This document shows, piece after piece, positions 1 to 32,787 of a DNA stretch of 32,787 nt. How positions within the stretch are numbered: position 1 is the stretch's first letter; each line of letters opens with the position of its first letter. Below the pieces are notes generated by a model. The model was not told where the DNA came from and did no database searches. It saw only the letters and a program-made list of their open reading frames with translations. The translations under genes were made by a program, and so were the position numbers. Source of the DNA: Desulfobacula sp. (GTDB taxonomy: Bacteria > Desulfobacterota > Desulfobacteria > Desulfobacterales > Desulfobacteraceae); NCBI GenBank assembly GCA_021647625.1, contig JAKIUJ010000022.1:1-32787 (forward strand), read 5' to 3'.

Positions 1-777
1 AAAGGTTTGAATCATATCATCGGGTGATTTGAAATACAGCTGATCGGAATCAAACTTAAAACGGTTTGTATTTGAAATAGTATCCCCTGTATGGATACAC
101 AAAAGGAGTTCATGAGCCTGGTCATCCCCTTTTGAAAGATAATGACAATCATTGGTGGCGACCATGGGAATAGACAGGCGCTGGTGGATATCTAACAGCC
201 CGGCATTCACTTTCTTCTGAATAGCCATCCCGTTTTCCTGGACTTCAAGAAAAAAATTACCTTCACCAAGGGTGTTTTGATAAAAAAGTGCTGCATCATC
301 AGCAGCATCCATGTTGTTTTGAAGAATCGCCTTGGGAACATCGCCTTTAAGACAGGCGGAAAGCCCTATCAATCCTTTTGAATGCTCAACCAAAAGATCT
401 TTATCAATTCTGGGTTTATAGTAAAACCCTTTTAACTGAGCAATGGAGACAAGCTTGCACAGATTGGTATATCCTTCAAGATCCCTGGCAAGCAACACCA
501 GATGGCTCAATCCTTTGGCATCCATCTGTGTGCGGTCATTCAGGGTTCGGGGGGCCACATAGACTTCGCATCCAAGAACCGGCTTGATCCCTGCTTTTTT
601 TGCTTTTTCATAAAAAGCAGCCACGCCGAACATGGTGCCATGATCCGTCATGCAGACAGCGTCCATACCGAATTCCCTGCATCTTTCCAGAAGAGGATCC
701 AGTCGAATAGCACCGTCTAAAAGAGAATACTCCGTATGCAGGTGGAGGTGATAAAATGGAGAAGAAAGTTCAGTCAT
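1..777 (-). CDS. dnaE: DNA polymerase III subunit alpha, N-terminal part (gene runs off left edge)
   Basis: Reading the minus strand from the ATG at 777 gives 259 codons with no stop, open at position 1, so this is only the first fifth or so of a protein that is normally about 1150 residues. It begins with the PHP domain: the HLHLHTEYSLLDG motif (residues 10-22) and CMTDHGTMFG are the typical first two PHP motifs of bacterial replicative polymerases, followed by GCEVYVAP and a late NDCHYL motif. DnaE is the catalytic subunit of the replicative polymerase; the finger, palm and thumb domains lie outside the window. It starts 7 nt after the guaB stop on the same strand, so the two are probably co-transcribed. 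No strong Shine-Dalgarno sequence is visible, which suggests translational coupling to guaB. Identification is firm; the start is chosen from the family N-terminus. Confidence 0.95.
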   Translation of the reverse strand, partial: MTELSSPFYHLHLHTEYSLLDGAIRLDPLLERCREFGMDAVCMTDHGTMFGVAAFYEKAKKAGIKPVLGCEVYVAPRTLNDRTQMDAKGLSHLVLLARDLEGYTNLCKLVSIAQLKGFYYKPRIDKDLLVEHSKGLIGLSACLKGDVPKAILQNNMDAADDAALFYQNTLGEGNFFLEVQENGMAIQKKVNAGLLDIHQRLSIPMVATNDCHYLSKGDDQAHELLLCIHTGDTISNTNRFKFDSDQLYFKSPDDMIQTF

Positions 778-784
778 TTTTGGC

Positions 785-2254
785 TTAGTTGCTCTCAACC
801 CTGTAGTTTGGTGCTTCTTTGGTGATCACAACATCATGTACATGACTCTCTTTTAACCCAGCAGAACTTATTTTGATAAATTTTGCTTTTTTGTGCAGAT
901 CAGAAACAGATTCCGCGCCAAGGTATCCCATCCCAGCCTTGAGTCCACCGATCATCTGTACAATATTTTCCCTGACTGTTCCTCGGTATGGGATTCTACC
1001 GACAATACCCTCGGGAACCAGTTCGTCATCTTCATCTGTATCTCTTTGATAATACCTATCTGAGCTGCCTTTTCTCATGGCCTCTACAGATCCCATACCA
1101 CGGTATGCTTTATATGATCGCCCCTGATAAATAACAATTTCACCCGGACTTTCCTGAGTACCGGCAAGAAGGCTGCCAAGCATAACGGAATCCGCACCCG
1201 CGCCTATGGCTTTTGCTATATCACCTGAAAATTTAATACCACCATCAGCAATAATCGGAACACCTGTTTTCTTTGAAATTGCCTTGCAGTTTTGAATCGC
1301 GGTCAATTGGGGAACACCAACCCCTGCAACAATTCGGGTGGTGCAGATTGAACCTGGTCCTATACCGATTTTAACAGCATCAGCGCCTGCATCAATCAAT
1401 GCTCTGGCTCCATTTTCCGTTGCCACATTCCCAGCGACCAGCTGGCAATCCGGGTAGTCTGTTTTTATCTTTCGGATTGCATCGAGTACATTTTTTGAAT
1501 GACCATGGGAAGTATCAATAACAAGGGCATCGGCTGAGGCCTTTAAAAGCGCATCCACTCTTTCCATCATATCGTTACCAACACCAATGGCAGCACCGGC
1601 CCTAAGACGTCCCAAAGAATCCTTACAGGCATTGGGATATTTTTTTATTTTTTCAATATCCTTAATCGTGATCAGGCCTTTTAATTTTCCTTCCGTGTCA
1701 ACAACCAGAAGTTTTTCAATTCTATGCTTATGGAGCATGGTCTTGGATTCTTCAAGAGTACATTTTACAGAAACCGTGACCAGGTTTTCACTGGTCATTA
1801 CAGACCGGGTCGGCTTGTTCAGCTGGGTCTCAAATCTTAAATCCCTGTTGGTTACTATTCCAACCAGTTTATCCCCTTCTGTTACAGGAATACCTGAAAT
1901 TCGGTATTTGGCCATAATTTTTAACACTTCTGATATAGGGACTTCCGGATTAACTGTAATCGGGTCAACAATCATGCCACTTTCTGATTTTTTTACCCGA
2001 TCAACTTCAATGGCCTGTTCTTCAACGCTCAAATTTCGATGAATAAATCCAAGCCCACCTGCTCTTGCCATACTGATGGCTGTTAACGCTTCGGTAACCG
2101 TATCCATGGCTGCACTTACAATTGGAATGTTTAATTCAAGATTTTTGGTCAACCGTGTGCGGGTGGTCACTTCATCAGGCAGTATGGCTGAATAATCTGG
2201 TACAAGAAGGACGTCATCAAATGACAATCCCTCCTCGGATAATATATTGGACAT
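785..2254 (-). CDS. guaB: Inosine-5'-monophosphate dehydrogenase
   Basis: GuaB oxidises IMP to XMP with NAD+, the committed step of GMP synthesis, in the cytoplasm as a tetramer. The 489-residue protein has the family's usual length and order: an N-terminal barrel segment ([12 protein letters not shown], residues 11-22), a tandem CBS pair (about 93-205), and the rest of the TIM barrel with the catalytic loop [11 protein letters not shown] carrying Cys304, then the flap region with YRGMGS. The reading frame is open 17 codons further upstream, but the ATG at 2254 is preceded by a clear GGAGG with a 7-nt spacer and gives the conserved N-terminus, so it is preferred. A possible -10 box TATACT lies on the minus strand at 2351-2356 without a convincing -35. 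dnaE follows after 7 nt. The partner enzyme guaA is about 28 kb away rather than next door. Confidence 0.97.
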
Positions 2255-2464
2255 AAGGTAACCTCCAGAAAGGAAAATGTTTATTAATACTATTAAGGCC
2301 GGCAATCTAATGAGGAATTAAACAGCCAGCCGTATTTTGAAAATCAAATCAGTATATAAACACGTACTATTACCAAAAAAGCGAATTTTAAGCAAGATCA
2401 ATGTGGGTTATAAAAGATATTTTAGTTTTTTTTTAATATAACTCCCGATGGGATTAAAAACAGA

Positions 2465-2498
2465 TCATCCGACCCAGTTTATCAATCAGGTCGGATGA
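2465..2498 (-). terminator. Hairpin with weak T-tract on the minus strand
   Basis: TCATCCGACC (2465-2474) and GGTCGGATGA (2489-2498) are perfect 10-bp inverted repeats around a 14-nt loop. On the minus strand the stem is followed, after TCTG, by five T residues, so it resembles a Rho-independent terminator reading leftwards. No minus-strand gene lies immediately to the right. It could end stray transcription, or act as an attenuator if guaB transcription starts further upstream than its apparent -10 box. On the plus strand there is no T-tract after the stem. Confidence 0.4.
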
Positions 2499-2564
2499 AC
2501 CCTCGGAATCAGAATTTTTCTTACAGAACACTGAAATTTGAGAAAAATTATTTACATTATACCA

Positions 2565-2722
2565 TTAATTAGTGCCTGATCGAAAACCCGTGTTTGGGCG
2601 AAAAATTGCCCATATGCAAGGCGCAAGAAATCCTGAAACCGGAGTGTACTATAGTACATGAGGATTTCAGGATTTTGCAGCAACGAAGCAGATGGGTGGG
2701 TTTTCGTTCAAACACTAATTAA
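2565..2722. repeat. 158-bp composite palindromic element with 10-bp terminal inverted repeats
   Basis: The termini TTAATTAGTG (2565-2574) and CACTAATTAA (2713-2722) are perfect inverted repeats. Nested inside are CGAAAACCC / GGGTTTTCG (2581-2589 / 2698-2706), CCCATATGC / GCAGATGGG (2609-2617 / 2688-2696, one mismatch), AAATCCTGAAA / TTTCAGGATTT (2628-2638 / 2665-2675), and a central 14-bp palindrome TGTACTATAGTACA (2645-2658). The arms share nearly the same centre, so the whole element can fold into one long interrupted hairpin. It has no coding capacity. The architecture fits a dispersed intergenic palindromic repeat (REP or MITE-like); its copy number cannot be seen from one window. Confidence 0.8.
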
Positions 2723-2768
2723 AATCTATGAAAAATGGATCAATATTCCCAAAAAAATATTTCATTTA

Positions 2769-2798
2769 TTTACAATAGGATAAAAACCATTCTATAGA
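2769..2798 (+). promoter_or_regulatory. Possible sigma70-type promoter for the CmoM-like gene
   Basis: TTTACA (2769-2774) and TATAGA (2793-2798) are separated by 18 nt and lie about 45 nt upstream of the ATG at 2842. The match is moderate and the surroundings are AT-rich, so this is only a candidate. Confidence 0.3.
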
Positions 2799-2841
2799 GT
2801 TCAAATCAAATATTTTGTACAGACATAAGTTCAGGTGAACC

Positions 2842-3642
2842 ATGAAGCAGTCGAAAAAAAATTACAATGGTCGAAATTTTGATGACCTGGCCCCCAAATT
2901 CCAAAGAAAAATTTATGGTGGCTTCAAGGGGCGTGTTCGCCTTGCCGTTCTTCAAAAAGATCTGAGCCAGTTTTTACCCCGGATATTTGATAATCCCAAC
3001 CGCAGGCCATTAAGGGTTTTGGATGCCGGAGGCGGATATGGACCTTATTCTTTGCAATTGGCCCAGATGGGTCACCACGTCACCCTGTGCGATATTTCCG
3101 GTAAAATGCTGGAGAAAGCAGCCCAACGTGTTTCAAAAAAGAAATTAACGCCCAATGTAAATCTTGTCCACTGTGCCATCCAGGAACTCCCGGAAAATAA
3201 AAAAGGCCCATATGATCTGGTTTTATGCCATGCAGTGATTGAATGGGTACAAGATCCACAAGATCTAATCACCCACCTGCTCCGCCAATTAGATCAAAAA
3301 GGAATGCTTTCTTTGACATTCTATAATTTGAACGGGATGATTTTTAAAAATCTGCTTCGTGTCAATTATAACAAAATTATCAAAGAAGAATATGCCGGGT
3401 GGCCCGGAAGCCTGACACCTACCTTTCCCAGAGATCCGGCTGATGTCCTGCACCAGCTTGATCAACAAAACGTTAATATTATCTGCCACAGCGGTATCCG
3501 TGTATTCCATGATTATATCCTTAATCCCGAAGACAAAGAAAAGCACCTCGAAACCGTGCTTGACCTTGAATTAAAATTTTCGCGCAGGATGCCCTATCGG
3601 GATCTTGGGCGGTATCAGCATATACTGGGCAAAAAAAAATAG
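2842..3642 (+). CDS. cmoM: SAM-dependent methyltransferase, CmoM (SmtA)-like
   Basis: A 266-residue class I methyltransferase. The SAM-binding motif I is VLDAGGGYGPYS (about residues 59-70), followed by the acidic strand end VTLCDISG and the motif FHDY near residue 225. The N-terminus (RNFDDLAPKFQRKIYGGFKGRVR), the LSLTFYN segment, PRDPADV and the C-terminal PYRDLGRYQH resemble, in order, my recollection of E. coli CmoM, which methyl-esterifies 5-carboxymethoxyuridine at tRNA wobble position 34. If that assignment holds, the cell should also carry CmoA and CmoB; neither is in this window. An AGGTG upstream of the ATG serves as a modest ribosome binding site. A small Arg-rich gene follows 10 nt after the stop and is probably co-transcribed. 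The methyltransferase fold is certain; the exact tRNA substrate is inferred from family resemblance. Confidence 0.85.
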   Translation: MKQSKKNYNGRNFDDLAPKFQRKIYGGFKGRVRLAVLQKDLSQFLPRIFDNPNRRPLRVLDAGGGYGPYSLQLAQMGHHVTLCDISGKMLEKAAQRVSKKKLTPNVNLVHCAIQELPENKKGPYDLVLCHAVIEWVQDPQDLITHLLRQLDQKGMLSLTFYNLNGMIFKNLLRVNYNKIIKEEYAGWPGSLTPTFPRDPADVLHQLDQQNVNIICHSGIRVFHDYILNPEDKEKHLETVLDLELKFSRRMPYRDLGRYQHILGKKK

Positions 3643-3652
3643 GAGGTGTTTT

Positions 3653-3829
3653 ATGTATAAACGATCCCAATTAGATAGACGCTCTGATCAGGACCAAAGA
3701 CAGGTAGATGATATCAAAATTATAAGTATGCTTGGCATCGAACGTAGAAAGAGAGAACGAAGACTATTACCTGAACATCGTTCAGACTGGATCAGGATCT
3801 CTAAATGGTCTGGTGTATTGGCTCATTGA
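3653..3829 (+). CDS. Small Arg-rich protein (58 aa), function unknown
   Basis: The ATG at 3653 has an excellent AGGAGG (3641-3646) at a 6-nt distance, only 10 nt after the methyltransferase stop, so it is very likely translated. The same frame is open upstream inside the methyltransferase gene, but that extension lacks a comparable start signal. The 58-residue product is highly charged, with DRRSDQDQR near the N-terminus and ERRKRERR at residues 30-37. Such 'DRR/ERR' clusters are common in small deltaproteobacterial proteins and in N-terminal tails next to PilZ-type c-di-GMP domains, but no PilZ domain is present here. I do not recognise a specific family. There is no signal peptide or membrane segment. 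A nucleic-acid or nucleotide-binding role is conceivable but unproven. Confidence 0.7.
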   Translation: MYKRSQLDRRSDQDQRQVDDIKIISMLGIERRKRERRLLPEHRSDWIRISKWSGVLAH

Positions 3830-3945
3830 TGTGCCACAACAAATAAAGAGATGTACAAATCCGCGCCAATTCAGGTTCTTTTCTCCAACAAAAACTTATA
3901 TTTTTTAAGCACAACGAGTTTGGATAGCTTTATGGAAACTACAAT

Positions 3946-4303
3946 TGGTGGAGGCGGCGGGGATCGAACCCGCGTCCGAAAACAATCTACCCAGGCTTCT
4001 ACATACTTATCTCAAAATTTAATATTAGTTGATTTGTCTCCTTTGAGATGGATACTAATCAGTATAGTCTGAAAAGTTCAACCTTTCAGGCTCAGACGAC
4101 CTGAAAAGGCGGTCTTGCAATTTTTTACGCCCTGACCTGAGATCTGCAAGAAGGATATCAGCAGGACGGAAGCTGCTCTACGCAGCTACAGCGTAATCAT
4201 AATCGTCTGCGATTATATAGTTCATTGCCAAGTTTACGAGCTGACAAAAGACTCGGTATGCTACCATGAGCTTCAAAATCTCCGTCGAAGCCATTTCGCC
4301 CCC
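3946..4303 (-). ncRNA. ssrA: tmRNA (transfer-messenger RNA)
   Basis: On the minus strand the RNA begins at 4303 with GGGGGCGAAATGGCTTCGAC, a hallmark tmRNA 5' end, and ends at 3946 with GGTTCGATCCCCGCC followed by CGCCTCCACCA, giving a T-arm, acceptor strand and encoded CCA. The 5' GGGGGCG pairs with 3' CGCCTCC including one G-U pair, the usual 7-bp acceptor stem. It is a standard one-piece tmRNA of 358 nt. Together with SmpB it rescues stalled ribosomes and tags the nascent peptide for proteolysis. smpB is the next gene upstream on the same strand, but a 321-nt spacer with its own promoter separates them. No clear terminator hairpin was found downstream (3830-3945). Confidence 0.97.
4178..4210 (-). 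other. tmRNA proteolysis-tag reading frame
   Basis: Within ssrA, the resume codon GCA (4208-4210) starts a frame encoding ADDYDYAVAA followed by TAG (4178-4180). The hydrophobic AVAA end is the canonical degradation signal recognised by ClpXP-type proteases. The acidic-aromatic middle is typical of deltaproteobacterial tags and supports the Desulfobacterales inference. Confidence 0.93.
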
Positions 4304-4331
4304 AAATTGTAAAAGATCAGGCGGTGCTTAA

Positions 4332-4382
4332 GGCACAAAAACATAAATAAATCGTCCATTGAAATAAAATGTTTTTTGTGCC
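4332..4382 (-). promoter_or_regulatory. Hairpin II in the ssrA precursor leader
   Basis: GGCACAAAAACAT (4332-4344) is complementary to ATGTTTTTTGTGCC (4369-4382), 13 bp with one bulged base, around an AT-rich 24-nt loop. It lies about 30 nt upstream of the mature tmRNA 5' end. Its arm overlaps the last 3 nt of hairpin I, so both can form only with slight fraying. Confidence 0.5.
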
Positions 4383-4427
4383 CGGTTTGAGCTTATATTG
4401 AGCTCAGTTCAATATTTGATACCGGGC
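4380..4427 (-). promoter_or_regulatory. Hairpin I in the ssrA precursor leader
   Basis: GCCCGGT (4380-4386) pairs with ACCGGGC (4421-4427). Inside, ATATTGA (4395-4401) pairs with TCAATAT (4409-4415) around a 7-nt loop. The predicted transcription start (about 4423-4424) falls at the very beginning of the stem, so the precursor would carry a 5'-terminal hairpin, an arrangement that usually stabilises RNA against 5'-dependent decay. Confidence 0.5.
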
Positions 4428-4429
4428 CT

Positions 4430-4458
4430 AACATACGCATCAAAAAGGGAAAAGTCAA
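4430..4458 (-). promoter_or_regulatory. sigma70-type promoter of ssrA
   Basis: On the minus strand TTGACT (4453-4458) and TATGTT (4430-4435) are separated by exactly 17 nt. This gives a predicted start near 4423 and a leader of about 120 nt before the mature tmRNA. It allows tmRNA to be made independently of the upstream HPr-EI-SmpB operon. Confidence 0.6.
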
Positions 4459-4535
4459 TACAGACTGGCTAAAAGAACCACGGCCGATGTATAGAACTTT
4501 TCCATATTTATGATTTCAGGTAGTTACGGTTTGAA

Positions 4536-4620
4536 GGTAAACGCAAATGAAAATCTCGTTTTACATAAGTACCTGTAAAACAAAGAATTAAAATTCATAC
4601 CAGGTTTAAATGCGTTTACC
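4536..4620 (-). repeat. Branched inverted-repeat structure immediately after smpB
   Basis: The outer arms GGTAAACGCA (4536-4545) and TGCGTTTACC (4611-4620) are perfect 10-bp complements. Between them lie a perfect 8-bp hairpin GTTTTACA / TGTAAAAC (4558-4565 / 4574-4581, 8-nt loop) and a short GAATT/AATTC palindrome (4585-4596). The layout is a stem with one or two inner branches. It begins 4 nt past the smpB stop codon. No T-tract follows the outer stem, so it is not a standard intrinsic terminator. Confidence 0.55.
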
Positions 4621-4624
4621 CTGG

Positions 4625-5089
4625 CTAAAAAGAATACTTTTTCCTGTCCCGGTCCAGGTCTCTTTGAATATCTTTTTGTTTAATACTATCCCGCTTATCA
4701 TACAGTTTTTTACCGCGGCCAAGACCGATTTGGACTTTAACCTTGTTGTTTTTCATATAAATTTTGAGCGGAACCAGCGTATAGCCTCTTTCTTTAATTT
4801 TTCCGGTCAGTTTTTTAATTTCATGTCTATGCAATAGTAATTTGCGTGTTCTTAATGTGTCATGATTGCTATAGTAGGCAAATGTATATGGTGATATGTG
4901 AAGCTTTCGTAAGAATACCTCACCATTTTTAATGTCTGCGTAGGCATCCTTAAAGCTGACCCTGCCTTCCCTTATTGACTTAACTTCTGTGCCAACCAGC
5001 ACAATACCGGCTTCATATTCGGTTTCAAAATAGTAATTATGCCGGGCTTTTTTGTTGGTTGCAATAATTTTTATAAAGTCTGAACCCAT
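4625..5089 (-). CDS. smpB: SsrA-binding protein SmpB
   Basis: A 154-residue protein, the usual SmpB length. It shows the OB-fold core sequence NKKARHNYYFETEYEAGIVLVGTEVKSIREGRVSFKDAYA (residues about 12-51 in overview), the HISPY motif and the basic C-terminal tail with LYDKRDSIKQKD that folds into the empty mRNA channel during trans-translation. SmpB binds tmRNA, delivers it to stalled ribosomes and mimics the missing codon-anticodon contact. It starts 3 nt after the ptsI stop, so it is the last protein gene of the HPr-EI-SmpB operon, and its RNA partner ssrA lies just downstream. Start choice: ATG at 5089 matches the family N-terminus. Identification is certain. Confidence 0.97.
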   Translation of the reverse strand: MGSDFIKIIATNKKARHNYYFETEYEAGIVLVGTEVKSIREGRVSFKDAYADIKNGEVFLRKLHISPYTFAYYSNHDTLRTRKLLLHRHEIKKLTGKIKERGYTLVPLKIYMKNNKVKVQIGLGRGKKLYDKRDSIKQKDIQRDLDRDRKKYSF

Positions 5090-5092
5090 TGA

Positions 5093-6862
5093 TCACTCGT
5101 CCGTTTCTCCAAAAGGAAGTATTGCTTGATACTCTTTTAAAATAAAATCTAAAATGTCCTGTGCTTTATTAAAGTTCATAATTTTTTTAAGGTTTTGTTT
5201 TGCCTTTTCTGCATCGAGATCACGAATAAGTCTTTTAACAGCCGGTATGGATACGGAGTTCATGGAAAAATTAGTTAACCCCATGCCGACAAGAACAGGA
5301 ATATTGATTGGATCACCCGCCATCTCACCGCACATGACAAGCTCAATTCCTTTATTTTTTGCTGCATCGTAGGTCATTTTTATCATCCTTAAAACAGCAG
5401 GACTCAGTGCCTGATATAAATGAGCAACCTGCCTGTTTCGCCTATCAATGGCCATTGAATACTGAATCAAATCATTGGTACCAATACTAAAAAAATCTAC
5501 GTGATCAGCAAGTTGGTCTGCCATAATAACTGCCGAAGGAACTTCAATCATGGCACCGAGAGGTATATCTTTGTTAAAAATTTTGTCTTCCTGTTCAAGT
5601 TGCAAAATGGATTTACTAATCACCTGTTTAACCTGTATAATTTCTTCAACACAGGAAATCATTGGAATCAACAATTTTATATTACCAAATGCTGCAGCTC
5701 TGAAAATCGCTTTTAATTGTGTGATAAAAATATCTTCGTTTTCAAGACAGAATCTTACCGCACGCAGCCCTAAGGATGGATTGGCTTCTTCCATTGCAGT
5801 CAGATATGGATTGACCTTATCCCCATTAATATCAAGAGTTCTAATAGTTACTGTGTTTGGGGTCATCAATTCCACAAGTTCTTTATATTTGCATAACAGC
5901 TCATCTTCGGTGGGAAACCGTTTTAAATCAAGGTACAAAAACTCTGTTCTAAACAGTCCGATATCACTGGCACCGTAGTCTTTAGCCGCCACGACCTCTT
6001 CCACAAGCTCAATATTGGCCATCAAGTTCAATGAAACACCATCTTGAGTTACAGCCGGCAAATGACTTTCGCGCAAAAGCCCTGCCCTGTAAGCTTCATA
6101 TCGTGCCAACCGTTCTTCGTACTCAAATAGAGTATCTTCATCCGGATTAATGATCATTGTGCCGGTGGAGCCGTCTACAATTAGTATATCATCATTTTTA
6201 ACGGCAGTGGTGGCCTGAACGAGCCCGAGAACCGCCGGAATATTTAAAGATTTAGCTACAATACTGGTATGGGAATCCTTACCGCCGCGGTCTGTAACAA
6301 ACCCTTTTATACGTTCAAGCTGAATTTGGCTGGCATCTGCTGGTGAAAGATCGTGGGCAACGATGATAACCCGTTTGTTAATGTCGCAAATTTTTATATC
6401 CTGGGCACCAACAAGATAGGCCATGATTTTGTCTGAAACCTGTACAATATCGTTTACTCTTGCCTGTAGATATTTGTCATCAATCTGTTGAAACAGAGCC
6501 TTAACTTTTCGGGATACTTTTCTTAAGGCCCATTCAGCATTTATTTTTTCATTGGAAATAGTATCGAGCGTAGTGCCATAAAGCATCTTGTCCTTAAACA
6601 ATGCCATATGAGTTTCAAGTATGGTCAAATTTTCACCAATGTCTTCATCCAGAGATTCAATTACATGGGCATGATCATTTTTAGCCTTGGTAACGGCATG
6701 TTTGAAGCGGTCAATTTCTTTGGGAAGCATGTCATCACTGATAGGATAGCGTTTGATAATGTTGACGCCTTCTCTGTCAACGATATACGCTTTTCCGATG
6801 CAGATACCGGGTGCACCACTAATCCCTTTAAGAACCAATTGTTCTGATTTGGAAGGTTTCAT
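5093..6862 (-). CDS. ptsI: PTS phosphoenolpyruvate-protein phosphotransferase (enzyme I)
   Basis: Enzyme I takes phosphate from PEP and passes it to HPr in the cytoplasm. The 589-residue length is near the usual 570-580. The N-terminal HPr-binding/phosphohistidine half carries GISGAPGICIGKAYI at the start and the active-site loop DRGGKDSHTSIVAKSLNIPA with phospho-acceptor His198. The C-terminal PEP-binding barrel shows RTEFLYLD, SLGLRAVRFCL, GAMIEVPSAV, FSIGTNDLIQY and the catalytic-cysteine motif VMCGEMAGDP (near residue 500). It begins 2 nt after the HPr gene and ends 3 nt before smpB. No EII permease gene is visible, so its end targets (sugar transport or only regulation) cannot be told from here. 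The closeness to a class I adenylate cyclase gene invites a regulatory reading. Confidence 0.96.
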   Translation of the reverse strand: MKPSKSEQLVLKGISGAPGICIGKAYIVDREGVNIIKRYPISDDMLPKEIDRFKHAVTKAKNDHAHVIESLDEDIGENLTILETHMALFKDKMLYGTTLDTISNEKINAEWALRKVSRKVKALFQQIDDKYLQARVNDIVQVSDKIMAYLVGAQDIKICDINKRVIIVAHDLSPADASQIQLERIKGFVTDRGGKDSHTSIVAKSLNIPAVLGLVQATTAVKNDDILIVDGSTGTMIINPDEDTLFEYEERLARYEAYRAGLLRESHLPAVTQDGVSLNLMANIELVEEVVAAKDYGASDIGLFRTEFLYLDLKRFPTEDELLCKYKELVELMTPNTVTIRTLDINGDKVNPYLTAMEEANPSLGLRAVRFCLENEDIFITQLKAIFRAAAFGNIKLLIPMISCVEEIIQVKQVISKSILQLEQEDKIFNKDIPLGAMIEVPSAVIMADQLADHVDFFSIGTNDLIQYSMAIDRRNRQVAHLYQALSPAVLRMIKMTYDAAKNKGIELVMCGEMAGDPINIPVLVGMGLTNFSMNSVSIPAVKRLIRDLDAEKAKQNLKKIMNFNKAQDILDFILKEYQAILPFGETDE

Positions 6863-6864
6863 TT

Positions 6865-7161
6865 TTATTTTTCTCCAAAACCGTCTTCAAAAAATTCAAG
6901 AATCTGATTGAGAATATTAACATCAGCCTTATCTTGGATTTCGATGATAACCTGTGTGCCTTTTATTGCTCCCAGGGTAAGGATATCAATGATACTTGTT
7001 GCATCAACTTTAGTAACATCAACGCATAGCCAGACATCCGATTGAGCAGTGCCTGCTATTTCTGAGATTTTTGCCGCAGGCCGTGCATGCATACCAAGCT
7101 CATTGTTCACTATCGTCTTGCGTATTGTAATCGGATTTTTTCCCACTTTTGCACTTTCCAT
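6865..7161 (-). CDS. ptsH: Phosphocarrier protein HPr
   Basis: A 98-residue HPr-family protein. The active-site motif LGMHARPAAK places the phospho-histidine at His25; the protein has about 10 extra residues at its N-terminus compared with classical 85-90 residue HPr. The regulatory-serine region reads DATSIIDILTLGA with Ser56 at the place where HprK would act. HPr shuttles phosphate from enzyme I to EIIA domains. It is first in the HPr-EI-SmpB operon, with a strong promoter just upstream (7179-7205). That promoter sits so close that the 5' leader would be only about 10 nt, and no good Shine-Dalgarno sequence is seen before the ATG. A GTG at codon 6 is an alternative start, which would shorten the protein to classical length. 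Confidence 0.93.
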   Translation of the reverse strand: MESAKVGKNPITIRKTIVNNELGMHARPAAKISEIAGTAQSDVWLCVDVTKVDATSIIDILTLGAIKGTQVIIEIQDKADVNILNQILEFFEDGFGEK

Positions 7162-7178
7162 GAAAAAATTTTCTTTTG

Positions 7179-7205
7179 TTTATATCTTTTAGTTCCAAAT
7201 GTCAA
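7179..7205 (-). promoter_or_regulatory. sigma70-type promoter of the HPr-EI-SmpB operon
   Basis: On the minus strand a perfect TTGACA (7200-7205) is followed by TATAAA (7179-7184) after 15 nt, or by TAAACA at the ideal 17 nt. It shares a 188-nt divergent region with the LOG-gene promoter. Confidence 0.5.
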
Positions 7206-7225
7206 TGTGGAGACAGCCACTTCAA

Positions 7226-7254
7226 TTGACTGGTTTCTCATTATGTGATAAGAT
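7226..7254 (+). promoter_or_regulatory. sigma70-type promoter of the LOG-family gene
   Basis: TTGACT (7226-7231) and TAAGAT (7249-7254) with exactly 17 nt between them, about 95 nt upstream of the ATG at 7350. Confidence 0.55.
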
Positions 7255-7349
7255 TTTTTTTTCTTAATCAAACTAACATAGATGGGAAAAATATACCACG
7301 ATCATCCTGACAATGGGCATAATATAAGCAAGGTATTGGAATAATCAAT

Positions 7350-8015
7350 ATGAAAAAATCACCAATGAATGGAAATTATCCCATCAATGATTTTAAATCC
7401 GGAGAATCCTGGCGATTATTTAAAATCATGGGAGAATTTGTAGAAGGTATAGATTCACTGCACAAACTAGGGCCTGCTGTATCTATTTTTGGTTCTGCAA
7501 GAATTAAGAATGATCATCCTTATTACAAAAAAGCCGAAAATCTGGCCAATTTGTTTGGTCAAAAAGGATATGCGGTTATTACAGGCGGAGGCGGCGGTAT
7601 TATGGAAGCTGCTAATAAGGGTGCAACAAATGCAAATGTTGAATCTGTCGGGTTGAATATTAACCTGCCGTTTGAACAAAAACCCAATCCGTTTGCGACC
7701 ACACAAATTGAATTCAATTATTTTTTTGTTCGCAAGGTCATGTTTTTAAAATATGCACAGGCTTATATTATATTGCCCGGAGGGTTTGGAACTTTAGATG
7801 AACTGTTTGAAACCGTTACCTTGATTCAAACACAGAGAATAAGGAAAGTTCCTATTATCCTTGTTGGAAAAGAGTATTGGGACGGGTTGATCCAATGGGT
7901 GAAAAAAAAATTCTTGCAAGAAAAAATGATTTCGGAAAAAGACTTGAATTTAGTCCATGTTTTGGATGATCCGCAAAAAATTGTTAGAGTGGTTGAAGAC
8001 TTCCACAAAGATTGA
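7350..8015 (+). CDS. LOG family (TIGR00730) nucleotide-processing protein
   Basis: The 221-residue Rossmann-fold protein carries the two family signatures: GGGGGIMEAANKGA (residues 79-92) and PGGFGTLDELFE (143-154), the second being the PGGxGTxxE motif that holds the catalytic Arg/Glu site together with an Arg from the preceding helix (FFVRKVMFLK). Family members characterised biochemically hydrolyse nucleoside monophosphates to a free base and ribose 5-phosphate (cytokinin-activating 'Lonely guy' proteins, and AMP/pyrimidine nucleosidases such as E. coli PpnN). The substrate here cannot be read from the sequence; 'lysine decarboxylase' is an old misannotation of this family. It stands alone on the plus strand between two minus-strand genes and has its own promoter. 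It converges with the cyclase gene, leaving 7 nt between stops. Confidence 0.9.
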   Translation: MKKSPMNGNYPINDFKSGESWRLFKIMGEFVEGIDSLHKLGPAVSIFGSARIKNDHPYYKKAENLANLFGQKGYAVITGGGGGIMEAANKGATNANVESVGLNINLPFEQKPNPFATTQIEFNYFFVRKVMFLKYAQAYIILPGGFGTLDELFETVTLIQTQRIRKVPIILVGKEYWDGLIQWVKKKFLQEKMISEKDLNLVHVLDDPQKIVRVVEDFHKD

Positions 8016-8022
8016 TATTTTT

Positions 8023-11000
8023 TTACCTGGAAACACCTTTTGAAAAATAAAACGCTGTATTTACGGGTAACTTTTTAATTTCGATTCTGGTCAAAATATC
8101 TTTTTTAACATCTTCCATAGATGAAAAACCAAGGTTTGAATATACGGATTTGCAAAACATTTCTCCCCATGAGTTTAAATAAATCACCGTATACTCTGTG
8201 ACCAGATTCTGCTGCTTTGGTGCGTAAAAATTAATCGAAATAAACAGATGCATCACTTTATTTTTCTCAAGGAGTTGATCAAAACCGGCAGTCTCTTGTA
8301 TAACAGGCCCTAAAAAATCATTAATTGTTTTAAAGAGCTTTCTGACATCATCGTAAGTGACATAGGTTGGATTAGGTATCAGATTAATGATTGCAGATTC
8401 ATTGTATAAACCATTATTAACCAGCCAGGCACCAATCTCTTCAATCGTTTTTGCACGAATGAGTGATTCTTCCTGATCATGAAAAGCCCGGGCATTTTTA
8501 TTGATCAACTCCCAGGTACCAAGATGATTTTCTTTTTTGAGATACTTTAAATGAAGTCCTGAAAAATGACGATCACTTCTGGAGACCAGCAGCACCTTTC
8601 CCACTTTTCCCTGTTGTTTGGAAAATTCAATAAAAACCTTTCGTCCCAATATTGTTCTATCTTCAGGACTAATTTGAGACCCTCCATGAAATAATTTTTC
8701 AAACGCTTGATTCACTGTTTTATATTTTTTCACCATGTAATTTTCTATGGTGGCTGACAGTCGTGAAATATCGCTATATTGCCAGGCCTTAAAATTGCCA
8801 ATTTCAAATACTTTTTGTTTTTCCCATCCCCATTTGATCAGGCATTTCTCCAATAGAATTTTTCTTAATCCAAAAACAGTGCCGTCGATTTGGGAATCAT
8901 TGGAAATGCCAAGTTTCAAAAAAAAACAAGTTAACAGAATTGAAACGGATTCTTGATCGTCTAATGCCTGGTAATAATTCAAAAGACTATTTATAAGGAT
9001 GAAATAAGAATCATTGTGGGCAACTCCTAAATTCCTTCCTGAATTCATCCATTCGTCTTTATATGTATTGCACAGGAGTGGTTTTTTTCCATACTCATTT
9101 ATGAATTTTTCAAGCAACGCCATTTTTATCACGGATTTAAACGGACTTTTTAACCATTTGACCATTTGCCAGATTGAGGCACCGTAATATTCGTTTGTTG
9201 AAATAGCATGGATATCTCCAAGATCTATGTAACGGCCGACATTGGGAAGATTTGAAATACCTTTTAAAATAATATTGTAATAATGGATACTAATGCCATT
9301 TGGTAAAACCGCCCATAACGGCAGTTTACCGGCAACATAAATCATTGTGCGGTAAAACTCTTCTTTTAAAAGCCTGGCTTGCGCAGAACCGGAACTTTCA
9401 ATTGTAGAACCGCCAAAATCATTATTTTTTGCCTTAAAAATATCCACAAGGAAAAAAGTAACTTGGGTGTCGAACATTTTTTGAGCAAACCCTTCCAAAA
9501 TCAACAGTTTTTTTTCTAATAATTTAAGTTGCAAATCACTGAATTTTTTTTCATTAATACAGACCCAGTAGTCAATATCCGAGTCAACGGTCTGTGCAAA
9601 AGACCCTATACTTCCAATGGTGAATAACCCTTCGATTCCAGGTTGCACCTGGCGCCTGACAGGCAATGTTTTTGATTTAATGTATTGTGATACTATCTGT
9701 CTTGTTTTGGTGCAGGGCAGATAATCATAAATCCCCTTGGGTGTCTGCTTATTAAAATGATCTTCAATACCGGGGAAACTTGTATTCTCATGAAGAAGAA
9801 AGGGAATAATATGAAAAAGATGGGCCTGCCTGGGTTTAAAAATATCAAATGCCGTTAGAAGGCTCATCCGGTTTTGTCTGAAGAATTTTTTTTCACCATA
9901 ATGAATAAATTCGCTAAACAATAGTATATTTATCTTTTCAACAATAGGTTTATTCATTTTTGGGATATCCATTGACCCTAACTGGTATTTTCTGTTGTTA
10001 AACTGGATATTTGAATTGGGATGTGTCGATCGAAAACTATAGGGAAAACGACAGAATCTGGCCTTTGTATTTGAAAAATCAGTTTGTTCGATATTGGACT
10101 TAACAAAAGAAACCGCCGATATTTTGGCATAGGCAAATGATGATCCGGTTAAATCGGTTTGGTTAAATGAACTTTTTGACAGGGTTGCTGCAAGGAATGA
10201 AACATCTTTTAATGATGCGTTATTAAAATTGCAATTAAACGTGGAAACATGCTGGAAGCTGCAATTTTTAAACACAGCTCCTTTTGCATTGACATTTATA
10301 AATACAGCATGGTCAAAACTCACAGACTCAAATTTTGTTTCACGCATATCAACATTGTAAAAAATACTTTTTTTAAATAGACAATTTAAAAAAGATGCAT
10401 TCGAAAAATCACAATTCACCATGATTGATGTATTAAAATAGATAGCAGCAAGGTAGGATAAATTGGAAAGGTTGACGTCACAAAGTGTTTCTCCTTCAAA
10501 ATTTATAGGAGACACGCTTTTATTTGCTCTTAATTGATTTACTTTATTCCGGTTTGCATTAGAAAATATAGACTTAATAAACCCTTGATTCTTTTTGATT
10601 TTTTTTTCTACATATTCAACAACCGGATCAAACTCTTCTTCAATACTGTTCTTTTCTTTTTTTAAAAGTGCTTTGGTTGTATCGATAAACCTTGTAATAC
10701 TTATACGGACGGAATCCTTGGAATCATTATCAAATTCTTTTAACAGTTTGACAACACGTTCGGGTCGTTTTTTAATTATTCCATATATGCAGGCTATATT
10801 GATATCAAGATTGGTGCGTTCATATAATTCTTTGTTCAGGGCAATATCCTGAATGAGAAAGAAAGAAAGCCGGTTCAGGTTGGATAATTCATTTTTCAAA
10901 AGCGGCAAAAGTTTCGGATAATTGTCCCGCATGATTTCCATAACAGTATATATTGGCAGTTTACCCGAGACAATCAGTGCTTTTGTTGCCTGGAATTGTT

Positions 11001-11892
11001 CCTCTTTGTCCATCTTATTAAACATTTCTAAAATCGGATGAAATGCTTTTTGATGAATACCCAGTGTTGAGTTTTCAATGATTTTGTAAATCGTCATTCT
11101 TACACTCTTATCTTTCTCATTGGCCAGGGCTTTGATAAGCATGTCGGTGGGAACAGTAGTGACAATCATTGAAAGCGCTTTTAAACCACGGATGCGGACA
11201 TCAACAGCCGGAGACCTGACCTCTCTTAAAATGATTTGATCCGGGTCCCTCAGAGCTGCCGATAAGTTAAGTAAAAAAGGATCTGTACTGCGTTGTTGGT
11301 CAAAAAGTTGTGCATAATATTTAACAACTGTATTTTTTTGATCGATTGATTGCAAAATACGCTTAAAAACAAGGCCAAATTGCAATCTGGAACCGGGGTC
11401 TGTCAGTAAATACTGGTCCACAAAATCCAATTGTTCTTTTTGGGAAATGGTTGAAATTATTTTTTCTGTTGCAGCAAGACTGATACGCTTCATCGACAGG
11501 GCTTTAAATGCAAATTTTGCGCCCTGTCCGTCAATACCAATCAAAATTTTAAAATAAAAACTTTGCTCGTTGAAGGGTAATTCAGGAACAAGTTGTGAAT
11601 AAAGTCTGTAACACACGGAAGCTGAAGTTTTCATCCCTTGGTCATACTTTATTTTGTCTGAGTGATCCTTTAACAGGTTATGAATTTTTAATTCAATCTG
11701 TTCAAGTGCCTTTCGGGCGTTATTTCGAATGGAAAAATGATAGGAGGACAACCCTTTCAACACAGGGATAATACCTATGTCCGGTTCAAGATCTGCAGCA
11801 GTTTCAACAAGAGTTGCTTTCTCATCTTCCGATAGGTCCTCCCAATGGGATTCAAATGTATGAATGTTCATTTTGTTTAATAGCAGGTCCAT
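8023..11892 (-). CDS. Fusion protein: HEAT-like repeats + pentapeptide repeats + class I adenylate cyclase
   Basis: The 1289-residue protein has three parts. Residues about 30-430 are a helical, HEAT-like repeat region (for example DVRIRGLKALSMI, KSVRMTIYKIIEN, DSVRISITRFID). Residues about 465-615 are pentapeptide repeats with a Phe/Leu every five residues (NCDFSNASFLNCLF, GAVFKNCSF), forming a predicted right-handed beta-helix. Residues about 655-1289 match class I (CyaA-type) adenylate cyclase: GIYDYLP, the nucleotidyltransferase motif GSIGSFAQTVDSDIDYW with GS at 760-761 and metal-binding Asp772 and Asp774, LLKEEFYRTMIYVAGK, EYYGASIWQM and the later YLNSWGE segment. About 200 residues equivalent to the E. 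coli CyaA C-terminal end are missing. Predicted activity is ATP to cAMP. No signal peptide or membrane segment is seen. Two starts are possible, ATG 11892 or 11871; neither has a strong Shine-Dalgarno. It is divergent from parE. Confidence 0.9.
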   Translation of the reverse strand: MDLLLNKMNIHTFESHWEDLSEDEKATLVETAADLEPDIGIIPVLKGLSSYHFSIRNNARKALEQIELKIHNLLKDHSDKIKYDQGMKTSASVCYRLYSQLVPELPFNEQSFYFKILIGIDGQGAKFAFKALSMKRISLAATEKIISTISQKEQLDFVDQYLLTDPGSRLQFGLVFKRILQSIDQKNTVVKYYAQLFDQQRSTDPFLLNLSAALRDPDQIILREVRSPAVDVRIRGLKALSMIVTTVPTDMLIKALANEKDKSVRMTIYKIIENSTLGIHQKAFHPILEMFNKMDKEEQFQATKALIVSGKLPIYTVMEIMRDNYPKLLPLLKNELSNLNRLSFFLIQDIALNKELYERTNLDINIACIYGIIKKRPERVVKLLKEFDNDSKDSVRISITRFIDTTKALLKKEKNSIEEEFDPVVEYVEKKIKKNQGFIKSIFSNANRNKVNQLRANKSVSPINFEGETLCDVNLSNLSYLAAIYFNTSIMVNCDFSNASFLNCLFKKSIFYNVDMRETKFESVSFDHAVFINVNAKGAVFKNCSFQHVSTFNCNFNNASLKDVSFLAATLSKSSFNQTDLTGSSFAYAKISAVSFVKSNIEQTDFSNTKARFCRFPYSFRSTHPNSNIQFNNRKYQLGSMDIPKMNKPIVEKINILLFSEFIHYGEKKFFRQNRMSLLTAFDIFKPRQAHLFHIIPFLLHENTSFPGIEDHFNKQTPKGIYDYLPCTKTRQIVSQYIKSKTLPVRRQVQPGIEGLFTIGSIGSFAQTVDSDIDYWVCINEKKFSDLQLKLLEKKLLILEGFAQKMFDTQVTFFLVDIFKAKNNDFGGSTIESSGSAQARLLKEEFYRTMIYVAGKLPLWAVLPNGISIHYYNIILKGISNLPNVGRYIDLGDIHAISTNEYYGASIWQMVKWLKSPFKSVIKMALLEKFINEYGKKPLLCNTYKDEWMNSGRNLGVAHNDSYFILINSLLNYYQALDDQESVSILLTCFFLKLGISNDSQIDGTVFGLRKILLEKCLIKWGWEKQKVFEIGNFKAWQYSDISRLSATIENYMVKKYKTVNQAFEKLFHGGSQISPEDRTILGRKVFIEFSKQQGKVGKVLLVSRSDRHFSGLHLKYLKKENHLGTWELINKNARAFHDQEESLIRAKTIEEIGAWLVNNGLYNESAIINLIPNPTYVTYDDVRKLFKTINDFLGPVIQETAGFDQLLEKNKVMHLFISINFYAPKQQNLVTEYTVIYLNSWGEMFCKSVYSNLGFSSMEDVKKDILTRIEIKKLPVNTAFYFSKGVSR

Positions 11893-11931
11893 ATAAATAA
11901 TTATTTCCTATTTTTACATTTCCAAATAAAA

Positions 11932-11976
11932 ATGGTATAGGCTAATGTTTAAAATCGCATATATTTTATATACCAT
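11932..11976. promoter_or_regulatory. Inverted repeat in the divergent cyclase-parE promoter region
   Basis: ATGGTATA (11932-11939) and TATACCAT (11969-11976) are perfect 8-bp inverted repeats with 29 nt between, inside the 97-nt region between the two divergent genes. The half-sites are 37 bp apart centre to centre, between three and four helical turns. It may be an operator pair or simply AT-rich promoter sequence. Confidence 0.3.
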
Positions 11977-11989
11977 ACTGAATTGAATT

Positions 11990-13933
11990 ATGAAATTATT
12001 TGAACCAACAAACGAAAATCGAGAATTGAACGGCACGTATAATGCTGAATCCATTGAAGTTTTAAAAGGACTTGATCCTGTAAAACGTCGGCCTGGGATG
12101 TATACCGACACATCAAGTCCGGATCATCTTGCTTTTGAAGTCATTGATAATTCCGTTGATGAAGCCATTGCCGGTTTTGCAACAAAGATTTCAGTTGAGT
12201 TTAGAGCGGATAACTCTTTAATTGTTTCAGATAATGGCCGTGGCATGCCTGTGGATATCCACCCGAAAGAAAAAATATCCGGTGTTGAATTAATTATGTC
12301 AAAGCTGCATGCAGGCGCCAAATTTTCAAACAAAGATTACAGCTATTCCGGCGGATTACATGGTGTTGGTGTTTCTGTAGTAAACGCCCTGTCGATGGAT
12401 TTAAGCATCCAAATAAAAAGGAACGGACATCAATATCATATTGGATTTAAAAACGGAGATAAAGTCAGTGACCTTAAGGTCATGAATAAATTGGAAAAAG
12501 ACGAATCCGGTACAATCGTCCAATTTTATCCTGACATTTCCTATTTTGATATCCCTCATTTTTCCAGGGATGCTATAAAAACAGCTTTAAAATCCAAAGC
12601 GGTTCTCTGCAAAGGTCTGATTACGTCGTTTTATGATGAAACAAGCGATGAAACGATAACCTGGCAATATAATCATGGCTTAGATGATTATCTTAATGAA
12701 AATTTAAAAAACCGTGACTGCCTTTTTCCGGCTCCTTTTGACGGCGAGGTCCCAGGGGATGACATTCATATCATCTGGGCTGTGAACTGGACACTGGAAT
12801 CCGGAAATAACCCTGAAGAAAGCTATGTTAACCTGATTCCAACCCGATTGGGCGGCACCCATGTAAACGGATTTCGTTCCGGTCTGCTGGAGTCAGTCAG
12901 AGAATTTTGTAAATTCAGAAATCTGTTACCCAAAGGCCTCTACCTTGCTCCGGAGGATATCTGGGACAGGGTCGGTTACATCCTTTCGATAAAACTGTCC
13001 GATGCACAGTTTTCAGGTCAAACAAAAGAACGGTTATCCTCCCGATTTTGTGCAAACCTTGTGAATATTAAAATCCGGGATGCGTTCAGTTTATGGCTTA
13101 ATCAAAATATTCAAGCAGGTGAAAAACTTGCTCAAATGGCCATAGACAATGCAAAGAACCGAATTAAAAAATCAAAAAAAGTTACAAAGAAAAAATCAAG
13201 AAACGGTGGAACCCTTCCTGCAAAATTATCGGATTGTTCAAGCCTGGATCAAAATAAAAGAGAACTGTTTTTTGTCGAGGGTGATTCCGCCGGAGGGTCT
13301 GCAAAACAGGCACGAGACAGACGATTTCAAGCCATAATGCCATTGAGAGGAAAAATATTAAACACCTGGGATGTCGATTCTTCAACCGTTGCCGATTCAA
13401 AAGAAATAAAAGATATTGCCCAGGTCATAGGCGTAATCCCCGGTTCCGAAGATATTTCAAAATTAAGATATAATAAAATCTGCATCCTGGCGGATGCGGA
13501 TTCAGATGGTCTCCATATTGCCACCTTGATATGTGCATTATTTTTAAAACATTATCCAAAAGTTGTTAAAAATGGTCATGTTTTTGTTGCCATGCCCCCT
13601 TTATATCGAATTGATGCAGGCAAAAAAGTTTATTATGCACTGGACGATGATGAAAAAGACGCAATTATAAAACGGGTGAACAGACGCAAAAGGCCGGGAA
13701 AAATTAATATCCAGCGTTTTAAGGGGCTGGGAGAAATGAATCCTATGCAACTTCGGGAAACAACCATTTGCCCGGATTCAAGAAGGCTTGTACAACTATC
13801 CATAGAACAAGATGACAAACACACACTAGAAGAGGTATACGAGACTATGGATATGCTGCTTGGTAAAAAACGGGCAAAAGACAGAAAAAAATGGATAGAA
13901 TCAAACGGTAATATTAAAGAGATGGATCAATGA
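11990..13933 (+). CDS. parE: DNA topoisomerase IV subunit B
   Basis: A 647-residue type IIA topoisomerase ATPase subunit. The Bergerat ATP site shows [21 protein letters not shown] and [13 protein letters not shown]; the transducer shows the QTKERL-type loop (GQTKERLSS); the TOPRIM domain shows [20 protein letters not shown] and [54 protein letters not shown] and the N-terminal [27 protein letters not shown] resemble ParE rather than GyrB, as does the parC partner. ParE supplies ATP-driven strand passage for decatenating sister chromosomes. The gene ends in a 4-nt ATGA overlap with parC. The ATG at 11990 lacks a good ribosome binding site, so the N-terminus is less certain than the rest. Confidence 0.94.
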
Positions 13934-16239
13934 AGCAGGCGCTTACCCCCCAATTAGAAGATTTTGACACGATCCCTTTTCAGGATTTTGCAAAAAAGGC
14001 GTATCTTAACTATTCAATGTACGTCATTCTGGATCGTGCCCTGCCCCACATTGGTGATGGTTTAAAGCCTGTTCAACGGCGTATTATTTATTCCATGAGT
14101 CAGTTGGGGTTGAGCTCTACTGCAAAATTTAAAAAATCAGCCAGAACCGTTGGGGATGTATTGGGTAAATTTCATCCGCACGGTGACACTGCCTGCTATG
14201 AAGCCATGGTGCATTTGGCCCAGCCTTTTTCCATGCGGTATACCCTTGTGGACGGGCAGGGAAACTGGGGTGATCCAAATGATCCAAAATCATTTGCAGC
14301 CATGCGATATACCGAATCAAGGTTATCAAAATATGCACAAATATTCCTCAAAGAATTGGAATTTGGAACGGTTGACTGGGTACCCAACTTTGATGGAACG
14401 CTTGAAGAACCCACACTATTACCGGCAAGACTGCCCAATATCTTGTTGAATGGCTCCATGGGCATTGCTGTTGGTATGGCCACCCATATCCTGCCCCACA
14501 ACTTAAGAGAAGTTGCCAAGGCACTGATTTATCTCATTGATAATGATGATGCTGATCTGGATACTGTGTGCAAACTGATCAAAGGCCCTGATTTCCCCAC
14601 CGATGCTGAAATCATAACATCTTCCGAAGAGATAAAAGAGATATACAGGATAGGCAGAGGCAGGATAAAAATGCGGGCAAAATACCATATAGAAGACGGA
14701 GAAATAATTTTTATTGCCCTTCCTTATCAGGCATCTGTTGAAAAAATATACGAGCAGGTAGCCGGCCAGATGGAGGCCAAAAAGCTGCCCATGGTCAGTG
14801 ATATCAGAGATGAATCCGATCATGAGGCTCCAACCCGCCTTGTCATTATACCTAGGTCAAACAGAGTTGACCTTGACTCACTTGCCGATCATCTATTTGC
14901 CACAACCGATCTTGAAAAATCGTATTCTTTCAATATGAATATGATCGGCACGGATGGACGTCCAAAAGTCAAACCCCTCTTACCGCTATTAAGTGAATGG
15001 TTACAATTTAGGGCAGAGACTGTACGCAAAAAATTAAATTTTAAATTAAATAAAATAATTGACCGTCTTCATATCCTGGATGGATATTTAACCGCCTTTC
15101 TCAATATTGATGAAGTCATAAAAATTATTCGCCAATCAGATTCACCACAAAAGGATTTAATCAAGGCTTTTTCTTTAACAACAACACAGGCCGATGCAAT
15201 TTTAGCTATACGGTTACGGCAACTGGCAAAACTTGAAGAAATTAAATTAAAAGCTGAAAAAAAAGAACTGGAATCAGAGAAAAAAAAATTAAATAAAATC
15301 TTAAATAATGAAACCGTCTTCAAAAAATATATTAAAGATGAAATAAAATCCGATGCAAAAACCTATGGTGACAAACGGCGTTCTCCTATTAAAAAAAGAA
15401 AGGAAGCTGAAAAATTTTCTTTTACCGATGTCATTGATATAGAACCTGTTACAATTATTTTATCCCAAAACGGTTGGATCAAATCTGCAAAAGGCCATGA
15501 AATCAATCCTGAAACCGTAAAATTCAAATCAGGGGACTCACTTCTTTCTCATATTCGGACAAAGAATGATAAACCCATTATCTTTTTAGACAGCCGTGGT
15601 CGAAGTTATATGCTTTTTTCCCATGCCCTGCCATCTGCCAGAAGTATTGGAGAGCCGCTTACAGGTCATTTATCCATTCAACAAAATGCAGGTATAAAAT
15701 TTTTAATATCTGCACAACCGAACGATCATTTTCTGATGGGATCTGACAGCGGATATGGTTTCATTATCAAGTTTGAAGATTTTCAGACTCAGTATAAAAA
15801 TGGTAAAGCCATTGTTACTTTGAACCACAACCAGAACTTGTTTGCCCCATCAAAAGTATTAAATGTGAAAAAGGATCGTGTTGTCGCCATCACTTCAAAA
15901 GGAAGATTATTAATATTTAGTTTAAATCAATTGCCCTATTTAAAAAAAGGCAAGGGAAATAAAATTATATCCATCCCTAAGAAAATGACCCTTGCAAAAG
16001 TCCCGGAAAGACTTAAGTTCTTAAAAATATTGCCATTAAATTTCAATCTTGTTATACACTCGGGCAGACACGAATTAAAATTAAATCCGGGAAATCAAAA
16101 AAACTATATGGGAACACGGGGACATAGGGGTAAAAAATTACCCCAGGCATATCAAAATGTTGATAGCATTACCATCTTTCCTGTAGAGACGGATATAAAG
16201 CCTGAAATCATATCCGATATTGACACCGATACTGAGTAA
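13930..16239 (+). CDS. parC: DNA topoisomerase IV subunit A
   Basis: A 769-residue DNA-cleavage subunit. The N-terminal [41 protein letters not shown] and the active-site AAMRYTES with catalytic Tyr127 match ParC. There is no GyrA box (QRRGGKG type) in the C-terminal beta-pinwheel region, which supports ParC over GyrA. A Lys-rich coiled segment lies near residues 435-460 ([20 protein letters not shown]). The quinolone-contact position corresponding to E. coli Ser80 is Thr87 here ([10 protein letters not shown]), with the following acidic residue Glu91 kept. It overlaps parE by 4 nt and is followed 2 nt later by mltF, forming one transcription unit. Confidence 0.95.
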
Positions 16240-16241
16240 TT

Positions 16242-17627
16242 ATGCGAAAAGTAATTTTTGACAACCTAATTTTTCTGATTCTTACAGGACTGATATCAAT
16301 CTTACTTTTTATATCTGTGTTGATTCATAACAAACCGTTTGGTCACGATTTTGGCAGTGTGGAACGAATTAAAAAAACCGGGGTTCTACGACTTATCACA
16401 AACAATTCAATCAATTCATACCATTATTATAACGATAAACCCACCGGATTTGAATATGACCTTTCATTGGCATTTGCCGACTTTCTTAATGTTGATCTGG
16501 ATATCACAACTCCTGGCTGGAATAATATGTTCTCTTATCTTGAACAGGGAAAAGGAGACTTTATCGCTGCCGGACTTGCCATTACGCGCGAACGGCTTGA
16601 ACAAGTCAATTTTTCAATTCCTTATATGACCATACAACAGCATATAATACATCATAATATGGTGTTCGGACCCAAAAGTATCGAGGATCTGACCTTCAGA
16701 ACCATTCATGTCCGCAGGGGAACATCCTATCACTCAAGGCTTGAAGAGATAAAAAAATCAGGAATTAATTTAAGCTATATTCTTTATGACAATATCCCGA
16801 CTGAAGAATTCATTCGCCAGGTTCATGAACAGGAAATTAAATTCACTGTTGCGGACAATCATATTGCATATTTAAATCAGCGCTACTATCCGGATATCCG
16901 CATCGGCATCCCGCTTCAGGAAAAAGAGTCCCTGGCCTGGGCAGTGCGCAAAAATGATACCCAGATGCTTGAACAAATCAATAAATTCTTCTTGTTTGCA
17001 AATGAAACAGGGTTATTAAAAAAACTATCCGATCGATATTATGCGACAACTGTGGAATCCTCGGACACGTTTGATTTAAAAAAGTTTCATCAGAGAATAA
17101 AATCCCGATTACCCAAATACAAGAAAATGATTATCGAAGAATCCATCAAATATGGATTTGACTGGAAACTGGTTGCAGCTATCGTCTATCAGGAATCTCA
17201 TTTTAATCCCAATGCAAAAAGTTTTACTAATGTTCAAGGACTTATGCAGGTGACCGCTGTTACCGCTCAGGAAATGGGTATTAATAATAGACTCAAACCC
17301 AGCGAAAGTATCCGGGCCGGCATTAAATATTTAAACAAAATGATACACAAATTCGACTATCTTGAAGATGATTATGAAAGGATACTTTTTGCCCTGGCAA
17401 GCTACAATATCGGATATGGTCATGTTTTGGATGCCATGCTGATTGCCCGGGAAAAGGGTCTGGACGAAACCAAATGGCAGAATGTGAAAACAACGCTTCC
17501 TTTATTATCAAAATCAAAATACTATAAAAAAACCAAACACGGATATGCTAGAGGCTGGGAACCTGTAAAATACGTTGAGCGTATCCTGACCTATTTTGAT
17601 ATACTCAAACAAAAAGATTACATTTGA
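16242..17627 (+). CDS. mltF: Membrane-bound lytic murein transglycosylase F
   Basis: A 461-residue protein with an N-terminal hydrophobic anchor (residues about 9-28, no lipobox), a periplasmic solute-binding protein-like domain (about 40-270: GVLRLITNNSINSYHYYNDKPTGFEYDL, GDFIAAGLAITRERLEQVNFSIPY) and a C-terminal SLT goose-lysozyme-type domain (about 290-455). The catalytic Glu318 lies in YQESHFNPNA, followed by GLMQVTA, AGIKYLNKM and ASYNIGYGHV, all in the order expected. MltF cleaves the glycan strands of peptidoglycan with formation of 1,6-anhydro-MurNAc; the N-terminal domain modulates it on binding muropeptides in known members. It starts 2 nt after parC, so it appears to be in the parE-parC operon, an association with no obvious functional reason. 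Confidence 0.94.
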   Translation: MRKVIFDNLIFLILTGLISILLFISVLIHNKPFGHDFGSVERIKKTGVLRLITNNSINSYHYYNDKPTGFEYDLSLAFADFLNVDLDITTPGWNNMFSYLEQGKGDFIAAGLAITRERLEQVNFSIPYMTIQQHIIHHNMVFGPKSIEDLTFRTIHVRRGTSYHSRLEEIKKSGINLSYILYDNIPTEEFIRQVHEQEIKFTVADNHIAYLNQRYYPDIRIGIPLQEKESLAWAVRKNDTQMLEQINKFFLFANETGLLKKLSDRYYATTVESSDTFDLKKFHQRIKSRLPKYKKMIIEESIKYGFDWKLVAAIVYQESHFNPNAKSFTNVQGLMQVTAVTAQEMGINNRLKPSESIRAGIKYLNKMIHKFDYLEDDYERILFALASYNIGYGHVLDAMLIAREKGLDETKWQNVKTTLPLLSKSKYYKKTKHGYARGWEPVKYVERILTYFDILKQKDYI

Positions 17628-17665
17628 AATAGTGTCAATCCCATGAAAGGATTAAATAAATATAA

Positions 17666-19138
17666 ATGACAAGAAAAATTCTGATCAATGCACAAGATAC
17701 AGATGAAACCAGAATTGCAGCAGTGATAGAGAACAAGCTTGAGCAATTTCACATAGAAACCACTGCAAAACAAGTGACACAAGGCAGCATTTATAAAGGA
17801 GTCGTCACAAGGGTTGAGCCAAGTCTTCAGGCTGTTTTTGTTGATTATGGGGAACCCAAAAACGGCTTTTTACAAAAAAATGAAATTCACAAGGATTACT
17901 ACCAAGCAGTTGATTCAAAAAATAAAGGTTTGTTCAATTTGATCAAAAAAGGTCAGGAATTGATAGTCCAGGTCACAAAAGATCCGATCAGTTCAAAAGG
18001 TGCCATGCTGACCACATTTATTTCGTTGCCTGGACGGTTGTCGGTTTTAATGCCGGGTAATTCAACCAAAGGGGTATCCAGAAAAATTGATGAAGAGGAG
18101 GAACGAAAACGCCTTGTCGGCATCATTAAAAATATGAAAATCCCCGAAGGCTTTGGCATGATCGTCAGAACTGCAGGGAGGAACTCTACCAAGACTTTGT
18201 TAACGGCGGATCTTCGATATTTGATGCGGGCCTGGAAAAATATTGATAAAAAGGCGATAAAAAACACTGCCCCTTGTCTTTTGTATAAAGAACAAACCCT
18301 TGCTGTAAGATCATTAAGAGACTATTTCACAACAGATGTTAAAGAAATTTTAATTGACAGCCCTGAAGTTTTCAAAGAGGTAAAAGATTTTATAGGTGTC
18401 ATTGCACCGAAACAAAGCAAAATTGTAAAGCAGTATAAAAGTGAAAAGCCAATATTCACTAAATACCAGCTTGAAGATCAAATTGCATCTATTTATAGAA
18501 AACAAAGCACACTTAAATCAGGGGGAGCCCTTGTTATTGAACAAACAGAGGCGCTTGTTTCCATTGATGTTAATTCAGGCAAATCCACCAAAAAGAAAAA
18601 CATAGAAGAAACTGCCTTTCACACGAATCTTGAAGCGTGTGAAGAAGTTGCGCGGCAGCTGCGTTTGAGAGACCTGGGCGGATTAATTGTTGTGGATTTT
18701 ATAGATATGAAGGAACGTCGACATAAAGCTGAAATTACCAAAACTCTTAAAAAACATTTAAAATCGGATAAAGCAAAAACAAAAGTAGGTGGAATTACCA
18801 AATTTGGTTTGCTTGAAATGTCACGTCAGAGGATTCGTCATTCAATTACATTTGGTTCACATGAACCCTGTAGATACTGTAATGGCAGGGGCCAGGTTCC
18901 ATCTGTTGAAACCCAGGGACTTGCTTTTTTAAGACAACTGAATTTAAAAACGCTTAAACCGGATATTTTACAAGTCACAGGATTCATCCCCACTTCAGTG
19001 GCCACGTATTTGCTCAATAAAAAAAGAGGTGAATTGACTGAAATTGAACAAAAAAGAAAGGTAACGATAACTATAGAAGGCGATTCCAAGATGACATCCG
19101 GACAAAGCCATATTGATATTATCAATCAATCACATTGA
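17666..19138 (+). CDS. rng: Ribonuclease E/G family endoribonuclease
   Basis: At 490 residues it has the RNase G length, without the long scaffold tail of RNase E. An S1 RNA-binding domain lies at about 38-118 (QGSIYKGVVTRVEPSLQAVFVDYGEPKNGFL). The DNase I-like catalytic domain has the Mg-binding Asp301 (SIDVNSG) and Asp344 (VVDFIDM) in the hallmark stretch EETAFHTNLEACEEVARQ. The zinc-link that joins protomers is CRYC (Cys402, Cys405), here lacking the Pro of the classic CPxC. RNase E/G enzymes cut single-stranded AU-rich RNA in mRNA turnover and rRNA and tRNA maturation. It starts 38 nt after mltF. An 8-codon frame beginning at 17643 ends in a TGA overlapping the rng ATG, which might couple translation or be chance. 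In this group the distinction between RNase E and G is not sharp. Confidence 0.93.
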   Translation: MTRKILINAQDTDETRIAAVIENKLEQFHIETTAKQVTQGSIYKGVVTRVEPSLQAVFVDYGEPKNGFLQKNEIHKDYYQAVDSKNKGLFNLIKKGQELIVQVTKDPISSKGAMLTTFISLPGRLSVLMPGNSTKGVSRKIDEEEERKRLVGIIKNMKIPEGFGMIVRTAGRNSTKTLLTADLRYLMRAWKNIDKKAIKNTAPCLLYKEQTLAVRSLRDYFTTDVKEILIDSPEVFKEVKDFIGVIAPKQSKIVKQYKSEKPIFTKYQLEDQIASIYRKQSTLKSGGALVIEQTEALVSIDVNSGKSTKKKNIEETAFHTNLEACEEVARQLRLRDLGGLIVVDFIDMKERRHKAEITKTLKKHLKSDKAKTKVGGITKFGLLEMSRQRIRHSITFGSHEPCRYCNGRGQVPSVETQGLAFLRQLNLKTLKPDILQVTGFIPTSVATYLLNKKRGELTEIEQKRKVTITIEGDSKMTSGQSHIDIINQSH

Positions 19139-19147
19139 AGAGCTTTC

Positions 19148-19176
19148 TTGACATAAATCGTTCTATTGTGTATCCA
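19148..19176 (+). promoter_or_regulatory. Possible promoter of the LysM-yajC-secDF-dprA-topA gene string
   Basis: A perfect TTGACA (19148-19153) and a poor TATCCA (19171-19176) are separated by 17 nt, about 37 nt upstream of the TTG start at 19213. A TATAAT also occurs at 19192-19197 but without a -35 partner. It is placed in the only sizeable gap (74 nt) before a long run of closely spaced genes. Confidence 0.4.
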
Positions 19177-19212
19177 AAGCAATTTTAATCTTATAATTAA
19201 GAGAGGGAATAT

Positions 19213-20031
19213 TTGCATTTTAAAAAGAATCAAACATCTATTTTGATAATTTTAATTGTGTTGATTACACTTGTTGCCGTTATTGTCGGTTCCCTTTATT
19301 TTAGAAAGCAACGAGACAATCAGACATTTGTACCCGTGCAGAAGACGATGGCAGCCTTGTCAGGCACAGACAATGGAGCCGATAAAATTAAGACACAGGA
19401 TGGCGTTGCACAAGGTGATATTATTGTTATGCCGAACATCGATTACAAGCACCTTACCAAAGATAAAAAACTAAAAAGTCTGATGGGGTCAAGAAAACAA
19501 AAACTGGGATTAGATAAAAGCCTGGACATGATTGTCAACTCTGATGAAAGCTTCACTATCGGTGATATTGAAATTTCTATGAGTGATATTTTAAAAAAGG
19601 CGTTTCTTAAAGAAGGCGAAGTTTTTGAAGAAAAAATTGAACATTCCGGAGAAATTAGACCCCGAAAAATTAAAGAGTATGGGATATATGTGATTCAGGC
19701 CGGAGATAACATCTGGAATATTCATTTTAACATACTAAAAGAGTTCTATGACAATAGAGACATAGATGTTTCACCTCAAGCGGATGAACCTGGTAATCAA
19801 GGACTAAGTTCCGGTGTAGGAAAGATTTTAAAATTTTCCGAAACCATAGTTATTATATACAATTTGATCGAAAAAAAAATAGATACAAATCTTGATCTTT
19901 TAGAACCATTAAGCAAAATTGTGGTATACAATATGGACGAAGTATTTTCACTCTTAACAGAGATTAATTATAAAAATATAGACAGAATCCAGTTCGATGG
20001 TAAGTCCATCTGGATTCCTGCTGAAAAATAA
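19213..20031 (+). CDS. Membrane-anchored periplasmic protein with a LysM-like segment
   Basis: The gene starts with TTG, supported by an AGAGGG sequence about 6 nt upstream; no ATG lies nearby. The 272-residue product has a single N-terminal membrane segment (residues about 9-29) with Lys before it, predicting a periplasmic body. The sequence GIYVIQAGDNIWNIHFNIL (157-175) looks like the first half of a LysM peptidoglycan-binding motif, and a final segment (NMDEVFSLLTEINYKNIDRIQFDGKSIWIP) could be its second half, separated by an unusually long insertion. I do not recognise a named family. Its position directly in front of yajC-secD-secF suggests a link to the envelope or export, but this is inference only. 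Confidence 0.75.
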   Translation: MHFKKNQTSILIILIVLITLVAVIVGSLYFRKQRDNQTFVPVQKTMAALSGTDNGADKIKTQDGVAQGDIIVMPNIDYKHLTKDKKLKSLMGSRKQKLGLDKSLDMIVNSDESFTIGDIEISMSDILKKAFLKEGEVFEEKIEHSGEIRPRKIKEYGIYVIQAGDNIWNIHFNILKEFYDNRDIDVSPQADEPGNQGLSSGVGKILKFSETIVIIYNLIEKKIDTNLDLLEPLSKIVVYNMDEVFSLLTEINYKNIDRIQFDGKSIWIPAEK

Positions 20032-20063
20032 TAATTTGAGAGTTAACCTAAGGAGGATTTATT

Positions 20064-20411
20064 TTGATTAGCACAGCGTACGCGATGGGTCAGGCCGGCG
20101 GCCAGGGTGGACAGGCCGGCGGAATAGCAGGGTTTTTGCCGATAATTATTTTATTTGCCATTTTCTATTTTCTTTTAATAAGACCCCAGCAAAAAAAGGC
20201 TAAAGAACACAGAGAAATGTTAAGCGATCTAAAAAAAGGCTATAGAATCATTACATCAGGTGGTATTCATGGAACAATCGAAACTATTGATGATACAACC
20301 ATTGGGCTGGAAATTGCCGAAAAGATCAAAATAAAAGTATCACGCGGTAACGTTGCAGCAGTGGTTACTGATACCCAGGCCGGCCAGAAAAAAGATCAAA
20401 AGAAAAAATAA
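20064..20411 (+). CDS. yajC: Sec translocase accessory subunit YajC
   Basis: A 115-residue protein with a Gly/Gln-rich N-terminus, one transmembrane helix (about residues 23-40, FLPIIILFAIFYFLLIRPQ) and the hallmark RPQQKKAKEHREMLSDLKKGYRIITSGGIHGTI. YajC associates with SecDF and SecYEG in the inner membrane. It starts with TTG at 20064 behind a perfect AGGAGG (20051-20056) with a 7-nt spacer, which decides the start. Together with secD and secF downstream this is the classic yajC-secDF order. Confidence 0.96.
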   Translation: MISTAYAMGQAGGQGGQAGGIAGFLPIIILFAIFYFLLIRPQQKKAKEHREMLSDLKKGYRIITSGGIHGTIETIDDTTIGLEIAEKIKIKVSRGNVAAVVTDTQAGQKKDQKKK

Positions 20412-20432
20412 ATTCTTTAGGAGTAAATCGAA

Positions 20433-22001
20433 TTGAAATCGATCAGCGTTAAAACTGTATTTATTCTATGTATTGTGTTGGCAGCCGTTATCTGTTTGCT
20501 TCCCACATTTCTTGACACCTGGCCCCATAAAAAAATCAATTTGGGGCTGGATCTTCAGGGCGGAATGCACCTTGTTCTCGAAGTTCAAAACATTGAAGCT
20601 GTTGAAGTTGAAGTTGAGCGAACTGTACAGGAAATCAAAAAACAACTTCGAAAAGACGGAGTCAAACATCGAGGCGTAGCCAGGTTAAAAGACAATTCAA
20701 TGTCTGCTGTGGTTGAAACCGCTAATAAGGCATCGTTTGAGACAATTCTTACCAAGAATTTTAAAAATTTAATCGTCTCAAAACCCCAAACCGAAAATGG
20801 TATTGTTACATTTAAGATATCTTTGCCGCAGGAAGAGATTGAAACCATTAAAAAAATGGCTACTGATCAGGCTCTGGAAACCATTCGAAACAGGATAGAT
20901 GAATTTGGCGTCAGTGAACCGGATATCAGAATTCAAGGAGGCAATCGAATCTTGCTTCAACTGCCAGGGATTGAAAATCCTGATAGAGCTAAAGATTTGA
21001 TCGGAAAAACTGCCAAGTTGACATTTCAACTTGTTGATGAAAAAACAGATCCATCAGCATTCATAAATAAAACCCCTCCTGTTGGTGATGAACTGTTGTT
21101 TCAAACCCGGATTGATACTTCCACCGGTGGCAGTTCAAAAGTTCCTTTTTTAATTCATAAAAGAGTGCTTCTTGACGGCAGTCTGTTAACAAATGCCAGG
21201 GTTGAGTTTGACCAATTTCAACAACCCCAGGTCGGTATTGAGTTTAATCGAAAAGGTGCCAGACTTTTTGAAAGGATTACCGGCGAAAACGTTAATAAAC
21301 GATTGGCCATTGTACTTGACAAAACTGTCTATTCCGCACCGGTTATCCGGGATAGGATTGCAGGAGGCAAAGCTGTTATATCCGGAAGTTTTTCTTTAAA
21401 TGAAGCAAAAGATCTTTCCATTGCTCTAAGAGCCGGTTCTTTGCCTGCATCGGTAAAAATTATCCAGGAAACAACCGTAGGCCCCACACTGGGTCACGAT
21501 TCCATAAAAATGGGACTTGTGTCAATGGCAATTGGCGGGCTTTTGGTTATTCTTTTTATGGTTATCTATTATAAAGGAGCCGGTCTTATAGCTGATCTTG
21601 CCTTAATTATAAATATTATGCTGATTGGCGGCGGTCTTGCGGCCTTCCAGGCAACCTTAACACTTCCTGGTATTGCCGGCATCATTTTAACTATCGGTAT
21701 GGCTGTTGATGCCAATGTAATTATTTTTGAAAGAATCAGGGAAGAGCTTAGGTCCGGCAAAACAGCGCTAGCATCAGTTCATGCCGGATTTGAACGTGCA
21801 ACACTGACGATTCTTGACGCAAATGTCACAACCTTTATTGCCGCACTTGTTTTGTATCAATTTGGAACAGGATCAATAAGGGGATTTGCGGTCACACTGA
21901 TTCTTGGTATCATTGCAAGTCTTTTTACAGCACTTGTTCTTTCAAAAAGTGTTTTTGAATTTATTCTCAAAAATAAACCGGCGTCCAAACTTAGTATATA
22001 A
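20433..22001 (+). CDS. secD: Protein translocase subunit SecD
   Basis: A 522-residue RND-family protein. It has an N-terminal membrane helix, the first periplasmic domain with GLDLQGGMHLVLEV, the P1 core IRNRIDEFGVSEPDIRIQGGNRILLQLPG, and the C-terminal membrane half (from about residue 355) with five more helices and the conserved proton-path motif GMAVDANVIIFERIREE. With SecF it uses the proton-motive force to pull preproteins through SecYEG on the periplasmic side. The start is TTG at 20433, preceded by TAGGAG. It lies 21 nt after yajC and 12 nt before secF. Confidence 0.96.
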   Translation: MKSISVKTVFILCIVLAAVICLLPTFLDTWPHKKINLGLDLQGGMHLVLEVQNIEAVEVEVERTVQEIKKQLRKDGVKHRGVARLKDNSMSAVVETANKASFETILTKNFKNLIVSKPQTENGIVTFKISLPQEEIETIKKMATDQALETIRNRIDEFGVSEPDIRIQGGNRILLQLPGIENPDRAKDLIGKTAKLTFQLVDEKTDPSAFINKTPPVGDELLFQTRIDTSTGGSSKVPFLIHKRVLLDGSLLTNARVEFDQFQQPQVGIEFNRKGARLFERITGENVNKRLAIVLDKTVYSAPVIRDRIAGGKAVISGSFSLNEAKDLSIALRAGSLPASVKIIQETTVGPTLGHDSIKMGLVSMAIGGLLVILFMVIYYKGAGLIADLALIINIMLIGGGLAAFQATLTLPGIAGIILTIGMAVDANVIIFERIREELRSGKTALASVHAGFERATLTILDANVTTFIAALVLYQFGTGSIRGFAVTLILGIIASLFTALVLSKSVFEFILKNKPASKLSI

Positions 22002-22013
22002 AGGAAACAAATA

Positions 22014-23042
22014 ATGCAGCTTATCAAGTCTGATATTAATATAGACTTTATCGGAACACAGAAACTTGGATTTTTTCTGTCTCTTGTCCTTATCCTTTGC
22101 AGTGTCGGATCTTTGATCATTCATAATGGACCCAACTATGGCATTGATTTCGTTGGTGGAACCCTTGTGCAAATAAAATTTTCACAGCAGGTGAAGGTTT
22201 CCAAAATCAGGACAGGCCTTGCAACCATAGGATTTAAAGACGCATCTGTTCAGGGCTTCGGGCATGTATCCAACCATGAATTTTTAATAAGAACAAGCAA
22301 GTCCGAACTTAGCAGCCAGGGCTTATCCCAATCCATTGCAAAGGCAATTGAATCGACCACAGGTGTTACACCTGAGATTCGACGTGTGGAAATGGTAGGC
22401 CCCCAGGTAGGAAAAGATTTAAGAACAAAAGCATTACTTGCTGTTTTCTACGCCCTTTTGTTTATTACTATATATATTTCCGGTCGGTTTGAGCTAAAAT
22501 GGATGTTATCCGGTGTAACAGCGGGTTCATTAATGACAGCGGTATATTTTCTTTCTATTTTTAATGTAGGGATGACCGTAATCATAACAGTTGCACTCAT
22601 TCTTACGCTTGTTTTATTTTGGATATTGAAATTAAAATATGCAATAGGTGCGATTGTTGCCTTGTTGCATGATGTACTGATTACCATCGGTATTTTTTCA
22701 ATTTTAGATCTTGATTTTTCATTACCCATTGTTGCAGCTTTATTAACAATCATCGGTTATTCATTGAATGATACCATTATTGTTTTTGATCGGATAAGAG
22801 AAAATATTAAAGGCGAGAAAAATCCGGATAAACTTTCATATCTGTTTAATAGAAGCATAAATGAAACCCTCTCACGGACGATTTTGACTTCAGCGACAAC
22901 CCTGCTTGTTTTATTTGCACTTTATTTTTTAGGTGGTGAAATTATACATAATTTTGCCTTTGCAATGATTGTCGGCGTCCTGGTCGGGACCTACTCATCA
23001 ATCTTTGTTGCAAGCCCTATTGTTCTTGCTGCAAATAAATAA
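22014..23042 (+). CDS. secF: Protein translocase subunit SecF, with two extra hydrophobic segments
   Basis: At 342 residues this SecF is somewhat longer than usual (about 300-325). It contains the conserved GIDFVGGTLVQIKF (43-56), the P4 periplasmic domain, RRVEMVGPQVGKDL, and the C-terminal core AIGAIVALLHDVLIT and IGYSLNDTIIVFDRIREN (about 247-264). Between the second helix (ending near GRFELKW, 157-163) and the helix starting at AIGAIVALLHDV (210) there are about 45 residues that the standard protein lacks. They include two hydrophobic stretches, SGVTAGSLMTAVYFLSIFNV and MTVIITVALILTLVLFWIL, so eight rather than six membrane helices are predicted. An even number of added helices keeps the topology. 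AAGGAA precedes the ATG. Confidence 0.95.
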   Translation: MQLIKSDINIDFIGTQKLGFFLSLVLILCSVGSLIIHNGPNYGIDFVGGTLVQIKFSQQVKVSKIRTGLATIGFKDASVQGFGHVSNHEFLIRTSKSELSSQGLSQSIAKAIESTTGVTPEIRRVEMVGPQVGKDLRTKALLAVFYALLFITIYISGRFELKWMLSGVTAGSLMTAVYFLSIFNVGMTVIITVALILTLVLFWILKLKYAIGAIVALLHDVLITIGIFSILDLDFSLPIVAALLTIIGYSLNDTIIVFDRIRENIKGEKNPDKLSYLFNRSINETLSRTILTSATTLLVLFALYFLGGEIIHNFAFAMIVGVLVGTYSSIFVASPIVLAANK

Positions 23043-23049
23043 TAAACAT

Positions 23050-23748
23050 ATGGCATTAAAAAAAAAAATATTATTTAAAAAGCTAATAAGCAAGACAATA
23101 CTGGTTATATTGCCACTGTTTTTAGTTTCCTGCGGGGCTTTTAGTTTTTCTAAAAGTCCCGCCGAACAACCAGAAATAAACCCGATGATACAAAATTTGG
23201 AATCTGAAGTTTCCCAATTAAAAAAATCTCTGGAAAAGCTTAATGCCCAAGTTGCACACAAAAACCAGACCATACAAAGTTTGCAAAAAAAATCCCTGTT
23301 ATTTGAAAATAAAATTGCAAATCTTGAAAACAAAAAAAGAACATCCAAAAAACCTTTACAAAAAATCAAATACAAAGATCCTGAAAGCCTCTATAAAAAA
23401 GCAAGACATCTGCTTTTAGAGGGAAATTACACAGACGCAGCTAAACATTTTTCTGCCTTTATTAATTACCACCAGAATCACAATTTGGCTGATAATGCAG
23501 TCTATTGGTTAGGAGAGTGCTACTATTCTCAAGGAAATTTCCAACAGGCTATTTTTGTATTTAAGAACCTTGTTAAAAAATATCCAAAGTCAGAAAAAGT
23601 ACCGGATGCTCTGTTGAAAACAGGATATTCCTATCTTTCTTTGGATGATTCCAACAGAGCACATCACTATTTAAAACAGGTATTAAAGAGATATCCATTT
23701 TCACCGGCATCAGAGAAAGCTCAAATAAAACTTGGGGAATTCGATTAA
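23050..23748 (+). CDS. CpoB/YbgF-like lipoprotein with coiled coil and TPR repeats
   Basis: The ATG at 23050 gives a proper lipoprotein signal: a Lys-rich start, a hydrophobic stretch and a lipobox LVSC with Cys28 as the acylation site. The longer frame that reaches into secF is rejected because it would bury this signal. Of 232 residues, about 45-97 form a Gln/Lys-rich coiled coil and about 111-232 form TPR repeats (ESLYKKARHLLLEGNYTDAAKHFSAFI, ADNAVYWLGECYYSQGNFQQAI, PDALLKTGYSYLSL). This layout matches CpoB/YbgF of the Tol-Pal system, which coordinates outer-membrane constriction with peptidoglycan synthesis. Those proteins are usually soluble periplasmic rather than lipidated, and no tol or pal genes are in view. 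BamD-like proteins share the TPRs but not the coiled coil. It begins 7 nt after secF. Confidence 0.85.
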   Translation: MALKKKILFKKLISKTILVILPLFLVSCGAFSFSKSPAEQPEINPMIQNLESEVSQLKKSLEKLNAQVAHKNQTIQSLQKKSLLFENKIANLENKKRTSKKPLQKIKYKDPESLYKKARHLLLEGNYTDAAKHFSAFINYHQNHNLADNAVYWLGECYYSQGNFQQAIFVFKNLVKKYPKSEKVPDALLKTGYSYLSLDDSNRAHHYLKQVLKRYPFSPASEKAQIKLGEFD

Positions 23749-23763
23749 TCTTTATTTTTAATA

Positions 23764-24900
23764 ATGCACGATTTGTTTAAAACATATCTGCCTTGGTTTA
23801 TACTCAGGGAAATCCCTGGCCTCGGCAATGCGATGATAAAAAAACTCATCAATGAATTTTTGTCGCCGGAACACATTTTTGCGGCCTCGAAAAATCAACT
23901 TCAAACGATTGATAAGATAAAATTAAAAACAATTGAGCAGATCCGGCATTATAAAAAATACCATGATTCTGCTAAAAAGGAATTGGATCTGGTCCTCAAA
24001 AAAGAATTTAACATAGTGACATTAACTGAACCTTTGTACCCTGCTCTCTTAAAACAAATCCCAGACCCGCCACCGATTCTTACTTACCTTGGTACCTTAG
24101 ATAATTCTTCGCCTTGTATATCAATGGTCGGGTCAAGAAATGCAACTTCATATGGATTGAGTACTGCTAAAAATCTTTCATTTCGACTTGCAAACAAGGG
24201 ATTTCAGGTGGTCAGCGGTCTTGCGAGGGGGATAGACACCATGGCACACCACGGCGCTTTGCAGGCAAGGGGAAGGACAATTGCAATTCTTGGGTCAGGA
24301 TTGAGCAAAATTTATCCAAGAGAAAATAAAAGCCTTTTTTATGCCATCGCAGCAAGCGGTACCGTATTTTCAGAATTTAAAACCAATGCAGCACCACTGC
24401 CTGCAAATTTTCCAATCAGAAATAGAATTATTGCCGGTATCTCAGGTGGCAGTGTTGTTATTGAAGCTGCAAAACGAAGCGGTTCTTTAATTACCGCACG
24501 ACTTGCAAATGAGTATAACCGAGAAGTATTTGCAGTGCCTGGAAGCATAAAATCAAAAAAAAGTGAAGGAACCCACGCCCTTTTAAAACAAGGAGCAAAA
24601 CTTGTTGAAACGGAAATGGATATTATTGATGAGCTATATCAATTTGTTCATGAAAAAAAGAACTGCTCCAAAGCAACGCTATTTAATGATAATTCTGCCC
24701 GATCACTTGAAAGAACAAAAAAAGATGATTATCAACTATTAAAACTGCTTGATCCATATCCTGTACATATTGATGTGCTTATTGAGAAAAGCAAAATGAA
24801 TTATACCCAAATCACAGCCCAATTGCTTGATTTAGAATTACAGGGAACCATCACCCGGCATCCGGGTAACTTATATTCAATTTCGGAGGGAAACCATTGA
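23764..24900 (+). CDS. dprA: DNA-processing protein DprA
   Basis: A 378-residue protein. A helical SAM-like N-terminal part (about 1-75) is followed by the Rossmann-fold DprA core with SMVGSRNATSYG (120-131), VVSGLARGIDTMAHHGAL (149-166), ILGSGLSKIYP, and PANFPIRNRIIAGISGGSVVIEAAKRSGSLITAR. The C-terminal 60 residues form the DprA winged helix (LLDPYPVHIDVLIEKSKMNYTQITAQLLDLELQGTITRHPGNLY). DprA loads RecA onto incoming single-stranded DNA during natural transformation, though many non-competent bacteria keep it. It overlaps the topA start by 4 nt; dprA-topA is a common bacterial pairing. No clear Shine-Dalgarno precedes the ATG, which lies 15 nt after the previous stop. Confidence 0.95.
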   Translation: MHDLFKTYLPWFILREIPGLGNAMIKKLINEFLSPEHIFAASKNQLQTIDKIKLKTIEQIRHYKKYHDSAKKELDLVLKKEFNIVTLTEPLYPALLKQIPDPPPILTYLGTLDNSSPCISMVGSRNATSYGLSTAKNLSFRLANKGFQVVSGLARGIDTMAHHGALQARGRTIAILGSGLSKIYPRENKSLFYAIAASGTVFSEFKTNAAPLPANFPIRNRIIAGISGGSVVIEAAKRSGSLITARLANEYNREVFAVPGSIKSKKSEGTHALLKQGAKLVETEMDIIDELYQFVHEKKNCSKATLFNDNSARSLERTKKDDYQLLKLLDPYPVHIDVLIEKSKMNYTQITAQLLDLELQGTITRHPGNLYSISEGNH

Positions 24901-27164
24901 CAAAACCCTTAATAATTGTTGAATCACCAACAAAGATAAAAACGTTAACAAAATATATTGGAACAGACTTTAAAGTTGCTGCCAGTGCCGGGCACATCAG
25001 AGACCTTCCAATTAAGACCCTTGGGATTGATGTAGATAAGGAATTTAAAGCCGAATATGTCAATATCAAAGACAAATCCAAAGTCATCTCAAACTTAAAA
25101 AAGCTGGCCAAGAATACAACAGATGTTTATCTTGCTCCTGACCCCGACCGTGAAGGAGAAGCTATTGCCTTCCATATTATGGATATTTTAAAAAAGAAAG
25201 GCAGAAAATTCCACCGGGTGCTTTTTCATGAACTGACAAAAAAAGGAATAAAAGAAGCTCTTCTCTCTCCAGGCGATCCTGACATTGATAAATATGATGC
25301 ACAGCAGGCACGAAGAAAGCTTGATCGACTGGTGGGATATCAAATTTCACCGCTGTTATGGAAGAAGGTCCAAAGAGGCCTGAGTGCAGGACGTGTGCAA
25401 TCTGTAACAGTTAAAATTATTTGTGATAGAGAACGACAAATCCGCGCATTTGAACCTGAGGAGTTCTGGACAATTGATGCAGATCTGACTGCTTTTAATC
25501 CCCCCGGGTTCAAAGCCGCTTTAGTAAAGATAAACAATAAAAAGATTAGAATTGAAAATAATGAACAGGCATCCCAAATCGTTTTAGAGCTTGAAACCGC
25601 TGAATTTATCGTTAAAGACATAAAAGCCAAAACAATAAAAAAAAATCCCCTCCCCCCTTTTATCACAAGTAAACTACAGCAGGATGCCATTAATCGTTTA
25701 CGGTTTTCAGCAAAAAAAACCATGGTTGTTGCCCAACAACTTTACGAAGGTGTTGAGATTGGAAACGGCGGACCGGAAGGGTTGATCACTTATATGAGGA
25801 CCGATTCTACCCGGATCGCTCAGGATGCGGCCATTGAGGCACAGGACTATATCACCCGGACTTTAGGGAAAGAGTTTGCATTAGACGAACCTCGTTTTTT
25901 TAAAAATAAAAATAAAGTTCAGGATGCCCATGAAGCCATTCGTCCCACATCGGTTTTTCATTCGCCGGATAAAATAAAACAATTTTTATCTGAAGATCAA
26001 TTTAAACTGTATGAGCTTATATGGAAACGATTTGTTGCGTCTCAAATGGCACAGGCCCTTATTGATCAAAAAACAATTTTTATTCAGGCAGGTAAAGCCT
26101 ATTTGTTTTCTGTTTCAGGCTCCACCGTTAAATTTGCAGGTTATATGGCCATATATTCACAGCAAAAAGAATCTAAAGATAATGATATTCAATCGCTTCC
26201 TGATGTTGAAGTCGACACGCTGTTAAAACGTTTAGCTATTCTTCCAAAGCAGCATTTTACCAAACCCCCGCCTCGTTTCTCCGAGGCTTCCCTGGTAAAA
26301 GAACTTGAAAAAAATGGTATTGGCCGTCCCAGTACCTATGCTTCAATTCTGACTGTTATCAGAGATAAAGGATATGTTGACCTTGTTAAACGCTATTTTG
26401 TACCCAGCGAACTTGGATTCATTGTAAATGATTTATTGGTTGAGTCTTTTCCCAACCTTTTAAATATTTCATTCACTGCCAAAATGGAAAACAACCTTGA
26501 TGATGTTGAAACTGGAAAACTTAAAGAAGTTCAATTGTTAACTCAATTTTATTGCTCTTTTAAAAAAAGCCTTGATGATGCCGGTGAAAATATGGTCAGT
26601 GTTAAAGGTGTGGGTGTTGATACTGAACTTGCCTGCCCGACCTGTGGCAAAGAATTAAAAATCAAAATCGGTAGAAACGGACATTTTCTTGCCTGTATCG
26701 GCTACCCTGAGTGTTCTTTTACCAGTAATTATACCCGTGATGAAAAAGGCACCTTGTCGATTGTTGAAAAAATCGTTGATAATACAAAAGTCAAAGACTG
26801 CATTAAATGCAACAAGCCCATGATCCAGAAAGAAGGCCGTTTTGGTCTGTTTTTGGCCTGCACAGGGTATCCGGAATGTAAACACACAGAATCCGTCAAC
26901 GGTGAAAACAGCAGCAAGGATATTGGCGTTAAGTGCCCGGAAAAAGGGTGTAAAGGTGCTGTTTTAGAAAAAAAATCAAAACGAGGGAAAATTTTCTACG
27001 GATGTTCGTCTTATCCGGACTGCAGCTTTGCCTCCTGGGATAAACCGGTTGCTAAACCCTGCCCTGAATGTAATGCGTCCTTTCTTGTTGAAAAAGAAAC
27101 AAAAAAAGACGGAAAATTTTTAAAGTGTCCGATCAGGGAATGCAGTTTTAAAGAGTTTGAATAA
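24897..27164 (+). CDS. topA: DNA topoisomerase I (type IA)
   Basis: A 755-residue enzyme that relaxes negative supercoils. The TOPRIM domain carries VESPTKIKTL with catalytic Glu9 and the metal-binding DPDREGEA (82-89). The catalytic domain has the strand-binding QARRKLDRLVGYQISPLLW and SAGRVQSV, and the active-site GLITYMRTDSTRI with Tyr299. The C-terminal part (from about 580) has four Cys4 zinc-ribbon modules: CPTC...CIGYPEC, CIKC...CTGYPEC, CPEKGC...CSSYPDC and CPEC...CPIREC. The start is TTG at 24897, inside a TTGA overlap with the dprA stop, and a GGAGGG 6-7 nt upstream fixes it. It is the last gene of the plus-strand string and converges with the histidine kinase gene, 20 nt apart, with no terminator hairpin visible. 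Confidence 0.96.
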   Translation: MTKPLIIVESPTKIKTLTKYIGTDFKVAASAGHIRDLPIKTLGIDVDKEFKAEYVNIKDKSKVISNLKKLAKNTTDVYLAPDPDREGEAIAFHIMDILKKKGRKFHRVLFHELTKKGIKEALLSPGDPDIDKYDAQQARRKLDRLVGYQISPLLWKKVQRGLSAGRVQSVTVKIICDRERQIRAFEPEEFWTIDADLTAFNPPGFKAALVKINNKKIRIENNEQASQIVLELETAEFIVKDIKAKTIKKNPLPPFITSKLQQDAINRLRFSAKKTMVVAQQLYEGVEIGNGGPEGLITYMRTDSTRIAQDAAIEAQDYITRTLGKEFALDEPRFFKNKNKVQDAHEAIRPTSVFHSPDKIKQFLSEDQFKLYELIWKRFVASQMAQALIDQKTIFIQAGKAYLFSVSGSTVKFAGYMAIYSQQKESKDNDIQSLPDVEVDTLLKRLAILPKQHFTKPPPRFSEASLVKELEKNGIGRPSTYASILTVIRDKGYVDLVKRYFVPSELGFIVNDLLVESFPNLLNISFTAKMENNLDDVETGKLKEVQLLTQFYCSFKKSLDDAGENMVSVKGVGVDTELACPTCGKELKIKIGRNGHFLACIGYPECSFTSNYTRDEKGTLSIVEKIVDNTKVKDCIKCNKPMIQKEGRFGLFLACTGYPECKHTESVNGENSSKDIGVKCPEKGCKGAVLEKKSKRGKIFYGCSSYPDCSFASWDKPVAKPCPECNASFLVEKETKKDGKFLKCPIRECSFKEFE

Positions 27165-27184
27165 TCTTTATGAAATCTTGGAGT

Positions 27185-29281
27185 TTACCTTGCCTGATTG
27201 GCCCATTGCTGTATTGCTTTGAAAACAATTTCACGTTTAATGGGCTTGGTTAAAAAATCATCCATGCCGCAGTCTTTACATTTTTGCTTAAAATCATCCA
27301 GAACGTTTGCAGTCAAAGCAAGGATTGGAATTCGTTTATCGGGGTTATTGTTCGTTTCAAAGGACCGAATTAGCCTGGTTGCATCGAAACCATTCATTTT
27401 TGGCATATTAATATCCATGAATATCAAATCATATAGATCCGGGTTGGCAGTATACAATTTAACGGCCTCTTCGCCATTCGGAGCTATGTCAATGGTATAA
27501 CCGGCTTTTGACAACATAAGATGTGTCATTTTCTGGTTCACAGGATTGTCTTCAACCAGTAGAATGGATGCTGCCTGTTTTTTATTCTCAGACATCAGGT
27601 GAGCGGTTATAATTTCACTCTCTGTCTCATTCTTTTTACGGGTTGTTGTTTGTATCCCCATCACATAGGAAATCATTTCAAATAGTTTTTTGCGGGGAAT
27701 GGGTTTTGGTAAAAAACCTTTAAATCCCGCCTGGTGAAAAATATCTGCAATACCTGGTACGGGGATTGAGCAGGCGATAAATTTATATTTATATTTTTGA
27801 GGCTGAATATGAAGTATTTTTTTTGCAAACTTTTCTTTGTCAAGTTTTGGCAGTTTACCAAAATCAATAACCGCAATATCAAAGTTTTCAATCAAACCCT
27901 GGGTCATAAAAGACAAAAATTTAGAATATTCTATATGACAGACATCCATCCCGGCTAATTTAAAGTCATATGAAAAAAGTTTATAATTTTCATATGACGT
28001 GGTCACCAATAATACTTTTTTACCGTTTAATTGGGCTGATTTTACCCGTTTTAAACTCTTATTTTGTGCAACATCGACAATGGCTGTAAAAAAGAAATCA
28101 GATCCTTTATTTTCAATACTTTGGGCCCATAAATCCCCGCCCATTTCAATACCGATATTTTTACTTATAGCAAGCCCTAAGCCCGTACCACCGTATCGAT
28201 TGGTTATATCATCTTCCGATTGAATAAACGGTTTAAATATATTGTCGATTTGATCTTTTGCAATGCCGATACCAGTATCGGATATTTTTACAGCCAGTTG
28301 TACTTTGGCGACTTCACTGTTTTCAGATTCCGGATCATTGACAATTGAATTGTCGACATCAAGGGATAAATGAATTTTGCCTTGTTCTGTAAACTTAACA
28401 GCATTGCTTAAAAGATTAAGCAGCACCTGTCGGAAACGATGTGGATCTCCAATCACTTTGCCCGGCACTGAGTCCGCAACAGAGCAGAGTAGTTCCACTT
28501 TTGATTCATCGACTTTAGTTCTAACGACATCAATCGTATCAAAACATAAGACTTCCGGATCAAATACAATTTTTTCAAGGGTTAGTTTGCCGGCCTCAAC
28601 CTTTGAAAAGTCCAGAATATCATTCACAACGGATAAAAGCGTTTCACAAGAAAGCCGGGCATTTTTTAAGAATGAGGCCTGTTCCTCATTGAGTGGCGTA
28701 TCCATCAGCATGTCGGTATATCCAACAATCCCATTTAAAGGTGTTCTGATTTCATGACTCATGCTGGCCAGAAAAAAAGTTTTGGCCTTGGATGCTTCTT
28801 TTGCTTCACGAGCAAGAATATTGGATCGTTCAATCGCCCGGCATAACTCCTGATTGCTTTTTTTTAGATTGAGCAGATTTATTTTTTCTCTGGCAATCCT
28901 GTTTATTCTGGCAAGAGCAGAATTCATGTTAAACGGTTTGGTCATATAGTCGGATGCACCTGCATCCATGATATCTACATAGGAATAATCCGATCCAAAC
29001 CCAGTCATGATGATGACATAGATATCCTGGTATTTATCTTTTATCGTTTTAAGAAGATCAATACCATCCATACCACCGGGCATGGAAATATCTGAAATGA
29101 CCAAATGAAAGTCATTTATTTTAATAAGCTCTAAAGCCTCGAAAGCATCCTGGGCCTGCTGACACACAAAACCGGCCCGTTCCAGTGATCTTGAAACCAC
29201 AAGTCTAAGAGCCGGGTCGTCATCCACAATAAGGATATCGGTTATGGGGAAATCCAAAGCTATTGGTATCGGATTATTCAT
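27185..29281 (-). CDS. Hybrid sensor histidine kinase / response regulator (REC-HisKA-HATPase-pseudoREC-REC)
   Basis: With the ATG at 29281 the protein has 698 residues and no membrane segment. The order is: receiver 1 (about 14-130; phospho-acceptor Asp64 in VISDISMP, Lys115), HisKA with SMSHEIRTPLNG (His176), HATPase with Asn293 and DTGIGI and GGTGLGLAISK (about 275-402), a degenerate receiver-like domain (about 420-540; the usual acidic pair after the first strand is replaced by Thr-Thr, although Asp473 and Lys526 remain), and a final receiver (about 571-692; LLVEDNPVNQK, Asp623, Lys679). A cytoplasmic multistep phosphorelay protein fed by another kinase through receiver 1 is likely. Starts at 29317 and 29296 are possible but would overlap efp further; 29281 overlaps it by 8 nt and has AAGGGCGA upstream. 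No dedicated partner is visible. Signal and output are unknown. Confidence 0.92.
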   Translation of the reverse strand: MNNPIPIALDFPITDILIVDDDPALRLVVSRSLERAGFVCQQAQDAFEALELIKINDFHLVISDISMPGGMDGIDLLKTIKDKYQDIYVIIMTGFGSDYSYVDIMDAGASDYMTKPFNMNSALARINRIAREKINLLNLKKSNQELCRAIERSNILAREAKEASKAKTFFLASMSHEIRTPLNGIVGYTDMLMDTPLNEEQASFLKNARLSCETLLSVVNDILDFSKVEAGKLTLEKIVFDPEVLCFDTIDVVRTKVDESKVELLCSVADSVPGKVIGDPHRFRQVLLNLLSNAVKFTEQGKIHLSLDVDNSIVNDPESENSEVAKVQLAVKISDTGIGIAKDQIDNIFKPFIQSEDDITNRYGGTGLGLAISKNIGIEMGGDLWAQSIENKGSDFFFTAIVDVAQNKSLKRVKSAQLNGKKVLLVTTSYENYKLFSYDFKLAGMDVCHIEYSKFLSFMTQGLIENFDIAVIDFGKLPKLDKEKFAKKILHIQPQKYKYKFIACSIPVPGIADIFHQAGFKGFLPKPIPRKKLFEMISYVMGIQTTTRKKNETESEIITAHLMSENKKQAASILLVEDNPVNQKMTHLMLSKAGYTIDIAPNGEEAVKLYTANPDLYDLIFMDINMPKMNGFDATRLIRSFETNNNPDKRIPILALTANVLDDFKQKCKDCGMDDFLTKPIKREIVFKAIQQWANQAR

Positions 29282-29837
29282 TCGCCCTTTCAACATACTC
29301 ACGGGTCCTTGTATCAACCTTTATTAGCTGGCCTTCATCAACAAAGGGCGGTACCTGGATTTCAATTCCGGTTTCAAGAACAGCAGGTTTTGTACTTCCG
29401 GTTGCCGTATCCCCTTTAGCCCACGGCTCAGAACTCGTCACGCGAAGTACTATAAAATTTGGCAGTGTTACTCCGATTGGATTACCATTGTGCAAAAGGA
29501 TGGTACAAAGTATGTTATCCTTGAGAAAATCGATAACGTCCCCAAGTTGTTCTTTTGTTAAAAAATGCTGCTCATAGTTAGATGTATTCATAAAGCAATA
29601 AGAATCTTTATCGGCATATAGATATTCCATTTCCTGTTCATCAAGATCTGCTTTGGAAAATTTATCTCCGGATCGATAGGTTCGTTCAAATTGTGAACCG
29701 GTAATCATATTTTTCAATTTGCATTTATAAAGGGATTGTCCCTTTCCGGGTTTTTTAAATTGAAAATCTACAATTACATAGGGTTCTCCATCAATTTCAA
29801 ATTTCAAACCTTTTCTCAAATCACTTGCTAAGTACAT
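29274..29837 (-). CDS. efp: Translation elongation factor P
   Basis: A 187-residue protein of standard length. It has a KOW-like N-terminal domain with the loop KKPGKGQSLYKCKLKN, where Lys32 at the tip (PGKGQ) is the residue that many bacteria modify, then two OB domains; the C-terminal signature VPPFVDEGQLIKVDTRTREYVER is clear. EF-P relieves ribosome stalling at polyproline. An AGGAG lies 7-8 nt before the ATG. No modification enzyme (EpmA, EpmB, EarP) is in the window; the Lys at the tip and PGKGQ fit lysine-type modification or none rather than rhamnosylation of Arg. The hybrid kinase gene overlaps its end by 8 nt, so they are probably co-transcribed. Confidence 0.97.
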   Translation of the reverse strand: MYLASDLRKGLKFEIDGEPYVIVDFQFKKPGKGQSLYKCKLKNMITGSQFERTYRSGDKFSKADLDEQEMEYLYADKDSYCFMNTSNYEQHFLTKEQLGDVIDFLKDNILCTILLHNGNPIGVTLPNFIVLRVTSSEPWAKGDTATGSTKPAVLETGIEIQVPPFVDEGQLIKVDTRTREYVERANE

Positions 29838-29956
29838 GTAACGCTCCTGTTATTCATTGTATTAAATCGCACAGTTTTCATATTCCTTCTTTTAATCATA
29901 TTAATCGTTACTTGGCAACCTTATGGAAAAAATTACACAGATTTGCCCTGTAAAAA

Positions 29957-29984
29957 TTGCTTGCTTTTTTATGCTGATTATAGG
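29957..29984 (+). promoter_or_regulatory. Possible promoter of guaA
   Basis: TTGCTT (29957-29962) and TATAGG (29979-29984), 16 nt apart, lie about 42 nt before the guaA ATG in the 189-nt divergent efp-guaA region. The match is partial. Confidence 0.3.
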
Positions 29985-30026
29985 AAATTATATGATTTAG
30001 GAAAATTATAATTACAGGAAAACTTT

Positions 30027-31556
30027 ATGATTGTTGTCATAGACTTCGGATCCCAATTTAATCAGCTAATCGCCAGAAGAGTTCGTGAAAATAATGTTTA
30101 CTGCCAGGTGGAACCTTCAGGCATCTCCTTTGATAAAATAAAACAACTCAATCCCGACGGCATTATTCTGTCCGGTGGTCCCTCAAGTATATATGAAAAA
30201 AACAGCCCGACCATGGATGCTGCCATTTTTGAACTTGGCATCCCCATTCTTGGTATATGCTATGGGATGCATTATATGGTCCATACCCTTGGCGGTAAAA
30301 TTCAAAAGGCCGACAAGCGCGAATACGGATTCGCCAGCCTGGATATCAAAGAGGCGGACCCGTTGTTTAAAGATATGAACACGGGATTTCAATGCTGGAT
30401 GAGCCATGGCGACTCAACCATTGAACTGCCGGAGGGATTTGTTGTTACAGCGTCTACCCGGAACACATCAATTGCAGCCATTGCAAACCATGAAAAAAAA
30501 TTCTACGGCCTGCAGTTACACCCTGAAGTGGAGCATTCCATTAACGGTTCTTTGATGATTAAACATTTTTTATTTAATGCCTGCAAATGTACAACAAACT
30601 GGACAATGAAATCTTTTAGTGACGGTGCCATAGCCCAGATCAAAGAGGCTGTTGGTGATAAAAAAGTTATTATGGGATTGTCAGGTGGCGTTGACTCTTC
30701 TGTTGCTGCTACATTAATTCATAAGGCCATCGGAAAAAATTTGTTCTGTATCTTTGTTGATAATGGATTGTTAAGAAAAAATGAACAAGAAGATCTCGAG
30801 CAAAGCCTGTTATCCAAATTAGATTTAAATATACAATTTGTTGATGCTAAAGATACATTTTTAACCGCTCTGGGTGGTGTTACTGATCCTGAAAAGAAAA
30901 GAAAAATTATCGGCAAGCTTTTTATTGATGTTTTTGAAGCTGAGGCCGCTAAAATTGATAATGCAAAATTCTTAGGTCAAGGAACATTATATCCTGATAT
31001 CATCGAATCTAAATCCGCCTTTGGAGGACCCACATCTATTATCAAATCACACCACAATGTCGGCGGATTGCCCGAAAAAATGAAACTCAAACTCATTGAG
31101 CCATTACAGCTTTTGTTTAAAGATGAAGTTCGTAAATTAGGCACACAACTTGGCATTGATGACGACTTGATCTGGCGGCAACCGTTTCCCGGGCCGGGAC
31201 TTGCTATTCGTATTATGGGAAAAATCACTGCTGACAGACTTATGGTATTGCGTAATGCAGATGCCATCTTGCTTGAAGAGATTCGAAAGGCAGGTCTTTA
31301 CAGAAAACTGTGGCAGGCTTTTGCCGTCCTTTTGCCCATTAAAAGTGTTGGTGTGATGGGTGATAAAAGAACCTTTGCCGATTGTATCGCTATTCGAGCG
31401 GTCACCAGCAACGACGCCATGACAGCAGATTGGGCGAAACTACCCCATGATCTGTTAGGAACGATCTCAAATCGCATTATCAATGAGGTTGAAAATATTA
31501 ATCGGGTTGTTTTTGATATTACCTCAAAACCTCCCGGAACGATAGAATGGGAATAA
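30027..31556 (+). CDS. guaA: GMP synthase (glutamine-hydrolysing)
   Basis: A 509-residue enzyme that converts XMP to GMP with ATP and glutamine, the step after GuaB. The class I glutamine amidotransferase domain (1-190) has the nucleophile Cys78 in GICYGMH and the His165/Glu167 pair in LHPEVEHS. The ATP pyrophosphatase domain has the P-loop SGGVDSS (219-225), and the C-terminal dimerisation domain ends in the usual KPPGTIEWE. An AGGA 8-9 nt upstream of the ATG is the likely ribosome binding site. The following gene begins 26 nt after the stop on the same strand. guaB is not adjacent, unlike the guaBA operon of enterics. Confidence 0.97.
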   Translation: MIVVIDFGSQFNQLIARRVRENNVYCQVEPSGISFDKIKQLNPDGIILSGGPSSIYEKNSPTMDAAIFELGIPILGICYGMHYMVHTLGGKIQKADKREYGFASLDIKEADPLFKDMNTGFQCWMSHGDSTIELPEGFVVTASTRNTSIAAIANHEKKFYGLQLHPEVEHSINGSLMIKHFLFNACKCTTNWTMKSFSDGAIAQIKEAVGDKKVIMGLSGGVDSSVAATLIHKAIGKNLFCIFVDNGLLRKNEQEDLEQSLLSKLDLNIQFVDAKDTFLTALGGVTDPEKKRKIIGKLFIDVFEAEAAKIDNAKFLGQGTLYPDIIESKSAFGGPTSIIKSHHNVGGLPEKMKLKLIEPLQLLFKDEVRKLGTQLGIDDDLIWRQPFPGPGLAIRIMGKITADRLMVLRNADAILLEEIRKAGLYRKLWQAFAVLLPIKSVGVMGDKRTFADCIAIRAVTSNDAMTADWAKLPHDLLGTISNRIINEVENINRVVFDITSKPPGTIEWE

Positions 31557-31582
31557 ATTTGCAAATTAAGGGAATTTTATAA

Positions 31583-32533
31583 ATGACTTTAAAAGATTTC
31601 AAGCCCGGTGATCCAGACCTTGACCCTAATAATAAAAACATGAAAACCGCCGATACTGATATTGAATCTTCGGGTTATCATGAAGAAATAAACACATTAA
31701 AAATTGACAAGCTTTCAAACCGCATAACAATTATTGCCATCATGCTTCCCTGCCTGATTGGTGCTATTTTAATATTTGCCTATCTTGACATGAAAGAAAG
31801 AGTAGTGGACGTTGATGAGACTAAGAATACTCAGGTTGAAAGAATTTCCCAGCAATTGGAAGAAAAGTTGAATGCCCTTGATGTCAAGATTGCTAAGAAT
31901 AGATATGACCTTGACAATCAAGTACCTGTCCTTTCCAAAAAACTGGTAGCGATAGAAGGTCAAATAGCTAAATTATCAGGTTCTAAAGCAGATACTAAAT
32001 CATTAAAATCGATTCGTTCTGCTCTTGGAAAGCTCATTGCTCAAAATACCAAACAAAATAAATCCAACTTGCAAAGAACTGAAAATTTAAACAAGAGCAT
32101 TCTTGTTGCAATTAAAGAGAACAAGCTGAATTTCGAAAAAACAACAACACAAATAAAGAATGAATCCAAGTTGTTCAAAGAAGAATTTGATGCAAGGTTA
32201 CTTGAATTATCAGTTTATCAACAGGAACTTGGAGAACTTAGAAAGAATTTCAGCCTTTTGGACAAAAAATTCAAACGCTATGAGCAGGAGAGCGTTTCTT
32301 TGCCTATGGTTAATGAAAAAATGGACCGGCTCAACTCAGATCTTTCCAACCAATTGTCCAAAATTAAAATTCAGGTGGCAGCACTTAATAAAAAACTGGC
32401 CGCCAATTTGACCCGGTTGCAAAAAGACCTTGATCTTCTCATAAAATCATCAATGTCTCAAGGTCCACAACCCCAGATTAATATAGACGCTGCCGATGCC
32501 AACAGCATCGATCAAGCACCACTAATCCAATAA
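31583..32533 (+). CDS. Membrane-anchored coiled-coil protein, function unknown
   Basis: A 316-residue protein with a polar, acidic N-terminal tail (1-46), one membrane helix (about 47-68, RITIIAIMLPCLIGAILIFAYL) and then an almost continuous Lys/Leu/Gln-rich coiled coil to about residue 290, ending in a short Ala/Gln-rich tail. A short cytoplasmic tail and a large periplasmic rod are the likely topology. It resembles in layout the uncharacterised anchored coiled-coil proteins common in Desulfobacterales; I do not recognise a family. GGGAA lies about 8 nt before the ATG. It follows guaA by 26 nt and may be read through from it, without an obvious functional link. Confidence 0.8.
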   Translation: MTLKDFKPGDPDLDPNNKNMKTADTDIESSGYHEEINTLKIDKLSNRITIIAIMLPCLIGAILIFAYLDMKERVVDVDETKNTQVERISQQLEEKLNALDVKIAKNRYDLDNQVPVLSKKLVAIEGQIAKLSGSKADTKSLKSIRSALGKLIAQNTKQNKSNLQRTENLNKSILVAIKENKLNFEKTTTQIKNESKLFKEEFDARLLELSVYQQELGELRKNFSLLDKKFKRYEQESVSLPMVNEKMDRLNSDLSNQLSKIKIQVAALNKKLAANLTRLQKDLDLLIKSSMSQGPQPQINIDAADANSIDQAPLIQ

Positions 32534-32594
32534 GGTTACGGTTTTACTTTCGATTGATAGGCAGTACCTTCAGGAATCGAGAACCAGGTAAAAA

Positions 32595-32619
32595 AGGTTG
32601 GGATGGAAATAACCAACCT
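32595..32619 (+). terminator. Weak hairpin after the coiled-coil gene
   Basis: AGGTTGG (32595-32601) and CCAACCT (32613-32619) form a 7-bp stem with an 11-nt loop about 60 nt after the stop codon. No T-tract follows on the plus strand, so if it ends transcription it does so poorly. The rest of 32534-32787 is AT-rich and shows no supported gene. Confidence 0.25.
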
Positions 32620-32787
32620 AATAAATTTACGATACAATTTTGATTCGATTTTCTTTTACGACTCACATTCAACACCCTAAATAAAAAAAGTTAAGGTTTT
32701 ATCTAAAAAACAATTTGTAGTTATTTTAAGTGGTTAATTTGGTTAAGAGTGTTTTTGAATGAAATTTATTCGCTGAACAATATTTAG

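Follow-up and report, generated by a model that had tools for sequence, protein, structure and literature searches.

A class I adenylate cyclase on a HEAT-like and pentapeptide-repeat arm in Desulfobacula and its relatives, and its possible link to a regulatory PTS

The gene at 8023..11892 on the minus strand of a Desulfobacula sp. contig (the window, that is, the whole stretch of DNA that was analysed, 32,787 nucleotides) encodes a class I adenylate cyclase carried on a long two-repeat arm. Its open reading frame, as given in the ORF list, begins with an ATG and continues uninterrupted for 1289 amino acids, and the domain order, computed from profiles, alignment and an AlphaFold model, is from N- to C-terminus HEAT-like α-solenoid (residues 1–455), pentapeptide β-helix (about 470–620) and class I adenylate cyclase (about 660–1289). 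Pfam and the model thus bear out a first-pass annotation of this DNA, which had proposed a three-part fusion with the repeats preceding the enzyme. Our best guess is that the fusion is controlled by a regulatory PTS. Class I cyclases have been described chiefly in enteric bacteria and their kin, and to our knowledge there has long been no clear account of how EIIA-Glc controls them. A 2008 study (PMC2405797) calls the class I cyclase rare outside the Vibrio-Pasteurella-enteric-Shewanella group and proposes the cyclase-based system as a novelty of that group. No description of the present layout was found in a literature search of open-licence papers, which does not imply that it is unpublished.

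Results and Discussion

The enzyme part is recognised by both Pfam class I domains. Adenyl_cycl_N (PF12633) matches residues 668–860 (9313..9891, minus strand) at E 5.7e-46 and Adenylate_cycl (PF01295) matches residues 888–1222 (8227..9231, minus strand) at E 2.7e-51, with scores of 157 and 175 bits against a curated cut-off of 27, so that the class I profile matches on which the first-pass annotation had staked its assignment are significant. The catalytic motif G-S...S-D-x-D-x-W at residues 760–776 (9565..9615, minus strand) aligns with E. coli CyaA, whose G-S and S-D-x-D-x-W are retained, and G760, S761, G763, A766, S771, D772, D774 and W776 are invariant in 27/27 and in 52/52 aligned fusions. 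The claimed class I catalytic module with an intact motif therefore holds in Pfam and in the alignments, the GS...DxD does lie at 760–774, and loss of the DxD in close homologues did not occur. In the cyclase part of the structure model, strand order and motif fit a nucleotidyltransferase fold, but the 50 structural matches listed contain no solved nucleotidyltransferase; the Polbeta profile gives weak, below-cut-off matches in two relatives (L167, E 0.021; L080, E 0.0013).

From its family membership, the fusion is predicted to convert ATP into cAMP. That the catalytic domain is intact and makes a different product, either another cyclic nucleotide or a nucleotidylated protein, seems to us quite improbable: identity to E. 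coli CyaA is low (24% over 605 aligned residues, in a global alignment stretched to both ends), the NCBIfam match, at 410 bits, falls short of the curated 802, and no class I cyclase chain was found in the PDB at E 0.01, but both Pfam domains score far over their cut-offs, the E. coli motif is kept, and a profile search of the same genome returns 15 cNMP-binding domain matches.

The C-terminus had been annotated as lacking the last 200 or so residues of the enteric protein. Relative to E. coli CyaA this stands, since that protein covers PF01295 positions 1–600 of 601 and the fusion covers 2–334; the point of loss is not locatable from the global alignment, which stretches to both ends. As a trait peculiar to the fusion it does not stand, and we rejected it as such because the PF01295 match likewise ends at model positions 322–359 in eleven further class I cyclases from outside the enterics (a twelfth, L204, was left unscored, its match being split in two). 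Three of the eleven (L194, L195 and L202) carry about 300 more residues that no Pfam model recognises. E. coli K-12 CyaA has in common with the fusion PF12633, PF01295, the G-S...S-D-x-D-x-W motif and an E-F-Y-R-T block, but its catalytic part comes first, it has no Pfam repeat domain and it is about 200 residues longer at the C-terminus, whereas in the fusion the catalytic part starts only at about residue 660, behind a repeat arm of some 650 residues, a layout other than that of the enteric CyaA subtype. The short non-enteric class I cyclases (about 630–750 aa, NF006981-type), of which the second class I cyclase gene in the same genome is one, resemble the fusion in their catalytic core and in matching only the first part of PF01295, but no HEAT-like or pentapeptide part was found in them and they fall outside the pentapeptide branch described below.

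The arm was assessed in an AlphaFold model built on a 52-sequence alignment and spanning residues 90–1289 (mean pLDDT 86.1, pTM 0.83), the first 89 residues being left out of this confident model. Its N-terminal part, a predicted HEAT-like α-solenoid by profile and model (residues 1–455, of which the model covers 90–455; 10528..11892, minus strand), is all helical to about residue 456. Among the Pfam families that the first-pass annotation had named, PF12633, PF01295 and the pentapeptide models match the fusion, but the HEAT models do not at E 0.01, and the only HEAT matches, both below cut-off, are in a distant relative (L200, E 0.0051 and 0.029). Designed solenoid chains of the PDB are also hit by the family profile, 9sah most strongly (E 1.8e-5) and one under the name AlphaRep-7 at E 0.0046, but in neither case does any one stretch pass by itself; alphaReps we take to be HEAT-like. 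Because of the all-helical confident model and the profile similarity to designed solenoids, "HEAT-like" is a fair description of the N-terminal part, not a family assignment. The best-conserved 12-residue stretch of the solenoid is GIIKKRPERVVK at 371–382, which contains the best-conserved patch of the HEAT-like part, IKKRPERVV (373–381). A joint profile of L177, L183, L185, L187 and L192 matches the N-terminal profile over 230 columns with a probability of 75, which is no proof of the same solenoid in the outer branch, since L177 sits in the Desulfobacterales branch.

The second part of the arm (residues 456–625; 10018..10527, minus strand) belongs to the pentapeptide-repeat family by profile and by β-helix, as found with Pfam, with PDB profile and structure matches and in the model. 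Three pentapeptide Pfam models match at E-values from 3.4e-16 to 6.9e-11, with their best stretches inside residues 490–616, and the β-helix strands of the model recur mostly every 10 residues. Nearly all of the 50 structural matches listed are pentapeptide proteins, and no HEAT structure is among them. In L174 the ORF begins within the pentapeptide part, and the stretch directly upstream is masked. A role in a defence system was rejected, there being no PADLOC match (0 PADLOC-DB families for 3/3 fusion proteins at E 0.001); the NCBIfam HalA model gives a partial pentapeptide match far under its cut-off (35 of 250 bits).

The fusion is widespread in its family. A strong match was found in 41 of 58 genomes, eight of which hold two complete copies, and the same layout and length recur at 31–62% identity in dozens of genomes. 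All three parts are present in 58 of the 80 loci fetched, and pentapeptide and cyclase in 65; named species that bear the fusion are Desulfospira joergensenii, Desulfobacter vibrioformis, Desulfobacter latus and Desulfamplus magnetovallimortis. In a quick tree of 98 rows, 64/64 pentapeptide rows lie on one side of a branch (SH-aLRT 98), and in a smaller tree of 41 of those 98 rows, hand-picked for spread, a single branch separates the pentapeptide-bearing cyclases from the rest (21/21 rows, support 96/88, 98% of 200 bootstrap trees). Twelve rows that are fragments, interrupted copies or short cyclases (L081, L084, L085, L086, L121, L139, L140, L142, L162, L168, L172 and L173) were dropped from the larger tree, L197 and L198 were dropped as presumed copies of L187 and L183, respectively, their contigs being equally long, and any cyclase match spanning fewer than 450 residues was left out. 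Since all pentapeptide-bearing cyclases share one side of a branch, they most simply go back to one old fusion event. Given the strong matches in 41/58 family genomes together with the single branch, we rejected contig misassembly and a fusion that is recent or due to chance.

Downstream of the fusion gene lie a LOG-type gene on the plus strand (PF03641, TIGR00730; 7350..8015), an HPr gene (98 aa; 6865..7161, minus strand) that gave the one PF00381 match in a search of the genome (93% complete), and a PTS enzyme I (EI) gene (589 aa; 5093..6862, minus strand). Because the opposite-strand LOG-type gene separates them, fusion and HPr do not form one operon in the window. This gene is absent from between the two in several relatives, and in six Desulfotignum and Desulfospira loci the fusion and the HPr ORF are on the same strand, 14–151 bp apart. 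On the other side, a 97-bp intergenic region (11893..11989) is shared with the divergent parE (11990–13933, plus strand; named from its sequence and its place before parC), followed by parC of topoisomerase IV (13930–16239, plus strand; profile matches). A scan of the intergenic region for the CRP-like site TGTGA-N6-TCACA with at most 2 mismatches found none, and CRP autoregulation was rejected on this ground; the whole window holds 8 such matches against 15.9 expected by chance. A promoter and terminator scan gave no more than chance.

Synteny was counted on loci sorted by kind (57 nearer, 12 more distant), with the minimum flank demanded strictly; L137 and L176 were sorted as cut copies of the near type and L167 as distant. 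L187, which has a shorter flank, shows a cut parE/gyrB-like ORF. With at least 3.5 kb of flank, EI is downstream in 33 and HPr in 32 of 45 nearer loci, and parE has been retained in 29 of the 44 nearer loci whose upstream flank measures 2.5 kb or more. HPr, EI and SmpB are kept, and parE is not, in four Desulfamplus loci, while two Desulfobacterium loci retain parE with no EI found within 6 kb. Neither parE nor EI is present in ten nearer loci that have both flanks, nine of which retain an uninterrupted arm, L142 being interrupted. EI or HPr was found near none of the 11 distant pentapeptide cyclases with enough flank (12 in total). SmpB travels with EI across loci; given this and the retention of parE, HPr and EI may be present by old synteny alone.

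Since parE and parC adjoin the fusion gene, being divergent from it, and parE is so often kept among nearer loci, the pentapeptide part could bind a type II topoisomerase like Qnr or MfpA and tie cAMP to DNA supercoiling. QnrB1, AlbG and MfpA are also among the best structural matches, and the distant relative in L200 has a gyrase B gene upstream. We think this very improbable indeed. Any pentapeptide protein would match the QnrB1, AlbG and MfpA structures, parE is missing from the ten nearer loci that lack EI as well, and a parE-like gene is upstream in 0/9 distant loci with at least 2.5 kb upstream. Proteins of the Qnr/MfpA type mimic DNA by strong negative charge, whereas residues 470–620 of the fusion carry a net charge of +3 (mean −0.9, range −8 to +5 over 27 proteins; net charge, not a surface map), and because the pentapeptide part is not acidic, topoisomerase binding, and with it the DNA-mimic reading, is disfavoured. 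The fusion shares with MfpA, QnrB1, AlbG and HetL the β-helix, by profile and fold match, but differs from them in carrying it as a domain inside an enzyme and in its near-neutral net charge.

EIIA-Glc (PF00358) was absent from 58/58 genomes searched, 5 of 14 control genomes, E. coli included, being positive. The genome's PTS is a regulatory PTS, as judged from the single HPr found and the lack of EIIA-Glc and of any EIIC of two families searched for in the genome, but presence of EIIA-2 and EIIA-Man genes in an rpoN cluster. The earlier proposal of a regulation mode different from EIIA-Glc control therefore is supported in part, as regards EIIA-Glc, but PTS control by another route is our leading guess, because an EI gene and the single HPr gene found in the genome both lie in the window. 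The fusion would then resemble the EIIA-Glc-controlled enteric cyclase in depending on PTS phosphorylation, but differ from it in that HPr and EI adjoin it and EIIA-Glc is not found.

With the same enzyme and docking arm, the arm might instead be a general-purpose platform that takes partners from c-di-GMP or two-component signalling, with HPr and EI there as inherited synteny, a possible reading, if a doubtful one. In six Desulfamplus loci the gene immediately after the fusion, at gaps of −11 to +140 bp, is PilZ/YcgR-like (Pfam named the families in two of the six). In L173 such a gene comes 1.3 kb behind the cut fusion copy, and a full-length relative is beside the fusion in 5/5 genomes of the Desulfamplus genus code. 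However, HPr and EI also follow in 4 of the 6 PilZ loci, L156 has no PilZ neighbour in the 1.9 kb that follow its fusion, and in G046 a full-length relative is on a different contig from the fusion. Of ten loci that we classed as fusion copies away from the HPr-EI site, seven have nearby ORFs of a similarity cluster that includes two-component proteins (Pfam-checked in L122 and L124 only); the fusion in L124 is followed on its own strand by a hybrid kinase and a REC-HD_5 protein, and in L203 and L205 a DUF3391 and HD_5 gene is directly upstream on the same strand (18 and 61 bp). Against this, genomes of this kind commonly carry HD-GYP and two-component genes.

Conclusions

The reading we tentatively prefer is that of a class I cyclase on a rigid two-part repeat arm, with the phosphorylation state of the regulatory PTS as the signal that the arm binds. 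The HEAT-like part would be the docking surface, with IKKRPERVV as its best-conserved patch, and the β-helix would be a stiff spacer that passes binding on to the catalytic domain. The cAMP formed there from ATP may be sensed by some of the cNMP-binding proteins that the genome encodes. The bound signal, of which we are least sure, may reach the arm via EIIA-Ntr or EIIA-Man; PEP supply would then set cAMP, in a scheme like the enteric link between PTS and cyclase but through other parts. That HPr and EI act through the HEAT–pentapeptide arm as a PTS-controlled cAMP switch, without EIIA-Glc or sugar permeases, we consider unlikely. If true, the link between PTS and class I cyclase would predate the enteric glucose system or be independent of it, contrary to the published view (PMC2405797) of the cyclase-based system as a Vibrio-Pasteurella-enteric-Shewanella novelty.

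The fusion is a stable, widespread form of class I cyclase with a different, clearly bounded arm, in hosts in which a regulatory PTS is present and EIIA-Glc was not found (58 genomes), and it offers a natural comparison for how the PTS came to control cAMP. The arm is cleanly removable, which makes the fusion usable as an experimental target, and the old question of how class I cyclases came under a phosphate relay becomes testable in sulfate-reducing bacteria.

Results and Discussion

A single ATG-initiated open reading frame of 1289 codons, running from 11892 to 8023, encodes the fusion. Pfam places pentapeptide repeats at residues ~490–616, the class I cyclase N-terminal domain at 668–860 (E 5.7e-46) and PF01295 at 888–1222 (E 2.7e-51), both cyclase profiles being significant, in line with the assignment made in the first-pass annotation. 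The best NCBIfam match is NF006981, a 638-residue class I cyclase model covered from positions 24 to 617, at 410 bits against a model cut-off of 802. In an AlphaFold model of residues 90–1289, built on a 52-sequence alignment (mean pLDDT 86.1, pTM 0.83), the chain is purely helical to about residue 456 and then, to about 612, made of short strands recurring mostly every 10 residues, with the catalytic domain following. Searched against the PDB, the family profile matched pentapeptide chains (E as low as 6e-23) as well as designed solenoid chains (9sah, E 1.8e-5; AlphaRep-7, E 0.0046), with no single stretch of the latter passing alone. The earlier term HEAT is thus fair as a description ("HEAT-like") of the N-terminal part, given the modeled helices and the solenoid matches, but not as a family assignment, no Pfam HEAT model matching at E 0.01.

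The GS...DxD motif at 760–774, previously read as intact, holds throughout the fusion proteins aligned: G760, S761, G763, A766, S771, D772, D774 and W776 are invariant in 27/27 and 52/52 aligned fusion proteins, and D817, on the following strand, is invariant among the 27 and at least 90% conserved among the 52. This motif spacing is the hallmark of polymerase-beta-like nucleotidyltransferases; Foldseek with the fusion model returned no nucleotidyltransferase among the 50 matches listed. Over 605 aligned residues E. coli CyaA is 24% identical to the fusion, and it shares the G-S...S-D-x-D-x-W pattern. The fusion is likely active as an enzyme. The two proteins differ at the C-terminus, where PF01295 is covered to position 600 of 601 in CyaA and to 334 in the fusion. 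The enteric tail of some 200 residues is therefore absent, as had been noted, but this is not special to the fusion: in eleven other non-enteric class I cyclases (loci L167, L185, L194, L195, L200, L202, L203, L080, L141, L153 and L160; L204, with a split match, was left out) the PF01295 match ends at 322–359, so that outside enterics a different tail is nothing unusual. L194, L195 and L202 carry ~300 additional residues recognized by no Pfam model. In long class I cyclases elsewhere in the phylum (L193, L195 and L202), 200–365 residues precede the matched catalytic part and ~325 follow it; Pfam named no domain in the flanking parts of L195 and L202.

A survey of 97 genomes, including that of the window (G000), gave strong matches to the fusion (E 1e-149 or better) in 41 of the 58 from its own family and in one (G070) of the 39 others of the order; some of the 41 are interrupted or cut by contig ends, and several of the 58 genomes are incomplete. 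Eight genomes (G002, G003, G016, G034, G041, G048, G052 and G056) hold two complete copies. A named collection yielded 214 relatives. Among the best 80, 58 have the helical arm, pentapeptide part and cyclase, 7 have pentapeptide and cyclase with no recognized N-terminus (two being interrupted copies), and in the other 15 only the cyclase is seen, 11 being short proteins and 4 truncated at a contig end or close to one. Named hosts among these 80 are Desulfospira joergensenii, Desulfobacter latus, Desulfobacter vibrioformis and Desulfamplus magnetovallimortis, and metagenome-assembled hosts are labeled Desulfobacula, Desulfotignum, Desulfobacterium, Desulfarculaceae and Desulfovibrio. A class I cyclase is present in 37 of 297 genomes drawn evenly from the phylum; 18 loci from this draw, which give no rate as nearly all long frames were picked deliberately, comprise 6 with pentapeptide and cyclase (L197 and L198 repeating loci of the named collection), 7 long ones without a pentapeptide match and 5 short ones.

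Trees of the cyclase part were rooted on the E. coli outgroup. In the careful tree, built from 41 rows of the cyclase part alone, a single branch has all 21 pentapeptide-bearing rows on the same side; its support is 96/88, and it is present in 98% of 200 bootstrap trees. In the quick tree (98 rows) a branch with SH-aLRT 98 likewise has 64/64 pentapeptide rows to one side; these form a branch of 56, mainly Desulfobacterales, and another of 8, which may have the same helical arm. The tree program flags long branches. The simplest reading of these sequences is a single fusion event at an early stage of the phylum, followed by mainly vertical descent with duplications. The fusion is real, conserved and old.

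In the window, parE-parC diverge from the fusion, and a LOG-type gene, HPr, EI and SmpB lie on its other side. Among the 57 nearer loci in the named collection, EI is downstream in 33/45 and HPr in 32/45 of those with 3.5 kb or more of flank; parE is upstream in 29/44 of those with 2.5 kb or more. These counts are non-independent for related species. Ten loci having both flanks show neither parE nor EI. Six Desulfotignum and Desulfospira loci lack the intervening LOG-type gene, leaving 14–151 bp between fusion and HPr frames on one strand. Four Desulfamplus loci keep HPr-EI-SmpB after the fusion and miss parE, and two Desulfobacterium loci keep parE and miss EI. Where the flank is long enough, the more distant pentapeptide cyclases (12 in all) have EI or HPr nearby in 0/11 loci and parE in 0/9; for the 11 short cyclases the figures are 0/7 (EI) and 0/8 (parE). 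A topoisomerase role for the pentapeptide part is disfavored because that part is near-neutral in charge. One distant pentapeptide cyclase is preceded, on its own strand, by a DNA gyrase B gene (L200:3-2033), the two being separated by a YdjM-like gene; at this locus and at L183 and L187 a conserved frame of 755–798 residues follows the cyclase gene, the L200 copy having no Pfam match at E 0.0001.

EIIA-Glc is absent from 58/58 genomes, E. coli and four other control genomes being positive in the same search. G000, 93% complete, yielded one HPr (that of the window), one EIIA-Man, three EIIA-2 matches, a partial HPr-kinase match and no match to either of the two EIIC families searched. On its contig C132 (36000–48000; L213), rpoN is followed by an EIIA-2 gene, which by its place is EIIA-Ntr, then by RapZ and EIIA-Man; GAPDH and triosephosphate isomerase genes come after. 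The whole looks like a regulatory PTS. We propose that the arm would dock a partner and relay its input to the cyclase part; such a docking and relay role is probable, and PTS phosphorylation, as the input, is our best single guess, if a tentative one.

Next after PTS phosphorylation, c-di-GMP or two-component partners may supply the input. In six Desulfamplus loci the gene right after the fusion is PilZ/YcgR-like, overlapping it or within 140 bp (e.g., L157:12082-13386); such a gene adjoins the fusion in 5/5 genomes of that genus code. In another family (f84), a DUF3391-HD_5 gene lies directly upstream of a pentapeptide cyclase on the same strand, at 18 and 61 bp (L203:2946-4235 and L205:8808-10097), and 7 of 10 fusion loci outside the HPr-EI site have nearby frames from a cluster that includes two-component proteins; all these are raw neighbor counts. 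At L124 (10089-12826), a hybrid kinase and a REC-HD_5 protein are encoded after a fusion copy outside the HPr-EI site, in its orientation, and similar frames follow the copies at L128 and L142. A second, short class I cyclase of G000 (633 aa; in the region L214:1510-6170, contig C299) lacks the E-S-S-G-S block and keeps S-D-x-D-x-W; it directly precedes a response regulator with TPRs and lies near a cNMP-binding protein, one opposite-strand frame between. A YcgR-like PilZ match and a short class I cyclase share a contig, ~7–11 kb apart, in eight genomes (G000, on C299, G003, G005, G009, G016, G018, G020 and G070).

Conclusions

The fusion is a new form of class I cyclase. No description of the HEAT-like, pentapeptide and class I cyclase layout was found in full-text literature covering few subscription papers; domain databases may list it without comment. 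A 2008 study (PMC2405797) proposes gain of HPr and EI as a key event in a catabolite control pathway that the Vibrio-Pasteurella-enteric-Shewanella group alone shares, and reports that few species beyond this group have its type of cyclase. The regulation of the fusion is testable, and in its family class I cyclases are encoded next to HPr-EI, in a phylum other than that of the group.
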